A stretch of DNA of 64,000 nucleotides, taken from positions 186,001 through 250,000 of the forward strand of contig NZ_CAKAKO010000002.1 in NCBI RefSeq assembly GCF_916700565.1. Reading direction: 5' to 3'. The position numbers and the translations under genes were made by a program. This document shows positions 1 to 64,000 of the stretch, in pieces. This DNA comes from Xenophilus sp. Marseille-Q4582 (lineage in GTDB: Bacteria > Pseudomonadota > Gammaproteobacteria > Burkholderiales > Burkholderiaceae_C). How positions within the stretch are numbered: the stretch's first letter is position 1; the number at the start of each line of letters is the position of its first letter. A model generated the notes under the pieces. The model was not told where the DNA came from, searched no databases, and saw only the letters and a list, made by a program, of their open reading frames with translations.

Positions 1-1
1 C

Positions 2-643
2 TTCAAGGACTTCGCGCCCATCGCCACCATCGGCGTCTCGCCCTTCGTGCTGATCGGCAAGAGCAGCCTGCCGGCCGCCAACATGGCCGAACTGATCGCG
101 CTGACGAAGAAAGAGCCGGGCAAGCTCAACTTCGGCACCGACGGCGTGGGCACCTCGCTGCACGTCACGGCCGAGCTGATCAAGCAGCGCGCCGCGATGG
201 ACATCGTGCATGTGCCCTACAAGTCCGGCCCGCAGGTGCTGACCGACGTGGCCGGCAGCCAGCTCGACCTGGCGGTGCTGCCGCTGTCGCTGGCCCAGCC
301 CTTCATCAAGGACGGCAAGGTCAAGGCCTTCGGTGTGACTTCCAAGCAGCGCGCGGGCATCGCGCCCAATGTGCCGGCGCTGGCCGAGACCGCGGCGCTG
401 AAGGACTTCGAGGTCGACTCCTGGCTTGGCATCCTGGCGCCCGCCGGTGTGCCCGCCCCGGTCGCGCAGCAACTCATGCAGGCCGTCGAGACCACCATGA
501 AGGACCCCGAGGTCGTGCGCCGCCTCGCCGAGATCGCGGTGCGCCCGGTGGTGATGACCGGCCCGGCCTTTGCCGATTACCTGAGCAAGGAACGCCGCAC
601 CGTCCAGGAGGTGGTGGCCACGGCCAACATCAAGGCCGAGTAG
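2..643 (+). CDS. Bug-family tripartite tricarboxylate transporter substrate-binding protein (5' truncated)
   Basis: The reading frame is open from the window edge (FKDFAPIATIG...), so the N-terminus and signal peptide lie outside. The visible C-terminal ~213 residues have the Bug/TctC layout: the GKLNFGTDGVGTSLHV segment, HVPYKSG and the conserved PAGVPAPV stretch. Members are periplasmic solute receptors, often binding carboxylates or aromatic acids; the ligand cannot be read here. It ends 22 bp before a TauE-type exporter, which is followed 8 bp later by an amidohydrolase, so the three may form one catabolic operon. The family is sure; the substrate is unknown. Confidence 0.9.
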   Translation, partial: FKDFAPIATIGVSPFVLIGKSSLPAANMAELIALTKKEPGKLNFGTDGVGTSLHVTAELIKQRAAMDIVHVPYKSGPQVLTDVAGSQLDLAVLPLSLAQPFIKDGKVKAFGVTSKQRAGIAPNVPALAETAALKDFEVDSWLGILAPAGVPAPVAQQLMQAVETTMKDPEVVRRLAEIAVRPVVMTGPAFADYLSKERRTVQEVVATANIKAE

Positions 644-665
644 GCCCCCTCTGCCCACCCCCCGG

Positions 666-1412
666 ATGACCCTGCTCGCCCACGCCTGGATCCTGCTGCC
701 TGCGGTGCTGCTCGCGGGCGGGCTGATCGGCGCGACCGGCATCGGCGGTGTGCTGCTGGTGCCGGTGCTCACGCGCTTCGGCGAGGTGCCGCCGCCGCAG
801 GCCATCGCCGCCGCCTCGCTGGCCTTCGCGCTGCCGGCGCTGGTCGCGCTGCGGCCGCTGGCGCGCGAGCCGGCGCTGGCGCGGCGCACCGTGCCGCTGC
901 TGGCCGGTGCGCTGGCCGGTGCGGCCGGCGGTGCGCTGCTGGCGCAGGCGCTGCCTGCGCGCGTGCTGCTGGGCGGGGTGACGGCCCTGGTGCTCTTCGC
1001 CGGGGTGCGCGGCTTCATGGCGCGGGACCGGCATGCCGACGCCGCGCCGCTGCTGCCGGCACCGGTGCTCGCGGGCCTGGGCCTGCTGGTGGGCATCGGC
1101 TCCGCGCTCACCGGCACCGGCGGCCCGGTGCTGCTGCTGCCGCTGCTGATGCTGTGCCGCCAGCGCGTGGATTTCGCGGTGATCGCGGCGCAGGCCGTGC
1201 AGTTGCCCGTGGCGCTGACGAGCAGCGCCGTGCACGCGGCCGCGCACCGGCTCGACTGGGACCTGGCCGCCGTCTGCGGCGTGCTGATGCTGGTCGGCTC
1301 GCTGGCCGGCCAGCGCCTGGCCCGCGGCCTGGACCGGCAGCGGCTGCAGCGCTTCGTCAGCGGCCTGCTGCTGCTGGTCGGGGCCTGGTTCGTCTCTCTG
1401 CTCTTCGCCTAG
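666..1412 (+). CDS. TauE/SafE-family membrane exporter
   Basis: This 248-residue, almost entirely hydrophobic protein has about eight predicted membrane segments and the duplicated glycine-rich motifs of the TauE/SafE family (LIGATGIGGVLLVPVL near residues 20-35; GSALTGTGGPVLLLPLL near 145-160). Family members move sulfite, sulfonates or other organic anions across the inner membrane, mostly outward. The gene lies 22 bp after the Bug receptor gene and 8 bp before an amidohydrolase, suggesting co-transcription. The family is clear from the repeated motif; the cargo is not. Confidence 0.85.
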   Translation: MTLLAHAWILLPAVLLAGGLIGATGIGGVLLVPVLTRFGEVPPPQAIAAASLAFALPALVALRPLAREPALARRTVPLLAGALAGAAGGALLAQALPARVLLGGVTALVLFAGVRGFMARDRHADAAPLLPAPVLAGLGLLVGIGSALTGTGGPVLLLPLLMLCRQRVDFAVIAAQAVQLPVALTSSAVHAAAHRLDWDLAAVCGVLMLVGSLAGQRLARGLDRQRLQRFVSGLLLLVGAWFVSLLFA

Positions 1413-1420
1413 GACTTCGC

Positions 1421-2818
1421 ATGCTCTCCTCGTCCGACCTCACGCCCGCCGACGGCGGCCCGCTGCTGCTGGCACCCGAATGGCTCATGCGCCCTGACGG
1501 TGCGCAGCGCGGCTGGGCCGCGGCCGTGCAAGGCGGGCGCTTCACCCACGTGGGGCCGCGCGACGAGGTGCAGGCCGCCCACCCCGGTCGTGCGATGGTC
1601 GATCTGCCGCAGCAGTTGCTGATGCCCGGCCTCGTCGACACCCACACGCACCTCACGCAGGCCTTCGGCAAGTCGCTGGCCTTCGGTGAACCCTCGGAGA
1701 TCTTCAAGCGCATCTGGGTGCCGATGGAGGGTGTGCTCGACACCCACGCGGCGTACCTCTCGGCCAAGCTCGCGGCCTGGGAATCGCTGCGCGGCGGCTT
1801 CACCACCGTGGTCGACGCCGGCACGCGCTCCGAGGAAGGCCTGGCCGGCGTGGCGCAGGCCGCGCGCGACACCGGCATCCGCTGTGTGCTGGGCCTGATC
1901 TGCAACGACGCACACAACACCGACGGCGAGACCGGCGCGCGCCGCATCCTCGACCGTGCCGCGGGCTTCCTGGCTGAGTACGAACACGACCCGCTGGTGC
2001 ACCCCTCGCTCGCCATCTCGATCCCCGAGGCTGCCAGCGACCGCATGCTGCACGACGTGGCCGCGCTCACCCGCGAGGCCGGGCGGCGCTTCCAGACCCA
2101 TGTGAACGAGCACCTCGCGGCCGTGGAGCGGTCGCTGGTGGCGCGCGGCCTGCGGCCCATTGAGCTGCTGCATGCGGTGGGCGCGCTCAACGACAGCGCG
2201 CTGCTCGCGCATGCCACGCTGCTCACGCACCGCGAGTTCGGCCTGCTGCGGGACAGCGGCGCCGCCGTCGCCTACAACCCGGTGGCCAGCGCCTGGAAGG
2301 GCAACGCGGTGCTCGACGCCGGCATGCTGCAACTGCTGGGTGTGCCCTTCGGCCTGGGCACCGACGGCACGCGCGCCGACGGCCTGCGGCTGATGGACGC
2401 GGCCGAGACCGCGCAGCGCCTCACGCACGGCCTCGCGAACGGCGACTCGTCCTGCGGCGGCGGCTGGACCTGGCTGGACCACGGCACGCACCGCGGCGCC
2501 GAAGCCGCGGGCCTGGGCACGCTCACCGGCCGCATCGAGGCCGGCTTCGCGGCCGACTTCCTGCTGCTGGACCTGGATGTGCCCGAGTTCCTGCCCAGCT
2601 GGGACCTGAGCTGGGAGTTGGTGCGCTTCGGCAACCGCGACCAGATCCGCGCCGTGTTCGTGAACGGCACGCTGCGCCTGTGGGAGGGCTGGCCGGTGGA
2701 CTGGGACGCGCGCGCGCTGATGCGCGAGGTGGCCGAGGTGGCGCGGCGCGACGTGGCGCGCGCGCCGCTGCAGCGCGTGCATGCCACGGCCGACGCCCAC
2801 CGGGCGGCGTTCACCTAG
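1421..2818 (+). CDS. Amidohydrolase (cytosine deaminase / chlorohydrolase-like)
   Basis: This 465-residue cytosolic metal-dependent hydrolase belongs to the TrzN/AtzA/SsnA branch of the amidohydrolase superfamily. Visible metal-site motifs are D-T-H-T-H at 73-77 after the MPGLVD strand, a later THVNEH histidine, HATLL, and the GTDG aspartate. The start chosen is ATG 1421, with TAGGA (overlapping the TauE stop) upstream; the frame is open further upstream but would overlap the exporter. Such enzymes remove amino, chloro or similar groups from heterocycles. With the Bug receptor and exporter it probably serves uptake and hydrolysis of one N-heterocyclic compound, which is inference. Confidence 0.85.
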   Translation: MLSSSDLTPADGGPLLLAPEWLMRPDGAQRGWAAAVQGGRFTHVGPRDEVQAAHPGRAMVDLPQQLLMPGLVDTHTHLTQAFGKSLAFGEPSEIFKRIWVPMEGVLDTHAAYLSAKLAAWESLRGGFTTVVDAGTRSEEGLAGVAQAARDTGIRCVLGLICNDAHNTDGETGARRILDRAAGFLAEYEHDPLVHPSLAISIPEAASDRMLHDVAALTREAGRRFQTHVNEHLAAVERSLVARGLRPIELLHAVGALNDSALLAHATLLTHREFGLLRDSGAAVAYNPVASAWKGNAVLDAGMLQLLGVPFGLGTDGTRADGLRLMDAAETAQRLTHGLANGDSSCGGGWTWLDHGTHRGAEAAGLGTLTGRIEAGFAADFLLLDLDVPEFLPSWDLSWELVRFGNRDQIRAVFVNGTLRLWEGWPVDWDARALMREVAEVARRDVARAPLQRVHATADAHRAAFT

Positions 2819-2991
2819 CCGGCCCGCGGCGGCGCCCGGCGGGCGGCCAGCCGGGCCGCGTGCAGCGAGGGCGACACCCGGCGATCACGGAAACTGATGG
2901 CTCGGCTCAGAATTACCAATTTCCGCAATCCCGGCGCCGGCCGCAAGATCGCCCCGTTTGCCCGGGGCGCCCGCCGGGCCGCCGCCATGCC

Positions 2992-3888
2992 ATGACCGAC
3001 CGCAAGACTCATCTCGACAGCCGCGCCGTCACGATCCTCGTGGCCTGCTGCGCCTTCTGGGGGCTGCAACAGATCCTGATCAAGACCACCGTGACCGAAG
3101 TGCCGCCCATGTGGCAGGCCACGCTGCGCATGGTGGGCGCGGTGCTGCTGCTGTGGCTGTGGTGCCGGACGCGCGGCGTGCCGCTGTTCCAGGCCGACGG
3201 CTCGCTGCCGGGCGGGCTGGCGGCGGGCCTGCTGTTCGCAGGCGAGTTCGTGTGCATCTACCTCGGGCTGCAGCACACCAGTGCCTCGCGGCTCACGGTG
3301 TTCCTGTACACCTCGCCCTTCGTGGTGGCACTGCTGCTGCCGCGCTTCGTGCCGGTGGAGCGGCTGCGCGGCATGCAGTGGGTGGGCCTGGCCATCGCCT
3401 TCGTGGCGGTGTTCGTCGCCTTCAGCGAGAGCTTCGGCCACAGCAGCCCCGGGCAGCTTTACGGCGACGCGCTGGCGCTGGCCGCCGGCGTGCTGTGGGG
3501 CCTGACCACGCTGGTGATCCGCGCCACGAAGCTGGCCACGGTGAGCGCCGAAAAGACGCTGTTCTACCAGCTGGCCGTCACCGCCGCCGTGGTGCCCGTG
3601 CTGTCGCTGCTGCGCGGCGAAAGCTGGGGCTTCGCGTACTCGAACTACGCCTGGCTCTCGATCGCGCTGCAGACCGTGATCGGCGCCTTCGCCAGCTACC
3701 TGGCCTGGATGTGGATGCTGCGCCACTACCCGGCCACGCGCATCTCGTCCTTCACCTTCCTCACGCCGCTGTTCGCGCTGATCTTCGGCGTGGCGCTGCT
3801 CAAGGAGCCCCTCACGCTGCAACTGGTGCTGGCGTTGGCGGGCGTGGCGCTGGGCATCGTGCTGGTCAACCGGCCCCCGCGCGCGTAG
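2992..3888 (+). CDS. EamA/DMT-superfamily transporter
   Basis: A 298-residue inner-membrane protein with ten hydrophobic segments and the two tandem EamA halves. The first half begins at WGLQQILIK and the second around LAAGVLWGLTTLVIRATK. It resembles RhaT/YedA metabolite exporters. ATG 2992 (MTDRKTHL) is taken as the start because it lies just before the first helix; the open frame upstream has no hydrophobic start. The preceding 173 bp contains no other recognisable gene. Substrate unknown. Confidence 0.85.
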   Translation: MTDRKTHLDSRAVTILVACCAFWGLQQILIKTTVTEVPPMWQATLRMVGAVLLLWLWCRTRGVPLFQADGSLPGGLAAGLLFAGEFVCIYLGLQHTSASRLTVFLYTSPFVVALLLPRFVPVERLRGMQWVGLAIAFVAVFVAFSESFGHSSPGQLYGDALALAAGVLWGLTTLVIRATKLATVSAEKTLFYQLAVTAAVVPVLSLLRGESWGFAYSNYAWLSIALQTVIGAFASYLAWMWMLRHYPATRISSFTFLTPLFALIFGVALLKEPLTLQLVLALAGVALGIVLVNRPPRA

Positions 3889-3910
3889 ATCCGCACGCCG
3901 CCCGTGGCGT

Positions 3911-4642
3911 TCAGCACGCGGCCGGCGCGCTGCGCGGCCGCTTCACCGCACGCACCTTGCCGCTGAGTCCGCCGCCGCAGTAGAAGAGCTCGGCACCGTC
4001 GGACTCCAGCCCGCTCACGCCCGCGCCGGCCGGCATCGCCAGGCGCTCCAGCACGGCCGCGCTGTCGGGGTCGATGCGGCGCAGCTCGCTTTCGTCCGCC
4101 TCCCAGGTGCCGTGCCACAGCTGGCCGTCGACCCAGGTGACGCCGGTGACGAAGCGGTTCGACTCCAGGGTGCGCAGCACCTCGCCCGTCTGCGGATCGA
4201 CCTGGTGGATCTTGCGCTGGCGGTATTGGCCCACCCAGAGGCTGCCCTCGGCCCAGGCCATGCCCGAATCCTCGCCGCCGCCGGGCGCCGGAATGGCGGC
4301 CAGCACCTCGCCCGTGGCCGGGTCGATGCGCTCGATGCGCGCGCCGGCGATCTGCCACAGGTGCGTGCCGTCGAAGGCCGTGCCGGCATCCCCGGCGCGC
4401 CGCAGTTGCGCCGTGGCCTGGCCGCTGGCCGGGTCGATGGCCAGGAGGCGGTCGCCCACGGCGGCCCACACGCGGCGGCCGTCATGCGTCACGCCGTGGA
4501 TGGCGTCGACGCCCGGAAAAGGGCCGTACTCGCGCACGACCTGCGCCGGCTGCGCGTCGGGCAAGGGCATGGCTCGGGGCGGGGGCGCCAGCGGGGCGCT
4601 GTCGGCGCAGGCGCAGGAAGACGAAGAAGCAGTCGAAGGCAT
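3911..4642 (-). CDS. Beta-propeller repeat protein (PQQ-like/Vgb-like)
   Basis: A 243-residue protein built of repeated blade units with the phrase ID-P-x-(S/T)-G-x-(V/A) (LLAIDPASGQAT, IERIDPATGEVL, IHQVDPQTGEVL, LRRIDPDSAAVL), each followed by a W-containing strand. This is typical of virginiamycin-B-lyase-like or glutamine-cyclotransferase-like propellers. The start is ATG 4642 because CAGGAG lies just upstream; a farther in-frame ATG at 4684 lacks it. No signal peptide is obvious, although the N-terminus is serine/cysteine-rich. It lies 57 bp downstream of a winged-helix regulator on the same strand, so the two are probably co-transcribed. Catalytic function is not established. Confidence 0.75.
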   Translation of the reverse strand: MPSTASSSSCACADSAPLAPPPRAMPLPDAQPAQVVREYGPFPGVDAIHGVTHDGRRVWAAVGDRLLAIDPASGQATAQLRRAGDAGTAFDGTHLWQIAGARIERIDPATGEVLAAIPAPGGGEDSGMAWAEGSLWVGQYRQRKIHQVDPQTGEVLRTLESNRFVTGVTWVDGQLWHGTWEADESELRRIDPDSAAVLERLAMPAGAGVSGLESDGAELFYCGGGLSGKVRAVKRPRSAPAAC

Positions 4643-4699
4643 GGCAGAACTCCTGTGGAATGGGCATGGCGCCGAACGCCGCACGCCATGGCCACCACT

Positions 4700-5920
4700 C
4701 TAGGCAATGGGCAGCGCGGCCGGGAGTAACAAGATCGTCGTGATTCCGGTCAGCGGCGGCGTCACCCAGCGCTGCGCGCGGCCGCGGCCCACGGCCCGCA
4801 CGCGGCCGGCGGCCTGCAATTCGGCCAGCGCGCGCTGCACGTTGCGCTGGCTTTCACCCAGCGCCTGTGCGAGTGCCGAGGTGGACCAGGCCGCGCCGTC
4901 GGCCAGCAGCGCGAGCAGCGCGCCCGATTCGCCGTCCACCGGCGGCAGCAACAGCACCACGGCCTGCGCGCCCGGCGCCTGCAGCGCAAAGCCGCGGTCG
5001 GTGCGCACCACCCGCGCCACGGCGCCCAGCGCCTGGCGCAGGCGGCCGACTTCCACCCGCAGCCGGGCGCGGTGGGTGTCGTCGGCCTCGCGCTGGCGAA
5101 AGACCTCGGCGACCAGCGCCTCGCGCGGCACGTCCTGCGGCCAGGCCCGGGCCAGCGCGCGCAGCAGCGCGAAGAGCACGGGGCGGCGCGCCAGGCTCAG
5201 CGCGCGGCCGTCGGCCAGCAGGCGATGGCGGCAGGCGTCGACCACGCGCGTGTCGCCCCGCATCAGCGCCGCGACCTCGGCCAGGCGCAGGGGCTGCTCG
5301 CCGCCCGGGCCAACCCGCCGGGCCGCCGGGCGGTCGAGCAGCGCCGCCGCATCGCGCACCTCGGCCTGCAGGGCGGGCACGCCGGCACGTTCCGCGGCGC
5401 GCTGCGCGCGGGCAAGCGCCGAGGCCGCCGCGTCCACGTCCAGCGCACGCAGCGCCAGCTCGGCCGCGGCCAGCTCGGCCACGGCGCCCAGGGCGGGCGG
5501 CAGCGCCTGGCCGTCGAGCGCCACCAGCGCGGCCTGGGCCTCGGCCAGCCGGCCCAGCAGCAGGGCGCGGCGCGCCGCGATGGCCTGCGCCTGCAGCGCG
5601 TTCGCACGGTCGCCAAGCGCCGTCAGGACCTGGGCCGCGCGATGCAGCGCCAGCGGCGCGGCGTCCAGCTCGCGCAGCGCGAGCGCCACTTCGGCCTGCG
5701 CCACCACGCAGCGCGCGCGGGCCACGGCCTCGTGGACACCGAAGGCCTTTTCGGCCCGGCGCAGCAGCTCGCGCGCGCGTCCATGCTCGCCCAGCTGCGC
5801 CATCGCGATGCCGCGCAGGGCCAGCGCCGGCGGGTCGGTGCGCAGCGCCACCTGCTGCAGTGCCGCCAGCACATCGCCCCGGGCCAGGGCGCGTGCGGCG
5901 GCGTTGATGAGCGAATCCAT
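4700..5920 (-). CDS. Winged-helix transcriptional regulator with helical-repeat N-terminus
   Basis: A 406-residue cytosolic protein. Residues 1-200 are alanine-rich amphipathic helices resembling TPR-like repeats. Residues ~235-313 look like an OmpR-type winged helix (DGRALSLARRPVLFALLRAL, then VEVGRLRQALG and a final RTDRGFAL wing). Residues ~330-390 form a second, ArsR/MarR-like winged helix (WSTSALAQALGESQRNVQRAL). The start is MDSLIN at 5920; the frame stays open upstream but there it crosses the glutaminase promoter. It is transcribed divergently from glutaminase and 57 bp ahead of the beta-propeller gene. What it senses is unknown. Confidence 0.7.
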   Translation of the reverse strand: MDSLINAAARALARGDVLAALQQVALRTDPPALALRGIAMAQLGEHGRARELLRRAEKAFGVHEAVARARCVVAQAEVALALRELDAAPLALHRAAQVLTALGDRANALQAQAIAARRALLLGRLAEAQAALVALDGQALPPALGAVAELAAAELALRALDVDAAASALARAQRAAERAGVPALQAEVRDAAALLDRPAARRVGPGGEQPLRLAEVAALMRGDTRVVDACRHRLLADGRALSLARRPVLFALLRALARAWPQDVPREALVAEVFRQREADDTHRARLRVEVGRLRQALGAVARVVRTDRGFALQAPGAQAVVLLLPPVDGESGALLALLADGAAWSTSALAQALGESQRNVQRALAELQAAGRVRAVGRGRAQRWVTPPLTGITTILLLPAALPIA

Positions 5921-6006
5921 GGGCGCAAGGCTAACCCGCCGCACCCGCCGCGTGCGTGGCCCACAATGCCGCGATTCCCGCCCTGCATCGCCCTGCCCTG
6001 CCTGCC

Positions 6007-6939
6007 ATGGACTTCCAGCCCATCCTCGACGACATCGCCGACCGCCTCCAGCGCGAGCTGGCCCAGGAGGGCCCGCGCGGCCAGGTGGCGCAGTACATCC
6101 CCGCGCTGGCGCGGGTGGATGCACGCCGCTTCGGCATCGCGCTGCGCTGCGGCGACGGGCAGGAAGCGGTGGCCGGCGACGGCGCGGTGCCTTTCTCGAT
6201 CCAGAGCATTTCCAAGGTGTTCACGCTCACGCTCGCGATGCGCCACCTGCCCGAGCAGCAGCTGTGGGCGCGCATCGGCCGCGAGCCCTCGGGCAACCCC
6301 TTCAATTCGCTGGTGCAGCTGGAGTTCGAGCAGGGCACGCCGCGCAATCCCTTCATCAATGCCGGCGCCATCGCGGTGGCCGACCGCATCGTGGGCCTGT
6401 ACGGCGCCGACGCGCTGCGCGAACTGCGCGGCTTCATGAGCCACCTGGCGGGCGAGCCCATCGGCTACGACGAGGAGGTGGCCGCCTCCGAAGCCGCCAC
6501 GGGTTTTCGCAACCACGCGCTGGCCAACTTCATGAAGAGCTTCGGGCGCATCGACCATGACGTGGCCACGGTCCTGGACTTGTACTTCCACCAGTGCGCG
6601 CTGCGCATGAGCTGCCTGCAGCTGGCGCGCGCGGCCGGCTACCTGTGCCGCGACGGCGCGCACCCGCTGCGGGCCGACACGCCGGTGGTCACCGAGCGCC
6701 AGGCGCGCCGCATCAACGCGCTGATGCTGACCTGCGGCACCTACGACGCGGCCGGCGAGTTCGCCTTCCGCATCGGCCTGCCCTGCAAGAGCGGCGTGGG
6801 CGGCGGCATCGTGGCCGTGGTGCCGGACCGGCTCACGCTGGCCGTGTGGTCGCCCGCGCTCGACGAGACCGGCAACTCGCTGCTGGGCATGAAGGCGCTG
6901 GAGATGTTCACGCAGCGCACGGGGCTGTCGGTGTTCTGA
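6007..6939 (+). CDS. glsA: Glutaminase (family A)
   Basis: This 310-residue enzyme hydrolyses L-glutamine to glutamate and ammonia in the cytosol. It has the usual glutaminase-A length and a beta-lactamase-like fold: the catalytic S-I-S-K motif is at 67-70 (PFSIQSISKVFTL). The family blocks GREPSGNPFNS, NPFINAGAI, YDEEVAASE, FYHQCAL-like (YFHQCALRM) and SGVGGGI are all present. ATG 6007 (MDFQPIL) fits the family start; an in-frame ATG at 5956 would add a non-conserved stretch. It is divergent from the winged-helix regulator, suggesting but not proving control by it. Confidence 0.95.
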   Translation: MDFQPILDDIADRLQRELAQEGPRGQVAQYIPALARVDARRFGIALRCGDGQEAVAGDGAVPFSIQSISKVFTLTLAMRHLPEQQLWARIGREPSGNPFNSLVQLEFEQGTPRNPFINAGAIAVADRIVGLYGADALRELRGFMSHLAGEPIGYDEEVAASEAATGFRNHALANFMKSFGRIDHDVATVLDLYFHQCALRMSCLQLARAAGYLCRDGAHPLRADTPVVTERQARRINALMLTCGTYDAAGEFAFRIGLPCKSGVGGGIVAVVPDRLTLAVWSPALDETGNSLLGMKALEMFTQRTGLSVF

Positions 6940-6976
6940 GAAGGCGCCCGGTGCAGCCGCGTGCTGCAACCGTCGT

Positions 6977-8824
6977 TCAGCGCGTGTGGTGCACCGCCTG
7001 CAGGCCGTAGACCTGCACCGGCAGCCCCTCCTGCCGCGCCTTGAGCTGCAGTGCCAGGTACAGCGAATAGTGGCGCGACTGGTGCAGGTTGCCGCCGTGA
7101 AACCACAGCGCCTCCTGCTGCGTGGGCTTCCACATGTTGCGCTGCTCGCCCTCCCACGGGCCGGGGTCCTTGGTGGTGTTGGAGCCCAGGCCCCACACCT
7201 TGCCCACCTTGTCGGCCACTTCGGGGCTGATCAGGTCGGCCACCCAGCCGTTCATGGAGCCATAGCCGGTGGCGTAGACCACCAGGTCGGCCGGCAGCTC
7301 GGTGCCGTCCTCCAGCACCACGGCGTTTTCGCTGAGATGGCTGATCCCCTTGCCGGCCTGCAGCTTGATGCTGCCGTCGATGATCAGGTCGCAGGCGCCG
7401 ACGTCGATGTAGTAGCCCGAGGCGCGGCGCAGGTACTTCATGAACAGGCCCGAGTCGTCGTCGCCGAAGTCCAGCATGAAGCCTGCGGCCTCCAGCTTGG
7501 CGTAGAACTCGGCGTCGCGCTCGCGGATGCGGTCGTACAGCGGCACCTGGAAGTCGGCCATGATGCGGTAGGGCAGCGAGGCAAAGATCAGGTCGGCCTT
7601 CTTGGTCGTCACACCGCTGGCCAGCGCACGTTCGGAATAGAGGTCGCCCAGGCCGATGTCCATCAGCGAGTCCGAGCGCACGATGTGCGTGGACGAGCGC
7701 TGCACCATGGTCACGTCGGCCCCGTGCTCCCACAGCGCGGCGCAGATGTCGTGGGCCGAGTTGTTGGCGCCGATCACCACCACCTTCTTGCCAGCGTAGG
7801 CGTCGGGCCCGGGGTGTTGCGACGAGTGCTGCTGCTCGCCCTTGAACAGCTCCTGGCCCGGGATCTTCGGCACATGGGCCTTGCCCGACATGCCGGTGGC
7901 GAACACCAGGTGCTTCGGGCGGATGACGAGTCGCTTGCCCTCGCGCTCCACCGTCACTTCCCACTCCTGATTCGCTTCGTCGTAGCGCGCGCCCAGGCAA
8001 TTGGAAGACGACCAGTAGTTCACCTCCATGACCTTGGTGTACATCTCCAACCAGTCGCCGATCTTGTCCTTGGGCGCGAACACGGGCCAGTTGGCCGGGA
8101 AGGGCAGGTACGGCAGATGGTCGTACCAGACCGGGTCGTGCAGGCACAGCGACTTGTAGCGGCTGCGCCATTGGTCGCCGGGGCGTTCATGGCGGTCGAT
8201 GACGATGTGCGAGACACCCAGCTGCCGCAGCCGCGCGCCCAGCGCGATGCCGCCCTGCCCGCCGCCGATCACGAGCACATAGGGCTGTTCGGTGTGGCCC
8301 AGCCGGGCCGCCTCGTCTTGCTTGCGCTCCAGCCAGGTGCTGCGCCCGCGCCGGATGCCGTGCTCGGCGCCCATGGCACGGCGTGTGCCCGTCGCCTCTT
8401 CATGGCCCTTGAGTTCCTGCGCCGCGGTCAGCAGGGTCCAGATGCGGCCATCCTTGATGCGGATGTGGCCGTCGCCGCGCGCGTGCTGCGTGTCGATGGT
8501 GATCCAGGCCGAGGTGACGCCATCGGCCTCGTCGACCATCTCGTTGGGGTCGATGCCGAACACGATGGACTCGATGGCCGCGAACTGCGCGTCCAGCATG
8601 TGCTGCACGGCAGCCTGCCCTTCCATGGTCTTGATGTTCCAGGTCAGCAGCACCAGGTCGCGCCAGTAGGACTCGGTGGCGAACAGCGCAGCGGCGGCCT
8701 GGGCGTCGCGGCGGGCCAGCGCGTGGTTGAGCCGGTCCAGCAGTGCCTGCACGCTGGCGCGGGCCGGGTCGGGTTCGGTGGCGCGCGCAGCGCCCGAAGC
8801 GGGGTTGGCAAGAGTGTCGGTCAT
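6977..8824 (-). CDS. Flavin-dependent monooxygenase with N-terminal SnoaL-like domain
   Basis: A 615-residue two-part protein. Residues ~22-140 resemble a SnoaL/NTF2-like alpha+beta barrel (ALLDRLNHALARRD...). From 183 a class-B flavin monooxygenase follows: the FAD site GGGQGG is at 187-192, the ATG strand end at 309-311 and a second Rossmann motif, GANNSAHD, at 352-359, as in YUCCA/CzcO-type NADPH enzymes. Expected role: NAD(P)H- and FAD-dependent oxygenation of a small organic compound in the cytosol. CAGGAG precedes ATG 8824. A sigma-54 promoter lies ~65 bp upstream and a sigma-54 activator is divergent, so substrate-induced expression is likely. The substrate is not identifiable. Confidence 0.85.
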   Translation of the reverse strand: MTDTLANPASGAARATEPDPARASVQALLDRLNHALARRDAQAAAALFATESYWRDLVLLTWNIKTMEGQAAVQHMLDAQFAAIESIVFGIDPNEMVDEADGVTSAWITIDTQHARGDGHIRIKDGRIWTLLTAAQELKGHEEATGTRRAMGAEHGIRRGRSTWLERKQDEAARLGHTEQPYVLVIGGGQGGIALGARLRQLGVSHIVIDRHERPGDQWRSRYKSLCLHDPVWYDHLPYLPFPANWPVFAPKDKIGDWLEMYTKVMEVNYWSSSNCLGARYDEANQEWEVTVEREGKRLVIRPKHLVFATGMSGKAHVPKIPGQELFKGEQQHSSQHPGPDAYAGKKVVVIGANNSAHDICAALWEHGADVTMVQRSSTHIVRSDSLMDIGLGDLYSERALASGVTTKKADLIFASLPYRIMADFQVPLYDRIRERDAEFYAKLEAAGFMLDFGDDDSGLFMKYLRRASGYYIDVGACDLIIDGSIKLQAGKGISHLSENAVVLEDGTELPADLVVYATGYGSMNGWVADLISPEVADKVGKVWGLGSNTTKDPGPWEGEQRNMWKPTQQEALWFHGGNLHQSRHYSLYLALQLKARQEGLPVQVYGLQAVHHTR

Positions 8825-8889
8825 TGGGGTCTCCTGATGGTGTGTGGCTCCAGCCCGCGCCGCCAACGGCCTTCGGGCTGACCGGCTTT

Positions 8890-8905
8890 TGCAACGGATG
8901 TGCCA
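8890..8905 (-). promoter_or_regulatory. Sigma-54 (-24/-12) promoter of the monooxygenase gene
   Basis: Read on the minus strand, TGGCACATCCGTTGCA has the invariant GG at -24 and GC at -12 with exact spacing and matches the sigma-54 consensus almost fully. Transcription would start near 8879, giving a ~55-nt leader to the monooxygenase ATG at 8824. The divergent gene encodes a sigma-54 activator, which strongly supports the call. Confidence 0.88.
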
Positions 8906-9006
8906 CGCCGCCGTGCCGACGCACAGGCCAGAAAAATCAAGGACTTGCACACCGCAGGCTGGGGAAACCCAGCAGCCGCGATCCACGTGGAAGGCTGTGG
9001 CACCGC

Positions 9007-9043
9007 GCATCAGCTGACGCACGATGTGCAACAGGTGTTGCAC
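9007..9043. promoter_or_regulatory. Probable enhancer (UAS) sites for the sigma-54 activator
   Basis: At 9026-9043 is a palindrome with two perfect 8-bp arms, GTGCAACA and TGTTGCAC, separated by GG. An adjacent imperfect palindrome (GCATCAG/CTGACGC) lies at 9007-9020. They are ~120 bp upstream of the -24/-12 promoter and ~110 bp upstream of the activator's own ATG. That is the usual place for an enhancer-binding protein's upstream activating sequence. The palindrome is seen directly; the binder is inferred. Confidence 0.65.
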
Positions 9044-9150
9044 GTCCACTGGCGTCGCAGCGGCCCTGGAGTTGGGTAAACCATGTGCCCCCCAGCCCGC
9101 CGGGCTCGCAGAATTTCCGGCGTTGACTTTGTTGCGCCCGAGCGTCCGCC

Positions 9151-11145
9151 ATGCCCTTGCAGACCTATGCCTCGCACACCCAGGAGATCGAAGCCTTCGG
9201 GCTCGGCTATCCCTCGGGCCGGGTCGACCGCGACAAGGCCGTGCTGAGCAGCTGGCGCCGCTGCATCGACCACCACCGGCTGGACCCGGCGCAGACCTGC
9301 GAGGCCTACATCGTTCCCGAAGGGCAGCTGCGCGCCCACCAGGAAGAGTCCGAGCCGCTGATCCGCATCGCCCGCAGCGGGCTGGAACGGCTCTACCAGC
9401 AGCTCAAGGGGCTGGACTACGTGCTGCTGCTGGCCGACCGGCATGGTGTGGCGGTGGACTTTCTGGGCCAGCAGTTGCAGGCCAGCGACCTGCGCCACGC
9501 CGGCCTGTACCTGGGCGCCGAATGGCGCGAAGACCGCGCCGGCACCTCGGCCGTGGGCGCCTGCCTGGCCACGGGCGAGGCGCTGATCGTGCACCAGAGC
9601 GACCATTTCGACTTCACGCACACCCAGCTCTCATGCACCGCGGCGCCCATCTACGACCTGCGCGGCGAGCTGGCGGCGGTGCTCGACCTGTCGCTGCTCA
9701 AGGCGCCGGCCGAGCGCGCCAGCCAGAACCTGGCGCTGAACCTGGTGGTGGCCGCCGCGCGCCGCGTGGAGCTGGCCAACCTGATGGCGCAATCGCGCAA
9801 CGACTGGGTGCTGCGCTTCTCGCAGTCGCCCGACTTCCTGGACGTGGACCCGGACGCCGCCATCAGCATCGATGCGCGCGGCCGCATCCGCGCCACCACG
9901 CATGCGGGCGCCCGCACCCTGGCCGCCGCGGCCGGGCTGGACTGGCGCCAGCGCCGCACGCTGATCGGCCAGCCGCTGGAGCATTTCTTCGACATCGACC
10001 TGCGGCACCTGCCCGAGCTGCGGCGCAACCGGCCCGCGCAGGAGCGCATCGTGCGCGCCCGCGACGGCAACATCCTGTTCGCGCATGCGATGGAGCCGCA
10101 GCGCGCGCCAGCCCGCAGCCTGACGCTGAGCGCGCCACCGCCGCTGCCACCGGCCCTGCAGGCGCTGACGGCTGGCGACCCGGCCATGGACGCCCTGCTG
10201 CACAAGGCCGCCCGGCTGGCGCCGCAGACCCTGCCGGTGCTGGTGCAGGGCGAGACCGGCGTGGGCAAGGAATTTCTGGCGCGCGCGCTGCATGCCAGCA
10301 GCGGCCGCAGCGGCGCCTTCGTCGCCATCAACTGCGCCGCCATTCCCGAGGCCCTGCTGGAGAGCGAGCTGTTCGGCTACCTGCCAGGCTCCTGGACCGG
10401 CGGCGCCAGCAAGGGGCGCACGGGCCTGATCGAGGCCGCGCACGGCGGCACGCTGTTCCTGGACGAAATCGGCGACATGCCGCTCGCGCTGCAGGCCAAG
10501 CTGCTGCGCGTGCTGTCGGAGTCGCAGGTCACGCCGGTGGGCGCACGCGAGCCGCGCGCCGTGAACCTGCGCGTGGTGTCGGCCTCGCACCGGTCACTGG
10601 CCACGCTGGTGCAGGCGGGCCAGTTCCGGCAGGACCTGCTCTACCGCCTGAATGCCGCCGAACTGCATCTGCCGCCGCTGCGCCAGCGCCAGGACCTGGG
10701 CGCCATGCTGGACCGCCTGCTGGCCGCCCTGGGTCCCTACCGCCTGAGCGAGCCCGCGCGCGCAGCGCTGATGGCGCACCACTGGCCCGGCAACCTGCGC
10801 GAGCTGCACAACGTGCTGCGCTATGCCACCGCACTGGGCGGCGACCCCGAGGGCACGGACCTGGCAGGCGAAGGCACCCTTGATCTGCATCATCTGCCCG
10901 ACGCCCTCCAGGCGGCGCGTCCCGGGGCGCCGGCAGGCGGCTCGCCCTCGATACCGGTGCGCACCCCCGACGGCAAAGCTTCGCAGACCAGCGACGCGCT
11001 GGAACAGCTGCTGGCGCAGTGCCAGGGCAATGTGTCCGAAGTGGCGCGCCTGCTGGGCGTGAACCGCTCCACCGTGCACCGGCGCATCCAGCGCCTGCTG
11101 GGCCCGCGGCAGGTGCGCTGGGACGGACGCGGTCCGCGCCCGTAG
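9151..11145 (+). CDS. Sigma-54-dependent Fis-family activator (AcoR-like)
   Basis: A 664-residue enhancer-binding protein. Residues ~70-200 form a GAF-like sensing domain (YVLLLADRHGVAVDFLG... AGTSAVG). The AAA+ domain has Walker A GETGVGKE at 367-374, Walker B GGTLFLDEIGDM and the arginine-rich sensor LNAAELHLPPLRQR. A Fis helix-turn-helix closes the protein (GNVSEVARLLGVNRSTVHRRIQRL). The architecture is that of AcoR. The L1 loop that contacts sigma-54, normally GAFTGA, reads GSWTGG at 413-418. It is divergent from the monooxygenase whose sigma-54 promoter it very likely serves. Confidence 0.92.
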   Translation: MPLQTYASHTQEIEAFGLGYPSGRVDRDKAVLSSWRRCIDHHRLDPAQTCEAYIVPEGQLRAHQEESEPLIRIARSGLERLYQQLKGLDYVLLLADRHGVAVDFLGQQLQASDLRHAGLYLGAEWREDRAGTSAVGACLATGEALIVHQSDHFDFTHTQLSCTAAPIYDLRGELAAVLDLSLLKAPAERASQNLALNLVVAAARRVELANLMAQSRNDWVLRFSQSPDFLDVDPDAAISIDARGRIRATTHAGARTLAAAAGLDWRQRRTLIGQPLEHFFDIDLRHLPELRRNRPAQERIVRARDGNILFAHAMEPQRAPARSLTLSAPPPLPPALQALTAGDPAMDALLHKAARLAPQTLPVLVQGETGVGKEFLARALHASSGRSGAFVAINCAAIPEALLESELFGYLPGSWTGGASKGRTGLIEAAHGGTLFLDEIGDMPLALQAKLLRVLSESQVTPVGAREPRAVNLRVVSASHRSLATLVQAGQFRQDLLYRLNAAELHLPPLRQRQDLGAMLDRLLAALGPYRLSEPARAALMAHHWPGNLRELHNVLRYATALGGDPEGTDLAGEGTLDLHHLPDALQAARPGAPAGGSPSIPVRTPDGKASQTSDALEQLLAQCQGNVSEVARLLGVNRSTVHRRIQRLLGPRQVRWDGRGPRP

Positions 11146-11211
11146 CGGCTCAGCGGCGGGCTGCGCGCGCAGGGCCGCCGGCCGCGCGCACGCCAGCGCC
11201 CGTCCTTGCGC

Positions 11212-12132
11212 TCACGCTTTCGCCTGCGCGCGCTCCGGCGACCAGGCCAGCAGCACCTCCGCCACGCGCGCCGCCGGCCCGTCGCGCGCCTCGTTCGCGC
11301 GCTGGCCGATCACCAGGTGCCGCACCAGCCGCGGGCTCAGCGGCAGCACGCGCACGCGCGGGCTGGCATGGGTCGCCAGGTCGCCCAGCAACGGCAGCAG
11401 CGCGGCGCCGTAGCCGGCCTCGACCAGGCCGCGCATGGCGGTGTCGTAGTTGTGCTCGATGCGCGCCCGCGGCGCGAAGCCGGCGCGCGCGAACCATTCC
11501 ATGGTCAGCGCCTGCATGCGGCTGCCGGGCTCGTTCATGATCAGCGGCCGCCCGGCCAGCCAGGCCGGCGTGGCGCGCTTGACCGCCGGCCATTGCGCCG
11601 ATTGCGCGGGCACCAGCGCGCGCATGTCATGCCGCAGCCAGGGCGTGAAACGCACGCCGGGCACGGCCGGCTGCGGCAGCGAGACGATGGCCACGTCCAC
11701 CGTGCCGGCCTGCAGCCCGGCCACCGAACCTTCGGAGCCCACGAAGCTGGGCGAAACCTCGATGCCCGGGTAGCGCTGCGACAGCGCCGCGAAGACCGGC
11801 GGCAGCAGGTCCACCACCAGGCCCGTGGTGCTCACGCCCAGGCGCACGCGGCCTTCCAGCCCCGCGTGGCGGCGCTGCGCCGCGTCGATCGCCTCGTCCA
11901 CGTCGCGCAACAGGCGCCGGCCGCGCTCCACCAGTTCGGCCCCGGCCGGCGTGGGCTGTGCGCGCCGCGCGGCACGCACCAGCAGCGGCACGCCCAGGCG
12001 CGATTCCAGCTCGCTCACATGCAGGCTGACGGTGGGCTGCGCGAGGTGCAGCGACTGCGCGGCGGCCGAAAAACTGCCCAGGTCGGCAATGGCGATGAGG
12101 GTGCGCAGCTGGTCGAGGTTGAGGTGGCGCAT
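11212..12132 (-). CDS. LysR-family transcriptional regulator
   Basis: A 306-residue LysR protein. The N-terminal winged helix is at residues 1-60 (LRTLIAIADLGSFSAAAQSLHLAQPTVSLHVSELE); a periplasmic-binding-protein-like effector domain follows. It is divergent from a DUF1127 gene, and an inverted repeat (12138-12160) sits next to its own start codon, consistent with autoregulation. The effector cannot be inferred from the sequence. Confidence 0.92.
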   Translation of the reverse strand: MRHLNLDQLRTLIAIADLGSFSAAAQSLHLAQPTVSLHVSELESRLGVPLLVRAARRAQPTPAGAELVERGRRLLRDVDEAIDAAQRRHAGLEGRVRLGVSTTGLVVDLLPPVFAALSQRYPGIEVSPSFVGSEGSVAGLQAGTVDVAIVSLPQPAVPGVRFTPWLRHDMRALVPAQSAQWPAVKRATPAWLAGRPLIMNEPGSRMQALTMEWFARAGFAPRARIEHNYDTAMRGLVEAGYGAALLPLLGDLATHASPRVRVLPLSPRLVRHLVIGQRANEARDGPAARVAEVLLAWSPERAQAKA

Positions 12133-12137
12133 CAGAG

Positions 12138-12160
12138 ATCCTGATGAGAGGTCTCAGGAT
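12138..12160. promoter_or_regulatory. Inverted-repeat operator beside the LysR gene
   Basis: ATCCTGA and TCAGGAT form perfect 7-bp arms with a 9-bp spacer, and the symmetry extends imperfectly outward (GAG...CTC). It begins 5 bp upstream of the LysR start codon in the LysR/DUF1127 intergenic region, the standard place for a LysR-type site. Binding is inferred. Confidence 0.55.
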
Positions 12161-12260
12161 TCTCAACTTCTCCAATAGCTCTGCGCAAGCCATCATGGCG
12201 GCACTCTCACTTCGCCAACCGTTTTTTCTTCTTCTCTCCCTTCCGGAAACGGAGCCTGCC

Positions 12261-12452
12261 ATGAACGCCGCCCTGCGCCACCTTCCCCGCATCGCCCAGC
12301 CCCTTGCCGGCCTGCGCCGCCGCTGGCGGAGCGCCGCCCGGGCGCGCCACCAGCGGGCCGAGCTGCGCGCGCTGCAGGCGCTGGGGCAGCACGAGCTCAA
12401 CGACCTGGGGGTGGGCCATAGCGAACTCCCGGCGCTGGGTCGCACGGCCTGA
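12261..12452 (+). CDS. DUF1127 small protein (YjiS-like)
   Basis: This 63-residue basic protein ends in the DUF1127 signature: arginine-rich helix, then L-Q-A-L-G-Q-H-E-L-N-D-L-G-V-G-H-S-E. Proteins of this type are small, sometimes RNA-binding or stress-related regulators in proteobacteria. GGAG lies 8 bp before ATG 12261. The gene is divergent from LysR. Its TGA stop codon overlaps the first base of a dispersed 161-bp repeat. Confidence 0.85.
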   Translation: MNAALRHLPRIAQPLAGLRRRWRSAARARHQRAELRALQALGQHELNDLGVGHSELPALGRTA

Positions 12453-12612
12453 GAAGCTGTGAACGAATCCGACATGCCCGCTCATCCCGCCAAAACGCCC
12501 GCACTCATCGTTGCAAATGCTCGCCATAGCCCGAGCTATGGCTGCGCTTTGCGCCTCGATTGCGAACGTTTTGACGCTCTGCTCGGTCACGCCGAATTCA
12601 TTCACAGCTTCT
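12452..12612 (+). repeat. 161-bp inverted-repeat element, copy A
   Basis: First of three related 161-bp elements. The ends AGAAGCTGTGAA and TTCACAGCTTCT are inverted repeats extending ~26 bp with a few mismatches. The centre carries another imperfect palindrome around CCATAGC-CCGA-GCTATGG. The element begins on the last base of the TGA stop of the DUF1127 gene, and TGA recurs directly after the other end. It has no coding potential of its own beyond short shadow frames. Confidence 0.85.
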
Positions 12613-12720
12613 GAGTCGCGGCTCAGGCACGGGCTTCGGGCGCGCCGCGGCATCCCAAGCGCCCCCGCCCCCCAAGGCCGTCATGGCCGGCGCCTGCGCG
12701 GCGGGTGTCATGATCGGCCC

Positions 12721-13188
12721 ATGAACCCCACGACCTACAGCTTCCTCGTCTTCCTCCACGTCTCGGCGGCCGCCTTCTGGGTGGGCGGCATGGCGACGAT
12801 GCATTTCGCCGTGCGCCCGGCCGCCGTGGCGCTGTTGCAGCCGCCGCAGCGCCTGCCCTTCATGGCGGCCGCGCTGCAGCGCTTCTTCGCGGGCGTGTCG
12901 GCGGCCGTGCTGCTGCTGTGGGCCAGCGGCCTGGTGCTGCTGATGGGCCTGGGCGGCATGGCCGGCACCCATTGGCGCGTGCACGCCATGCTCACGCTGG
13001 GCCTGGTCATGAGCCTGATCTACGGCCACATCCGCTTCGCCGGCTTCAAGCGCCTGCGCCTGGCCGTGCAGGCGGGCGACTGGCCCGTGGCGGCGGCGCG
13101 GCTGAACCAGATCCGCCGCCTGGTGGCGGTGAACCTGGGCCTGGGCGTTCTGACGCTGGCGGTGGCACTGGTGGGCCGGGCCTTCTGA
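12721..13188 (+). CDS. CopD-like integral membrane protein
   Basis: A 155-residue protein with four hydrophobic segments (residues ~5-25, 50-80, 85-105, 130-153) and histidines at the first helix end (FLHVSAAAFWVGGM) and in TH-WRVHA. This resembles small CopD/DUF2269-like membrane proteins that may bind copper or haem. It stands alone between the repeat element and a DMT exporter, so the context says little. Family placement is by overall pattern only. Confidence 0.65.
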   Translation: MNPTTYSFLVFLHVSAAAFWVGGMATMHFAVRPAAVALLQPPQRLPFMAAALQRFFAGVSAAVLLLWASGLVLLMGLGGMAGTHWRVHAMLTLGLVMSLIYGHIRFAGFKRLRLAVQAGDWPVAAARLNQIRRLVAVNLGLGVLTLAVALVGRAF

Positions 13189-13319
13189 CCGGTGGACACT
13201 CGCCCGGCCTGAGAGCCTAACGATCAACCCTGCTGCGCCTCGGCGGCAGGCTGGCTATGCTCGAAGCGAGGCCTGCACCGCGCCCGGGTGCCAGGCCCCG
13301 CTTCTCCTCCTCCTACACG

Positions 13320-14213
13320 ATGCTCCCCGACGGAACCCTGCGCGGCATCGCCGCGATGCTGCTCGCCTGCGCCTTCTTCGCATGCATGGACGCGCTCCTC
13401 AAGAACCTGGCCGGCCACTACCCGCCGCTGCAGGTGATGGCGCTGCGCGGCCTCACCGCGCTGCCGCTGGTGTGCCTGTACATCGCCTGGCGGCGCGAGG
13501 CGGCGGGGGTGTTCAACCGGCGGCTGCGCTGGCGCCTGCACCTGCTGCGCGCCACGCTGAACATGGGCATGCTGGTGCTCTTCGTCTACGGCTTGCAGAC
13601 CCTGGGCCTGGCCGAGGCCTACACGCTGGCCTTCATCGCGCCCTTGCTCATGGTGCTGATCGCCGTGCCCATGCTGGGCGAGCCGGTGCAGCCGCGCCAC
13701 TGGTGGGCCATCGGGCTGGGCTTCGCGGGCGTGGTGATCGCGCTGCGGCCCGAGCAAGGGGCCTTCCTCTCGATGGGCGCGGTGGCCATCCTGGTGGCCG
13801 CGTGCTGCTATGCGCTGTCGAACATGCTGGGCCGGCTCATCAGCCGCACCGAGTCCAGCGCGGCGCTGGTCTTCTGGACCACGGCCGGCATGGCCGTGGG
13901 CGGCAGCCTGCTCGCGGCGCCGAACTGGGTCCCGATCCAGGCCGGGCATGCGTGGGTGCTGGCAGGCCTGGCCATCAGCGGCTTCCTGGGCCAGATGACG
14001 ATTGCGGAAGCCTTCCGCCATGGGCAGGCCGCGGCCATCGCGCCCTTCGAGTACAGCGCGCTGGCCTGGGCGCTGCTGCTCGACTGGCTGTTCTGGCACA
14101 CCGCGCCCGATGCATGGACGCTGGGCGGCGGCGCCTTGATCATCGCCAGCGGGCTGTGGCTGGCGCGCAGCGAGGCGCCGAAGGGCAAGGCACAGGCCGG
14201 TCGGCCCGCCTGA
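13320..14213 (+). CDS. EamA/DMT-superfamily transporter
   Basis: A 297-residue ten-helix membrane protein with two EamA repeats: the first starts at MLLACAFFACMDALLKNL and the second near VAACCYALSNMLGRLISRTES. It resembles S-adenosylmethionine- or RarD-type permeases. ATG 13320 is placed just before the first helix; an in-frame start at 13257 would add an arginine/proline-rich leader. Substrate unknown. Its 3' end is convergent with the CoA-transferase gene. Confidence 0.85.
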   Translation: MLPDGTLRGIAAMLLACAFFACMDALLKNLAGHYPPLQVMALRGLTALPLVCLYIAWRREAAGVFNRRLRWRLHLLRATLNMGMLVLFVYGLQTLGLAEAYTLAFIAPLLMVLIAVPMLGEPVQPRHWWAIGLGFAGVVIALRPEQGAFLSMGAVAILVAACCYALSNMLGRLISRTESSAALVFWTTAGMAVGGSLLAAPNWVPIQAGHAWVLAGLAISGFLGQMTIAEAFRHGQAAAIAPFEYSALAWALLLDWLFWHTAPDAWTLGGGALIIASGLWLARSEAPKGKAQAGRPA

Positions 14214-14323
14214 ACACGGCAGCCACGCTGGCGCAGTGGCACACACGCCGGGATATTTCTGCTTTCAGGCTTCAGTGGAGCGACAAGGGGCAGGCCCGGC
14301 ACCTCCCGGGCGCAGGCCCCGCC

Positions 14324-15562
14324 CTACAGCACCCCGTCGCCACGCAGCGCGGCAATCTCGTGCGCCGACAGTCCCAGCTCGGCCAGCACCTCGTCGGTGT
14401 GCTGCCCCAGCGCGGGCGGCGCGCGGCGCAGCACGGGCGGCGTGGCTTGCAGGCGCAGCGGGCTGGCCACGCCCGTGATGGCGGCAATGCCATCGCCGGC
14501 CTCGCGCGGCAAGGTCACGGCCAGGCCGCGGGCCTTCACCTGGGCATCGCCGAAGGCCTGGCCGATGTCGTTGATGGGGCCGCAGGGCACGGCCTTGTCC
14601 TCCAGCAGCGCGATCCACTCGGCCGTGGTGCGCGTGCGCGTGACGGCTTCCATGGCGGGGATCAGCGCGTCGCGGTGCTTCACGCGCAGCGTGTTGCTGG
14701 CAAAGCGTTCGTCCTGCGCCCATTCGGGCCGGCCGGCCGCTTCACAGAAGCGTGCGAACTGGCCGTTGTTGCCGATGGCCAGCAGCATCGCGCCGTCCTG
14801 GGTCGGGAAGTCCTGGTAGGGCGCGAGGCTGGGGTGCGTGTTGCCCTGGCGCTGCGGCGCCTGGCCGGTGTTGAGGAAGGCGCTGGCCTGGTTGGCCAGG
14901 ATGGCCATGCCCACGTCGAGCAGCGCCATGTCGATGTGCTGCCCCTGCCCGGTCTGCTCGCGCACACGCAGCGCGGCGAGGATGGCGGTGCTGGCGTAGC
15001 AGCCGGTGAAGAGATCGGTGAGCGCCACGCCCACGCGCAGCGGGCCGCCGCCGGGCTCGCCATCGGGGCGGCCGGTGATGCTCATCATGCCGGTCATGGC
15101 CTGGATCATCAGGTCGTAGCCGGCGCGCTCGGCGTAGGGCCCGTCGTGGCCGAAGCCGGTCACGCTGCAGTAGATGAGGCGCGGGTTCTTCGCGCGCAGC
15201 GTTTCGTGGTCCAGGCCGTACTGCTTCAGGCCGCCGGTCTTGAAGTTCTCGACCACCACGTCGGCCTGCGCGGCCATCTTCTGCAGCAGCGCCTGGCCGC
15301 CGGGCGTGGCCATGTCGATGGTGACGCTGCGCTTGTTGCGGTTGCAGGCCGTGAAGTAGGTGGACTGGGCCGTGTCCCGGCCTTGCGCGTCCTTCAGGAA
15401 GGGCGGGCCCCAGGTGCGCGTGTCGTCGCCCGTGCCGGGGCGCTCGATCTTGACCACGTCGGCGCCCAGGTCCGCGAGGATCTGGGTGCACCAGGGCCCC
15501 GCGAGCACGCGGGACAGGTCCAGGACCTGGATGCCGTCGAGGGCGGCGGGTGGCGTGCTCAT
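14324..15562 (-). CDS. CaiB/BaiF-family CoA-transferase (probable glutarate CoA-transferase)
   Basis: A 412-residue class III CoA-transferase: LDLSRVLAGPWCTQILADLGADVVKIE at the N-terminus, NRNKRSVTIDM, the GYDLMIQAMTGMM block, and the catalytic aspartate in IDMALLDV. It moves CoA between a donor such as succinyl-CoA and a dicarboxylate. The gene lies 13 bp after glutaryl-CoA dehydrogenase, as in the SUGCT-like pairing, so the natural acceptor is probably glutarate. That acceptor is inferred from context, since the fold alone does not fix it. Confidence 0.85.
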   Translation of the reverse strand: MSTPPAALDGIQVLDLSRVLAGPWCTQILADLGADVVKIERPGTGDDTRTWGPPFLKDAQGRDTAQSTYFTACNRNKRSVTIDMATPGGQALLQKMAAQADVVVENFKTGGLKQYGLDHETLRAKNPRLIYCSVTGFGHDGPYAERAGYDLMIQAMTGMMSITGRPDGEPGGGPLRVGVALTDLFTGCYASTAILAALRVREQTGQGQHIDMALLDVGMAILANQASAFLNTGQAPQRQGNTHPSLAPYQDFPTQDGAMLLAIGNNGQFARFCEAAGRPEWAQDERFASNTLRVKHRDALIPAMEAVTRTRTTAEWIALLEDKAVPCGPINDIGQAFGDAQVKARGLAVTLPREAGDGIAAITGVASPLRLQATPPVLRRAPPALGQHTDEVLAELGLSAHEIAALRGDGVL

Positions 15563-15575
15563 GCGACGGCTCCGT

Positions 15576-16775
15576 TCAGTTGGAGAACGCCGCAATGCCC
15601 GTCATCGCGCGGCCCAGGATGAGGGCGTGCACATCGTGCGTGCCCTCGTAGGTGTTGACCACCTCGAGGTTGACCAGGTGGCGCGCCACGCCGAACTCGT
15701 CGCTGATGCCGTTGCCGCCCATCATGTCGCGCGCCAGACGGGCGATGTCCAGGGCCTTGCCGCAGTTGTTGCGCTTCATGATCGAGGTGATCTCGACCGC
15801 GGCCGTGCCTTCGTCCTTCATGCGGCCCAGGCGCAGGCTGCCTTGCAGGCCCAGCGTGATCTCGGTCTGCATGTCGGCCAGCTTCTTCTGGATCAGCTGG
15901 TTGGCGGCCAGCGGGCGGCCGAACTGCTTGCGGTCCAGCACGTACTGGCGGGCGCGGTGCCAGCAGTCCTCGGCGGCGCCGATCGCGCCCCAGCTGATGC
16001 CGTAGCGCGCGCTGTTCAGGCAGGTGAAGGGGCCCTTGAGGCCTTGCACCTCGGGGAAGGCGTTCTCCTCGGGCACGAAGACGTCGTCCATCACGATCTC
16101 ACCGGTGATGGAGGCGCGCAGGCCCACCTTGCCGTGGATGGCCGGGGCGGAGAGGCCCTTCATGCCCTTTTCCAGCACGAAGCCGCGGATCGGGCCGACG
16201 GCGCCGCCTTCGCTCACTTCCTTGGCCCAGACGACAAAGACGTCGGCCACCGGCGAGTTGGTGATCCACATCTTGTTGCCCTTGAGCTTGTAGCCGCCCG
16301 CGGTCTTGTAGGCGCGGGTAGCCATGCTGCCGGGGTCGGAGCCGTGGTCGGGCTCGGTCAGGCCGAAGCAGCCGATCCACTCGCCGCTGGCCAGCTTGGG
16401 CAGGTACTTCTGCTTCTGCGCCTCGGTGCCGAATTCGTAAATCGGCACCATCACCAGTGAGGACTGCACGCTGGCCATGGAGCGGTAGCCCGAATCGACG
16501 CGCTCGACCTCGCGGGCGATGAGGCCGTAGGCGACGTAGTTCAGGCCCGGGCCGCCGTACTGCTCGGGGATGGTGGGGCCCAGCAGGCCCACTTCGCCCA
16601 TCTCGCGGAAGATGGTGAGGTCGGTCTTCTCGCCGCGGAACATCTCCAGCACGCGCGGCGCCAGCTTGTCCTGGCAATAGGCGTTGGCGGCGTCGCGCAC
16701 GGCCCGTTCGTCGTCCGTCAACTGCTGGTCCAGCAGCAGGGGGTCGTCCCAGTGGAAGGATGCTTTGGCGGCCAT
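15576..16775 (-). CDS. gcdH: Glutaryl-CoA dehydrogenase
   Basis: This 399-residue FAD enzyme oxidatively decarboxylates glutaryl-CoA to crotonyl-CoA in lysine/tryptophan/glutarate catabolism. GCDH-specific features are [18 protein letters not shown] at the N-terminus, the arginine in [12 protein letters not shown], and the C-terminal [18 protein letters not shown] with the catalytic glutamate. Length equals the family norm. The start is ATG 16775 ([11 protein letters not shown]), with CCGGAG upstream. It precedes the CoA-transferase by 13 bp and is divergent from a LysR gene, the usual gcdR position. Confidence 0.95.
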
Positions 16776-16896
16776 GGCGCGAATCTCCGGAGAAAGGGGG
16801 CACGAGGCACGCGCCTCGCGAGAAGGGAGGAAGGAAGGAGGAATGCCGCGCATGCTACGCCGGCCCCCGGTCCCGGCGCAAACGAGGAATGCGCAC

Positions 16897-16923
16897 CCAG
16901 ATATGCTGGTAACGCACATCTGG
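16897..16923. promoter_or_regulatory. Probable LysR operator for the glutaryl-CoA genes
   Basis: CCAGAT and ATCTGG form perfect arms with a 15-bp spacer in the gap between gcdH and its divergent LysR gene. The length and dyad suit a LysR recognition site. Seen as symmetry only; the binding role is inferred. Confidence 0.5.
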
Positions 16924-16990
16924 CTACGATGCAGGGGTGGGCCGCCCAGCCGGCGCCCGCCCTTGTGCATGTCAGGATTGCATAGCAGCC

Positions 16991-17902
16991 ATGCGACGTC
17001 GAATTCCCTCCACCCAGGCCCTGATGTGCTTCGAGGCCGCAGCGCGGCACGAAAGCTACACGCGCGCCGCACAGGAACTGGCGCTCACGCAGAGCGCGGT
17101 GTCGCGCCAGATCACGGCGCTGGAGGACTTCCTGGGCGTGGCGCTGTTCCGGCGCACGCGGCACGGCGTGCAGCTGACGGCCAGCGGCGCCGCCTATGCG
17201 CGGCAGACGGCGCGGCGCCTCGAAGCAATGGAGCGCGACACCCTCGACGCCATGGCCGAGCAGGGCGAGGGCGGCTCGCTGGCGCTGGCGGCCGTGCCCA
17301 CCTTCGCCACGCGCTGGCTGCTGCCGCGGCTGCCGGACTTCCAGCGCGCCTGCCCCGACGCGCTGGTGCACATCGAGACGCGCACGCGCCCCTTCCTGTT
17401 CGCGGACACCGATTTCGACGCCGCGCTGTACGCCGGCACGCCCGGGCAGGTGCTCAACTGGGCCGGCACGCGCGCGCGCCTGCTGATGAAGGAAGACGTT
17501 CTGCCAGTGTGCAGCCCCGCCCTGCTGGCGGCGCACGGCCTGGCGCCGGCCGGCAACGCGCCCGCCGACGTGGCGCGCCTGCCGCTGCTGCAGCAGAGCA
17601 CCCGGCCCGACGTGTGGCACCAATGGTTCGAGGCGCAGCGCCTGCAGGTGCCCATGAGCCGCCGCGGCGCGCGCTACGAACTGTTCTCCATGCTCGCGGC
17701 GGCGGCCGTGCACGGCCTGGGCGTGGCGCTGATTCCGCCGATGCTGGTCGAAGGCGAACTGGCCCAGGGCCGGCTGGTGGTGGCCTGCGAGCGCCCGCTG
17801 CAGGGCCAGCGCGGCTACTACCTGGTGGTGCCCGAGCGGGCGGAAGAGCGCCCGCTGCTGGCCACCTTCTCCCACTGGCTGCTGGCGCAGGCGGGCGGCT
17901 GA
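16991..17902 (+). CDS. LysR-family regulator of the glutaryl-CoA module (GcvA-like)
   Basis: A 303-residue LysR protein of the GcvA subgroup: [37 protein letters not shown] at the N-terminus, then an effector domain beginning [24 protein letters not shown] 16991 is chosen because upstream codons lack conserved sequence. It is divergent from gcdH and the CoA-transferase. This arrangement is recurrent in Burkholderiales, so it likely activates them in response to glutarate or glutaryl-CoA (inference). Confidence 0.9.
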
Positions 17903-18300
17903 GCGCGCGGCGCACAAGGCCGCGCCGGGGCACGCGATCATGCTTGCTCCCGGCACCACACGCACGTCGCAGCATGCACTGCGCAAGACCGCCCCGCCGC
18001 GCGCCAGCCGGCGCATGCCCCGCCGTTTTGAAAGTGCCCAGGACGTCCGTCCCGCCGTACGGCCTTCAGCGCCGCCGGCTCGACGAGAAATTCTGCACAG
18101 CCGCGCCGCACAAGAGCGGGATGCCGTGCAGCCACCCCGCCGCGAGCGCGCCAGTTTCCCGGGGAAAACGTGTCGTAGTCGGCAGGCCCGGCAACGAATG
18201 TGTCCTGTGCCGGCAAGCGTTGTGGCGCCAGGGCGCGGGGATTGCGGATGATGCGGACGCGCGAATTTCCGCGCGCCTTCCTTCCGCTTCGCCACCTTCG
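17903..18300. other. 398-bp intergenic region, no gene recognised
   Basis: Between the LysR gene and the adenylate cyclase. No open frame has recognisable protein content, and no strong hairpin with a T-tract was found. It presumably carries the cyclase promoter; no clear -35/-10 pair could be chosen. Confidence 0.5.
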
Positions 18301-20196
18301 ATGTCCACGCCGTCCGCCGCCCTTCCCCGCCCTGCGCGCCTGCGCCGCTTCCGTGTGGACGTGGGCACCATCCTCGCCACGCTGGTGCTCACGCAATCGG
18401 CCCTGCTGGTGGGCGCGGGCTACTGGGGCGCGCAGCGGCTGGTGTCGACCATCGGCGAGTCCACGCACCATGCGGACCACCAGCGCGTGGAGGACCGCAT
18501 CCAGGGCTTCCTGCGGCGCACCGCCTCGGCCGTGGACGCGCTGGCCGGGGCGCCGCGCCTGAGCCCGACCGGCCCCGAGGCCGCGGCCTCGGCCGAGCTG
18601 ATGTGGACGCTGCTGATGCAGGCGCCCGAGCTGGACAGCCTGTACGTGGCGGACGATGCCGGGCACATGCTGCTGGTCGGGCGCAAGCCGGCGCCGGGCG
18701 TGCGCTTCATCGCGCACCAGGGCGGCGTGACGCGCGAGACCTGGGAGTACAAGCCGCCCTTCGACAACCCCGACGCGAGCCCGCAGGCGCGCTTCGCCAC
18801 GCAATCGGTGGCCACCTTCCAGACCAGCTACGACCCGCAGTCGCGGCCCTGGTACCGGCAGGCCGTGGCCGCGCAGCAGCCGATCTGGACCGAGCCCTAC
18901 GTCTACACCAACCCGCCCGACCTGGGCGTGACCTATGCGGTGCCCGGCCGCCGCGAGGACGGGGACGGGCCGCTGCGCATCAGCGTGGGCGACGTGACGC
19001 TGAGCCGCCTGGGCGATTTCGTGCGCCAGTTCAGCCGCGCCGGTTACGGCGACAGCGCGCTGCTCACGGCCAGCCACCAGGTGCTGGCGCGCAGCGACCT
19101 GCGCGAGCAGCCCGGCATGCTGGCCGAGCCCATGGGCGGCGTGCTGGGCGCGGTGCACCTGCACCTGCGCGCGAGCGGCCTGAGCCCCGAAGAGGCCGCG
19201 CGCCCCGCCTTCCGGCTGGAGGTGGAAGGCGTGCCCTACCTGGTGCGCCTGTCGCGCATCCCGTCCACGCAATGGGAGCTGGTCAGCTGGGTGCCCGAGG
19301 AGGCGCTGATGGGCGGGCTGCACCGCGCCCTGCTGTGGGCGCTGGCGCTCGTGGCGGCCTTCCTGGCGCTGATCCTGGTCTATTCGCTGCGGCTGGCCCA
19401 GCGCGTGACGCGCCCGGTCGAACAGCTGTCGGGCATCGCACGGCGGATCGGCCGGCTGGAGCTGGACCACCTGCCGCGCGTGAACAGCCGCGTGCTGGAA
19501 CTGCAGCACCTGGACCAGGCGCTGGACGATTCGGCGCGCGGCTTGCGGGCCTTCCGGCGCTTCGTGCCCGTGGACGTGGTGCGCCAGCTGCTGGCCGAAG
19601 GCCGCCCGCTGGAGCCCAGCGGCGAGCCGCGCGAAGTGACCGTGATGTTCACCGACATCCACGGCTTCACCGCGCTGGCCGAATCCACGCCGCCCGACCT
19701 GCTGGTGGAGCAGCTCACGCAGTATTTCAACCTCGCCTCCGAGGTCATCGTGCGCCATGGCGGCACCATCGACAAGTTCATGGGCGACGGGATGATGGTG
19801 CTGTGGGGCGCGCCGACGGAACTGCCCGACGCGGCGCTGCAGGCCAGCCATGCCGCGCTGGCGCTGCTGGCGGCCATCGACGCGCTGAATGCCGAGTGGG
19901 GGGCGCGCGGGCTCAGCCCCTTCGACACGCGCATCGGCATCCACACCGGGCCGGTGGTGGCGGGCGTGCTGGGCGCCCATGACCGCCTGGCCTACACCGC
20001 GGTGGGCGACACCGTGAACGTGGCCAGCCGCATCGAAGGCATCAATCGCGAGCTGGGCACGCGCGCGCTGGTGTCCGAAACCACGGCCCAGGCCCTGGAC
20101 GGGCGGCTGCCCACGCGCCGCATCGACGCGGTGGAACTGCGCGGGCGCCAGCGGCCGCTGATGGTGTACGAGCTGCTGCGCGCGCACGAGCGGTGA
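18301..20196 (+). CDS. Membrane adenylate cyclase, dCache-HAMP-class III
   Basis: A 631-residue inner-membrane sensor cyclase. A transmembrane helix at ~20-42 is followed by a large periplasmic dCache-like domain (YDPQSRPWYRQAV and WTEPYVYTNPPDLGVTYAVP are its typical blocks). A second helix lies at ~341-365, then HAMP, then a class III cyclase domain from ~440. Metal-binding aspartates are D452 (FTDIHGFTALAE) and D496 (KFMGDGMM). K492 and the later aspartate in AVGDTVNVASR fit the adenylate rather than guanylate pattern. It should make cAMP in response to a periplasmic ligand. Monocistronic. Confidence 0.9.
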   Translation: MSTPSAALPRPARLRRFRVDVGTILATLVLTQSALLVGAGYWGAQRLVSTIGESTHHADHQRVEDRIQGFLRRTASAVDALAGAPRLSPTGPEAAASAELMWTLLMQAPELDSLYVADDAGHMLLVGRKPAPGVRFIAHQGGVTRETWEYKPPFDNPDASPQARFATQSVATFQTSYDPQSRPWYRQAVAAQQPIWTEPYVYTNPPDLGVTYAVPGRREDGDGPLRISVGDVTLSRLGDFVRQFSRAGYGDSALLTASHQVLARSDLREQPGMLAEPMGGVLGAVHLHLRASGLSPEEAARPAFRLEVEGVPYLVRLSRIPSTQWELVSWVPEEALMGGLHRALLWALALVAAFLALILVYSLRLAQRVTRPVEQLSGIARRIGRLELDHLPRVNSRVLELQHLDQALDDSARGLRAFRRFVPVDVVRQLLAEGRPLEPSGEPREVTVMFTDIHGFTALAESTPPDLLVEQLTQYFNLASEVIVRHGGTIDKFMGDGMMVLWGAPTELPDAALQASHAALALLAAIDALNAEWGARGLSPFDTRIGIHTGPVVAGVLGAHDRLAYTAVGDTVNVASRIEGINRELGTRALVSETTAQALDGRLPTRRIDAVELRGRQRPLMVYELLRAHER

Positions 20197-20282
20197 AGCC
20201 GTGAGCGCGGGATGGCGCTCTGCGCCCTTTCCGCCCGTTCACGCGGAACGCTCGGCGCCGCGGGCCCGGCCCGCAGCTCATC

Positions 20283-20894
20283 TCATCGGCAGATGGTGGT
20301 CGAGCCCACGGGCCGGCAGGTCTTGCCGCCCGGGCCTTCATAACGGTCGAGCTGGCCCTTGCGGTTGTAGTGGTTGCCCAGCGTATCGGTGCAGCCGCCG
20401 GCGTCGCAGTGGCGGATGACCGGCCGCTGGTCGATGGGCGGGCGCGGCCGCCGGGGATAACCGGCCCCGGGGTAGTAGCCGCCCGGGTAGCCGTCCCAGG
20501 GGTCGATCCACACGCGGTCCTCGCTGCGCTCGCTCCAGCGCTGTTCCTCGGGCGACGGGCGCGGCGCGGGGCCGATCACGGTCAGGCCCGGGTCGGCCGG
20601 CGGGTCAGGGCGGGCCTGCCGGCGCGCGGCCTCCACCGTTTCGCGCTGCAGGCGGGCCGCGCGCTCGGCGCTTTCCACCTGGGCCTGGCGCGGGCCGTCA
20701 TCGCCCTGGTAGCCGGGCGGCGCCGCTTCGGGCACCGGCACGGCGCCGGTCTGCAGGGTGCCCGAAGGGCAGGCCTGGTCGGTGTAGATGACGCGGCCGC
20801 GCAGGTCGGTGCAGCGGGCCACGTCGGCCGACGCGGGCGCGCTGGCGGCGCCCAGGACCACGGACGCGAGGAGCAGGCGGGCGAAGCAGGACAT
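20283..20894 (-). CDS. DUF4124-domain secreted protein
   Basis: A 203-residue exported protein. It has a signal peptide (MSCFARLLLASVVLGAASAPASA) and then the DUF4124 core VARCTDLRGRVIYTDQACPSGT. A charged linker and a glycine/tyrosine/proline-rich stretch (PWDGYPGGYYPGAGYPRRPRP) follow. The C-terminus has four cysteines (IRHCDAGGCTD, KTCRPVGSTTICR), plausibly forming disulfides. Function is unknown for the family. ATG 20894 is chosen because it begins the signal peptide. Confidence 0.8.
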   Translation of the reverse strand: MSCFARLLLASVVLGAASAPASADVARCTDLRGRVIYTDQACPSGTLQTGAVPVPEAAPPGYQGDDGPRQAQVESAERAARLQRETVEAARRQARPDPPADPGLTVIGPAPRPSPEEQRWSERSEDRVWIDPWDGYPGGYYPGAGYPRRPRPPIDQRPVIRHCDAGGCTDTLGNHYNRKGQLDRYEGPGGKTCRPVGSTTICR

Positions 20895-21020
20895 CGTCCC
20901 GGCATTGTGAGCCGCCGCCGGCGCCGCCGCCAGCCGCCGGGCGAGGCCCTGCCGCCGTGCATCCGCCTGCCAAGAAAACCGGGGCGCGGCATCCGCCCGA
21001 TTGCCCGATTGCCCGCTCTC

Positions 21021-21056
21021 GCGGTCGGCGCGGTCGGCGCGGTCGGCGCGGTCGGC
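21021..21056 (+). repeat. Four perfect copies of a 9-bp tandem repeat
   Basis: The unit GCGGTCGGC occurs four times in a row and ends 19 bp before the ATG of the stand-alone ABC ATPase gene. It therefore sits in the promoter/leader of that gene, where copy-number change would alter spacing. Confidence 0.9.
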
Positions 21057-21075
21057 GATGGTGTAGTGTTGCCGC

Positions 21076-21744
21076 ATGGCTCCTTCCCCCTTTTCCGGCA
21101 CCGACGCCCCGCCGCCCGCACTGCGCATCCGCGACCTGCACCTCGCCTTCGAAGGCAGCACGCCGCTGGTGCGCGCCTGGAGCGCCGACCTCGGCCCCGG
21201 CCTGACGCTGCTGCACGGCGACACCGGCAGCGGCAAGAGCACGCTGCTGCGCGCACTGGCCGGTGAGCCCGCGCCCGGCCTGGCCCTGCGCGGCGGGCTG
21301 GCCCTGCCGCTGGCCGCGCTGCCCGGCGATGCGGCCGCGTGGCGGCGGCAGGTCTTCTACGTCGACCCCGGCACGCAGGCCTTTCACGCGATGGGCGTGC
21401 GCGAGAGCGTGGCGCAGCTGCGCGCCGACGACGCCGGCTTCGACACGGCGCGCTGGGAGGCGCTGGCCGAGGCCTTCGGCCTGGCGCCGCACCTGGACAA
21501 GGGCATGCACATGCTCTCCACCGGCTCGCGGCGCAAGGTGTGGCTGGCCTGCGCGCTGGCCAGCGGCCGCCCGCTCACGCTGCTCGACGAACCGGGTGCG
21601 GCACTCGACGCGGCCTCGGTCCGCGCGCTGCAGGCCGCGCTGGCCGAGGTGGCGCAGGCCGGCCGCCGCCTGGTGATCGTGGCCAGCGGCGAAGCCTGGC
21701 CCGCGCTGCCCTGGCGGGCGCGCTTCGACCTGCCGATGGCCTGA
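21076..21744 (+). CDS. Stand-alone ABC-type ATPase (CcmA-like)
   Basis: A 222-residue nucleotide-binding protein: Walker A GDTGSGKST near residue 53, Walker B LTLLDEPGAALD, and a D-loop. The signature motif LSGGQ is degenerate (LSTGSRRK). No permease gene adjoins it: DUF4124 lies on one side and an esterase on the other strand. It may work with a distant permease or in a non-transport role. The ATG is preceded by the 9-bp tandem repeat and no clear ribosome-binding site. Family sure, partner unknown. Confidence 0.8.
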   Translation: MAPSPFSGTDAPPPALRIRDLHLAFEGSTPLVRAWSADLGPGLTLLHGDTGSGKSTLLRALAGEPAPGLALRGGLALPLAALPGDAAAWRRQVFYVDPGTQAFHAMGVRESVAQLRADDAGFDTARWEALAEAFGLAPHLDKGMHMLSTGSRRKVWLACALASGRPLTLLDEPGAALDAASVRALQAALAEVAQAGRRLVIVASGEAWPALPWRARFDLPMA

Positions 21745-21857
21745 CAGGAAGCTGCCGGCGCAGGGCCGGGCCTCCGGGCGCGCGGGGGACCGCAATGACG
21801 TCCGCGCCGCGCAGGGCCCAGTCCTTCTTCCCCGCCACGGCTGCTGGAGCCCCCGCC

Positions 21858-22907
21858 TCAGCGCGCCGCCAGCCGCAGCGTGGGCGGGATGGACGCCGCG
21901 CGCAGGGGGCCGTGGCCCACGCCCGGGAAGGGCAGCCACTGCACCGACAGGCCGGCGCGCTGCGCCTGGCGCGCGGCGAACCGGGGCACGGCCTCGGCCA
22001 TGGAGGCCAGCCGGTTCGCACGCCCGGCCGGCGTGCCTTCGGCGAAGCTGGGCGCGGGGCCGGCCGGCGCCTGCGGGGCGGGGGCTTCGGGCCGGGCCGC
22101 GGTGGCCGCGCCGCCCGCCATCAGCAGCAGTTCGGTGGGCCGGCCGGCCGGCAGGGGGCGGGCGTGCCGTTCCACCTCGAGGATGAAGCTGTCGTGCCAC
22201 CACAGCGACGGATCGGCCGCCGCATAGCGCGCGAACAGTGCCGGCCGCGTGAGCAGCGCGTACACCGTCAGCAGCCCCCCGTAGGAATGGCCCCAGAGCG
22301 TGCTGCGCGCCGCATCGAAAGGCACGCGCCGGCGCAGCTCGGGCAACACCTGCTGCGCGATCAGGTTCAGGAACACGTCGGCCCCGCCGCCGCGGCGCCG
22401 GCGCGCCTCGCTGTCCCAGGTCGGATGCTCCCCCGGCACCGGCGGCGTGTAGTCGTAGGCGCGCGCCGTGACGTCGATGGCCTGCTCGGTCTGGTAGCCC
22501 AGCGCGGCGATGGCCACCGGCCGGCCGCCGGCGGCCATCTGCGCCAGCATGCCGTCGGACAGCTCGCCGAAGGCGGCGTTGCCGTCGAGCATCAGCAGCA
22601 GCGGATACCCGGCGCCCGGCGGCGGCGCCTGGGGCACCGCCAGCTGCACGCGGTAGTGGCGCTGGCCGTCGACGGAGTCGAACTCGAAGTGGTCGAAGGC
22701 GTAATGCGGCGAGCCGCGGTCGGCCACCGTGGGCCCGACCTTCTGGCCCGCCGCACGGGCCGGGCCGCTCGGGGGGCCGCTGGGGGACGGCGCGGGCGAA
22801 AGGGCGGCCGCCCCGGGCGACGAAGGCATCGCGCCGCAGGCCTGCAGACCGACAGCGGCCAGGGCCAGCAACAGAGGGCGCCGGGGCAGAGAGGGCAAAG
22901 GGGACAT
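21858..22907 (-). CDS. Lipoprotein alpha/beta hydrolase, ferric-siderophore esterase-like (IroE/Fes type)
   Basis: A 349-residue hydrolase of the esterase family that contains Fes and IroE. A lipobox ends at C24 (AAVGLQACG), so the protein is probably a periplasmic lipoprotein. The nucleophile is S208 in GHSYGG; a late histidine in PGVGHGP fits the catalytic triad. Blocks RHYRVQLAVP, LLLMLDGNAAFGEL and DPSLWW match the family. It is divergent from a ferric-siderophore ABC operon, with a Fur-like site between them. It probably hydrolyses an ester-backbone siderophore (inference). Confidence 0.8.
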   Translation of the reverse strand: MSPLPSLPRRPLLLALAAVGLQACGAMPSSPGAAALSPAPSPSGPPSGPARAAGQKVGPTVADRGSPHYAFDHFEFDSVDGQRHYRVQLAVPQAPPPGAGYPLLLMLDGNAAFGELSDGMLAQMAAGGRPVAIAALGYQTEQAIDVTARAYDYTPPVPGEHPTWDSEARRRRGGGADVFLNLIAQQVLPELRRRVPFDAARSTLWGHSYGGLLTVYALLTRPALFARYAAADPSLWWHDSFILEVERHARPLPAGRPTELLLMAGGAATAARPEAPAPQAPAGPAPSFAEGTPAGRANRLASMAEAVPRFAARQAQRAGLSVQWLPFPGVGHGPLRAASIPPTLRLAAR

Positions 22908-23034
22908 GGAGGGAGGGAGGGCTCACATCTCACGGCGCGGGCCGGGGAGACGCAGACAAGGCGGGGAGGGCTCGAAAGAGCCCTGGCGGCGCGAGGGGGC
23001 TCGTCACCCCGCCGTCCGCGCCGCACCCGCCATA

Positions 23035-23053
23035 GATGAGAATAGTTCGCTTT
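23035..23053. promoter_or_regulatory. Fur-box-like site
   Basis: GATGAGAATAGTTCGCTTT matches about 14 of 19 positions of the Fur consensus by eye, including an intact TGAGAAT half. It lies between the divergent esterase and siderophore-ABC genes. A second Fur-like stretch with GAATCGTTCT (23173-23182) directly precedes the TTG start. Iron control is inferred. Confidence 0.55.
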
Positions 23054-23181
23054 CAGCTCATTCTAGAAGTAGAAGCGGCCGCCAGCCCATCGCGCCCGCT
23101 CGTGCCTGGGCCCGGTGGCGCCGGCCGGCCCAGGCCGCCTGTGGCAACATCCAGGGTTTGCCCTGCAATTAGGAATCGTTC

Positions 23182-24297
23182 TTGTTGAAAACCAGCTTCC
23201 GCCGTTTTGCCGCCGTCTGCGGCCTGATGCTGGCGCTGGGCGGCGCCCTGCTGCCGCGCGCGGCCGACGCCGCCCAGATCACCGACTTGCGCGGCCGCAC
23301 GGTGACGGTGCCGGACGCGGTGCGCAAGATCTCCATCGACGACGGCCGCTTCCTGGTCGCGCTGGCGCTGATCCAGCCCGACCCCGTGAAGCCGCTGGCC
23401 GCCTGGCCGCGCGACATCCACCGCATCGGCGACGCCACCTACCAGCAGTACCTCAAGCGCTTCCCCGCGCTGGCCAAGGTGCCGCAGGTGGCCAGCTCGG
23501 CCGGCAGCTTCAACCTCGAAGCCGTGCTGGCCGCCGCGCCCGACGTGGCCGTGGTCTCGGTCGGCTCCGGCCCCACCGACGCGCAGATCGCCCAGCTGCA
23601 GGCGGCAGGCATCCCGGTGGTGTTCATCGACTTCTTCGACAACCCGTTCAAGAACCAGGCGCCCAGCCTGCGCATCCTGGGCCAGCTGACGGGCGGCGCG
23701 GCCCAGGCCGACGCGTACATCGCCTTCAGCCGCCAGCACCGCGACAAGATCGCCCAGCGCGTGGCCAGGCTGGCCGCCAAGGACCGCCCCGCCGTCTTCC
23801 TGGAAGCGCATGCGGGCATCAGCAAGGACTGCTGCAACTCGCCCGGCAAGGGCAACATGGGTGAGTACATCGAGTTCGTGGGCGGCCACAACATCGGCGC
23901 CGACGTGCTGAAGGCGCCCACGGGCAAGCTGAACCTCGAATACGTGATGTCGCGCGACCCGCAGGTCTACATCGCCACCGGCGGCGCGCACCTGGAAAAG
24001 GCCGGCGGCCTGGTGCTGGGCGCGGGCTATGACGCCGCGCGCGCACGCGCATCCCTCAATGCCGTGGCGCAGCGCCAGGGCATCGCCCAGCTGTCGGCCG
24101 TCAAGGCCGGCCGCGCCTACGGCCTGGCGCACCAGCTGATCAATTCGCCGATCGACATCGTGGCCATCGAGGCCTTCGCGACCTGGATCCACCCCGAGCT
24201 GTTCAAGGACGTGGACCCGGTGAAGACGTTGGATGAAATCAACAAGCGCTTCCTGGCCGTGCCGTACGAAGGCGCGGGCTGGATAGGCCTGAAATGA
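23182..24297 (+). CDS. Ferric-siderophore ABC transporter substrate-binding protein
   Basis: A 371-residue periplasmic receptor of the TroA/FepB class. It has a signal peptide ending near AADA-A, then the two-lobed domain: ITDLRGRTVTVPDAVRKISI, VVSVGSGP, a long linker helix, and PTGKLNLEYVMSRDPQVYIATGG. The coding frame has no early ATG. It opens with TTG-TTG at 23182/23185 preceded by AGGAAT, and the next methionine lies inside the signal peptide, so a TTG start is the best reading. It heads an ABC operon with permease, ATPase and esterase. The siderophore is unknown, and no TonB receptor gene is in the window. Confidence 0.88.
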   Translation: MLKTSFRRFAAVCGLMLALGGALLPRAADAAQITDLRGRTVTVPDAVRKISIDDGRFLVALALIQPDPVKPLAAWPRDIHRIGDATYQQYLKRFPALAKVPQVASSAGSFNLEAVLAAAPDVAVVSVGSGPTDAQIAQLQAAGIPVVFIDFFDNPFKNQAPSLRILGQLTGGAAQADAYIAFSRQHRDKIAQRVARLAAKDRPAVFLEAHAGISKDCCNSPGKGNMGEYIEFVGGHNIGADVLKAPTGKLNLEYVMSRDPQVYIATGGAHLEKAGGLVLGAGYDAARARASLNAVAQRQGIAQLSAVKAGRAYGLAHQLINSPIDIVAIEAFATWIHPELFKDVDPVKTLDEINKRFLAVPYEGAGWIGLK

Positions 24298-24467
24298 AGA
24301 CCCCCACGCTTCCCCGCTTCGCGCGGTTCGCTCCCCCCGAGGGGGCTTTTCAATGCCTTCGGGCGGCCGGGCGGCATTGAAATGAGGACCCCCACGCTTC
24401 CCCGCTTCGCGCGGTTCGCTGCCCCCCGAGGGGGCCTTTCAATGCCTTCGGGCGGCCGGGCGGCATT
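24291..24467 (+). repeat. Tandem 88/89-bp repeat between binding-protein and permease genes
   Basis: Two nearly identical copies (24291-24378, 24379-24467), followed by the first bases of a third at the permease ATG. Each begins GAAATGA, contains a C6/G5 hairpin (CCCCCCGAGGGGG) and ends with perfect 8-bp arms TCAATGCC/GGCATTGA. The first copy overlaps the stop of the upstream gene; the final GAAATGAG supplies the ATG of the permease. Confidence 0.9.
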
Positions 24468-24470
24468 GAA

Positions 24471-25538
24471 ATGAGCCATACCGCCGAACTGCGCCTGAGC
24501 GCCGATGAGGTGCTGCTGGCGTACCGCAAGCTGGTGGCGCGCCGCGTGCTCATCGTGGCCGGCCTGGGCCTGCTGTGCGTGGCCGCCTTCCTGCTCGACC
24601 TGGTGACCGGCCCCTCCTCGCTCACGGCCCTGCAGGTGCTGGGCGGCCTTTTCTCGCCCGATGCGCTCTCTGCGCCGCAGCAGGCCATCATCTGGCAGGT
24701 GCGCCTGCCCTATGCGCTGATGGCCGTGCTGGTCGGCGCCGCGCTCTCGCTGGCGGGCGCCGAGATGCAGACCATCCTCAACAACCCGCTGGCCAGCCCG
24801 TTCACGCTCGGCGTGTCGTCGGCCGCGTCCTTCGGCGCGGCGCTGGCCATCGTGCTGGGCGTGAGCCTGCCCTTCGTGCCGCCCGAATGGATGGTGCCCC
24901 TCAACGCCTTCGTTTTCGCCTTCGGCTCCGTGCTGCTGCTGCAGGCCATGGCGCGGCGGCGCAGCGCGGGGGTGGAAACCGTGGTGCTGCTGGGCATTGC
25001 GCTGGTCTTCGCCTTCAACGCGCTGGTGGCGCTGGTGCAGTTCCTGTCGTCGCAGGAAGCGCTGCAGCAGCTGGTGTTCTGGAGCATGGGATCGCTCTCG
25101 CGCGCCACCTGGAACCATGTCGGCGTGCTGGCGCTGGTGCTGGCCGGGGTGCTGCCCTTTTCGCTGATGGCCGCGGGCCGCCTGACCTCGCTGCGCCTGG
25201 GCGAAGACCGCGCCCGCAGCTTCGGCGTGGACGTGGGCCGGCTGCGCTTTCTGACGCTGCTGCGCGTGAGCCTGCTGGCCGCCACCTCGGTCGCCTTCGC
25301 CGGCACCATCGGCTTCATCGGCCTGGTGGGCCCGCACATGGCGCGCCTGCTGCTGGGCGAAGACCATCGCTTCCTGCTGCCGGCCAGCGTGCTGTGCGGC
25401 GCGCTGATCATGTCGCTGGCCTCGGTGGCCAGCAAGACGCTGGTGCCGGGGGCCATCATGCCCGTGGGCATCGTCACGGCCATCGTGGGCGTGCCGGTGT
25501 TCCTGTTCCTGATCTTCCGCAACCCGGGCCGTTCATGA
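24471..25538 (+). CDS. Ferric-siderophore ABC transporter permease (FecCD family)
   Basis: A 355-residue inner-membrane protein with the FecCD/BtuC signatures: RLPYALMAVLVGAALSLAGAEMQTILNNPLASPFTLGVSSAASFGAA and, near the end, TIGFIGLVGPHMARLLLGEDHRFLLP. About nine to ten membrane helices. It is a single permease gene, so a homodimer is expected, as with BtuC. ATG 24471 follows the tandem repeat; no good Shine-Dalgarno is visible, so the repeat may affect translation. Its stop overlaps the ATPase start (ATGA). Confidence 0.93.
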   Translation: MSHTAELRLSADEVLLAYRKLVARRVLIVAGLGLLCVAAFLLDLVTGPSSLTALQVLGGLFSPDALSAPQQAIIWQVRLPYALMAVLVGAALSLAGAEMQTILNNPLASPFTLGVSSAASFGAALAIVLGVSLPFVPPEWMVPLNAFVFAFGSVLLLQAMARRRSAGVETVVLLGIALVFAFNALVALVQFLSSQEALQQLVFWSMGSLSRATWNHVGVLALVLAGVLPFSLMAAGRLTSLRLGEDRARSFGVDVGRLRFLTLLRVSLLAATSVAFAGTIGFIGLVGPHMARLLLGEDHRFLLPASVLCGALIMSLASVASKTLVPGAIMPVGIVTAIVGVPVFLFLIFRNPGRS

Positions 25539-26395
25539 GCCACGCGCCCACATCCGTGCTTTACACCGACGCGCTGCAGGTCAGCGGCCTGTCCACCGGC
25601 TACCGCGACCGCCAGATCATCCGGAACCTGAGCCTGCCCGTGTTCCGGCCCGGCGAGGTGCATTCGCTGCTGGGCCCCAACGCGGCCGGCAAGAGCACGC
25701 TGCTGCGCGCGCTGGCCGGCCTGCAGGCGGCCACCGGCTCGGTGAAGCTGGGCCCCCAGGAATTGGTCGGCCTGCCGCTGGCCGAGCACGCGCGCCGCGT
25801 GACCTACATGCCGCAGACCTTGCCGCAGGGCGTGGCGCTGTCGGTGCTCGAAAGCGTGCTGGGCGCGTTGCAGGCCTCGGCCACGGACGCGCCGGGCGAA
25901 CACCAGGGCAAGGCCGGCCACGACGCCGACCAGCGCCGCGCCGTCGCCATCCTGGAGCGCGTGGGCATCCTGCACCTCGCGCTTGAAGGGCTGGACCACC
26001 TGTCGGGCGGGCAGCGCCAGCTGGTGTCGCTGGCCCAGTCGCTGGTGCGCGAGCCGCGCGTGCTGCTGCTGGACGAACCCATCAGCGCGCTGGACCTGCA
26101 GCACCAGCTGCGCGTGATGCGCCTGGTGCAGGAGCTGGCGCGCGAGCGCGGCATGATCGCCATCATGGTGCTGCACGACCTGCAGATCGCCGCGCGCTGG
26201 TCCGAAGGCATCGTGATGCTGGCGCAGGGCGCCGTGGTGGCCACCGGCACGCCGGCCGAGGCCATCACGCCCGAGACGCTGGCGCAGGTCTATGGCGTGC
26301 AGGCGCGCGTGGAGCACTGCTCGCGCGGCGGCCTGCAGATCATGGTGGACGATGTGCTGCCGAATGCGCTGCCTGCGGACGCGCGCACGCGATGA
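25535..26395 (+). CDS. Ferric-siderophore ABC transporter ATP-binding protein
   Basis: A 286-residue FepC/FhuC-like ATPase: Walker A GPNAAGKST, signature LSGGQRQLV, Walker B VLLLDEPISALD, and H-loop MVLHD. It starts at ATG 25535, overlapping the permease stop by 4 bp, and its stop overlaps the next gene by 4 bp. Translational coupling is therefore likely. It powers uptake by the preceding permease and binding protein. Confidence 0.93.
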   Translation: MSHAPTSVLYTDALQVSGLSTGYRDRQIIRNLSLPVFRPGEVHSLLGPNAAGKSTLLRALAGLQAATGSVKLGPQELVGLPLAEHARRVTYMPQTLPQGVALSVLESVLGALQASATDAPGEHQGKAGHDADQRRAVAILERVGILHLALEGLDHLSGGQRQLVSLAQSLVREPRVLLLDEPISALDLQHQLRVMRLVQELARERGMIAIMVLHDLQIAARWSEGIVMLAQGAVVATGTPAEAITPETLAQVYGVQARVEHCSRGGLQIMVDDVLPNALPADARTR

Positions 26396-27288
26396 GCGAC
26401 CCCACACCGGCCACGCCCGCCGCCCCGACAGGTCACGCTTGGCCCGCCGTCGCGCTGCCCGGCTCCCAGGTGCGCCGCCTGCGCGCAGCGGCCAACGGGC
26501 GGACCTACCGGATCAGCCTGTGGGTCCCGCCGGGTGAAGCGCCAGCGGGCGGCTTTCCCGCGATCTACGTGCTCGACGCCAATGCGCTGTTCGGCACCTT
26601 CGTCGAAGGCATCCGCCGCTCCAGCCACCGGCCCGACGCCACGGGCGTGGTGCCCACCGCCGTGATCGGCATCGCCCAGGAAGACGCGGACGGCGGCCAG
26701 CCGCTGTACGCCGAAGCCCTGCGCCGCCGCGACTTCACGGCCGGACCGCCCGCCAATGAAGCCCCACCGCCCGCCGGCACCGTCGGCGGCGCATACGCCT
26801 TCCTGTCCTTCATCGCGGATGAGCTGGCGCCCGCGCTGCGCGCCGAACTGCCGCTGGACGGCACCCGCCAGAGCCTGTTCGGCCATTCGCTGGCCGGCCA
26901 GTTCGTGCTGCAGGCCCTGGCCGCGCGCCCCGACGCCTTCCGCCACTGGGCCGCGATCAGCCCCTCGATCTGGTGGGACGAAGCCGACCTGCGCGCCCGC
27001 CTGAGCTCAGCCCTGCCCCACGCCAGCCGCCCGCGCCTGTTCCTGGCCGTGGGCGAATACGAAGGCGAAGTGCCGCCGTGGCAGCGCGCGCAGCCCGGTT
27101 ACGAGCAACTGGTCGCGCGACGCGCCAAACGGCAGATGGTGGCCAGCGCGCAGGGCTTGGCGGCCGAGCTGGGCCCACGCTTCGGCGAGGGCGAATTCAC
27201 CTTCCGCGTGTTCCCGGAAGAAGACCATGCGTCGATCCTGATGATCGCGGCGCAGCGAACATTGCGGTTTATTGGCGCTAACGTTTGA
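26392..27288 (+). CDS. Cytosolic alpha/beta hydrolase, siderophore esterase-like (IroE/Fes type)
   Basis: A 298-residue esterase-family protein without signal peptide: FPAIYVLDANALFGTF, the nucleophile S166 in GHSLAG, SPSIWWDE, and the catalytic histidine in FPEEDHASI. It is the last gene of the siderophore ABC operon, joined by an ATGA overlap. It probably opens the imported ferric-siderophore ester to release iron in the cytosol. It is a paralogue of the lipoprotein esterase upstream, giving one predicted periplasmic and one cytosolic enzyme. Confidence 0.85.
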   Translation: MSDPTPATPAAPTGHAWPAVALPGSQVRRLRAAANGRTYRISLWVPPGEAPAGGFPAIYVLDANALFGTFVEGIRRSSHRPDATGVVPTAVIGIAQEDADGGQPLYAEALRRRDFTAGPPANEAPPPAGTVGGAYAFLSFIADELAPALRAELPLDGTRQSLFGHSLAGQFVLQALAARPDAFRHWAAISPSIWWDEADLRARLSSALPHASRPRLFLAVGEYEGEVPPWQRAQPGYEQLVARRAKRQMVASAQGLAAELGPRFGEGEFTFRVFPEEDHASILMIAAQRTLRFIGANV

Positions 27289-27338
27289 CGGAAAGGCATG
27301 CGCCCGGATTACCGGGGGACGTTCTCTTGATGGAAGAG

Positions 27339-27600
27339 CTAGGCATCAAGTTCTTTTTCGATGAGATCCCATCGCTCCCGGTACTCCAGTACAGGCCAGA
27401 AGTAAGCTGGGGCTTCGGGTGCAACAGCTACGGCACGGACGGTATTGTCTTTGTGCGGCCGATTATTCTTACCGGGGGTGGCGAGCCACTTTTGATGGAA
27501 CGCCGAGACATTCGAAGACATTGCGGCGGAAGGAACGATGAAGTATTCGAATGGCTGGCGAGATCGAGGCGTTTTACGAGCTTTTTGCCTGAAGGCCGAT
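27339..27600 (-). pseudogene. Possible C-terminal gene remnant in an A/T-richer patch
   Basis: The 376-bp gap between the esterase and the response regulator is visibly less GC-rich than its surroundings. Read on the minus strand, it gives a coherent protein-like end (FEYFIVPSAAMSSNV..., then PHKDNTVRAVAV and YRERWDLIEKELDA, then a stop). No start or upstream body exists, and the frame upstream is broken by a stop in the next frame. It looks like the 3' remnant of an acquired gene cut off by deletion. An overlapping plus-strand frame is less protein-like. Low certainty. Confidence 0.35.
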
Positions 27601-27664
27601 GACAGCAATAGGCACACTGCCCCCCGCCGTGCCTCGCCTCCGCCCCTTCTTTTCATCACACCGC

Positions 27665-28381
27665 ATGCCCTCCCCCACCGCCCTGGTCATCGAAGATGAA
27701 CCCCAGATCCGCCGCTTTGTGCGCGGCGCGCTGGAGGCCGAGGGTTGGCAGGTGCACGAATGCGGCACGCAGCGCGAAGGGCTGGCGGCGGCGGGCACGC
27801 GGCGGCCTGATCTGCTGGTGCTGGACCTGGGGCTGCCCGATGGCGACGGGCTGGAACTGATCCGCGACGTGCGCGGCTGGTCGACGGTGCCGATCATCGT
27901 GCTGTCGGCGCGCGTGGATGAAGCCGACAAGATCGCCGCGCTGGACGCGGGCGCGGACGATTACCTGACCAAGCCTTTCGGCACCGGCGAGCTGCTGGCG
28001 CGCGTGCGGGCCAACCTGCGGCGCCCGCGCGCGGCAGCGGGCAGCGAAGGCGGCTCGGCCGCAGAGGATGCCGTGTTCCGCTTCGGCGAGGGCGCGGGGG
28101 CGATCGAGGTGAACCGCACGGCGCGGCAGGTGCGGCGCGCCGGGGCCGAGGTGCACCTCACACCCACCGAATACCGCCTGCTGACGGTGCTGGTGGCGCA
28201 TGCGGGCCGCGTGCTCACGCAGCGCCAGTTGCTGCGCGAGGTGTGGGGGCCGTCGCACGGTGAGCACAGCCACTACCTGCGCGTCTACATGGGCCACCTG
28301 CGCAGCAAGCTGGAGGTGGAGCCGGCCCAGCCGAAGCACCTGCTGACCGAGACGGCGGTGGGCTACCGGCTGATGCCCTGA
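27665..28381 (+). CDS. kdpE: OmpR-family response regulator, KdpE-like
   Basis: A 238-residue two-component regulator. The receiver has acidic pocket E10-D11-E12, phosphoacceptor D54 (LLVLDLGLPDG) and lysine in TKPF. The winged helix ends with LLREVWGPSHGEHSHYLRVYMGHLRSKLE and LLTETAVGYRL, the characteristic KdpE C-terminus. KdpE normally controls the Kdp potassium pump with kinase KdpD, but neither kdpD nor kdpFABC is adjacent: upstream is a degraded patch and downstream a terminator. It is therefore an orphan here. Confidence 0.85.
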   Translation: MPSPTALVIEDEPQIRRFVRGALEAEGWQVHECGTQREGLAAAGTRRPDLLVLDLGLPDGDGLELIRDVRGWSTVPIIVLSARVDEADKIAALDAGADDYLTKPFGTGELLARVRANLRRPRAAAGSEGGSAAEDAVFRFGEGAGAIEVNRTARQVRRAGAEVHLTPTEYRLLTVLVAHAGRVLTQRQLLREVWGPSHGEHSHYLRVYMGHLRSKLEVEPAQPKHLLTETAVGYRLMP

Positions 28382-28409
28382 TGCCCTGATGCCCTGATGC
28401 CCTGATGTC
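28370..28409 (+). repeat. 8-bp tandem repeat at the end of the KdpE-like gene
   Basis: CTGATGCC is repeated four times and followed by one variant unit, CTGATGTC. The array contains the last codons and the TGA stop of the response-regulator gene; most units lie after the stop. Copy-number change would mostly alter the 3' untranslated region. Confidence 0.85.
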
Positions 28410-28454
28410 CTGAGCCTGGCGGCAGCGGCATCGCGCGCGCACCGCAGACGTGGC

Positions 28455-28476
28455 AAGGGCCCCGACCGGGGCCCTT
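28455..28476. terminator. Hairpin between convergent kdpE-like and yncE genes
   Basis: AAGGGCCCCG and CGGGGCCCTT form a perfect 10-bp stem with a 2-nt loop between two convergent genes. There is no long T-tract, so it is a strong hairpin of likely bidirectional terminating effect rather than a textbook terminator. Confidence 0.6.
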
Positions 28477-28577
28477 GGCTGTTCTGCGTCCGGCCGCGGC
28501 ACCGGCGGCCCTCGGGGGGATGGGGCCGGCGAACGCGGCGCGGGGTTGCGGCCGCGCGGGTCGTTGCGCGCGGCGGC

Positions 28578-29999
28578 TCAGCGCGGCGTGATGCGCGTGA
28601 TGCGGTCGCCCTGCGGGTCTTCGGCGCCGCGCGCCTTGTTCACCGCAAAGACGCTGCCCTTGCCGTCGAAGGTCAGGTGGTTGGGGAAAGTGCCGCCGGG
28701 CAGGTTGGCCACGATCCTGCCGTCGGTGTTGACCACGGTGACCGTGCCCGCGGCGCGGTTGGGGATGTAGGCCAGGCCGCGCGGCGCGTCCACGGCCACG
28801 TTCAACGGGCCGGCGCCCACGGGCACGTCATGCAGCGTCTTGCCGGTGGCCGGGTCGACGATCACCACGTTGTCGCTGCCCTGTCCGGTCACGAACAGGC
28901 GCTTGCTGCGCTCGTCGTAGCCGATACCGGCCGCCGAGCGGACGCCTTCGACCAGGAACACCTTGTCCACCTTGCCGCTGGCGGTATCGATGATGGCGAC
29001 TTCCGGCGCGGTGCCGCTGACCACGTAGAGCTTGCCGGCCGCGCGGTCCAGGTCGATGCTCATCGGCGAGAAGTCCTTCGCGTCGCGGCCCTTGACCGTG
29101 GTCTCGATCTTGATCTCCGGCAGGGCCTGGAGCGTGCGTGTGTCGAACACCTTGATGGCCGGGTGGAACACGGGAGAGACGAACGCCTTGCCGCGTGCTT
29201 CGTCGACGAGCACGTCGCGCGCATGCGGCACGGCGCCCGGCTCGAACTGCTTGAGCAGGGCCAGGTCGGACTGGCGGTACACGGCCACGGTGTCCTGGCG
29301 CGTGTTGGTGACCCAGACGGTCCCCTGGCTGTCGTCCACGCCCACGCCGTAGACGGCGAAGACGCCCGGGTCGCGGGCCTGCTGGCCGGGCGCGGGTGCG
29401 CGGGCCGGGGCGGGGCGGGGCGCCACGCGCGCCTCGATGGCCAGCGTCTGCGGATGCACCTTCACCAGCTCCGATTGCGTGACCGGGGGCCGGCCGGCGG
29501 CCGAGGTGACGAACACGCGGTCGCTCCTGGCGCTGTAGGCGGCCTGGTACAGGCCCGGCACCAGTTTTTGCGAGGCGGTGCTGAAGCGGTCCTGGCCCGA
29601 CAGCGGCACATGGGGCGAGACCTTCAGCGGCTGCACCAGTGCGGCCAGCGGCTTGCTGGCGTTCACGACCACCGGATGCTGGCCGGCCGGTGCGTCCGCT
29701 GGCACGTTAAATGCGGTGCGGAACTTGCCCTCGGCGTCGACGGTGACGGCGGAACCGAGCCTGGCGCCGCCGTAGCTCAACTGCACCTGCTGGCCAGGCA
29801 CGAAGTTCTGGCCGGCCACCTTCACTTCCGAGCCCGGCAGCACGACGGGCGTGTCGACCAGGCTGACGCGGCCCTTGAAGTCCTCGGCCGGCACTTCGAA
29901 GGCCGGGCCGGTGGCGCAGGCGCCCAGCAGCAGGGCCAGGCCGACGGCGGCCACGGGGCGCGCGACGCGCAAGCGGGAGGGCAGTTGAGCAGCGCTCAT
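28578..29999 (-). CDS. yncE: YncE-family beta-propeller lipoprotein
   Basis: A 473-residue protein. The signal peptide ends in a lipobox (LALLLGACATG), so it is membrane-anchored. Residues ~50-130 resemble an Ig-like domain (VLPGSEVKVAGQNFVPGQQVQLSYGG). The rest is a YncE-type seven-bladed propeller with repeats such as KLYVVSGTAPEVAIIDTASGKVDKV, RLFVTGQGSDNVVIVDPATGKTL and GLAYIPNRAAGTVTVVNTDG. Family function is unclear; E. coli yncE is iron-regulated. A Fur-like site lies ~210 bp upstream here, supporting a link to the iron genes nearby. Confidence 0.88.
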   Translation of the reverse strand: MSAAQLPSRLRVARPVAAVGLALLLGACATGPAFEVPAEDFKGRVSLVDTPVVLPGSEVKVAGQNFVPGQQVQLSYGGARLGSAVTVDAEGKFRTAFNVPADAPAGQHPVVVNASKPLAALVQPLKVSPHVPLSGQDRFSTASQKLVPGLYQAAYSARSDRVFVTSAAGRPPVTQSELVKVHPQTLAIEARVAPRPAPARAPAPGQQARDPGVFAVYGVGVDDSQGTVWVTNTRQDTVAVYRQSDLALLKQFEPGAVPHARDVLVDEARGKAFVSPVFHPAIKVFDTRTLQALPEIKIETTVKGRDAKDFSPMSIDLDRAAGKLYVVSGTAPEVAIIDTASGKVDKVFLVEGVRSAAGIGYDERSKRLFVTGQGSDNVVIVDPATGKTLHDVPVGAGPLNVAVDAPRGLAYIPNRAAGTVTVVNTDGRIVANLPGGTFPNHLTFDGKGSVFAVNKARGAEDPQGDRITRITPR

Positions 30000-30053
30000 G
30001 CGGTTTTCCTTTTGGAAGCTATGAATCAAGAGGTGGGCTGGCACCCGTACCCC

Positions 30054-30073
30054 GTCTTCGGCGGCCCGAAGAC
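30054..30073. promoter_or_regulatory. Strong hairpin in the yncE leader region
   Basis: GTCTTCGG and CCGAAGAC are perfect 8-bp arms with a 4-nt loop, 55-75 bp upstream of the yncE start codon. On the minus strand it would form in the 5' leader if transcription starts near the Fur-like site. A riboswitch core was sought and not found. Its role is open. Confidence 0.4.
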
Positions 30074-30210
30074 AGGCAGGCGCAGCGCAGCGCGCCGAGC
30101 CGGCCGCCCTGGTCCGGAGCTGCGCTGAACGCAGCGGCCGCACACCGGTGGCTCACCCGAGCGCCCGGCCTCGGCCGGGATCGTGGCGGATGTTACTGGC
30201 TTCTTGTAAA

Positions 30211-30229
30211 GACGAATCGTTCTCAATGT
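30211..30229. promoter_or_regulatory. Fur-box-like site upstream of yncE
   Basis: Read on the minus strand, CATTGAGAACGATTCGTC resembles the Fur consensus (TGAGAA...ATTC core). The 10-mer GAATCGTTCT is identical to one just before the siderophore binding-protein start at 23173. It sits between yncE (minus) and the MFS gene (plus). Binding is inferred. Confidence 0.5.
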
Positions 30230-30330
30230 TTTGTCCGGGGTTTGGCGGCGGCAGCGCCGGACGCGAAGCGCAGGCACACTGCGTCCAGGTGGCCACGGAG
30301 CCCCCTGTGCCACAACAACATCCCAGAGAC

Positions 30331-31599
30331 ATGTCCGCCACCCTCCCCGCCCCCGGTGCCCGCGCCCGCCTGCCCGACTCGCCCTACGCCTGGCTGCGCC
30401 TGGGCATCACGCTTTTGATCATGACCGTGGGCAGCAGCGGCATGTACGTGATCTCGGTGGTGCTGCCCGCCGTGCAGGCCGACTTCGGCGTGGCGCGGGC
30501 CGATGCCTCGCTGCCCTACACGCTGCTGATGATCGGCTTCGGCATCGGTGGCGTGCTGATGGGCCGCCTGGCCGACCGGCATGGCGTGGCCTGGCCGCTG
30601 TTCGCGGGCGCCTTCAGCATCGGCCTGGGCTTCATCGCGGCCAGCTTCGCGCAGAGCATCGCGGCCTTCGGGTTGCTGCAGGCGGTGTTCATCGGACTGG
30701 GCAGCGGCGCCGTGTTCGCGCCGCTGGTGGCCGACACCTCGCTGTGGTTCGTGCGCCGGCGCGGCATCGCGGTGGCCGTCTGCGCCAGCGGCAACTACCT
30801 GGCGGGGGCGGTGTGGCCGCCGATCGTGCAGCACTTCGTGGACAGCGCCGGCTGGCGGCCCACCTACGTGGGGCTGGGCCTGTTCTGCGCGCTGACGATG
30901 GCCGGGCTCGCCCTGTGCCTGCGCGAGCGCCCGCCGGCGCTCGACGAGCCCGCGCCGGCGGTGTCGCAGCCCGGCATGGCGGCGCCGATCGATGCCACGC
31001 TGCGCCCCTTCGGCTTCAGCCTGGGCATGGCGCAGGGGCTGCTGTGCGTGGCCGGCATCGCCTGCTGCGTGGCGATGGCCATGCCGCAGGTGCACATCGT
31101 GGCCTACTGCGTGGACCTGGGCTTCGGCGCCGCGCGCGGGGCGCAGATGCTGTCGCTGATGCTGGCCTGCGGCATCGTGAGCCGGCTGGTGTCGGGCTGG
31201 ATCTGCGACCGCATCGGCGGCCTGCGCACGCTGCTGCTGGGCTCGGTGCTGCAGGGGCTGGCGCTGATGCTGTTCCTGCCTTTCGACGGGCTGGTGCCGC
31301 TGTTCGTGGTGTCGGCGCTGTTCGGCCTGTTCCAGGGCGGCATCGTACCGGCCTACGCCATCATCGTGCGCGAGTTCTTCCCGCCGCGCCAGGCCAGCGG
31401 CCGTGTCGGCCTGGTGATCAGCTTCACGCTGCTGGGCATGGCGCTGGGCGGCTGGCTGTCAGGCAAGGTCTTCGACCTCACGGGCAGCTACCACGCGGCC
31501 TTCCTCAACGGCATCGCGTGGAACGCGCTGAACCTGTGCATCGCCGGCACGCTGCTGTGGCGCGCGCGGCGGCTGGGCACGCTGGCGCCGATCCGCTGA
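30331..31599 (+). CDS. MFS transporter (OFA/monocarboxylate-like)
   Basis: A 422-residue twelve-helix major-facilitator protein. It has the loop 2-3 motif GVLMGRLADRHG, the second-half equivalent LVSGWICDRIGGLR, and GLVISFTLLGMALGGWLSG. It resembles oxalate/formate or monocarboxylate antiporters. ATG 30331 is preceded by CCCAGAGAC. It is divergent from yncE across ~330 bp that holds a hairpin and a Fur-like site but no further gene. Substrate unknown. Confidence 0.85.
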   Translation: MSATLPAPGARARLPDSPYAWLRLGITLLIMTVGSSGMYVISVVLPAVQADFGVARADASLPYTLLMIGFGIGGVLMGRLADRHGVAWPLFAGAFSIGLGFIAASFAQSIAAFGLLQAVFIGLGSGAVFAPLVADTSLWFVRRRGIAVAVCASGNYLAGAVWPPIVQHFVDSAGWRPTYVGLGLFCALTMAGLALCLRERPPALDEPAPAVSQPGMAAPIDATLRPFGFSLGMAQGLLCVAGIACCVAMAMPQVHIVAYCVDLGFGAARGAQMLSLMLACGIVSRLVSGWICDRIGGLRTLLLGSVLQGLALMLFLPFDGLVPLFVVSALFGLFQGGIVPAYAIIVREFFPPRQASGRVGLVISFTLLGMALGGWLSGKVFDLTGSYHAAFLNGIAWNALNLCIAGTLLWRARRLGTLAPIR

Positions 31600-31717
31600 G
31601 GGCGCCCGTCTCCGTCTCCGCCGCGCCCACGCAGGCGCGGCGCGCGGGCGGGCCGAAGGCCCGGGCCTCGGGCTCGACCGGGCTTGCGCACCGGGGCGGC
31701 GCGCGCATACTGCGCGC

Positions 31718-32047
31718 ATGGCACTCGAACACTCCCTCCCCGGACAGGCCGCGGACGTGACGCCATTCGGCGGCCGCCTGGCCTCCCAGCGCACCACGGC
31801 GCTGTTCAAATCCAACGACCTGGAGGTCATCCGCCTCGTGCTGCGCGCGGGCGAGACCTTTCCCACCCACAGCGTGAACGGCGAGATCACGCTGCAATGC
31901 ATCGAGGGCCAGCTCGAGGTGCGCTCCGAAGGGCGCAGCCAGGCGCTGCAACCCGGGCAGCTGCTCTACCTGCTGGGCAAGACGCCGCACAGCGTGGCGG
32001 CAGTGCACGATGCGTCGGCGCTGTTGACCATCGTCGTGCGCAAGTAG
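31718..32047 (+). CDS. Cupin-domain protein
   Basis: A 109-residue single-domain cupin: VLRAGETFPTHSVNGEITLQCIEGQLEV carries the first cupin motif (H in THS, E in GEITLQ) and LQPGQLLYLLGKTPHSVAAV the second (H in PHSV). Metal ligands appear largely conserved. The function is not predictable from sequence. Its 3' end abuts the hemerythrin remnant on the other strand. Confidence 0.85.
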   Translation: MALEHSLPGQAADVTPFGGRLASQRTTALFKSNDLEVIRLVLRAGETFPTHSVNGEITLQCIEGQLEVRSEGRSQALQPGQLLYLLGKTPHSVAAVHDASALLTIVVRK

Positions 32048-32049
32048 CG

Positions 32050-32334
32050 CCGCGCGCACGGCGCGGTGCTGGAGGCGGTGGCCGTGGCCGCCGCGAGGCC
32101 CGTGTCCGCCATCCACCGGTCTTCCTGGTCGTAGTGCGCCTGCGTGTGCGCGACCGGCGCATGCCAGGCACCGGCCCGCGCGGCTTCATCCGCGCACCTC
32201 GCCTGGCCCCGCAGTTCGACGAATTCCTGGTGGGTTTCGTCCAGGGGCGGCAGGTCCAGCGCCAGCGCATCAGACCAGCGCAGCACACGCAAGGACCGGC
32301 CCCACGCGCTGCGCGGCCCGCATGGGCTTAGCAT
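32050..32334 (-). pseudogene. Frameshifted, truncated bacteriohemerythrin
   Basis: On the minus strand RVLRWSDALALDLPPLDETHQEFVEL is a classic bacteriohemerythrin start, and HTQAHYDQEDRWMADTG gives the second iron-ligand block (H, H, E). After DTGLAA the frame goes wrong, but the next frame continues GHGHRLQHRAVRAALL, which holds the expected HxxxH ligands. The sequence then runs into the end of the cupin gene and the C-terminal helix is absent. Hence one frameshift plus loss of the 3' end. The start is unclear (ATG 32334 or GTG 32286). Intact relatives bind oxygen through a di-iron site. Confidence 0.7.
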
Positions 32335-32340
32335 GGCGCG

Positions 32341-32745
32341 ATGCTCGACAACCTCGCTCCCTTCCTCGTCCACTGGGCCATCACGGCGCTGTCGCTCTGG
32401 GTGGCCAGCCACATCTTCAAGGGCGTGCGCTTCGACAGCGCCGGCGCGCTGATCGCCTCGGCGCTGCTGCTGGGCTTTGCCAATGCGATCGTCAAGCCGC
32501 TGCTGATCGTGCTCACGCTGCCGCTGACCCTGCTCACCTTCGGCCTGTTCCTGCTGGTGATCAACGCGCTGGTGATCCTGCTGGTGGCGGCGCTGGTGCG
32601 GGGCTTTCACGTCTCGGGCTTCTGGACCGCGCTGTTCGCCAGTCTCTTCGTGTCGGTGCTCAGCCTGCTGATCGGCGCCTTCTTCGGCGGCAGCGACCCG
32701 GCGATGCAGATCCAGATGCCGCAGGGCAGCGGCAACTGGTTGTAG
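32341..32745 (+). CDS. Four-TM membrane protein (phage-holin/YvlD-like, PF04020 type)
   Basis: A 134-residue protein with four hydrophobic helices (~8-24, 33-52, 54-85, 91-113). It has the family pattern WAITALSLWVASHIFKGVRFDSAGALIASALLLGFANAIVKPLL. Proteins annotated 'phage holin family' of this kind are chromosomal membrane proteins of unknown role, and no phage genes are nearby. Start at ATG 32341. Confidence 0.85.
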   Translation: MLDNLAPFLVHWAITALSLWVASHIFKGVRFDSAGALIASALLLGFANAIVKPLLIVLTLPLTLLTFGLFLLVINALVILLVAALVRGFHVSGFWTALFASLFVSVLSLLIGAFFGGSDPAMQIQMPQGSGNWL

Positions 32746-32761
32746 CCGCGCTGCAGCGGCG

Positions 32762-33985
32762 TCAGCGCCGCGCCGCGCCGTCCGAGGGCGGCACGGGGCT
32801 GCGCAGGTAGGGCAGCAGGCCGGCCAGCGCCAGCAGCGCCGCCAGGCCGAAGATCGCGCTGTAGATGTCCGGCGCGCTCCAGCCGCGCTGCTGGCCCGCA
32901 TCGGCCACCTGCCCGAAGAGCCAGGCCGCGAAGCCCGAGCCCAGGAACACGAAGCTGTTGAGCACGCCCAGCCCGCGCCCGCGCTGGGCCGGCGGCAGCA
33001 GTTCACGGCCGTGCGTCATCACCAGCGGATGCAGCATGCCGATCGTGACCAGCACGGCCAGCAGCGTCAGATTCAGGCCCAGCCCCACCGCCGGCGCCAG
33101 CGCGAGCAGCACCGCCGCCGCCACGCCCACGGCCGCGCCGCGCGCGATGGTGCCGCGCAGGGAGCCGCGCCGCACCAGCACCGGCAGCCCGATGGCAGTG
33201 ACGATGCCCATGCCGCTGAGCACCGCCAGCGCCAGGCCGCGCGCGCCGGCCGGCAGCGCGAACACGTCGGCGAAGTACGGCCCGCCCCAGGCGTTGCGGA
33301 AGGTGGTGCCCGCGGCCATGGCCACGCACAGCGGGATCAGCGTCCACAGCGCGGGCCGCGCCAGCAGCGCCAGGCTGCTGCCCAGCATCTGCGGCACCGA
33401 TTCGGCGCGCGCGTCGGCATGCCCCTCGTCGCGCACCCAGCGCCACACGCCGGCGCAGGCCAGCGCCATCGCCACGGCCGCCAGCAGCAGCGGGTTGCGC
33501 CAGCCCCAGGCATGGGCCGCCCAGCCCAGCGGGGCCGTGGCCGCCAGCGCGCCCAGCATGCCCACGGCGTTGGCGCGGCCCAGCACGCCCACGCTGCGCT
33601 GCGGCGACAGCGCGGCCAGCGTGTAGTGCATGAGCCCCATGAAGATGGGCGCGCAGGCCAGCCCCAGCCCGGCCTGCGCCAGCATCGCGACCGGCCCGCT
33701 GGGCGCGGCCATGAACAGCAGCGCCGACACGGTGCCCTGCGCCATCAGCCAGCGCGTGGGGCGCCCCACACCCCAGCGGTCGAAGGCAATGCCGACCGGC
33801 ACCTGCGCCAGGCCGAAGGCGATGAAGAAGCAGGAGGACAGCGCGCCGAAGCCGGCTGGCGACAGCTGCAGGTCGTGCTGCAGCTCGGGCGCGATCACGG
33901 CCAGGCAGCCGCGGAAGAACTGGCTCAGCGCGAGCGCGACGCTCAGCGCGGCGATGCCCCGCCAGGGAGCGGAATCGGAAGACAT
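32762..33985 (-). CDS. MFS transporter
   Basis: A 407-residue twelve-helix MFS protein: FFRGCLAVIAPELQHDLQLSPAGFGALSSCFFIAFGLAQVPVGIAFDRWGVGR at the start, including the DRWG loop motif. The second half has GNL-like repeats and MTHGRELLPPAQRGRGLGVLNSFVFLGSG. ATG 33985 precedes the first helix. It is convergent with the four-TM gene. Substrate unknown. Confidence 0.85.
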   Translation of the reverse strand: MSSDSAPWRGIAALSVALALSQFFRGCLAVIAPELQHDLQLSPAGFGALSSCFFIAFGLAQVPVGIAFDRWGVGRPTRWLMAQGTVSALLFMAAPSGPVAMLAQAGLGLACAPIFMGLMHYTLAALSPQRSVGVLGRANAVGMLGALAATAPLGWAAHAWGWRNPLLLAAVAMALACAGVWRWVRDEGHADARAESVPQMLGSSLALLARPALWTLIPLCVAMAAGTTFRNAWGGPYFADVFALPAGARGLALAVLSGMGIVTAIGLPVLVRRGSLRGTIARGAAVGVAAAVLLALAPAVGLGLNLTLLAVLVTIGMLHPLVMTHGRELLPPAQRGRGLGVLNSFVFLGSGFAAWLFGQVADAGQQRGWSAPDIYSAIFGLAALLALAGLLPYLRSPVPPSDGAARR

Positions 33986-34162
33986 GCGGGCAACAGGCCG
34001 GGCCAGGGGCGCGGCCGAGGGAGGAGGCGGCGGATGGGCGGATGGGCGGGTCGGCGCAGCGCGCCGCCGGCGCATTAGACCCGCTGCGCGCACGCGCCGC
34101 CGGCGGGCGGCGCGATCTCCGACCGGCACGCCGGGGCGCGCCGCCCCGCGTGGCCCGCGCCT

Positions 34163-36169
34163 TCAGGCCGCGGTGCGCTGCGCGTGCCTGGCGGCCAGCG
34201 CCACGTACCAGTCCAGGCAGCCCGGGTTGGCCATGGCCTCCTTGTTGACCACCTTCTCCAGCGGCTGGCCCAGCATCAGCTTCTTGATGGGCAGCTCCTG
34301 CTTCTTGCCCGACAGGGTGCGCGGGATCTCGGCGACCTGGAAGATGTCGTCGGGCAGGAAGCGCGGCGACAGCGCGGCGCGGATGGCGTCATTGAGCTTT
34401 TTGCGCATCGCATCGTCCAGCACGACGCCGGGGCGCAGCACCACGAAGAGCGGCATGTAGCTGTCGCGGCCCAGGTATTCGAGGTCCACCACCATCGAAT
34501 CGAGCACTTCGGGCAGGGCTTCGACGGCGTTGTAGATCTCGCTGGTGCCCATGCGCAGGCCCTGGCGGTTGATGGTGGCGTCGCTGCGGCCGTAGATGAC
34601 GCAGCCGCCGTCCTCGCCCACCTTGAGCCAATCGCCGTGGCGCCACACGCCCGGGTAGGTGTCGAAGTAGCTGGAGAGGTAGCGCGCGTTGCCGGGGTCG
34701 TTCCAGAAGTACAGCGGCATCGACGGGATGGGCTGCACGCAGACCAGCTCGCCCACCTCGCCGATCACGGGGCGGCCCTGCTCGTTCCAGGCTTCCACGG
34801 CAGCACCGATCTGGCGGCACTGCATCTGGCCCGGCACTTCGGGCAGTTCGCGGTGGCCGCCGACGAAGGCGCCGCAGAAGTCGGTGCCGCCCGAGATGTT
34901 GCACCACCACGGATCGGCCGACCCGGCGGCCTGGAGCTGCGCCGTGCCCCAGCGCTGCACGTCCTCGGCCAGCGGCGAGCCGGTGCTGCCCAGCGCCCGC
35001 ACGCGCGACAGGTCGCCGCAGTCCTTGGCCACCACGCCGGCCTTCATGCAGTTGGCGAAATAGGCCGCGCCGGCGCCGAAGAAGGTGACGCCATGGCGCG
35101 CGACGAAGCGCCACAGCACGGTCCAGTCGGGCTTGTCCTTGCTGCCGCCCGGGTGGCCGTCGAACAGGCAGATGGTGGTGCCGAAGGCCAGACCCGAGAG
35201 CTGCGAGTTCCACATCACCCAGCCCGTGGAGCTGTACCAGTGGTAGCGCTCGCCGCGGTTGTTGTCGCTGTAGCTGGCGCCCACGTCGTTGTGCAGCCCG
35301 CAGGCGTACATGTTGATGATGATGCCGCCCTGGCCGTGCACGATGGGCTTGGGCAGGCCGGTGGTGCCGCTGGAGTACACGACCCAGATCGGGTGGTCGA
35401 AAGGCAGCCATTCGGGCTCGAAGGCGGCCACCTCGGCGTCGTCGCGCGCGCTGGCGCTGGCCCAGTCGGCCTCGGCCGGGATCTGCGTGGCCGCATGCGG
35501 CGTGCGCAGCAGCAGCAGCTTCTGCACGCTGGGCAGCGCCTCGCGCAGCTGCTGCACGGTGGCGCTGCGGTCCAGCGCCTTGGCGCCGTAGTACACGCCG
35601 TCGGCGGCGATCAGCACCTTGGGCTCGATCTGCTTGAAGCGGTCCACCACGGCGGCGGTGCCCATGTCGGGCGCGCACACGCTCCACACCGCGCCCAGGC
35701 TGGAGCAGGCCAGGAAGGCGACGATGGTCTCGGGCACGTTGGGCAGGTAGGCGGCCACGCGGTCGCCGCGCTGCACGCCCAGCGACTTCAGCGTGAGTGC
35801 GACCGAAGCGACCTGGCGCCGCAGCTCGGGCCAGCTCATCTCGCGCACCTCGCCCAGCTCGTTCTCGCTCACGATGGCCAGGCAGCCGGCGGCGTGGGCT
35901 GCGTCCACATGGCGCAGCACCTCGCGCGCGTAGTTGACCTGTGCGCCGGGGAACCACTGGGCGCCCGGCATGCGGCGCTCGGCCAGCACCGCGGTGTGCG
36001 GCGTGGGCGAGCGCAGGCCGTAGTAGTCCCAGATGCTCTGCCAGAACGCGTCGAGCTCGGTGGTCGACCAGCGCCACAGCGCGTCGTAGCTGTCGAAGTG
36101 CAGGCCGCGCGTGTCGCGCAGCCAGTTCTGGTAGAGGCGGATCTGGGGAACGTAGGCAGGAAGGCTCAT
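34163..36169 (-). CDS. aacS: Acetoacetate-CoA ligase (acetoacetyl-CoA synthetase)
   Basis: A 668-residue AMP-forming ligase converting acetoacetate, ATP and CoA to acetoacetyl-CoA. AacS family blocks are visible: FDSYDALWRWSTTELDAFWQSIWDYYGL at the N-terminus, WFPGAQVNYAREVLRH, the AMP-binding loop VVYSSGTTGLPKPIVHGQGG, STGWVMWNSQLSGL, GGTDFCGAFVGG and the lysine block ELPIKKLM near the end. Length is typical. It is divergent from a TetR-led operon containing fumarylacetoacetase, whose product acetoacetate is its substrate. Two operator-like palindromes lie between them. Confidence 0.95.
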   Translation of the reverse strand: MSLPAYVPQIRLYQNWLRDTRGLHFDSYDALWRWSTTELDAFWQSIWDYYGLRSPTPHTAVLAERRMPGAQWFPGAQVNYAREVLRHVDAAHAAGCLAIVSENELGEVREMSWPELRRQVASVALTLKSLGVQRGDRVAAYLPNVPETIVAFLACSSLGAVWSVCAPDMGTAAVVDRFKQIEPKVLIAADGVYYGAKALDRSATVQQLREALPSVQKLLLLRTPHAATQIPAEADWASASARDDAEVAAFEPEWLPFDHPIWVVYSSGTTGLPKPIVHGQGGIIINMYACGLHNDVGASYSDNNRGERYHWYSSTGWVMWNSQLSGLAFGTTICLFDGHPGGSKDKPDWTVLWRFVARHGVTFFGAGAAYFANCMKAGVVAKDCGDLSRVRALGSTGSPLAEDVQRWGTAQLQAAGSADPWWCNISGGTDFCGAFVGGHRELPEVPGQMQCRQIGAAVEAWNEQGRPVIGEVGELVCVQPIPSMPLYFWNDPGNARYLSSYFDTYPGVWRHGDWLKVGEDGGCVIYGRSDATINRQGLRMGTSEIYNAVEALPEVLDSMVVDLEYLGRDSYMPLFVVLRPGVVLDDAMRKKLNDAIRAALSPRFLPDDIFQVAEIPRTLSGKKQELPIKKLMLGQPLEKVVNKEAMANPGCLDWYVALAARHAQRTAA

Positions 36170-36245
36170 CCGGCCAGCCTAATGCGGCGGCGCCGTCCGC
36201 TCAATGCGGATCGGCCCCAGCGCCGTCATTTCCGCGACTCGGGGT

Positions 36246-36282
36246 TTGTACGCGTGTACAAGTTATTTGTACGTTTGTTCAA
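36246..36282. promoter_or_regulatory. Paired TetR operator-like palindromes
   Basis: TTGTACGCGTGTACAA (36246-36261) has perfect 6-bp arms around a 4-bp spacer. TTGTACGTTTGTTCAA (36267-36282) repeats it with one arm mismatch. The two start 21 bp apart, two helical turns. They lie in the AT-richer gap between aacS and the TetR gene, 9 bp before the TetR ATG. Binding by the adjacent TetR is inferred. Confidence 0.7.
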
Positions 36283-36290
36283 TACGAAGC

Positions 36291-37040
36291 ATGGCTGTGC
36301 CGTCGACCTCCCGTTCATCGCCGCTGCGGGCAGCACGGGCAGCAGCGGCCGAGCCGCGCCCCGACCGCAAGCAGGCCATCCTGCTGGCGGCCGAGAAGCT
36401 CTTCGCCCGCTACGGCTACCACGCGGTGAGCATCCGCCAGATCGCCGACGAGGCCGGCGTGCCGCTGGCGCTGGTGGGCTATTACTTCGGGCCCAAGAAC
36501 GCGCTCTTCGAGGCCATCTTCGCGCACTGGCGCCCGACCATCGAGCGCCGCCTGGAAGCGCTGGCGGCGGTGCCCATCGACGCCGCCGACCCGCGCACGC
36601 TGCCGCGCATCATCGAGGCCTTCACGGCCCCGGTGCTGACCCTGCGCGCCAGCCACGAAGGCGAGTACTACGCGCTGCTGGTGGCGCGCGAGCTGTCGCA
36701 CGCCACGGAAGAGGCCGACCGCGTGCTGCGCCACTACTTCGACCCGCTGGCCACGGCCTTTATCGACGCCCTGCAGCGCGCCCTGCCGCACGCCACGCGC
36801 GCGCAGGTGGCCTGGGGCTACCAGTTCGCGCTCGGGGCGCTGCTGCACCACCTGACCGACACGCGCGTGGAGCGCCTGTCCGGCGGCGAGGCCCAGGCCA
36901 ACGACCCGGCCGCCGGCGCGCTGATGGTGGACTTCATCGCGGGCGGCCTGCGGGCCGCCATGCCGGCCCCCCGCGTTGCCCGCGCCGCTCGTACGAAGGC
37001 GGCGCCTTCCAAGAAGACCCACACACGGAGACAAGCCTGA
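36291..37040 (+). CDS. TetR-family regulator
   Basis: A 249-residue TetR protein. A short basic leader precedes the HTH ([52 protein letters not shown]); the ligand domain is helical and the C-terminus ends in a lysine/arginine-rich tail ([18 protein letters not shown]). ATG 36291 follows the operators directly. Its stop overlaps the start of the ABC receptor gene, so it leads that operon and probably represses it and aacS. Confidence 0.9.
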
Positions 37041-37984
37041 TGAAACGACGCACTGCACTTTCGGCGCTCGGCGCCGCCACGCTCGCGGCAGCCGCCCTGC
37101 CCGCCCGCGCCCAGGGCACGACCAAGATCGTGTTCGGTTTCACCGCGGTCACCGACTTCGCCTCGGTCTTCGTGGCCAAGGAAGAGGGCTACTTCACGAA
37201 GCGCGCGCTGGACGTGGAGCCGAAATTCATCCCGCTCAACTCCACCATTCCCGCCGCGCTGCAGTCCAGCTCCCTGACCATCGGCGGCCCCACGCCCTCG
37301 GTCTTCCTGCAGGCGGTGGACGGCGGGCTGGACCTGGTGCTGGTGGCCGGCGGCGGCCTCACGTCCAAGGGCATCACCGGCTTCGGCCTGGTGGCGCGCG
37401 CCGGCAGCGGCATCAAGACGGCGCAGGATTGCGTGGGCAAGAAGGTCGGCGTGCCGGGCCTGGGGGCCTTCCTGCACGTGACCTTCCGCGCCTGGCTCAA
37501 GGACCAGGGCGTGGACCACCGCAAGGTCAATTTCGTCGAGGCGGCCTTCCCGCAGCATGCGGACCTGCTGCGCGGCGGCTCGGTGGACGCGGTGGTCTCG
37601 GCCGATCCGTTCATGAGCCGCATCACCGAATCGGGCGCGGGCTACGTGGCCAGCTACTACTCCACCTTCCTGCCCGAGGGCAACCAGACCATCGTGCACG
37701 CCGCGCGGCGCGACTGGGCCGAGAAGAACCCGCAGGCGGTCCGCGCCTTCCGCGAATCGCTGGTGGAGGCGGCCGCCTTCATGGGCCAGCCGAAGAACGA
37801 TGCGCGCGTGCGTGCGGCCATCGGCAAGTACATCAAGCTGCCACCGGACGTGCTGGCGAAGGTGCAGATCTCGCCGCCCGGGCCGGTGGTCAACGACAAG
37901 CAGCTCGCCTACTGGGTCGGCCTGATGAAGGAGCAGGAGATGCTCAAGTCCACGATCGACGTGGCGCGGCTGATCGCGCGCTGA
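37040..37984 (+). CDS. NitT/TauT-type ABC transporter substrate-binding protein
   Basis: A 314-residue periplasmic receptor. It has a Tat-like signal ([25 protein letters not shown]), then the SsuA/NMT1-like fold: [50 protein letters not shown], and [13 protein letters not shown]. The ATG overlaps the TetR stop by one base. It delivers an unknown ligand to the ATPase and two permeases that follow. Confidence 0.88.
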
Positions 37985-37998
37985 GGCCGCAGTCCGTC

Positions 37999-38830
<832 letters not shown>

Positions 38831-38838
<8 letters not shown>

Positions 38839-39601
38839 GCGGCGCCTGTGGACGGACCGGCTGCGGCCCTGGGTCATTCCGGCGCTGCTGCTGGGTGCCT
38901 TCGAAGCCTACGCGCGGCGCGCGGCGGCGCTGGGCAGCGATTCGCTGGCACCGCTCAGCGCGGCCGTCAAGGCCTTCGCCGGCGCGGCGATGGACGGCTC
39001 GCTGTGGCAGGCGACCGGCTTCACGCTGGGCACGGCCGCGCTGGGCCTGCTCGTGGGCGGCCTGCTGGCGCTGGCCGGCGGCATCGCGCTGGGGCTGTCG
39101 GCGCGCGCGGCGCGCATGGGCTTCATGACGACCGAGCTGCTGCGCACCGTGCCCTCGGTCGCGCTGATCCCGCTGGCCATGCTGATGTTCGGCTTCGGCG
39201 TGCGCATGGAGCTGGCCATCGTCGCCTTCGCCACCTTCTGGCCGCTGATGCTGCTGGTGCAGGCGGCCGTGCGGCAGGTAGAGCCGCGCCTGCTGGAGGT
39301 GAGCCGCGTGCTGGGCCTGTCGGCGCGCGAGCGGGCCTTCAAGATCGTGCTGCCGGCCATCGCGGCGCGCCTGTTCGTCGCGCTGCGCCTGGGCGTGGCG
39401 ATCGCGCTGGTGGTGGCGGTGACGGTGGAGATCGCCGCCAACCCGCACGGCATGGGCTACGCCATGATGATCGCGCAGCAGAGCTTCGACCCGGCGCTGA
39501 TGCTGGCCTGGCTGGGCTGGATCGGCGTGGTGGGCTATGCGGTCAACGCCGCCATGCTGCGGCTGCAGCGGCATGTCGCGCGCCGGATGGGGGCCGCATG
39601 A
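38831..39601 (+). CDS. NitT/TauT-type ABC transporter permease 1
   Basis: A 256-residue BPD-type permease with about six helices. The EAA loop reads [40 protein letters not shown]. It overlaps the ATPase gene at its start and the second permease by 4 bp at its end, so the importer has a heterodimeric membrane part. Confidence 0.9.
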
Positions 39602-40377
39602 ACGACCGCCCGACGTCGGCGAGCTGGCTGGGCTCCGCCCTGGTGCTCGGCGCGGTGATCGCGCTGTGGTGGGCGGCCAGCAACCTGGGCTGGGTGAGCC
39701 GCGTCTTCCTGCCCACGCCGCAGGCCACCTGGGGCGCGCTGGCCGAGGGCTTCAACCTGCGCGGCAACGGCCAGGGCGAGCTGGCCGCCTGGACCGTGGA
39801 CACCGTCGGCCGCATGCTGCAGGGCTGGCTGCTGGCCTCGCTGGCCGGCGTGGCGCTGGGCGTGCTGATCGGCGCCTCGGCCACGGCGCGCGACTGGCTG
39901 CAGCCGATGCTGGAGTTCGTCCGCCCGCTGCCCGCGTCGGCGGTGCTGCCGCTGGCGATCGCGATCTTCGGACTGAGCCCGCGCATGGTGCTGGCGGTGG
40001 TGGCCTTCGGTGCCATGTGGCCGGTGCTGCTGGCCACCGTGCACGGACTGGCCACCGTCGATGCACGGCTGGCCGAGGTGACGCGCTGCCTGCAGCTGTC
40101 GCGAACCGCCTTCATTTTCAAGATCGGCCTGCCGCACGCGCTGCCCGACATCCTGGCCGGCATGCGCCTGGCGCTCACCGTCGCGCTGATCGTGGCGGTG
40201 GTGGGCGAGATGATCGCCTCGCAGGGCGGCCTGGGCCAGGCCATCCTGCTGGCGGCCCGCGCCTTCCGCGCCAGCGAGCTCTTCGCCGGCATCGTGCTGC
40301 TGGGCCTGATCGGCTTCGTCAGCAACGCACTGCTGGCCTGGGCCGAACACCGCCTGCTGCGCTGGCAGCGGCCTTGA
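39598..40377 (+). CDS. NitT/TauT-type ABC transporter permease 2
   Basis: A 259-residue BPD-type permease with six helices. The EAA loop reads EVTRCLQLSRTAFIFKIGLPHALPDILAGMRLALTVALIV. It starts at ATG 39598 inside the end of permease 1 and is the last importer gene; 35 bp and a good AGGAG separate it from the cyclase gene. Confidence 0.9.
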   Translation: MNDRPTSASWLGSALVLGAVIALWWAASNLGWVSRVFLPTPQATWGALAEGFNLRGNGQGELAAWTVDTVGRMLQGWLLASLAGVALGVLIGASATARDWLQPMLEFVRPLPASAVLPLAIAIFGLSPRMVLAVVAFGAMWPVLLATVHGLATVDARLAEVTRCLQLSRTAFIFKIGLPHALPDILAGMRLALTVALIVAVVGEMIASQGGLGQAILLAARAFRASELFAGIVLLGLIGFVSNALLAWAEHRLLRWQRP

Positions 40378-40412
40378 ATCCACCCCCACGAACACCCCCA
40401 AGGAGACCTGCC

Positions 40413-41219
40413 ATGCCCCGCCGATTCGTCGACCTGTCGATCTACCTCGAGAACGACGTGCTGAGCGACCCGCCGCCCTTCGCGCCCAAGATCCAGTACT
40501 TCACGCACGAGAACACCGTCGAGCAGATCACGCCCTTCTTCCCCGGCCTGCAGAAGGCCGACCTGCCCGACGGCGAGGGCTGGGCGGTGGAGCAGGTGCA
40601 GCTGTCCACCCACAACGGCACGCACCTCGATGCGCCCTACCACTTCCACTCCACCATGGACAAGGCGCTGGGCGAGAAGAAGCCCGCCATCGCCATCGAC
40701 CAGGTGCCGCTGGAGTGGTGCTTCCAGCCGGGCGTGAAGCTGGACTTCCGCCATTTCGCCGACGGTTATGTGGTCACGGCCGCCGACGTGGAGGCCGAGC
40801 TCGCGCGCGTCGGCCACACGCTCAAGCCGCTGGAGATCGTGGTGGTCAACACCCGCGCCGGCGAGCGCTACGGGCAGCCCGACTACGTCTCCAGCGGCTG
40901 CGGCATGGGCTACGAGGCCACCATGTACCTGCTGGAGCGCGGCGTGCGCCTCACCGGCACCGACGGCTGGAGCTGGGACGCACCCTTCGTCCACACCGCG
41001 AAGAAGTACGGCGAGACGCAGGACGCGGGCCTGATCTGGGAAGGCCACAAGGCCGGCCGCGACATCGGCTACTGCCACCTCGAAAAGCTGCACAACCTCG
41101 AGGCGCTGCCGCCGCACGGCTTCTTCATCAGCTGCTTCCCGCACAAGATCCGGGGCGCATCGGCCGGCTGGACGCGCGCCGTCGCGATCTTCGACGAGGC
41201 CTTGATGGCCTCGGCCTGA
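40413..41219 (+). CDS. Cyclase-family metal-dependent hydrolase (PF04199)
   Basis: A 268-residue member of the family that includes bacterial kynurenine formamidase and isatin hydrolase. The metal motif HNGTHLDAPYHF is present, as are VVNTRAG, SSGCGMGYEATMYLLERGVRLTGTDGWSWD and the C-terminal histidine in CFPHKIRG. These enzymes hydrolyse cyclic amides, aryl formamides or lactones. AAGGAGA precedes ATG 40413. It lies between an importer and fumarylacetoacetase, so it probably acts on the imported compound upstream of FAH (inference). Confidence 0.88.
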   Translation: MPRRFVDLSIYLENDVLSDPPPFAPKIQYFTHENTVEQITPFFPGLQKADLPDGEGWAVEQVQLSTHNGTHLDAPYHFHSTMDKALGEKKPAIAIDQVPLEWCFQPGVKLDFRHFADGYVVTAADVEAELARVGHTLKPLEIVVVNTRAGERYGQPDYVSSGCGMGYEATMYLLERGVRLTGTDGWSWDAPFVHTAKKYGETQDAGLIWEGHKAGRDIGYCHLEKLHNLEALPPHGFFISCFPHKIRGASAGWTRAVAIFDEALMASA

Positions 41220-41232
41220 GGGGACGGCCTCG

Positions 41233-42567
41233 ATGGCGCTCGACCGCACCCACGATGCGCACGCGCGCAGCTGGCTGGCCTCGGCCAACGTCGCCGACGG
41301 CGACTTCCCGATCCAGAACCTGCCCTTCGGCGTGTTCCGCCGCGCGGGCAGCCAGGAGGCCTTCCGCGGCGGCGTGGCCCTGGGCGACCAGGTGATCGAC
41401 CTGCAGGCGGCTGCGCAGGCCGGCGCCTTCACCGGCCTCGCGGGCCAGGCGCTGCGGGCCGCGTCGCAGCCCACGCTCAACGCGCTGATGGCGATGGGCC
41501 CCGAGGCCTGGCATGCGCTGCGGCTCGCGCTCTTCGACGCCCTGGTCGACGGCGCCACGGGCCCGGCCACCGAGGCGTTGCGCGCCGCGCTCGTGCCGCA
41601 GGCGCAGGCCGAGCTCGGCCTGCCCAGCCGGATCGGTGACTACACCGACTTCTACACCTCGGTGCACCATGCGCTGAACGTGGGCCGGGTGCTCAAGCCG
41701 GACGATCCGCTCACGCCCAACTTCCGCTGGCTGCCCATCGCGTACCACGGCCGCGCCTCCAGCGTGGTGCCCAGCGGCACGCCCTTCCACCGCCCCTGGG
41801 GCCAGGCGATGGCGCCCGGCGCCAGCGCGCCGCAGTACGGCCCCTGCCGCCGGCTCGACTACGAGCTGGAGATGGGCTTCTACGTCGGCCCCGGCAACGC
41901 GCAGGGCCGGCCCATCGGCATTGGCGAGGCCGAGTCGCACCTCTTCGGCATGTGCCTGCTCAACGATTGGTCGGCGCGCGACCACCAGTTCTGGGAGATG
42001 GCGCCACTCGGGCCCTTCCTGGGCAAGAACTTCTGCACCAGCGTCTCGCCCTGGATCGTGACGATGGAGGCGCTGGCGCCCTACCGCGTGCCCTTCGAGC
42101 GGCCGGCCGACGAGCCGCAGCCGCTGGCCTACCTCGACAGCCCGGCCAACCGCGCACACGGCGGCGTGGACGTGCAGCTCGAGGTGCGGCTGCAGAGCCC
42201 GCGCCACCGCGCCGCCGGCCATGCGGGCGACCGCCTCTCGGCCACGAGCTTTCGCCACCAGTACTGGACGCTGGCGCAGATGGTGGCGCAGCACACGGTG
42301 GGCGGCTGCAACCTGCAGCCGGGCGACCTGCTGGGCACGGGCACCATCTCCGGCCCCACGCCCGGCGAGGCCGGCGCCATCGTCGAGCTCTCGCGCGGCG
42401 GCACGCAGCCCATCGAACTGCCCGCCACGGGCGAGACGCGCACCTTCCTCGAGGACGGCGACACGGTCGTCCTGCGCGGCTGGTGCCAGCGCGCCGGCCA
42501 TGCGCGCATCGGCTTCGGCGAATGCCGCGGCGAGGTGCTGCCGGCCGTGGACGCGGCCGCCCGTTAG
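41233..42567 (+). CDS. fahA: Fumarylacetoacetase
   Basis: A 444-residue enzyme splitting fumarylacetoacetate into fumarate and acetoacetate. The N-terminal SH3-like domain is followed by the catalytic domain: DYTDFYTSVHHALNVG (metal-binding aspartate and catalytic histidine region), PIAYHGRASSVVPSG, LDYELEMGFYVG, NDWSARDHQFWE and GTGTISGP. Length is close to eukaryotic and bacterial FAH. It starts 13 bp after the cyclase gene. The usual partners HmgA and maleylacetoacetate isomerase are not adjacent, though a GST-fold gene follows after 163 bp. Confidence 0.94.
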   Translation: MALDRTHDAHARSWLASANVADGDFPIQNLPFGVFRRAGSQEAFRGGVALGDQVIDLQAAAQAGAFTGLAGQALRAASQPTLNALMAMGPEAWHALRLALFDALVDGATGPATEALRAALVPQAQAELGLPSRIGDYTDFYTSVHHALNVGRVLKPDDPLTPNFRWLPIAYHGRASSVVPSGTPFHRPWGQAMAPGASAPQYGPCRRLDYELEMGFYVGPGNAQGRPIGIGEAESHLFGMCLLNDWSARDHQFWEMAPLGPFLGKNFCTSVSPWIVTMEALAPYRVPFERPADEPQPLAYLDSPANRAHGGVDVQLEVRLQSPRHRAAGHAGDRLSATSFRHQYWTLAQMVAQHTVGGCNLQPGDLLGTGTISGPTPGEAGAIVELSRGGTQPIELPATGETRTFLEDGDTVVLRGWCQRAGHARIGFGECRGEVLPAVDAAAR

Positions 42568-42730
42568 GGGCCGGCGCGGGCGGCCACGGCCGGCCGACGC
42601 CTGCGCGCGCGTGCGCAGACGTGCAGGACGCGCGCCGCATGCCCCCGCGACCGCAAGCCCTTCGCCGGCCGGCCGGCCGGCGCGCCCTGCGAATGGCCAC
42701 AATGGCCGATCCGCCAACGAGGACCTTCGC

Positions 42731-43438
42731 ATGAGCACGCTTTCCGACTTCCCGATCACGAAGAAATGGCCGGCCCGGCATCCGGAGCGCCTGCAGCTGT
42801 ATTCGCTGCCCACGCCCAACGGCGTGAAGGTGTCGATCCTGCTGGAAGAGCTGGGCCTGCCCTACGAGGTACACCGCGTGGACTTCGGCAGCAACGACCA
42901 GTTGTCGCCCGAATTCCTGTCGCTGAACCCGAACAACAAGATCCCCGCGATCATCGACCCGGACGGCCCCGGCGGCCAGCCGCTGGCGCTGTTCGAGTCG
43001 GGCGCCATCCTGGTCTACCTGGCCGAGAAGACTGGCCGCTTCATTCCGAAGGACGCCGCCGGGCGCTACCAGGCGCTGCAGTGGGTGATGTTCCAGATGG
43101 GCGGCATCGGCCCCATGTTCGGCCAGCTGGGCTTCTTCCACAAGTTCGCCGGCAAGGACTACGAGGACAAGCGCCCGCGCGACCGCTACGTGGCCGAGTC
43201 CAAGCGCCTGCTGGGCGTGCTGGACAGGCACCTGGCCGGCCGGGAATGGGTGCTGGGCAGCGAGTACGGCATCGCCGACATCGCCATCTTCCCGTGGGTG
43301 CGCAACCTCGTGGGCTTCTACGAGGCGCGCGAACTGGTGGGCTTCGACGACTTCCAGGAAGTGCAGCGCGTGCTGGACGCCTTCGTGGCGCGCCCGGCCG
43401 TGGCCCGCGGCCTGCAGATTCCGGCCGCGCCGCGCTGA
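42731..43438 (+). CDS. Glutathione S-transferase, Ure2p/YfcG-like
   Basis: A 235-residue GST. The thioredoxin-like N-terminal domain reads LQLYSLPTPNGVKVSILLEELGLPYEVHRVDF. NPNNKIPAIID with the cis-proline and FESGAILVYLAEKTG follow. The helical C-terminal domain has GSEYGIADIAIFPWV. The T-P-N-G-V-K active-site region is that of the Nu-class/YfcG group, not of maleylacetoacetate isomerase (no SSxxxRVR motif). It is separated from fahA by 163 bp, so co-transcription is uncertain. Confidence 0.9.
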   Translation: MSTLSDFPITKKWPARHPERLQLYSLPTPNGVKVSILLEELGLPYEVHRVDFGSNDQLSPEFLSLNPNNKIPAIIDPDGPGGQPLALFESGAILVYLAEKTGRFIPKDAAGRYQALQWVMFQMGGIGPMFGQLGFFHKFAGKDYEDKRPRDRYVAESKRLLGVLDRHLAGREWVLGSEYGIADIAIFPWVRNLVGFYEARELVGFDDFQEVQRVLDAFVARPAVARGLQIPAAPR

Positions 43439-43452
43439 GCGCTCGCGGCGCG

Positions 43453-43932
43453 TCAGCGCTGCAGGCCGTGCAGCAACTTGCGCACGCGCTTTTGCTCCTG
43501 CAGGCCCTGCTTGCGGGCCTTCTCCACCTGCCGGCCGGCCTGCGCCCAGGCGCCGCGCAGGCCGTTGGCGATGCGGGCGGCCGGCTGCTGCGCCCTGCGG
43601 TGGCGGCCCCACAGCAGGGCCGCGCCCACCCCGAGCGCAGCCGTCGACACCAGCGCCACCGCCCACAGCGGCGAGGGCGCGCTCGAGGGCGTGGCCGGCG
43701 TGGCGCGGTCTTTCTTCTTCTGCGCCTCGTCCTGGGGCACCGGGCTCACGGTGACCGATACCGGGTCGCTGGCCGGGAAGGACTGGGAGATCGCGTCGTC
43801 CAGCAGGTCCTCGCCGGGCTGGGCGCTCGGCAGCGGGCGCACCTTCTCGCCCTCTTCCGGATGGCTGGCGGTCGGGAAGGCGAAGGCGGGCGCGGCACCG
43901 TTCGTCGGGGTGTCGTTCGGCTGGCGGGTCAT
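43453..43932 (-). CDS. Hypothetical protein with DDAISQSFPASDP motif and one TM helix
   Basis: A 159-residue protein. The N-terminal half is polar and contains DDAISQSFPASDPVSVT, a motif seen in small proteins of Burkholderiales. A membrane helix follows (PLWAVALVSTAALGVGAALLWG, ~88-110), then a basic tail. A GGAGATC sequence precedes ATG 43932. It lies 35 bp downstream of the next small gene on the same strand. Function unknown. Confidence 0.7.
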   Translation of the reverse strand: MTRQPNDTPTNGAAPAFAFPTASHPEEGEKVRPLPSAQPGEDLLDDAISQSFPASDPVSVTVSPVPQDEAQKKKDRATPATPSSAPSPLWAVALVSTAALGVGAALLWGRHRRAQQPAARIANGLRGAWAQAGRQVEKARKQGLQEQKRVRKLLHGLQR

Positions 43933-43967
43933 GGTCGTGATCTCCTCTGAAGGCAAAAGGGAAAAGC

Positions 43968-44297
43968 TCAGGCGTTCATGGCGGCCTGCAGGGCCGCGGC
44001 GCTGTGGTGGTCGGGCGCTTCGGCCGAGCGGCGCAGGCGCGCACGCTCCAGCTGCAAGGTCAGCGCCTGGTGCCGGGCCAGGTCCTCCGGCGCCTGCGTG
44101 GGCCGGCGCACGAAGTCCAGGTACTGCTGCGACTGCGCGGCGCTCAGGCCCATCAGCACTTCGCGGCCGGCGGCGTCCAGCGCCAGCGCGCCGGCCCGCA
44201 TGAGGCTGGCGCGCTCGTCGGCCGACAGCGGCAGGCTGCGCGGCGCCGCCGCAGGGGCGGCAGGCGCGCGGGAAACGGCATCGGCGGCATCGGTCAT
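43968..44297 (-). CDS. Hypothetical helical protein
   Basis: A 109-residue alanine-rich, probably soluble helical protein (LSADERASLMRAGALALDAAGREVLMGLSAAQSQQYLDFVRRP). AGGAGAT lies directly upstream of ATG 44297. No family recognised. It is likely co-transcribed with the following single-TM protein gene. Confidence 0.6.
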   Translation of the reverse strand: MTDAADAVSRAPAAPAAAPRSLPLSADERASLMRAGALALDAAGREVLMGLSAAQSQQYLDFVRRPTQAPEDLARHQALTLQLERARLRRSAEAPDHHSAAALQAAMNA

Positions 44298-44467
44298 GGG
44301 CGGATCTCCTGAGGGACGCGGGCCGCGCCTCGACGGTTCGAGGCCCGCGGCGGGCGCCTGGAGGACCAAGGGTCGGCCCAAGCGCCGGCGGCGGCTGTGG
44401 GACAGTCCGGCAATGCGCGTAGGAGCGGGGCGGCGATGAAGACCCGCCCGGCCACGCGCGGGCGCCG

Positions 44468-45883
44468 TCAGGGCCGGGCGCGAGGCTTGTCGGCGGGCGG
44501 ATGCGCCGGCCGGGGCGGCGCTGGCGCCCCACCCTCGTCTTCTTCGTCGCCGAACCAGTCTTCCAGCTGCTGGCCCAGGCGGGCGCCCAGCGCCGTGCCC
44601 ACACCAGGCAGCACGGCCGTGCCCGCGGCGGCGCCGGCGAGTGCGCCGCTGCCCAGGCCGATGTGCGGCGAATCCAGGGTGCCGCTCAGCTGCAGCGGCA
44701 CGCCCACCACGCCGTCCACCAGGTCGATGGCCAGCCGGCCCTGCATCCGGCGGTTGAAGACCTGCAGCCGGCCCTGCGCCGTGAGCACGCCGGAGCGGGC
44801 CTGCAGGTCGTGGTAGCGCAGGCGCGTGCCCTCGCCGGTGGCCTGGGTCTGCAGCGTGCCTTCGAGTTCGTCCAGCACGGTCTGGCCCGCGCGCTCGCGC
44901 CCCAGCGTGCGCACGGTGCGCGCCAGGTCGAAGCGCAGCAGCGTGGCCGGCGCGATGTGGAACTGCGTGCGCGTGCGCAGGCTGCGCAGCAGCTCACCCG
45001 GGCGCTCGCCGCGCGCCTGCAGCGTGGTGCGGCCGCTGGCGCGCCCTTCGAGCGCCGGCTTGCGCCCGAAGGCGGCCACGAGCTGGGCCACGTCCACCTC
45101 GCGCAGCTGCAGGTCGGCGTCCAGCCGCAGGGCGCCGCCCTCTTCCTCCTGCTGCAGTTGCGCGCGGCCCTGCCAGCCGCCACCGCCCGCGTCGGCCTGC
45201 ACCTGCCATGCGTGCGTCGCCGCCGCCGAGGCCTGCGCGGGCGCGTCCTCGCGCCGCAGCCGCAGCGCGACCGGCGGCGCCACCTCGGGCCGCCGGATCT
45301 CGGCCGCGCGCGGCAGCCAGCCGGGGTCGAAATCGATCTGGCCGGCGTAATCCAGCTCGATGCCGCGCCGGTCGACCCAGCGCAGGTCACGGAACACGAA
45401 GCGTTCGACGGGTACGGGCGCGGGATGCCAGCGGCCGTCGGCGGGCGGGTCGTCCGCGCGCGTTTCACGGCCGCGGAAGGCCCGCACCGAAGCGCTGGGC
45501 AGGCGCACTTCGTCCACCTCCAGCCGGGCCAGGCCGATTTCGCGCTGCCACAGCAGCCGCCATTGCGGCGTGACGCTGATGCGCGCCAGGGTGATGGGCT
45601 GCGGCTGGCGCGTGCGCACGTCCTCCAGCACCAGCCGGGGCACCGGCTGCCATCGCCATTCGGCCGAGCCGATCTCCAGGCCGATGCCGAAGCGCTTTTC
45701 GAATTCGGCCTCGGCCTGGCGCGCCAGCGTCGGCCCGTCGGGCAGGCGGCTGACCAGCAGGCCCACTCCGCCGGCCAGCAAGCCCAGCAGCACGGCGAGC
45801 GCCAGCAGCCAGCGCCGGCCCCCCCGCCGCGCCAGAGGGGGCGCGGCTGCGGTCGGCTCGGTGGGGGGGGCGCGGTGGGTCAC
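44468..45883 (-). CDS. AsmA-like membrane-anchored protein
   Basis: A 471-residue protein. One N-terminal helix (RRWLLALAVLLGLLAGGVGLLVSRL) anchors it; the rest is beta-rich and periplasmic with AsmA-type features: a GIGLEIGSAEWRW-PVPRLVLEDV start and a C-terminal block (RLAIDLVDGVVGVPLQLSGTLDSPHIGLGSGALAGAAAGTAVLPGVGTALGARLG). AsmA-family proteins act in envelope lipid homeostasis or transport. The frame opens at GTG 45883 with no good ribosome-binding site, so the start is uncertain. Confidence 0.7.
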   Translation of the reverse strand: MTHRAPPTEPTAAAPPLARRGGRRWLLALAVLLGLLAGGVGLLVSRLPDGPTLARQAEAEFEKRFGIGLEIGSAEWRWQPVPRLVLEDVRTRQPQPITLARISVTPQWRLLWQREIGLARLEVDEVRLPSASVRAFRGRETRADDPPADGRWHPAPVPVERFVFRDLRWVDRRGIELDYAGQIDFDPGWLPRAAEIRRPEVAPPVALRLRREDAPAQASAAATHAWQVQADAGGGGWQGRAQLQQEEEGGALRLDADLQLREVDVAQLVAAFGRKPALEGRASGRTTLQARGERPGELLRSLRTRTQFHIAPATLLRFDLARTVRTLGRERAGQTVLDELEGTLQTQATGEGTRLRYHDLQARSGVLTAQGRLQVFNRRMQGRLAIDLVDGVVGVPLQLSGTLDSPHIGLGSGALAGAAAGTAVLPGVGTALGARLGQQLEDWFGDEEDEGGAPAPPRPAHPPADKPRARP

Positions 45884-46056
45884 CAGCGCAGCGTACCAAG
45901 GCCGCGCCGTGCGCGCTGTAGGGACTCGCGCCCGGCCCGCGAAGGCCGTGGCGCGCCCCCGGCCGGCGCCCCGCCGGCTCGCGGGTCACGAAAGCGCGGC
46001 AGGAAGGGCGGGCGGTGGCTATAGTTTTGCGACTTTCAACGCCCCTCCCTTCGCCC

Positions 46057-46482
46057 ATGGCCATCTGGCAAAAACCCATCGATCTGCAGGCGCTCAACGA
46101 CCTGTCTCCCAACACCGCCGTCGGCCACCTCGGCATCGAGTTCATCGAGATCGGCGACGACTTCCTGCGCGCGCGGGTGCCGGTGGACCAGCGCACCGTC
46201 CAGCCTTTCGGCCTGCTGCACGGCGGCGTATCGGTGGTGCTGGCCGAAACGCTGGGCTCGATGGGGGCGTACTTCGCCTCGCCCGAGGGCCACCGCGCCG
46301 TGGGCCTGGACATCAACGCCAATCACCTGCGCGCCGCCACCAGCGGCTGGGTGACCGGCACGGCCCGGCCGGTGCACCGCGGCCGCACCACGCAGGTGTG
46401 GCAGATCGAACTGGCCAACGAGGCCGGGGAGCTGGTGTGCATTTCGCGCATCACGATGGCCATGCTCGTGCCGCGCGACTGA
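46057..46482 (+). CDS. Hotdog-fold thioesterase (YdiI/MenI-like)
   Basis: A 141-residue acyl-CoA thioesterase: VGHLGIEFIEIGDDFLRARVPVD, QPFGLLHGGVSVVLAETLGSMGAYFA with the catalytic glutamate, and the ACOT-like NHLRAATSGWVTGTARPVHRGRTTQVWQIE. ATG 46057 starts the conserved protein. Length is the family norm. It is followed 51 bp later by an NCS2 permease; a functional connection is not obvious. Confidence 0.9.
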   Translation: MAIWQKPIDLQALNDLSPNTAVGHLGIEFIEIGDDFLRARVPVDQRTVQPFGLLHGGVSVVLAETLGSMGAYFASPEGHRAVGLDINANHLRAATSGWVTGTARPVHRGRTTQVWQIELANEAGELVCISRITMAMLVPRD

Positions 46483-46533
46483 AGAAGAACGACACCCCGA
46501 GCGCATGCTCGACACGACGAGGAGAAGAGAAAC

Positions 46534-47817
46534 ATGAGCCTGTTCAGCTGGCGCGAAGTCGCCATGACCCCGGGCGCCGTGGTGGCGCCCGACGAACGCC
46601 TGCCCTGGCCGCAGACCGCGGCCATGGGCGTGCAGCACGTGATCGCGATGTTCGGCGCCACGGTGCTGGCGCCCATCCTCATGGGCTTCAACCCCAACAT
46701 CGCGATCCTGATGAGCGGCATCGGCACGCTCATCTTCTACCTGATGACGGGCGGGCGCGTGCCCAGCTACCTGGGCTCGAGCTTCGCCTTCATCGGCGTG
46801 GTGATCGCGGCCTCGGGCTATGGCGGCCAGGGGCCGAATGCCAACCTGGGCGTGGCGCTGGGCGGCATCGTGGCCTGCGGCGTGCTCTATTTCCTGATCG
46901 GCCTGCTGGTGCAGGCCATCGGCACGGGCTGGATCGAGCGCTTCATGCCGCCCGTGGTGACGGGCGCGGTGGTGGCGGTGATCGGCCTGAACCTCGCGCA
47001 GGTGCCGATCAAGAACATGGCGCCGACCAATTTCGACGCCTGGATGCAGGCCGTGACCTTCCTTTGCGTGGGCCTGGTCGCGGTGTTCACGCGCGGCATG
47101 GTGCAGCGCCTCCTGATCCTGGTCGGGCTGATCCTGGCCACCGTGGTGTATGCCGTGCTCACCAACGGCCTGGGCCTGGGCAAGCCGATGGACTTCTCGG
47201 GCATCGCCAACGCGGCCTGGTTCGGCGCGCCCACCTTCACGGCGCCGGTGTTCCAGGCCAGCGCCATGCTGCTGATCGCGCCGGTGGCCATCATCCTGGT
47301 GGCCGAGAACCTGGGCCACCTGAAGGCCGTGACGGCCATGACCGGCCGCAACCTCGACCCGCTGATCGGCCGCGCCTTCATGGCCGACGGCGTGGCCACC
47401 GTGGTAAGCGGCGGCGCGGGCGGCACGGGCGTGACCACCTATGCCGAGAACATCGGCGTGATGGCCGCCACGCGCATCTATTCGACGGCCGTGTTCGTGG
47501 TGGCGGCCCTCATCGCACTGGTGCTGGGCTTTTCCCCCAAGTTCGGCGCGCTGATCCAGGCCATTCCACTGCCCGTGATGGGCGGCGTCTCGATCGTGGT
47601 CTTCGGCCTGATCGCCGTGGCCGGCGCCAAGATCTGGGTCGACAACAAGGTGGACTTTTCGGAGAACCGCAACCTGATCGTCGCCGCCATCACGCTGATC
47701 CTGGGCACGGGCGAATTCACGCTGAAGTTCGGCGACTTCGCGCTGGGCGGCATCGGCACCGCGACCTTCGGCGCCATCCTCCTGTGGGCGCTGCTGGGCC
47801 GCGCCAGGAACGCCTGA
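46534..47817 (+). CDS. NCS2-family uracil/xanthine permease
   Basis: A 427-residue inner-membrane nucleobase transporter. It has family motifs QHVIAMFGATVLAPILMGFN, GRVPSYLGSSFAFIGVV, VAENLGHLKAVTAMTGRNLDP and GGAGGTGVTTYAENIGVMAATRIYS. The last resembles UraA/RutG-type pyrimidine carriers more than xanthine/urate ones. An AGGAGAAGAG sequence precedes ATG 46534. A strong terminator follows. Confidence 0.92.
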   Translation: MSLFSWREVAMTPGAVVAPDERLPWPQTAAMGVQHVIAMFGATVLAPILMGFNPNIAILMSGIGTLIFYLMTGGRVPSYLGSSFAFIGVVIAASGYGGQGPNANLGVALGGIVACGVLYFLIGLLVQAIGTGWIERFMPPVVTGAVVAVIGLNLAQVPIKNMAPTNFDAWMQAVTFLCVGLVAVFTRGMVQRLLILVGLILATVVYAVLTNGLGLGKPMDFSGIANAAWFGAPTFTAPVFQASAMLLIAPVAIILVAENLGHLKAVTAMTGRNLDPLIGRAFMADGVATVVSGGAGGTGVTTYAENIGVMAATRIYSTAVFVVAALIALVLGFSPKFGALIQAIPLPVMGGVSIVVFGLIAVAGAKIWVDNKVDFSENRNLIVAAITLILGTGEFTLKFGDFALGGIGTATFGAILLWALLGRARNA

Positions 47818-47839
47818 GCACGGCGCGCGGCATCCATCG

Positions 47840-47872
47840 AAAAAGCCCGCCGGTTTGCCGGCGGGCTTTTTT
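47840..47872. terminator. Rho-independent terminator, bidirectional
   Basis: GCCCGCCGG/CCGGCGGGC form a perfect 9-bp stem with loop TTTG, flanked by A5 on the left and T6 on the right. It can end transcription of the permease and of the convergent wax-ester synthase gene. Confidence 0.95.
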
Positions 47873-47893
47873 CCTGGGCGTGGGGGACCTGAT

Positions 47894-49639
47894 TCAGCGG
47901 CCGGCGGCGGGTGCCGCCGCCTTCTTGCTGCGTGCCGCGCGCTTGGCCGGCGCGGCGGGAGGCAGCCGCTTGGGGGCGTCGGCGGTGGCCTTGGCCGCGG
48001 GGCGCTTGCGCGCCGGCCGGACCGGGGCCGCGCGTGCGGCGCCGCCTTCTTCTGCCGACGCCGGTGCGGCGGCAGCCTTGGCGGGGCTGCGCCGCGGAGC
48101 CGCCTTCGTGGGGGCGGGCGGGCGCCGCACCTCTTCCGGGTCATGGTCCAGGTTGCCCAGCACGGCCTTGGGGATCGACGCGTCCATGGCCTTGGCCGCG
48201 CTGGCATCGCCGGCCACGGGCGGCACCTTCTCCATCAAGGCCATCAGGGCCTGGTGCTCGGCCAGCATGTAGTCGCCGATCTCGGTGATGTCGGGCACCG
48301 CGCGGCGGCAGGCGATGAGGCCGTAGTCCATGCGGCCGTTGTAGCTTTGCACCGTGACGTTGAGCGCGCAGCCGTGGCTGGCGATGGACACCGGGTAGTA
48401 GCAGGTGACCAGCGCGCCCGCGAAGTACATCGGGAAGGGGGCGCCCGCGACATTGGAGATGGCCACGTTGGTGGCCGGTGGCAGCACGTTGACGAGGCCC
48501 GAGCGGCCGATCGTGGATGCCATGCCCGACATGAGCCAGGGCGCACCGAACATCGGGAAGTCGTCGAGCATCACGGCGCGGAACTTGTTGACCGTGGCCT
48601 TGGAGGCGGAGGAGGACTTGTTGATGGCCCTGAGCCGCTCCAGCGGGTCCTTGATGTCGGTCGCCAGGCTCACGAGCATCATGCTGGCCTGGTTGTTGGC
48701 GGTCTCGTCGCCGGCTTCGCGCAGGCTCACCGGCACGCCGGCGATCAGCGGCTGCTCGGGCAGGTCGTTGCTGTCCTGGAAGTACTTGCGCAGCGCGCCC
48801 GAGACGGTGGCCAGCACCACGTCGTTGAGCGACACGCCGAAGTGCCGCGCGATGGCCTTGGTGTCGGCCAGCGGAATGGTGCGGCCCGCGAAGCTGCGCT
48901 GGTTGGTGATGGAGACGTTGAAGGCGGTGCGCGGCGCGCGCATGTCGAAGCGCTTGACGAGTTCCTGCACGTCCGTGGCGCCCGGCCCCTCGCCGGGCGT
49001 GGCCAGCGAACTGATCGCCTTGCCCAGCGCGGGCAGCATCTTGTAGAGCTTGACGTACTGGGCCGCGGTGTTGCGCAGCGCGGCCGTGGCGAGTTCGGCC
49101 ATGCCCAGCTGGTAGCTGCCGCGGCGGGGCTTGTCGCGCGGCGGCTTCACGACGCGGCCGGTGGGCTGCAGGTCGAAGATGGCCTTGCCCAGCGCCACAC
49201 CGGCCTGGCCGTCGATGCCCGCGTGATGCACCTTGGTGTAGAGCGCCACATGGCCGCTCTTGAGGCCGTCGATGATGTAGAACTCCCACATCGGGCGGCT
49301 GCGGTCGATGAGCGAGGAGTGCAGCCGCGCCACGTACTGCTGCAGCTGCCGGTTGGTGCCGGGCCGCGGCAGCGTGATGTGGCGCACGTGGTAGTCGATG
49401 TCGACGTCGTCGTCCTCCACCCACACGGGGTTGGACAGGTCGAAGGGCATCAGCGCCAGCTTGCGCGTGAAGACATCCGCCAGATGGATGCGGCTGGCCA
49501 TGAAGACCTTGGCATCCTCGTAGAAGTCCCCCTCGTAGTCGTCGGGCAGCTGCAGCACGTTCAGCGAACCGACGTGCATGGGCATTTCGGGGGTTTCGAA
49601 ATGGAGAAAGGTGGCGTCCAGGCCACTGAGATGCTTCAC
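47894..49639 (-). CDS. Wax ester synthase/diacylglycerol acyltransferase with basic C-terminal tail
   Basis: A 581-residue WS/DGAT. It joins an acyl-CoA to a fatty alcohol or diacylglycerol at the inner membrane. The active-site motif HHAGIDG is at 138-144; other blocks are LDATFLHFETPEMPMHVG, NDVVLATVSGALR and NVAISNVAGAPFPMYFAGA. The start is GTG 49639, preceded at ideal distance by AAGGAGG. The last ~80 residues are not part of the family core: they are a lysine/alanine/proline-rich, strongly basic stretch (AKAAAAPAS..., RPARKRPAAKA, KRAARSKKAAA) like PhaF or histone H1 tails. Confidence 0.9.
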   Translation of the reverse strand: MKHLSGLDATFLHFETPEMPMHVGSLNVLQLPDDYEGDFYEDAKVFMASRIHLADVFTRKLALMPFDLSNPVWVEDDDVDIDYHVRHITLPRPGTNRQLQQYVARLHSSLIDRSRPMWEFYIIDGLKSGHVALYTKVHHAGIDGQAGVALGKAIFDLQPTGRVVKPPRDKPRRGSYQLGMAELATAALRNTAAQYVKLYKMLPALGKAISSLATPGEGPGATDVQELVKRFDMRAPRTAFNVSITNQRSFAGRTIPLADTKAIARHFGVSLNDVVLATVSGALRKYFQDSNDLPEQPLIAGVPVSLREAGDETANNQASMMLVSLATDIKDPLERLRAINKSSSASKATVNKFRAVMLDDFPMFGAPWLMSGMASTIGRSGLVNVLPPATNVAISNVAGAPFPMYFAGALVTCYYPVSIASHGCALNVTVQSYNGRMDYGLIACRRAVPDITEIGDYMLAEHQALMALMEKVPPVAGDASAAKAMDASIPKAVLGNLDHDPEEVRRPPAPTKAAPRRSPAKAAAAPASAEEGGAARAAPVRPARKRPAAKATADAPKRLPPAAPAKRAARSKKAAAPAAGR

Positions 49640-49876
49640 GGGTGCCTCCTTGGCAGTTGGATTCTTGGGCCTGCACCTGGCCATGCGCAGGCCCTTTCTG
49701 CGCATCCTTTGTACCGCGGCGCAGAGCCCGGCCCATTGGCACAAACGCCGATGCGGTCGCGGCGGCAACAGGGCACCCGCCCCCTCGGCGCACCCGGCCG
49801 CATCGCCCGCGGGGGTGCCGGCGGTGGGCGGCTCGAAAAGGGTTCGAAAGGGGCTCGAAGGGCGGATCGAGGCAAA

Positions 49877-50224
49877 TCAGGCCGCGGGCCGGCCGGGCGC
49901 GGTGTCGGCACCTTCGGGCTCTGCCGCCGGGCCGGGGTCGCGCCGCCGCCCGATGCCGGCCAGGCCGTTGCCCACCCAGTCCAGCAGCTGCTGGCGCTGC
50001 CGCGGGCAGCGCAGCCGCTGCAGCGGTACGGCGCCCAGCGGCCGGCCCGCCAGATGCAGCTCCACGCGCTCGAAGTAGTGGTTCAGGGCCTCGCCGGCGT
50101 CCCAGAGGCAGCGCTCGAGCGGGCCGAAATAATCGTCCACCAGCCGCGGCGGCTGCCCGGGCGCGCGCAGGCTGTAGGTGAACAGGTCGGCACGGACCGG
50201 CCGAATGTCCAAGATCGGATCCAT
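49877..50224 (-). CDS. Hypothetical protein
   Basis: A 115-residue soluble protein (MDPILDIRPVRADLFTYSLRAPG..., DDYFGPLERCLWDAGEALNHYFERVELHL). Its C-terminal third is arginine- and proline-rich and probably disordered. ATG 50224 follows AGGGAG at 7 bp; a TTG six bases upstream is less likely. No family recognised. It lies 237 bp upstream of the wax ester synthase gene on the same strand. Confidence 0.6.
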   Translation of the reverse strand: MDPILDIRPVRADLFTYSLRAPGQPPRLVDDYFGPLERCLWDAGEALNHYFERVELHLAGRPLGAVPLQRLRCPRQRQQLLDWVGNGLAGIGRRRDPGPAAEPEGADTAPGRPAA

Positions 50225-50498
50225 CTGCAAACTCCCTGAATGCTTCTTGTATGGATGCCGCCCATTCTGGCGGGCGCGGCCGCCGTGGGGGAGCCCCCGG
50301 CGAGGTTACGAAACGAAACTGACTTGCAGCGGCTCGCGCCCCGCACGCAGCCGGCAAAGATGAAACCTGCTGCAACAGCTGTGCGTTGGCGGGAAGAAGC
50401 GCTCCGATCGCGCCGGAAATGGCGGGAAGGGGCCGTTAGACTCGGGCGCTTCGGGCGCGGCCTGCTACGCCCTGTCTTTCTTCCACCTTCCCGTTCCG

Positions 50499-51248
50499 AT
50501 GACCGATGCCTCCGCCGCGCGCCACCGCGCGGTGTTCGAATTCAAGAGCGCGACGCTGCCGCTGATCGCGGTGATCCTCAAGACCGGTGACCTCGGCGTG
50601 CTGCGCACGGCGCTGGACGCCCAGCTGGCCGATTCGCCCGATTTCTTCGAGCAGGAGCCGGTGGTCATCGATCTTTCCCAGCTGAACGAAGCGGACCAGC
50701 AGGCGCCGATCGATTTCGTGTCGCTGCGCGCCATCCTGTCGCGCCACCAGACCCAGCCCGTGGCCGTGCGCGGCGCCAACGGCGCGCATGCGCAGGCCGC
50801 GCGCGCCGCCGGCCTGGCGATCGCCGCCATGCCGGCGGCGCCGGTCACGCGCCCGCCAGCCCCGGCACCCGCCCCCGAGCCGCAGATCGTGCGCGAGGTG
50901 CCGGTGCCTGCCGGCGGCACGCTGCTGATCGACCGGCCGCTGCGTTCGGGCCAGCAGGTGTATGCGCGCGGGGGCGACGTGATCGTGACCGAGGTGGTGA
51001 ACTTCGGCGCCGAGGTGATCGCCGACGGCCATGTGCATGTGTACGCGCCGCTGCGCGGCAAGGCCATCGCGGGTGCGCGCGGCAATGCCGACGCGCGCAT
51101 CTTCACGACCTGCCTGGAAGCGCAGCTGATCGCGATCGCCGGCATCTACCGCACCGCCGAAGTGCCGCTGCCGGCCGGCGTGGCGGGCAAGGCGGCACAA
51201 ATCCGCCTGGCCGACGAAAAACTGCTGATGGAAGCCATCGCGTCCTGA
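50499..51248 (+). CDS. minC: Septum site-determining protein MinC
   Basis: A 249-residue inhibitor of FtsZ assembly at the cell poles. The N-terminal domain (FEFKSATLPLIAVILKTGDLGVLRTALDAQLADSPDFFEQEPVVIDLSQL) binds FtsZ. A proline/alanine linker at ~110-130 leads to the C-terminal beta-helix that binds MinD (IDRPLRSGQQVYARGGDVIVTEVVNFGAEVIADGHVHVYAPLRGKAIAGARG). First gene of minCDE. Confidence 0.96.
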   Translation: MTDASAARHRAVFEFKSATLPLIAVILKTGDLGVLRTALDAQLADSPDFFEQEPVVIDLSQLNEADQQAPIDFVSLRAILSRHQTQPVAVRGANGAHAQAARAAGLAIAAMPAAPVTRPPAPAPAPEPQIVREVPVPAGGTLLIDRPLRSGQQVYARGGDVIVTEVVNFGAEVIADGHVHVYAPLRGKAIAGARGNADARIFTTCLEAQLIAIAGIYRTAEVPLPAGVAGKAAQIRLADEKLLMEAIAS

Positions 51249-51312
51249 TTCCCAGGCGCGGGCTTTCGGACAATCTCAATCCATTCATCGAAGAGAAAAG
51301 AGGACTCAGGCA

Positions 51313-52125
51313 ATGACCAGAATCGTGGTGGTGACCTCGGGCAAGGGCGGCGTCGGCAAGACGACCACCAGCGCGAGCTTTGCGTCCGGGCTGGCCCTGG
51401 CCGGCAAGAAGACGGCGGTGATCGACTTCGACGTGGGCCTGCGCAACCTGGACCTCATCATGGGCTGCGAGCGCCGCGTGGTGTACGACCTGATCAACGT
51501 GATCCAGGGCGAGGCCAACCTCAAGCAGGCGCTGATCAAGGACAAGCAGTGCGACAACCTCTACGTGCTGGCCGCTTCGCAGACGCGCGACAAGGAAGCG
51601 CTGACGCAGGACGGCGTGGAGAAGGTCCTCAACGAGCTGCGCGAGATGGACTTCGACTACGTGGTCTGCGACTCGCCGGCCGGCATCGAGACTGGCGCGC
51701 TGATGGCCATGCATTTCGCCGACGAGGCGCTGATCGTGACCAACCCCGAGGTGTCCTCGGTGCGCGATTCGGACCGCATCCTGGGCATGCTGAGCAGCAA
51801 GACCAAGCGGGCCAAGGAGGGCGGCGAGCCGATCAAGGAGCACCTGCTGATCACGCGCTACAACCCCGGCCGCGTGGCCGACGGCCAGATGCTGTCGCTG
51901 GAAGACATCCAGGACATCCTGCGCATCAAGCTGATCGGCGTGATCCCGGAATCGGAGACGGTGCTCAATGCGTCGAACCAGGGCATTCCAGCCATCCACG
52001 ACAAGGGCACCGACGTGGCCGAGGCCTACACCGACGTGGTGGCGCGCTTCCTGGGCGAAGACCGTCCGATGCGCTTCGTCGAGGCCGAGAAGCCCGGCTT
52101 CTTCAAGCGCCTGTTCGGGAGGTAA
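51313..52125 (+). CDS. minD: Septum site-determining ATPase MinD
   Basis: A 270-residue ParA-type ATPase. The deviant Walker A KGGVGKT is at 11-17; [23 protein letters not shown] and CDSPAGIE follow. The C-terminal amphipathic membrane-targeting helix ([11 protein letters not shown]) is intact. It recruits MinC to the membrane and oscillates with MinE. It begins 64 bp after minC and ends 5 bp before minE. AGAGGACT precedes the ATG. Confidence 0.97.
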
Positions 52126-52130
52126 GGCCC

Positions 52131-52403
52131 ATGTCCTTTCTCTCCTTCCTGCTCGGCGAGAAGAAGAAGACGGCCAGCGTGGCCAAGGACCGGCTGCAGA
52201 TCATCCTGGCGCACGAGCGCTCCAGCCTCAGCGGCCGGCGCCCGGACTACCTGCCCGAGCTGCAGCGCGAGCTGGTGGCCGTGATCTCGAAGTACGTGTC
52301 CATCCAGCCCGGCGACATCAAGGTGCACCTGGAAAAGCAGGACGACCTGGAAGTGCTGGACATCAAGATCGAGCTGCCCGAAGCGCCCGCCGCCGCGCGC
52401 TGA
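52131..52403 (+). CDS. minE: Cell division topological specificity factor MinE
   Basis: A 90-residue protein. The N-terminal membrane/MinD-binding part is [30 protein letters not shown] and the dimerisation domain ends [13 protein letters not shown]. It stimulates MinD ATPase and gives mid-cell placement of division. The ribosome-binding site GGGAGGTAAG overlaps the minD end, as usual in this operon. Confidence 0.97.
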
Positions 52404-52545
52404 GCGTGGGCCTTCCTCTTCTGCGCCCTGCCCTGCGCCCCGCCACGGCCGTGACGGGGCGCTTTGCATAGGGGGCCTGCCGGCGTATCGTGCACGGGCA
52501 TTCGCTGTTTCGTTTCCCATCCATCCCTTCAAGGAGACAGAGCCC

Positions 52546-53061
52546 ATGGCCACCCGCAAGACCAGCAGTACCGCATCCTCCAAGGACAACACCCCCGGCG
52601 CCGACCCGGCCGCCCAGTTCCAGGAGGCGCAGAACGCCATGCGGCAAGCCCTGGAAGGCGCGGCCGAGCGGCTGCAGTCGCTGAACCTCACGGGCACCGC
52701 GGCCACGCTGATGGAGCACGGCCGCAAGGACATCGAGGCGCTGGTGGAAGCCAACAAGCGCTCGTACCAGGGGCTGCAGACCGTCGTGCAGCGCCAGACC
52801 GAGATGCTGCGCCAGTCCATCACGAACTGGCAGGACGCCGTCTCGGGCATGCAGGGCCAGGACATGTCGGCCAACCTGGCCAAGCTCGACGAAATGGGCA
52901 GATCGGCCTTCCAGCAGGCGCTCAACGACCTGCGCGAGCTGGCCGAAGTGGCGGCCAAGTCGCAGTCCGAAGCCTTCGACATCGTGCGCCAGCGCATCCA
53001 GGACAACGTGGAGCAGGTGTCGCAGCTGCTGCAGCCGGGCCGCGACAAGAAGAAGCCCTGA
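52546..53061 (+). CDS. Phasin-family granule protein
   Basis: A 171-residue amphipathic helical phasin (FQEAQNAMRQALEGAAERLQSLNLTGTAATLMEHGRKDIEALVEANKRSYQGLQTVVQRQTEMLRQ). Phasins coat polyhydroxyalkanoate granules. AAGGAGACAG precedes ATG 52546. The gene stands alone after minE, and its TGA stop codon overlaps repeat copy B. The wax ester synthase 3 kb away is another storage-lipid protein. Confidence 0.9.
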   Translation: MATRKTSSTASSKDNTPGADPAAQFQEAQNAMRQALEGAAERLQSLNLTGTAATLMEHGRKDIEALVEANKRSYQGLQTVVQRQTEMLRQSITNWQDAVSGMQGQDMSANLAKLDEMGRSAFQQALNDLRELAEVAAKSQSEAFDIVRQRIQDNVEQVSQLLQPGRDKKKP

Positions 53062-53221
53062 GAAGGTGTGAACGAACCCGACATGCCCGCTCATTCCGCC
53101 AAAACACACCCGCTCTGCGTTGCAAATGCTCGCCATAGCCCGAGCTATGGCTGCGCTTTGCGCCTTGATCGGTCGCATTTTCGCGGCCTGCTCGGCCACG
53201 CCGGATTCATTCACACCTTCT
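53061..53221 (+). repeat. 161-bp inverted-repeat element, copy B
   Basis: Same element as at 12452 and the same length. It starts on the last base of the phasin TGA stop (AGAAGGTGTGAACGAA) and ends TTCATTCACACCTTCT, followed by GAG. The central palindrome CCATAGCCCGAGCTATGG is identical to copy A. Two internal blocks (about positions 41-56 and 110-126) differ from the other copies. Confidence 0.88.
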
Positions 53222-53304
53222 GAGCCCATCGGCAGCGGGCAGCCAGCGGCCGGGCGCTGGCCTCGCCAAGGTGCCGGAAGCGATGCGGCCGCTGCCTTCG
53301 GCGC

Positions 53305-53712
53305 TCAGCGCGGGGCGCGCGGCCGCAGCAGCTTGCCGGTGGACGAGGCGCGCGCCAGCACCTGGCCTTGGGCCGAGTACAGCGAGGCTTCCAGAAACAC
53401 CACGCTGCCACCCCAGCGCAGCACGCGCGCCTCGGCCTCCACCGGGGCCACGCCCACGCGTTCCAGGAAGCTCACCTTCAGCTCCAGAGAGGCCAGGCCC
53501 ACGCCGGGCTCGCGCGCGACCACGGCAAAGGCCATGCTGTTGTCCAGCCAGGCCGTGATGAATCCGCCCTGCACGATGGTGCCTTCGGTGTGGGCGAACT
53601 CCGGGCGCGGCAGGAAGCGCACGCGCGCCACGCCCTGCGGGTCGCTGTGCAGCAGCCGGTCGAAGCCCATGGCGCGCAGCAGGGGCTGGGTGTTCGTTTC
53701 GATCTCGTTCAT
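53305..53712 (-). CDS. PaaI-family hotdog thioesterase
   Basis: A 135-residue hotdog-fold protein: RVRFLPRPEFAHTEGTIVQGGFITAWLDNSMAFAVVA and LELKVSFLERVGVAPVEAEARVLRWGGSVVFLEASLY. The family hydrolyses aryl- or acyl-CoA thioesters. Start ATG 53712. The general-base position (D in AWLDNSMA) is present. Context gives no substrate. Confidence 0.88.
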   Translation of the reverse strand: MNEIETNTQPLLRAMGFDRLLHSDPQGVARVRFLPRPEFAHTEGTIVQGGFITAWLDNSMAFAVVAREPGVGLASLELKVSFLERVGVAPVEAEARVLRWGGSVVFLEASLYSAQGQVLARASSTGKLLRPRAPR

Positions 53713-53837
53713 GGAAGCGTGAAGCAGCAGCGATGGGCCCAGCATAGGGGCGGCCGGACGCTGCGCCTGTCGCGCGCGCAGCGCCGGCGGCGTGCGATGC
53801 TTGCGGCTTCGCCCTCACCGCCTTTTCTTTCTTCGTC

Positions 53838-54107
53838 ATGTCCATCGAACTGCCCCGCGAGGTCCGCCAGCAGGCGGTCCAGTCCATCGAGCGCTACTTC
53901 GACGAAGAGCTGGGCCAGCGCATCGGCAACATCCAGGCCGGCGCGATGCTCAATTTCTTTCTGCAGGAGATCGCCCCCAGCGTCTACAACCACGCGATCC
54001 GCGACGCGCAGGAGCGGCTGCTGGGCCGCGTGCAGGAGCTGGACATCGAATGCCACGAGGACGAATTCATGCACTGGCGATCGCCGGCGCCACCCCGGCG
54101 GCGCTGA
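53838..54107 (+). CDS. DUF2164-family small protein
   Basis: An 89-residue protein with the DUF2164 pattern VRQQAVQSIERYFDEELGQRIGNIQAGAMLNFFLQEIAPSVYNHAIRDAQERL. It is soluble and helical, of unknown function. Start ATG 53838. It is divergent from the PaaI-type gene. Confidence 0.85.
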   Translation: MSIELPREVRQQAVQSIERYFDEELGQRIGNIQAGAMLNFFLQEIAPSVYNHAIRDAQERLLGRVQELDIECHEDEFMHWRSPAPPRRR

Positions 54108-54449
54108 ACGCCGCGGCCCCCGCAAGCCGCCGCGCCCAGAAAAAAGGCCCGCTCGAAAGGCGGGCCGCGAAGAAGCCCTGAGCGGGCCCACGAGGAGACT
54201 TGCAACAAGTTCGGCTCGTTGATGGGTTCTTGATGTGTGACGGGAATGACTTTCTCACGCCATTGCATGCGCAAATCGTGACAAAGTTGGCACTTGCTCA
54301 GGCGCTGGCGTCAGCAAATGTCACAGCTGGGCGCGCTGGGTGAAGAGGGCCCGATGCCCCAGCGGCGTTCCGGACAAGGGCGTCTGGACGGCGGCGAGGC
54401 CAGCGAGGACGCGAGGCGAAGGCGGGCACCCGCCCCAGGCCCAGGGCTC
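54108..54449. other. 342-bp intergenic region with one terminator
   Basis: Between the DUF2164 gene and repeat copy C. It holds the hairpin at 54146-54166 and a short A/T-richer patch (~54200-54300). No gene was recognised in any frame. Confidence 0.5.
54146..54166 (-). terminator. Rho-independent terminator, minus strand
   Basis: GGCCCGC/GCGGGCC form a 7-bp stem with a 7-nt loop. On the minus strand it is followed by six T residues. It would end minus-strand transcription that passes through repeat copy C from the gene at 54975. Confidence 0.75.
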
Positions 54450-54610
54450 AGAAGGTGTGAATGAATCCGGCGTGGCCAAGCAGACCGTCCAGGGGTGCGC
54501 CATCGAGGCGCAAAGCGCAGCCATGGCTCGGGCTATGGCGAGCATTTGCAACGATGAGGGCGTGCACCTGGGCGGGATGAGCGGGCATGTGGGGTTCGTT
54601 CACACCTTCT
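54450..54610 (-). repeat. 161-bp inverted-repeat element, copy C
   Basis: The same element in opposite orientation. Read on the minus strand it begins on the last base of the TGA stop of the gene at 54610-54975 (AGAAGGTGTGAACGAA) and ends TTCATTCACACCTTCT. Its internal blocks differ from copies A and B (CCAGG instead of CAAAA, matched by CCTGG instead of TTTTG). Confidence 0.88.
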
Positions 54611-54975
54611 CAGGCGCCAGTTCCGGAAGATGCGGGATCCTGCGGCCGCGCCGGCCCCTTCGGCAGCTTGCCGCCCAGCCATTCCCCGAAATTGCGGATG
54701 GGCCGGCTCGCCGCTTCCGACGCGCGGTTGACGCCCTTCAGCGTGGCGTCTCCAGCGCGGTCGATGCCGCGGCCCGCCGCGTCGGTGCCCTTCTTCACGC
54801 CGCCCAGCACCTTGCCGTCGGTCGAGGGCTGCGGCAGGGTCTGGGCGCGTTGCGGCGGCTGGCTGGGTTGCGCGAAGGCCGGCAGCGCGGCGCTTGCAAG
54901 GGCCAGGGCAGCGGCCGCCAGCAGGCCGGTGCCGGGCCCGAGGGGACGGCGACGGTTGAGATTGAACGAGCGCAT
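54610..54975 (-). CDS. Small secreted hypothetical protein
   Basis: A 121-residue protein. Its signal peptide is MRSFNLNRRRPLGPGTGLLAAAALALASAALPAFA; the mature part has repeated glycine/asparagine-type helices (VKKGTDAAGRGIDRAGDATLKGVNRASEAASRPIRNFGEWLGGKLP). AGGAGGCACCC lies just before ATG 54975. No family recognised. Its stop codon overlaps repeat copy C. Confidence 0.7.
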   Translation of the reverse strand: MRSFNLNRRRPLGPGTGLLAAAALALASAALPAFAQPSQPPQRAQTLPQPSTDGKVLGGVKKGTDAAGRGIDRAGDATLKGVNRASEAASRPIRNFGEWLGGKLPKGPARPQDPASSGTGA

Positions 54976-55176
54976 GGGTGCCTCCTGAAAAGTGGATCCG
55001 CATGGGCGGCGCGGACGACGCGGCGCCGAAGCCAGAAGAGGGTAGGCAAGCCGCGCGGCCCGCCGCGTAGGCGCAGCACGCTGTTCCACTCGGTCACACC
55101 GTGGGGGCTTTCCGCCGCCTGCGGTCGGCACCGCGTCCCGGCAGCCAGGGCCCAGCGACGCGCCCTTGCATCAATG

Positions 55177-55950
55177 TCAATGGCCCCGCGTCGCGGTGTA
55201 CTCCGAGAACACGCCCAGCTCCACGTGCCGCCGCACGTCCACAAAGCCCGCCGCGCGCAGCGCGTCCATCACCGTGGCCGGCGCGATGCAGGCCTCGATG
55301 GTGTCCCAGTAGAAGCGCCAAAGCTCCGGCGTGGTGCTCTTCCTGCGCGCCACCACGCGCGCGATGACCGGCACCACGGTGCGCATGTAGGCCTTGAGCG
55401 CGGCCGTGCCCCAGGCACTTTCGGGCTTGCTGATCTCCAGGATCAGCAGGCGCGCGCCCGGGCGCAGCACGCGGTGGAACTCGTCGAAGGCCGCGCCCAC
55501 GTCCGAGATGTGGCGCAGCGCATAGCCCAGGCTCAGGAAGTCGGCGCTGGCGTCGGGCCGCGGCAGCGCCTCGGCGCGGCCGGTCACGAGTTCGACGCCC
55601 GGCAGCGCCACCTCGCCCATCATGCCGGGGCTCGGGTCCACGCCCACCAGCTGGCCGCGCGGGCCGATGAGCGCGAGCGCCTCCCGCGCGACCAAGCCGG
55701 TGCCGATGCCCACGTCCAGCACCTGCGCCCCCTCGGCCAGGCCCGCGCGCTGCAGCGCCGTGCGCCGGTACCAGGGGCCGCTGCCCAGGGCGAGCACGCG
55801 CTCGATGCGGTCGTAGTCGGGCGCCGTGTCATCGAAGATGCGGCGCAGGTACCGCGTGTGCTCGGCCTCGTCGGCGTAATAGGCCGGCAGCGGCGTGTGC
55901 GGGAGCTGGACCTTGACCGGGTCCTGCGCGGAGCGGGCCTGAACGTTCAT
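55177..55950 (-). CDS. Class I SAM-dependent methyltransferase, UbiE-like
   Basis: A 257-residue methyltransferase: YLRRIFDDTAPDYDRIERVLALGSGPWYRR is the UbiE/COQ5-type start, followed by SAM motif I VLDVGIGTGLVA, motif II SLGYALRHISD and LLILEISKPES. It may methylate a quinone or another lipid. The canonical ubiE operon partners (ubiJ, ubiB) are absent, so a paralogous role is possible. Start ATG 55950. Confidence 0.8.
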   Translation of the reverse strand: MNVQARSAQDPVKVQLPHTPLPAYYADEAEHTRYLRRIFDDTAPDYDRIERVLALGSGPWYRRTALQRAGLAEGAQVLDVGIGTGLVAREALALIGPRGQLVGVDPSPGMMGEVALPGVELVTGRAEALPRPDASADFLSLGYALRHISDVGAAFDEFHRVLRPGARLLILEISKPESAWGTAALKAYMRTVVPVIARVVARRKSTTPELWRFYWDTIEACIAPATVMDALRAAGFVDVRRHVELGVFSEYTATRGH

Positions 55951-56071
55951 CGGGCGCCATGATAGGGGCCGCTCCCGGCGCACGTCGCCGACCGCCCCAC
56001 AGGCCGAAGGGAGTGGAAACCCGCAGCGCGCGGGCCCTGGCATGCGCCGTGTCCGGCCATGCGGGCCGTGC

Positions 56072-56653
56072 TCAGCCGCCGTCGCGCTGCGTGCGCGCCA
56101 GCCGCTCGCTCTTCCAGTACACGTCGTCGCCACCGTCCATGCGGTTGAGCACGCGCGCCAGCACGAAAAGCAGGTCGGACAGGCGGTTGAGGTAGTGCCG
56201 CGGCGCGGCGTTCACGGCGCCCTCGCCTTCGTGGGCAGCCAGCGCCACCACGGCGCGTTCGGCCCGGCGCGCGACGGTGCGGCACACATGGGCCTGCGCG
56301 GCCGCGCGCGTGCCGGCCGGCAGGATGAATTCCTGCAGCCGTGGCAGCGCGGCGTTGTGGTCGGCCAGCGCCTGGTCCAGCTGCAGCACGGCCTCTTCCT
56401 TCAGCAGCGCGTGGCCCGGCATCGACAGCTCGCCGCCCAGGTTGAAGAGCTGGTGCTGCACGTCGACCAGCAGCGCCCGCACGGGCCCGGGCAGCGGCTC
56501 GCACAGCAGCAGGCCGATGTGCGAATTGAGCTCGTCCACGTCGCCCATCGCCGCGAAGCGCGCATGGTGCTTGGGCAGGCGCGTGTTGTCGGCCAGGCCG
56601 GACGTGCCGTCGTCACCCGTGCGCGTGGCGATCTGCGTGAGTCGGTTGGCCAT
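56072..56653 (-). CDS. Cob(I)alamin adenosyltransferase, PduO type
   Basis: A 193-residue enzyme forming adenosylcobalamin from cob(I)alamin and ATP. The ATP-binding start TRTGDDGTSGLADNTRLPKHHAR, the DELNSHIG helix and the conserved C-terminal block (ARRAERAVVAL, LNRLSDLLFVLAR) are typical. Start ATG 56653, with GAGGCCCGC upstream. No other cobalamin gene is nearby. Confidence 0.94.
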   Translation of the reverse strand: MANRLTQIATRTGDDGTSGLADNTRLPKHHARFAAMGDVDELNSHIGLLLCEPLPGPVRALLVDVQHQLFNLGGELSMPGHALLKEEAVLQLDQALADHNAALPRLQEFILPAGTRAAAQAHVCRTVARRAERAVVALAAHEGEGAVNAAPRHYLNRLSDLLFVLARVLNRMDGGDDVYWKSERLARTQRDGG

Positions 56654-56702
56654 GCGGGCCTCCTCGGGAATCTGGGGCGCGGATTGTCACCCACGGACGG
56701 GG

Positions 56703-58214
56703 TCAGGCCGGGGCATCCGGGGCGTCCGCGGCGTCCCACAGGTCCAGGCCGGCCTCGGAGGCCGGCATGCACTCGTCGTGCGAGACCGTGTCGAAGCGCC
56801 GCTGCCACGGCGCCCGAGCCGTGTAGGCGGGCCAGCCGGGGTCGCCCTCGCGCGCAAAACGCAGCCACGCGCCGTGCATGGCCTGCGCCAGCGCCGCGGG
56901 CGGTGCCGGGCCGGCCAGTTCACGCCCGGCCGGCGTGTCCAGCGTCCGGAAGACGAAGGGCAGTTCCACGCCATGGGCCGCACCCAGCTGGCCGTTCCAT
57001 TGCGGCGAGTGCCAGTCGAATTCGTAGAAAAAGGTGCGCCGCCCCGCGGCCTCCGATGCACGGGCGATCTGCCGCGCAGGCGCACGGTAGTAGCCGTCGG
57101 TCTGCAGCCGGCACAGCAGTTCGCCCGCATGGGCCGCGCCGCGCTCAGGCGCATAGCGCTCGGGCGCCCCGGGCGGCAGGCCCATCTGCGCCGCGAACGC
57201 CCGCGCGTCGGCCAGGGTGAAGCGGTCCAGGGCGCCGCCGGGCACGTGGTACAGGCGCATTTCCTGCGCGTTGGCGCCGACCAGCACGCCGCGAACCGCG
57301 CCCTGCCCCGCTGCCGCCCGGCGCAGGGCGGCGACCGGTGGCGCGCGCAGCAGCTCGCCGTCGACCACCGGCCGCAACGGAAAGAAGTGGCGCGGGCCCA
57401 GGCCCCAGCGCACGCGCAGGGCCGCATCGACCGACAGGCGCTGAACGGCCCGCAGCAGCACAGGCAGCGGCACGCCCGCCAGTGCGTCCAGCGTGGCCGG
57501 CACCCCCAGCAGGCCGGCGACGGCTTCGCGCGCCAAGGCCGCGTCGGCCAGGTTGTGGCAGGTGATGCTGGGGCTTTGCAGCGCCGCTTGCTGGAACAGC
57601 CCGCGCGCGGCCGGCAGTCCCATCAAGCAGGCGACCGCACCACCGCCGGCGGATTGGCCAAAAAGCGTCACACGTCCTGCGTCGCCGCCGAAGTTGCCGA
57701 TCTCGCGCCGCACCCAGCGCAGGCCTTCGAGCAGATCGAGCAGCCCGCGGTTGGCCGGCACGCCCGGGAAGTGCATGAAGCCGTCCACGCCCAGCCGGTA
57801 CTGCAGCGCCACGAACACGACGCCGGCGCGCGCGAAGGCCGCGCCGTCATACAGCGGCTCGCTGGCGCTGCCGCGCATGAAGCCGCCCCCATGCACCCAG
57901 ACCATCACGGGCAGCGCCGCGCCGGGCGCCGCCCCGGCCGGTGCCCAGAGGTTCAGTCGCAGGCAGTCCGGATCGCCCAGCACGGCGCCCGGGTTGCCGC
58001 GCGGCACTTGCGGGGCGGCCGGGCCGGGCTGCGTGCAGTCGCGCTCGCCGCGCCATCCGGCCGCCGGCAGGGGCGGCGCGAAGCGCAGCGCCCCCGTCGG
58101 CGGCTGGGCAAAGGGCACGCCGCGGTAGGCCACCCCTCCATCGGTGCACTGGCCACGCACGCGGCCCCCATGGGAGAGCCGCACCAGCGCCGCTTCGGCC
58201 GGCGTGGCATTCAC
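56703..58214 (-). CDS. Type-B carboxylesterase/lipase
   Basis: A 503-residue alpha/beta hydrolase. Motifs are YRGVPFAQPPTGALRF, EDCL-like DPDCLRLNLWAP, the oxyanion hole VWVHGGGFMRGS, the nucleophile elbow GQSAGGGAV and the catalytic histidine block AAHGVELPFVF. It starts at GTG 58214, overlapping the stop of the Bug receptor gene (GTGA), so translation is coupled. No signal peptide is seen, so it acts inside the cell, probably on an ester brought in with the Bug system (inference). Confidence 0.88.
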   Translation of the reverse strand: MNATPAEAALVRLSHGGRVRGQCTDGGVAYRGVPFAQPPTGALRFAPPLPAAGWRGERDCTQPGPAAPQVPRGNPGAVLGDPDCLRLNLWAPAGAAPGAALPVMVWVHGGGFMRGSASEPLYDGAAFARAGVVFVALQYRLGVDGFMHFPGVPANRGLLDLLEGLRWVRREIGNFGGDAGRVTLFGQSAGGGAVACLMGLPAARGLFQQAALQSPSITCHNLADAALAREAVAGLLGVPATLDALAGVPLPVLLRAVQRLSVDAALRVRWGLGPRHFFPLRPVVDGELLRAPPVAALRRAAAGQGAVRGVLVGANAQEMRLYHVPGGALDRFTLADARAFAAQMGLPPGAPERYAPERGAAHAGELLCRLQTDGYYRAPARQIARASEAAGRRTFFYEFDWHSPQWNGQLGAAHGVELPFVFRTLDTPAGRELAGPAPPAALAQAMHGAWLRFAREGDPGWPAYTARAPWQRRFDTVSHDECMPASEAGLDLWDAADAPDAPA

Positions 58215-59188
58215 TCGGTGGCCAGGCCCAGGCGGTCGATCAGCGGACGCCAGACCTGCGCGTCGCGCGCCGCCCATTCGCGGGCCTCACCGGGGCGCGA
58301 GTCGGTTACCGTCACGTTCATCCCCTCCATGCGCGTGCGGTAGCCGGCGTCGGCATTGCAGGCGCGCGTGACCTCGCTCAGGCGGGCGAGCACGGCCGGC
58401 GGCGTGCCGGCGCGCGCGACGATGGAGATCCACAAGGGGCGCGCCAGCTCCGCGGCCGCGGGCAGCGCCTCGGCGACCGTGGGCACCTGCGGCAGGAGCG
58501 GCGAGCGCCGCGCGCCGAAGAGCGCCAGCGCCTGCAGCTTGCCCGCCTTGAGATGCGGCACGGCGGTGCCGATCACGAGCGTCATGGCCTGGATCTGTTC
58601 GCCCATCAGCGCCGTGAGGCCCGCGGATTCGCCCACGAAAGGCACGTGCGTGCCGGCCACGCCCAGGCGCTCCACCAGCGCGGTGGTCAGCAGATGCGCC
58701 GGGCTGCCCTTGCCGGGCGAGCCGAAATCGAGGCCGCCCGCCTTGCCCCTGGCCAGCGGCCCGAGCTGGTCGAGCCGCGTGATGCCCAGCGAGGCCGGCA
58801 CGGTGAGCACCAGCGGCGTGGTGCCCAGCACGCCAATGTCGTCGAAGTCCTTGTCGGGCAGATAGGGCGCGGTGCGGTACACGTAGGGCGTGATGGTCAT
58901 CTGCGACATGCCGATGCTCATCAGCGTGTAGCCATCCGCCGGCTGCGCCTTCAGGGTGTTGACCGCCAGCACGCCGTTGGCGCCCGGCCGGTTCTGCACC
59001 ACCACCGGCTGGCCCAGCCCGCGCGCCGCGCAGTCGGCCCAGGCGCGCGTGATGGCATCGGAGCCGCTGCCGGGCGGCTGCTGCGCGATCAGCTGCACAG
59101 GCCGGTTCGGGTAGCTCTGGGCCTGCCCGGCGGCAGCGGCGGCCAGCAGGGCGGCGCCCAGGCACAGGCGGCGGGAAAGAAGGGTCAT
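58211..59188 (-). CDS. Bug-family tripartite tricarboxylate transporter substrate-binding protein
   Basis: A 325-residue periplasmic receptor. It has a signal peptide (MTLLSRRLCLGAALLAAAAAGQAQ), then YPNRPVQLIAQQPPGSGSDAITR, VVQNRPGANGVLAVNTLKAQPADGYTL and DFGSPGKGSPAHL, all Bug signatures. ATG 59188 is used. No TctA/TctB membrane genes are present, as is usual for Bug genes. It is coupled to the carboxylesterase and follows a TetR gene. Confidence 0.9.
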   Translation of the reverse strand: MTLLSRRLCLGAALLAAAAAGQAQSYPNRPVQLIAQQPPGSGSDAITRAWADCAARGLGQPVVVQNRPGANGVLAVNTLKAQPADGYTLMSIGMSQMTITPYVYRTAPYLPDKDFDDIGVLGTTPLVLTVPASLGITRLDQLGPLARGKAGGLDFGSPGKGSPAHLLTTALVERLGVAGTHVPFVGESAGLTALMGEQIQAMTLVIGTAVPHLKAGKLQALALFGARRSPLLPQVPTVAEALPAAAELARPLWISIVARAGTPPAVLARLSEVTRACNADAGYRTRMEGMNVTVTDSRPGEAREWAARDAQVWRPLIDRLGLATE

Positions 59189-59269
59189 GCTCGTTGTCTC
59201 GTCAGTCGTGGAAAAGGATGGCGCGCGGCCCGGCCTGCGCACGGGATGGCACGGCGCAGGGTCTGAGGT

Positions 59270-59932
59270 TCAGCGCGTGTCGGGAGGGGCAGTCAGCTGC
59301 GCGGCCGCGCGGCACTGGTCCACGATCAGGCCGATCAGGCAATCGAGCTGGTCGGACTGCGCGTGCGAGGGCGGCGCAAACAGGGTCAGCAGGCCCATGC
59401 CGCGCAGCGTGGACAGCGCCATGGCCACCAGCGCCTCGCGTGGCCCGGAGGGCAGCCGCGAGAGCTCCGGCAGCGCGGTGGCGAATTGCGCGCGCACGCG
59501 CCGGCCGACCGACTCGCGTTGCCGCTGCACATGCGCCAGCACCTCGGGCTGCGAACGGCTGCCCAGGTAGATGTGCCAGGCGGCGATGAAGCGCGGCTGC
59601 GCGTACACCTGCTGCCAGAGCGCCCGCACGAAATGGGCGGCGCGGGCCGCCAGCGGTGCCGCCGGGTCGGGCAGCAGCTGGCTCTGCAACGCGTCCGAAG
59701 CGAGCAGCTCGTCGAGCACCCGCATCATCAGCGCCGCCTTGGAATCGAAGTGATGCTGCACGGCTCCGGAACTGAGCCCGGCGCGCCGCGCCAGCTGGTG
59801 GATGGACATTTCCTCCAGCCCGCCAGTCTGGATCACCTCGATGGCAGTGGCGATCAGGTGCTGCTGCGTGGCCGCGCTGCGCTCGGCATGGCTGCGTCGC
59901 GGATGCCGCGCCGGCGAAGGCCTCAGGGTCAT
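59270..59932 (-). CDS. TetR-family regulator
   Basis: A 220-residue TetR protein. The HTH reads LIATAIEVIQTGGLEEMSIHQLARRAGLSSGAVQHHFDSKAALMMRVLDELL; a helical ligand domain follows. ATG 59932 has GGAGAGG upstream; an in-frame ATG 12 bases earlier lacks one. It lies 81 bp upstream of the Bug/carboxylesterase pair on the same strand and is divergent from the FAD dehydrogenase; it may control both. Confidence 0.88.
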   Translation of the reverse strand: MTLRPSPARHPRRSHAERSAATQQHLIATAIEVIQTGGLEEMSIHQLARRAGLSSGAVQHHFDSKAALMMRVLDELLASDALQSQLLPDPAAPLAARAAHFVRALWQQVYAQPRFIAAWHIYLGSRSQPEVLAHVQRQRESVGRRVRAQFATALPELSRLPSGPREALVAMALSTLRGMGLLTLFAPPSHAQSDQLDCLIGLIVDQCRAAAQLTAPPDTR

Positions 59933-59951
59933 CACCCTCTCCATGAAATAT

Positions 59952-59976
59952 GCATTACGAACATAATGTAAATGCC
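59952..59976. promoter_or_regulatory. TetR operator-like palindrome
   Basis: CATTA (59953-59957) and TAATG (59964-59968) are perfect arms in an unusually AT-rich stretch. A wider GCATTAC...GTAAATGC dyad extends the site. It lies just upstream of the TetR gene and in front of the divergent dehydrogenase. Binding is inferred. Confidence 0.55.
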
Positions 59977-60078
59977 GGCTCGGCCCACACCGCTGCGGGC
60001 AAACCCGGCCCTGCCGGTCGCCGCGCGGCGATCCCGGTACAGTGATTGCCCTGCCTTCCTCCCCAGAGAGACAACATC

Positions 60079-61509
60079 ATGAATGCGCCCACGCAACTCG
60101 CCCACGTCGCCCCCCAGATCGCCCCGCGCGAGGTGCCCGCGGCGCTCATCACCGCGCTGCAGGCGCGCTTTGGCGCGCAGTGCTCGGTCGCGCTGGCGGT
60201 GCGCGAGCAGCATGGCCGCGACGAGTCCTCGTACACCGAGGTGCCGCCGCCCGCGGCCGTGGTCTTCGCCGAGAGCACGCAGGACGTGGCCGATGCGGTG
60301 AAGCTGGCCGGCGCGCATGACGTGCCCGTGATCCCCTTCGGCGTCGGCTCCTCGCTCGAGGGGCATCTGCTGGCCGTGCAGGGCGGCATCAGCGTCGACG
60401 TCTCGCGCATGAACCGCGTGCTGTCGGTCAATGCGGACGACCTCACGGTCACGGTGCAGCCGGGCGTCACGCGCAAGCAGCTCAACGACGAGATCAAGTC
60501 CACGGGCCTGTTCTTTCCCATCGACCCGGGCGCCGACGCCTCCATCGGCGGCATGACCGCCACGCGCGCCAGCGGCACGAACGCCGTGCGCTACGGCACC
60601 ATGCGCGAGAACGTGCTGGCGCTCGAAGTGGTGACCGCCAGCGGCGAGGTGGTGCGCACCGGCACGCGGGCCAAGAAGTCTTCGGCCGGCTACGACCTCA
60701 CGCGGCTCTTCGTGGGCAGCGAAGGCACGCTGGGCGTGGTGACCGAGATCACGCTGCGCATCTATCCGCTGCCCGAAGCCGTGTCGGCCGCGATCTGTTC
60801 CTTCCCGAGCATCGAGGCCGCCGTGCGCACCACCATCGAGACGATCCAGCTCGGCGTGCCCATCGCGCGCGTGGAGCTGATCGACCACAACACGGTGCGC
60901 ATGGTCAACGCCTACAGCAAGCTGAACCTGCGCGAGGAGCCGATGCTGCTGATGGAGTTCCACGGCTCACCGGCCGGCGTGAAGGAGCAGGCCGAGACGG
61001 TGCAGGAGATCGCCAGCGGCCACGGCGGCAACGCCTTCGAGTGGGCGAGCACACCCGAAGAGCGCACGCGCCTGTGGACGGCGCGGCACAACAGCTACTT
61101 CGCGGCGATTGCCTCACGCCCGGGCTGCCGCGCCATCAGCACCGACACCTGCGTGCCCATCTCGCGCCTGGCCGACTGCCTGCTGGAATCGGTGGCCGAG
61201 GTCGATGCCAGCGGCATCCCCTACTTCCTGGTCGGCCACGTGGGCGACGGCAACTTCCACTTCGGCTACCTGATCGACCCCAACGACCCGGCCGAGCGCG
61301 AGAAGGCCGAGCAACTCAACCACGCGCTGGTGGCGCGCGCCATCGCGCTGGAAGGCACCTGCACCGGCGAGCACGGCGTGGGCCTGCACAAGATGGGCTT
61401 CCTGGTCGACGAGGCCGGCGCGGGCGCCATTGACCTGATGCGCACCCTCAAGCGCGCACTGGATCCGAAGAACATCATGAATCCGGGGAAGATTTTCAGC
61501 TGGGGCTGA
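60079..61509 (+). CDS. FAD-linked D-2-hydroxyacid (D-lactate-type) dehydrogenase
   Basis: A 476-residue flavoprotein of the GlcD/Dld class. The FAD-binding PCMH domain (VIPFGVGSSLEGHLLAVQGGISVDVSRMNRVLSVNADDLTVTVQPGV, IDPGADASIGGMTATRASGTNAVRYGTMRENVL) is followed by the substrate/cap domain with HVGDGNFHFGYLIDP and GTCTGEHGVGLHKMGFL and a C-terminal DPKNIMNPGKIF. It oxidises D-lactate or a similar 2-hydroxyacid and passes electrons to quinone or cytochrome c. The start is ATG 60079 with AGAGAG upstream. Confidence 0.9.
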   Translation: MNAPTQLAHVAPQIAPREVPAALITALQARFGAQCSVALAVREQHGRDESSYTEVPPPAAVVFAESTQDVADAVKLAGAHDVPVIPFGVGSSLEGHLLAVQGGISVDVSRMNRVLSVNADDLTVTVQPGVTRKQLNDEIKSTGLFFPIDPGADASIGGMTATRASGTNAVRYGTMRENVLALEVVTASGEVVRTGTRAKKSSAGYDLTRLFVGSEGTLGVVTEITLRIYPLPEAVSAAICSFPSIEAAVRTTIETIQLGVPIARVELIDHNTVRMVNAYSKLNLREEPMLLMEFHGSPAGVKEQAETVQEIASGHGGNAFEWASTPEERTRLWTARHNSYFAAIASRPGCRAISTDTCVPISRLADCLLESVAEVDASGIPYFLVGHVGDGNFHFGYLIDPNDPAEREKAEQLNHALVARAIALEGTCTGEHGVGLHKMGFLVDEAGAGAIDLMRTLKRALDPKNIMNPGKIFSWG

Positions 61510-61628
61510 AGATAGATGGGCGGCTGGGCGCGCGGGCCGGGTGCGAAGTGACATCGTGCCCACAGCTTCACGGGGCGCGGGCTGCAATCGACCAGAAGCA
61601 GCCCGGCCGCATCATCGGCCAAGCCGTC

Positions 61629-61685
61629 ATTTAACGTTTAAATTCAACGGCGCCCCTGGGCGTCCGCTGGAATGAAGGGTTGGGC
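61629..61685 (-). other. Integron attC site 4
   Basis: 57 bp bounded by ATTTAAC and GTTGGGC, which fit the attC core pattern RYYYAAC...GTTRRRY. The inner part holds the imperfect dyad CAACGGCGCC...GGCGTCCGCTGGA. It closes the last cassette; beyond it the ordinary GC-rich chromosome resumes. Confidence 0.85.
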
Positions 61686-61686
61686 G

Positions 61687-62169
61687 TCACTTCTGACTCG
61701 GCAGGGGGTTCTGGTCTCGATAGCCTGAGACGACACAGTCAGGGAAAAAGCCGTACTTGCCAGCTTTGTATGTAGCCAAGAGTTCGGAGAGAACTGTGAC
61801 GTGCCAAGCCTGTACTCGCGGCCAAATCTCGTGGTCCATCGACCCGACATAACCGAGCAGTTGCGTGCCAGGCCGTTGCGAAGTGATCGACATGTCCGCG
61901 AATTTCAAAGCGTTTGCAATCTGTGGGAGCGGCCCATCGCATCTCACTAAATAGTGGTGATACACGATCTCGAACTGCTGCCTTTGCTCAGCCCGTTCAC
62001 CCTCACTGAGCTTGATGCCTGATTGAGCCTGGAGCACTGTCAGTTCGCTTGCCAAACGACCTGACAAATACCAGACGAATTGGTCGTCGTACGCAAGGTT
62101 GCTGCTTGGCTGCGCCTCGGCACCAAGGCAGATGAAAAAAGAGAAAAATGCAGCGAACCACGGTTGCAT
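61687..62169 (-). CDS. Cassette 4: small secreted hypothetical protein
   Basis: A 160-residue protein. Its signal peptide is MQPWFAAFFSFFICLGAEAQ; the mature part is polar (LAYDDQFVWYLSGRLASELTVLQAQSGIKLSEGERAEQRQQFEIVYHHYLVRCDG). No family recognised. It is the fourth and last gene of the cassette array, starting just inside its cassette (8 bp from attC 3) and stopping directly against attC 4. Base composition is clearly less GC-rich than the chromosomal genes, as expected for acquired cassettes. Confidence 0.75.
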   Translation of the reverse strand: MQPWFAAFFSFFICLGAEAQPSSNLAYDDQFVWYLSGRLASELTVLQAQSGIKLSEGERAEQRQQFEIVYHHYLVRCDGPLPQIANALKFADMSITSQRPGTQLLGYVGSMDHEIWPRVQAWHVTVLSELLATYKAGKYGFFPDCVVSGYRDQNPLPSQK

Positions 62170-62176
62170 GGTTGAC

Positions 62177-62233
62177 GTCCAACGTTCGCGCTCAGCGGGC
62201 GGCGAAGCCGTCCGCTGCAGCAAAGGGTTGAGC
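62177..62233 (-). other. Integron attC site 3
   Basis: 57 bp bounded by GTCCAAC and GTTGAGC. The inner stretch, CGCTCAGCGGGCGGCG...GCCGTCCGCTGCAGC, gives the expected imperfect hairpin with offset arms. Same length as the other three sites. Confidence 0.88.
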
Positions 62234-62260
62234 AGCACGGTACCGGCACTTAGCTCAGGC

Positions 62261-62671
62261 TCATTCATACGCAAACACTTCCTCAATCGCGTAGGCAATG
62301 CCGGCGATGGAGCCTAGATCCACCACAACTGCAGCGACGGCGCGCCAAGCCTGAGCCGAGCCGAATCCGGGATGGACATCAAACTCAATGCGCACATGTC
62401 CTGTCGGATCACAAGTTGACCGAATCACAAGTTCGCCTTCTGCGGATTGCCACTCCTTGACGCCGGACCATGCAGCCTGCGAGTTGGCCAACTCCTTGAA
62501 GTACTTGCCCAACACCGGAGCGAATGGTGGGTTCTCTACAGTAATGCGTGCCAGAAGGCCGAGGCCTTCGAACTCGATAGAGAAGTGGTCGGGCCATTCG
62601 CGTTTTGCGCGATCCGGCACAGATAGTCGAACTGCTGTCTCATTTGGACCGCCGAGTCGGACTGTGGTCAT
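62261..62671 (-). CDS. Cassette 3: DUF6228-like protein
   Basis: A 136-residue soluble protein (DHFSIEFEGLGLLARITVENPPFAPVLGKYFKELANSQAAWSGVKEWQSAEGELVIRSTCDPTGHVRIEFDVHPG). It resembles DUF6228 proteins, small single-domain proteins of unknown function often found in accessory DNA. Start ATG 62671, 7 bp inside the cassette from attC 2; a TTG 12 bp upstream lies within the attC. Third cassette gene. Confidence 0.75.
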   Translation of the reverse strand: MTTVRLGGPNETAVRLSVPDRAKREWPDHFSIEFEGLGLLARITVENPPFAPVLGKYFKELANSQAAWSGVKEWQSAEGELVIRSTCDPTGHVRIEFDVHPGFGSAQAWRAVAAVVVDLGSIAGIAYAIEEVFAYE

Positions 62672-62677
62672 AGTGCT

Positions 62678-62734
62678 GCTCAACGATTTAGCTCAGCCGG
62701 CGGCGCAGCCGTCCGTTGGAGCGTATTGTTAGAC
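62678..62734 (-). other. Integron attC site 2
   Basis: 57 bp bounded by GCTCAAC and GTTAGAC, with the typical inner dyad TTAGCTCAGCCGGCGGCG...GCAGCCGTCCGTTGGAGC. This is the most canonical attC of the four. The stop codon of the cassette 2 gene lies inside GTTAGAC. Confidence 0.92.
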
Positions 62735-63190
62735 GCCATAGTGCCGCCGCGTTAGGTTAGTGCCATGGGCGGCAAGCAAAACGCAGCCGAGTCCGACGCC
62801 GACACAACCAAAAACGAAGGCTGCCGCGGCGTCGCCCCAGCGTGACGGCGAGCCGGTAGGGCGATTGATCGACGGCCGAGCTGGCAAGTAGCTCACCTGA
62901 ATTAGGCCGCCCACTCGCATTTCGTCCCAGTGCTTTTGCGAAATGCTGGACCATAGGTCGGCCCGCCCGAACGGGTCGTCGTGCGTATAGCTACTCCCTT
63001 TTAGCTCAAGCCGGTATTTGATGGAGGGATGACTACTTCGCCCCAACCGGGGCTGCATTTCCGTGACAATCGCATTCGCAACAGCCCCTCGAGTCTCTAG
63101 CGCATGGTTGAAATATGCGTCAGTCACGCCTAGCCCGAGGAGCCCAAAGCTGGAAACAGTCCACAACGTCAGCCAAAGCCGGGGTTTCAT
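62729..63190 (-). CDS. Cassette 2: DUF3592-like membrane protein
   Basis: A 153-residue protein with a membrane helix at each end (LWLTLWTVSSFGLLGLGVTDAYF; AAAAFVFGCVGVGLGCVLLAA). Between them is a beta-rich extracytoplasmic domain (GAVANAIVTEMQPRL..., IKYRLELKGSSYTHDDPFG..., GLIQVSYLPARPSINRP). This is the DUF3592 layout, with its VxVxYxPxxP signature. Function unknown. Second cassette gene; its ATG is 4 bp from attC 1. Confidence 0.78.
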   Translation of the reverse strand: MKPRLWLTLWTVSSFGLLGLGVTDAYFNHALETRGAVANAIVTEMQPRLGRSSHPSIKYRLELKGSSYTHDDPFGRADLWSSISQKHWDEMRVGGLIQVSYLPARPSINRPTGSPSRWGDAAAAFVFGCVGVGLGCVLLAAHGTNLTRRHYGV

Positions 63191-63193
63191 GGC

Positions 63194-63250
63194 GTCTAAC
63201 GTGAAGGTGACCAGACGCCGGAGGCGGTCCGGTTGACCGAAATGTTAGAC
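63194..63250 (-). other. Integron attC site 1
   Basis: 57 bp bounded by GTCTAAC and GTTAGAC. Inner arms GGTGACCAGACGCC and GGTCCGGTTGACC give an imperfect hairpin. The TAA stop of the cassette 1 gene lies within GTTAGAC. Confidence 0.9.
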
Positions 63251-63583
63251 AGTAGCCGCCTGACGTTCCCAGTCATTTTCATCTTTTGAAGATGAGCTTC
63301 TCGAAGTCTTGAAGTCTGTGAGAGCGGCCACTTCATAGCCGGCTTTATACAAGGACAGCGTTTCGTCAAGGATGCGAGAGAGCCCTCGCCGCTCGTCGGC
63401 ACCAGGGTTGTCTAATTCCACCAACGCGATCCCCTTTCGCAATTCCGCGAAAGCTCTCTCAAGATTCATCTGCTCAGCTTCGGGCAGATAGTCCTCCTTC
63501 GGAAACCGATCAGGCGCGCGCAAAACCACGTACCCGATGAAATCGTAAAAACTGGAAACGTCACGAACCCAAGCCATCGCCAT
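63245..63583 (-). CDS. Cassette 1: hypothetical protein
   Basis: A 112-residue acidic soluble protein (VRDVSSFYDFIGYVVLRAPDRFPKEDYLPEAEQMNLERAFAELRKGIALVELDNPGADERRGLSRILDETLSLYKAGYEVAALTDF...). No family recognised. It is the first cassette, starting 6 bp from the attI core; a second in-frame ATG is two codons later. First cassettes are usually the best expressed in an integron. It has a clear helical character and no membrane segment. Confidence 0.75.
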   Translation of the reverse strand: MAMAWVRDVSSFYDFIGYVVLRAPDRFPKEDYLPEAEQMNLERAFAELRKGIALVELDNPGADERRGLSRILDETLSLYKAGYEVAALTDFKTSRSSSSKDENDWERQAATV

Positions 63584-63588
63584 CTGCT

Positions 63589-63651
63589 GTTTAACTAGGT
63601 TATAGGGAGACAGCGCTGCTGCGTAACACGGCCGCCTGTCTCCCTAACATC
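63589..63651 (-). other. Integron attI site (attI1-like)
   Basis: Read on the minus strand, the 63 bp begin GATGTTAGGGAG, continue GTGTTACGCAGCAGCGC and TGTCTCCCTATAAC, and end in the core GTTAAAC. This aligns along its whole length with the class 1 site attI1 (GATGTTATGGAG, ATGTTACGCAGCAGGGC, AGTCGCCCTAAAAC, GTTAGGC), with a 2-nt length difference. Both integrase-binding direct repeats (TGTTA...CAG) are recognisable. It sits exactly at the head of the cassette array. Confidence 0.85.
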
Positions 63652-63918
63652 GGCGTCGCGATCAGACTGCAGCCCGCATGAATACTGGCTGGAGTCAAGG
63701 CGAGATGGATATTCATCCAGCACTAACACTCCACGAAAAGCGGCTTGCCTGATCGGCCTAACTTTGCCTCACTTTTGACCGTGAACGGCGGGCGGACCAG
63801 CAAGTTTGGGCACTTTTTCTCACGGCTGGGTGAAGCTCGCGAGTGACTGGCGTCGGCCTGCGTTGGCGTCAGCTTCGAGCACAAGGCAGTCTCAACCTCA
63901 CCTCTTCAGCCTCCATGC
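63652..63918. other. Region beside attI where an integrase gene would be expected; none readable
   Basis: In class 1-type integrons the integrase gene starts within ~200 bp of attI and runs away from the cassettes, i.e. on the plus strand here. The only ATG-led plus frame found (MNTGWSQGEMDIHPALTLHEKRLA, from 63679) stops after 24 codons and is not integrase-like. No remnant was recognised. Confidence 0.6.
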
Positions 63919-63921
63919 AAA

Positions 63922-63942
63922 AAGCCCGGCATCGCCGGGCTT
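63922..63942 (-). terminator. Rho-independent terminator, minus strand
   Basis: AAGCCCGGC/GCCGGGCTT form a perfect 9-bp stem with a 3-nt loop. On the minus strand it is followed by TTTTTGC. It fits the end of the partial minus-strand gene that stops at 63978. Confidence 0.85.
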
Positions 63943-63977
63943 GGCTTCATGCGCCACGAAAGAGAGAAAGGCGCGCC

Positions 63978-64000
63978 CTACTTCTTCGTTGCGCGCCGCG
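63978..64000 (-). CDS. 3' end of a minus-strand gene (partial)
   Basis: At the window edge a minus-strand frame ends ...RRATKK-stop. Only seven codons are visible, so the product cannot be named; the end is basic. A strong terminator lies ~36 bp further on in the same direction, which supports a genuine gene end. Confidence 0.45.

Follow-up and report, generated by a model that had tools for sequence, protein, structure and literature searches.

The locus raises the question of how four gene cassettes came to be lined up in a bacterial chromosome in which no integron integrase is recognized. The window, by which is meant the whole stretch of 64,000 nucleotides that was analysed, comprises bases 186001–250000 of contig C2 (1.1 Mb) of a 5.54-Mb genome (G000) in 13 contigs. 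Because attC sites with the signatures of circular cassettes are accompanied by an attI-type head and by no integrase over the cut-off, the array is an integrase-less integron, i.e., a CALIN that kept its attI. Very probably, it is an integron without intI that retained attI, leader, and four cassettes, the integrase gene having been lost or having been absent on arrival. The features of the locus are collected in Table 1.

Table 1. Features of the array and its flanks (positions in the window)
Feature	Positions	Strand	Remarks
Left flanking gene, GlcD-like FAD-linked oxidase	60079..61509	+	matched in 15/15 genus genomes searched
Trailing segment, array end to oxidase stop	61510..61634		unlike the empty sites of G008 and G010
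attC of cassette 4, array end	61629..61685	+ (strand scored by model)	R2 44.1 bits
Cassette 4 (548 bp), ORF 61687–62169, 160 aa	61635..62182	-	no family; signal-peptide-like start (by eye)
attC of cassette 3	62177..62233	+ (strand scored by model)	R2 35.2 bits
Cassette 3 (501 bp), ORF 62261–62671, 136 aa	62183..62683	-	DUF6228 (PF19739)
attC of cassette 2	62678..62734	+ (strand scored by model)	R2 25.0 bits
Cassette 2 (516 bp), ORF 62729–63190, 153 aa	62684..63199	-	hydrophobic segments; weak DUF3592
attC of cassette 1	63194..63250	+ (strand scored by model)	R2 39.4 bits
Cassette 1 (395 bp), ORF 63245–63583, 112 aa	63200..63594	-	no family over cut-off
Putative attI-type recombination site	63591..63653	-	cassettes follow on minus strand; core GTTAAAC at cassette-side end
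Right flank (leader)	63654..63883		common to the integrase-less attI array of sister species G002
Hairpin past end of CsgG-like gene	63919..63942		bounds the empty site of G008 and G010 on the right

The initial annotation had placed four attC sites of 57 bp each at the starts given in Table 1, and all four were recovered both by a motif-plus-folding scan and by the covariance model R2. The scan, which was run over both strands of the whole 64-kb window, returned exactly these four places; as a control, it was applied to 10 Markov-shuffled versions of the window, which yielded 3 hits, and to 200 shuffled versions of the 2.2-kb array, which yielded 19 (approximately 0.1 per shuffle). R2 was derived from 25 attC sites located downstream of attI matches in other genomes, with the window's genome left out, and consists of 19 aligned sites, none from G000, after six near-identical ones were dropped. 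On the window, the four sites scored 25.0–44.1 bits, followed by 17.0 bits at 27275. In the 5.54-Mb genome, for which 150 of 12,510 first-look candidates were scored, E ≤ 1 was reached by these four sites only, and the covariance-model check that had been proposed for them was thereby passed. Furthermore, the outer arm of each attC resembles the start of its own cassette, with 10, 12, 12, and 10 matches over 14 positions for cassettes 1 to 4, respectively, as is expected if each cassette was once a circle with both ends derived from one site. Two weaker sequences were seen elsewhere. One is the R2 match at 27275–27344 (17.0 bits, E = 0.03 in the window), and the other is a solo attC-like sequence at approximately 1491–1546 of locus L005 (G000:C2:932784), which does not reach E ≤ 1 with R2 and lies between a pair of IS3-type transposase genes and a priA-like gene (named by eye).

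Four minus-strand ORFs alternate with the attC sites, as had been described, each with its ATG 9–13 nt inside the cassette. Their stops had been assigned to positions at or within the attC, which holds for cassettes 1 and 2 (inside the site) and for cassette 4 (one base before it), but the stop of cassette 3 lies 27 nt before its attC. The products had all been called uncharacterised; this is correct with regard to function, but the cassette 3 product belongs to a named family, DUF6228 (67 bits, E = 2.4e-18). The cassette 2 product matches DUF3592 at 17.3 bits (E = 0.008), below the cut-off of 25.3. NCBIfam gave nothing above cut-off for the cassette products, the PADLOC defence models gave zero matches for all four, and no resistance gene was recognized among the four cassettes.

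In the initial annotation, the same ORFs without attC boundaries in related genomes had been regarded as evidence against a cassette array. A DNA search of the other 14 genomes of the genus set (15 genomes, window's included), with at most 20 candidates scored per genome, found no match to the cassette genes, only short attC-like or flank matches. Among plasmid records, distant relatives were found for cassette 1 (four records, 37–52% identity) and cassette 3 (two records, 26%), and none for cassettes 2 and 4 at E ≤ 0.01. In five of these six plasmid stretches, the scan detected no attC beside the relatives; its single hit (143 bp) lies 2 kb off, in L245. Genes like those of cassettes 1 and 3 thus also occur outside cassettes, which leaves the four attC sites of the window unaffected.

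The array is headed by a putative attI-type site, which the initial annotation had missed. This site is matched at 70.4 bits (E = 5e-19) by R1, a sequence-only model of 13 attI sites of which the window's own sequence is one training row. A full-length alignment to the Rfam family RF02912 ("putative aminoglycoside riboswitch / attI site") was also obtained, with a score of 17.4 bits (E = 2.8) that remains below the gathering score of 56; at three related loci, the same family gave 30.8 bits for the sister site in L037 and no match at E ≤ 1 for L107 and L190. The 63-bp site is 78% alike over 60 bp to the class 1 attI1 of L087, L089, and L090. The integrases of L087 and L089 are the same as that of G007 over 286 residues, and the latter is identical to an annotated plasmid IntI1. 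Full integrases adjoin similar attI sites in G362, G353, G248, and G232, and the integrases of the first two are 72–73% like IntI1. The attI assignment is thus based mainly on likeness to a locally assembled set that includes the window, together with the sub-threshold Rfam match.

The absence of an integrase had also been overlooked. In the genome, no match to TIGR02249 exceeds the cut-off of 265 bits, and an integron integrase is absent by that measure; the highest score, 81.7 bits, covers 63 model positions and belongs to an open frame of 334 aa that probably encodes a tyrosine recombinase of another kind. The interval from attI to the CsgG-like gene is 324 bp (63654–63977), shorter than an integrase gene, and was therefore counted toward there being no intI beside attI. 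No remains of an intI gene could be recognized beside the window's attI, and the locus therefore does not demonstrate loss in place. The "compact, complete array" described before is indeed a compact four-cassette integron array, but with no integrase over cut-off it is no working integron. With attC-bounded cassettes and, by sequence, an attI head, it lacks intI among the parts of a functional integron; with four attC and no intI over cut-off, it falls into the CALIN class (at least two attC, no integrase); and it has neither the intI1 nor the attI1 of class 1 integrons, the site being 78% alike to the latter over 60 bp.

Integrases over the cut-off were found in 2 of the 15 genus genomes. 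Broken integrases occur beside attI elsewhere in the genus, namely a frame-broken one in G010:C106 and an N-terminal piece in G002:C12. Among 399 genomes drawn from the family, 172 have an integrase over cut-off, and integrons as such are therefore ordinary in this family. A separate case is formed by four sibling species with common flanks at one site (L118, L119, L120, and L041), where just an N-terminal integrase piece remains and the attC content differs.

The right flank, in which intI would be expected, is shared with the sister species G002. It is 77% alike to G002:C13 over 235 columns, or 79% over 301 columns when attI is included. An imperfect dyad at 63705–63720, noted by eye, is taken by us to be LexA-box-like, and a simple scan of 61400–64000 found no sigma-70-like promoter. 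The middle of the flank (63685–63773) is 77% alike over 89 bp to intergenic DNA of Rhizobium plasmids. In the aligned plasmid stretch, attI was not seen, and no integron integrase is annotated in the rhizobial stretches L136, L137, and L138 (L139 carries no annotation there). The interpretation of the flank as the leader of an intI gene was set aside, as its middle part occurs on these plasmids without an annotated integron integrase. In an order-level search with the flank without attI, 2 of 399 genomes matched, namely G000 itself and G127, the latter by 22 bp, and a pattern scan found nothing in viral contigs.

The array had been described as embedded in a catabolic region, which applies to its left side only, with genes for the GlcD-like FAD oxidase, TctC, TetR, and a carboxylesterase. 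The right side carries genes for CsgG-like, DUF4148, ParB, ParA, GidB (rsmG), and GidA (mnmG) proteins, a gene set that usually surrounds a replication origin. The lower GC content noted for the array was borne out (0.566 versus 0.719 for window positions 1–61509), and low GC is usual for cassettes.

Comparison with sister species revealed the locus without the array. In G008 and G010, the oxidase stop is followed by approximately 65 bp and then by the same hairpin, which constitutes an empty site. In the closest relative, G002 (94% in the oxidase), a different stretch of approximately 0.6 kb, with a different ORF and no attC in the scan, occupies the oxidase site. The oxidase gene is matched in 15 of 15 genus genomes and the cassette genes, with at most 20 candidates scored per genome, in 0 of the 14 others, which supports the identification of an integrase-less integron. 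A match of the trailing segment in G011 looked like chance and was rejected. At another locus, G002 carries an insert of approximately 0.9 kb without integrase, containing a single cassette, attI, and the 230-bp right flank also present in the window (77%); the gene next to it was named phosphoenolpyruvate-carboxykinase-like by eye. The corresponding locus of G000 has only 13 bp between the aligned flanks, and the middle of the insert was found at that locus in none of the other 13 genomes among the matches listed. Both inserts, that of G002 as judged by eye, lie between converging genes. Within L037, an intergenic repeat of approximately 90 bp (about 6715–6805) has many copies across the genus genomes among the matches listed.

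On the basis of these features, a possible history of the array can be proposed. An IntI, which could be that of the element itself prior to the loss of intI or one acting in trans, may have inserted circular cassettes successively at attI, and successive insertion would make cassette 4 the oldest and cassette 1 the youngest. The element could then have lost intI, or it could have arrived without it. The present array would be unable to move cassettes by itself and would form a fixed set on the minus strand, read in the direction leading away from attI, its cassettes possibly being transcribed from the leader with its LexA-box-like dyad, as judged by eye. Rearrangement would be expected only upon entry into the cell of an IntI that can act on this attI.

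Related attI heads were then sought across the family. A DNA search with attI and flank matched 23 of 399 genomes. With R1 at E ≤ 1e-4, under strict filters and with scoring of approximately 13 candidates per genome, 63 matches were obtained, distributed over 44 of the 399. The 4 kb on the expected side of each of the 63 loci were searched for an integrase, with three IntI proteins as tblastn queries. The 10 class 1 attI1 sites had a full (4) or partial (6) integrase, and none lacked one; the 53 non-class-1 sites, of which low-scoring matches may be chance, had a full integrase in 8 cases, a partial one in 6, and none in 39. At ≥55 bits, 23 non-class-1 sites in 13 genomes remained, four with full, three with partial, and 16 with no integrase; on the integrase side of each of the 23, 2.1 kb or more of sequence was available. 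The fraction of 16 in 23 is not an unbiased rate, as the window served as the seed of R1, the training rows of R1 include several of the 23, some genomes contribute more than one row (six from G021, three from G232), and the genomes are related to one another. At least one attC was detected within 6 kb by the strict scan at 8 of the 16 integrase-less sites, and one of the 16, in G192, showed a 29-residue C-terminal IntI match in a looser search. Eleven genomes with strong attI sites were checked for an integrase over cut-off anywhere; five have one (G038, G140, G185, G192, and G232) and six do not (G002, G010, G021, G088, G142, and G160).

These heads bear on how intI went missing. As a special case of the integrase-less integron, a unit of attI and cassettes, already without integrase, may have been inserted as a block by a mobiliser and may belong to a dispersed family; this is possible, if somewhat less likely than an even chance would make it. 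At the position expected for intI, G000 and G002:C13 have the same 230-bp non-coding flank, at different loci, and the G002 insert is absent from the matching G000 locus. In G021, a single contig of 5.3 Mb without an integrase over cut-off, R1 gave seven attI matches (six at ≥59.9 bits, one at 27.0) at loci L107, L108, and L190–L194, with two leader families; of the six strong sites, one has a partial integrase beside it and none a full one. Three of them (L190, L191, and L192) share a leader-plus-attI sequence of approximately 284 bp at 93–96%, with unrelated outer sequence, and L190 and L191 share a further 70 bp or so that comprise the last core site and what follows it (88%). The integrase remnants observed in G021 are a C-terminal piece (152.9 bits) and an N-terminal piece, the latter beside one attI. 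Two attI sites in G142 (L104 and L105) have 600 bp in common (99.7%), part of which resembles, by eye, a plasmid replication protein (TrfA). Against block insertion, neither terminal inverted repeats nor a target duplication nor a transposase was seen by eye at the ends of the G002 insert, and the ends of the window insert cannot be located with single-base precision. The same picture could result if whole integrons were acquired repeatedly and then lost intI, and the flank, the middle of which occurs on rhizobial plasmids without attI, may itself be the wandering sequence. The flank common to G000 and G002 at different loci and the G021 repeats nevertheless favour, in part, arrival without an integrase. 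A broader and tentative reading, which we consider unlikely, is that attI, leader, and cassettes form mobile units in Burkholderiales that have no integrase of their own, spread and multiply along chromosomes, and are fed in trans by a visiting or distant IntI. If this were true, one genome could run several capture sites on one resident enzyme or on none.

Alternatively, the cassettes could have been placed in a secondary chromosomal site by an IntI encoded elsewhere, the likeness to attI being due to chance. CALINs away from intI are common in Xanthomonas (PMC12444791). This alternative also agrees with the lack of intI in the genome and with the sub-threshold Rfam match, but the attI-type site is correctly oriented and lies exactly where the array begins, its core coincides with the first cassette boundary, and similar sites adjoin the full integrases of four other genomes, which makes chance likeness improbable. 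An assembly artefact or contamination, to which the low GC of the array relative to its flanks might point, is exceedingly improbable, as the array sits within a 1.1-Mb contig adjoining a genus-conserved oxidase gene and low GC is what cassettes usually have.

Arrays without integrase are already known; what is novel is the reading that attI units lacking an integrase disperse. In open-licence literature, searched by titles and the starts of abstracts, dispersal of integrase-less attI heads was not found among the matches listed, and no integron paper on orphan or multiple attI appeared there, in a search of little power. Class 1 integrons on plasmids with intI1 cut by insertion sequences have likewise kept attI and cassettes and lost intI. 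Unlike those, the present array is chromosomal, with no insertion sequence seen at the junction and no recognized resistance gene.

Among systems described in the literature, the array resembles the inactivated integrons of Xanthomonas, where the integrase was repeatedly inactivated and CALINs lie away from ilvD (PMC12444791), and the intI pseudogenes of an early survey, nearly one third of the intI genes (PMC2426708); in both, the integrase was inactivated in many lineages and cassettes were kept. In Xanthomonas, intI, where kept, is always downstream of ilvD (PMC12444791), whereas the integrase-less attI arrays of the two sister species stand at different sites. Chromosomal class 1 integrons of environmental Betaproteobacteria share with the array a related attI, the host group, and non-resistance chromosomal cassettes (PMC5460862), but the array has no intI and its attI is approximately 78% alike to attI1. 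In public genomes, CALINs (2961) were counted at a similar frequency to complete integrons (2760; PMC9024848). Whether CALINs are decayed integrons or cassettes moved to new places has mostly been assumed. Outside class 1, attI goes undetected by IntegronFinder 2.0 (PMC9024848), and the CALIN class therefore does not record attI heads. The array differs from a CALIN of this definition in its recognizable attI-type head. A recognizable non-class-1 attI would directly mark an attI-headed array as a platform whose enzyme was lost or was never present, and because an attI model finds such heads, two to seven in some genomes, the question of CALIN origin becomes countable.
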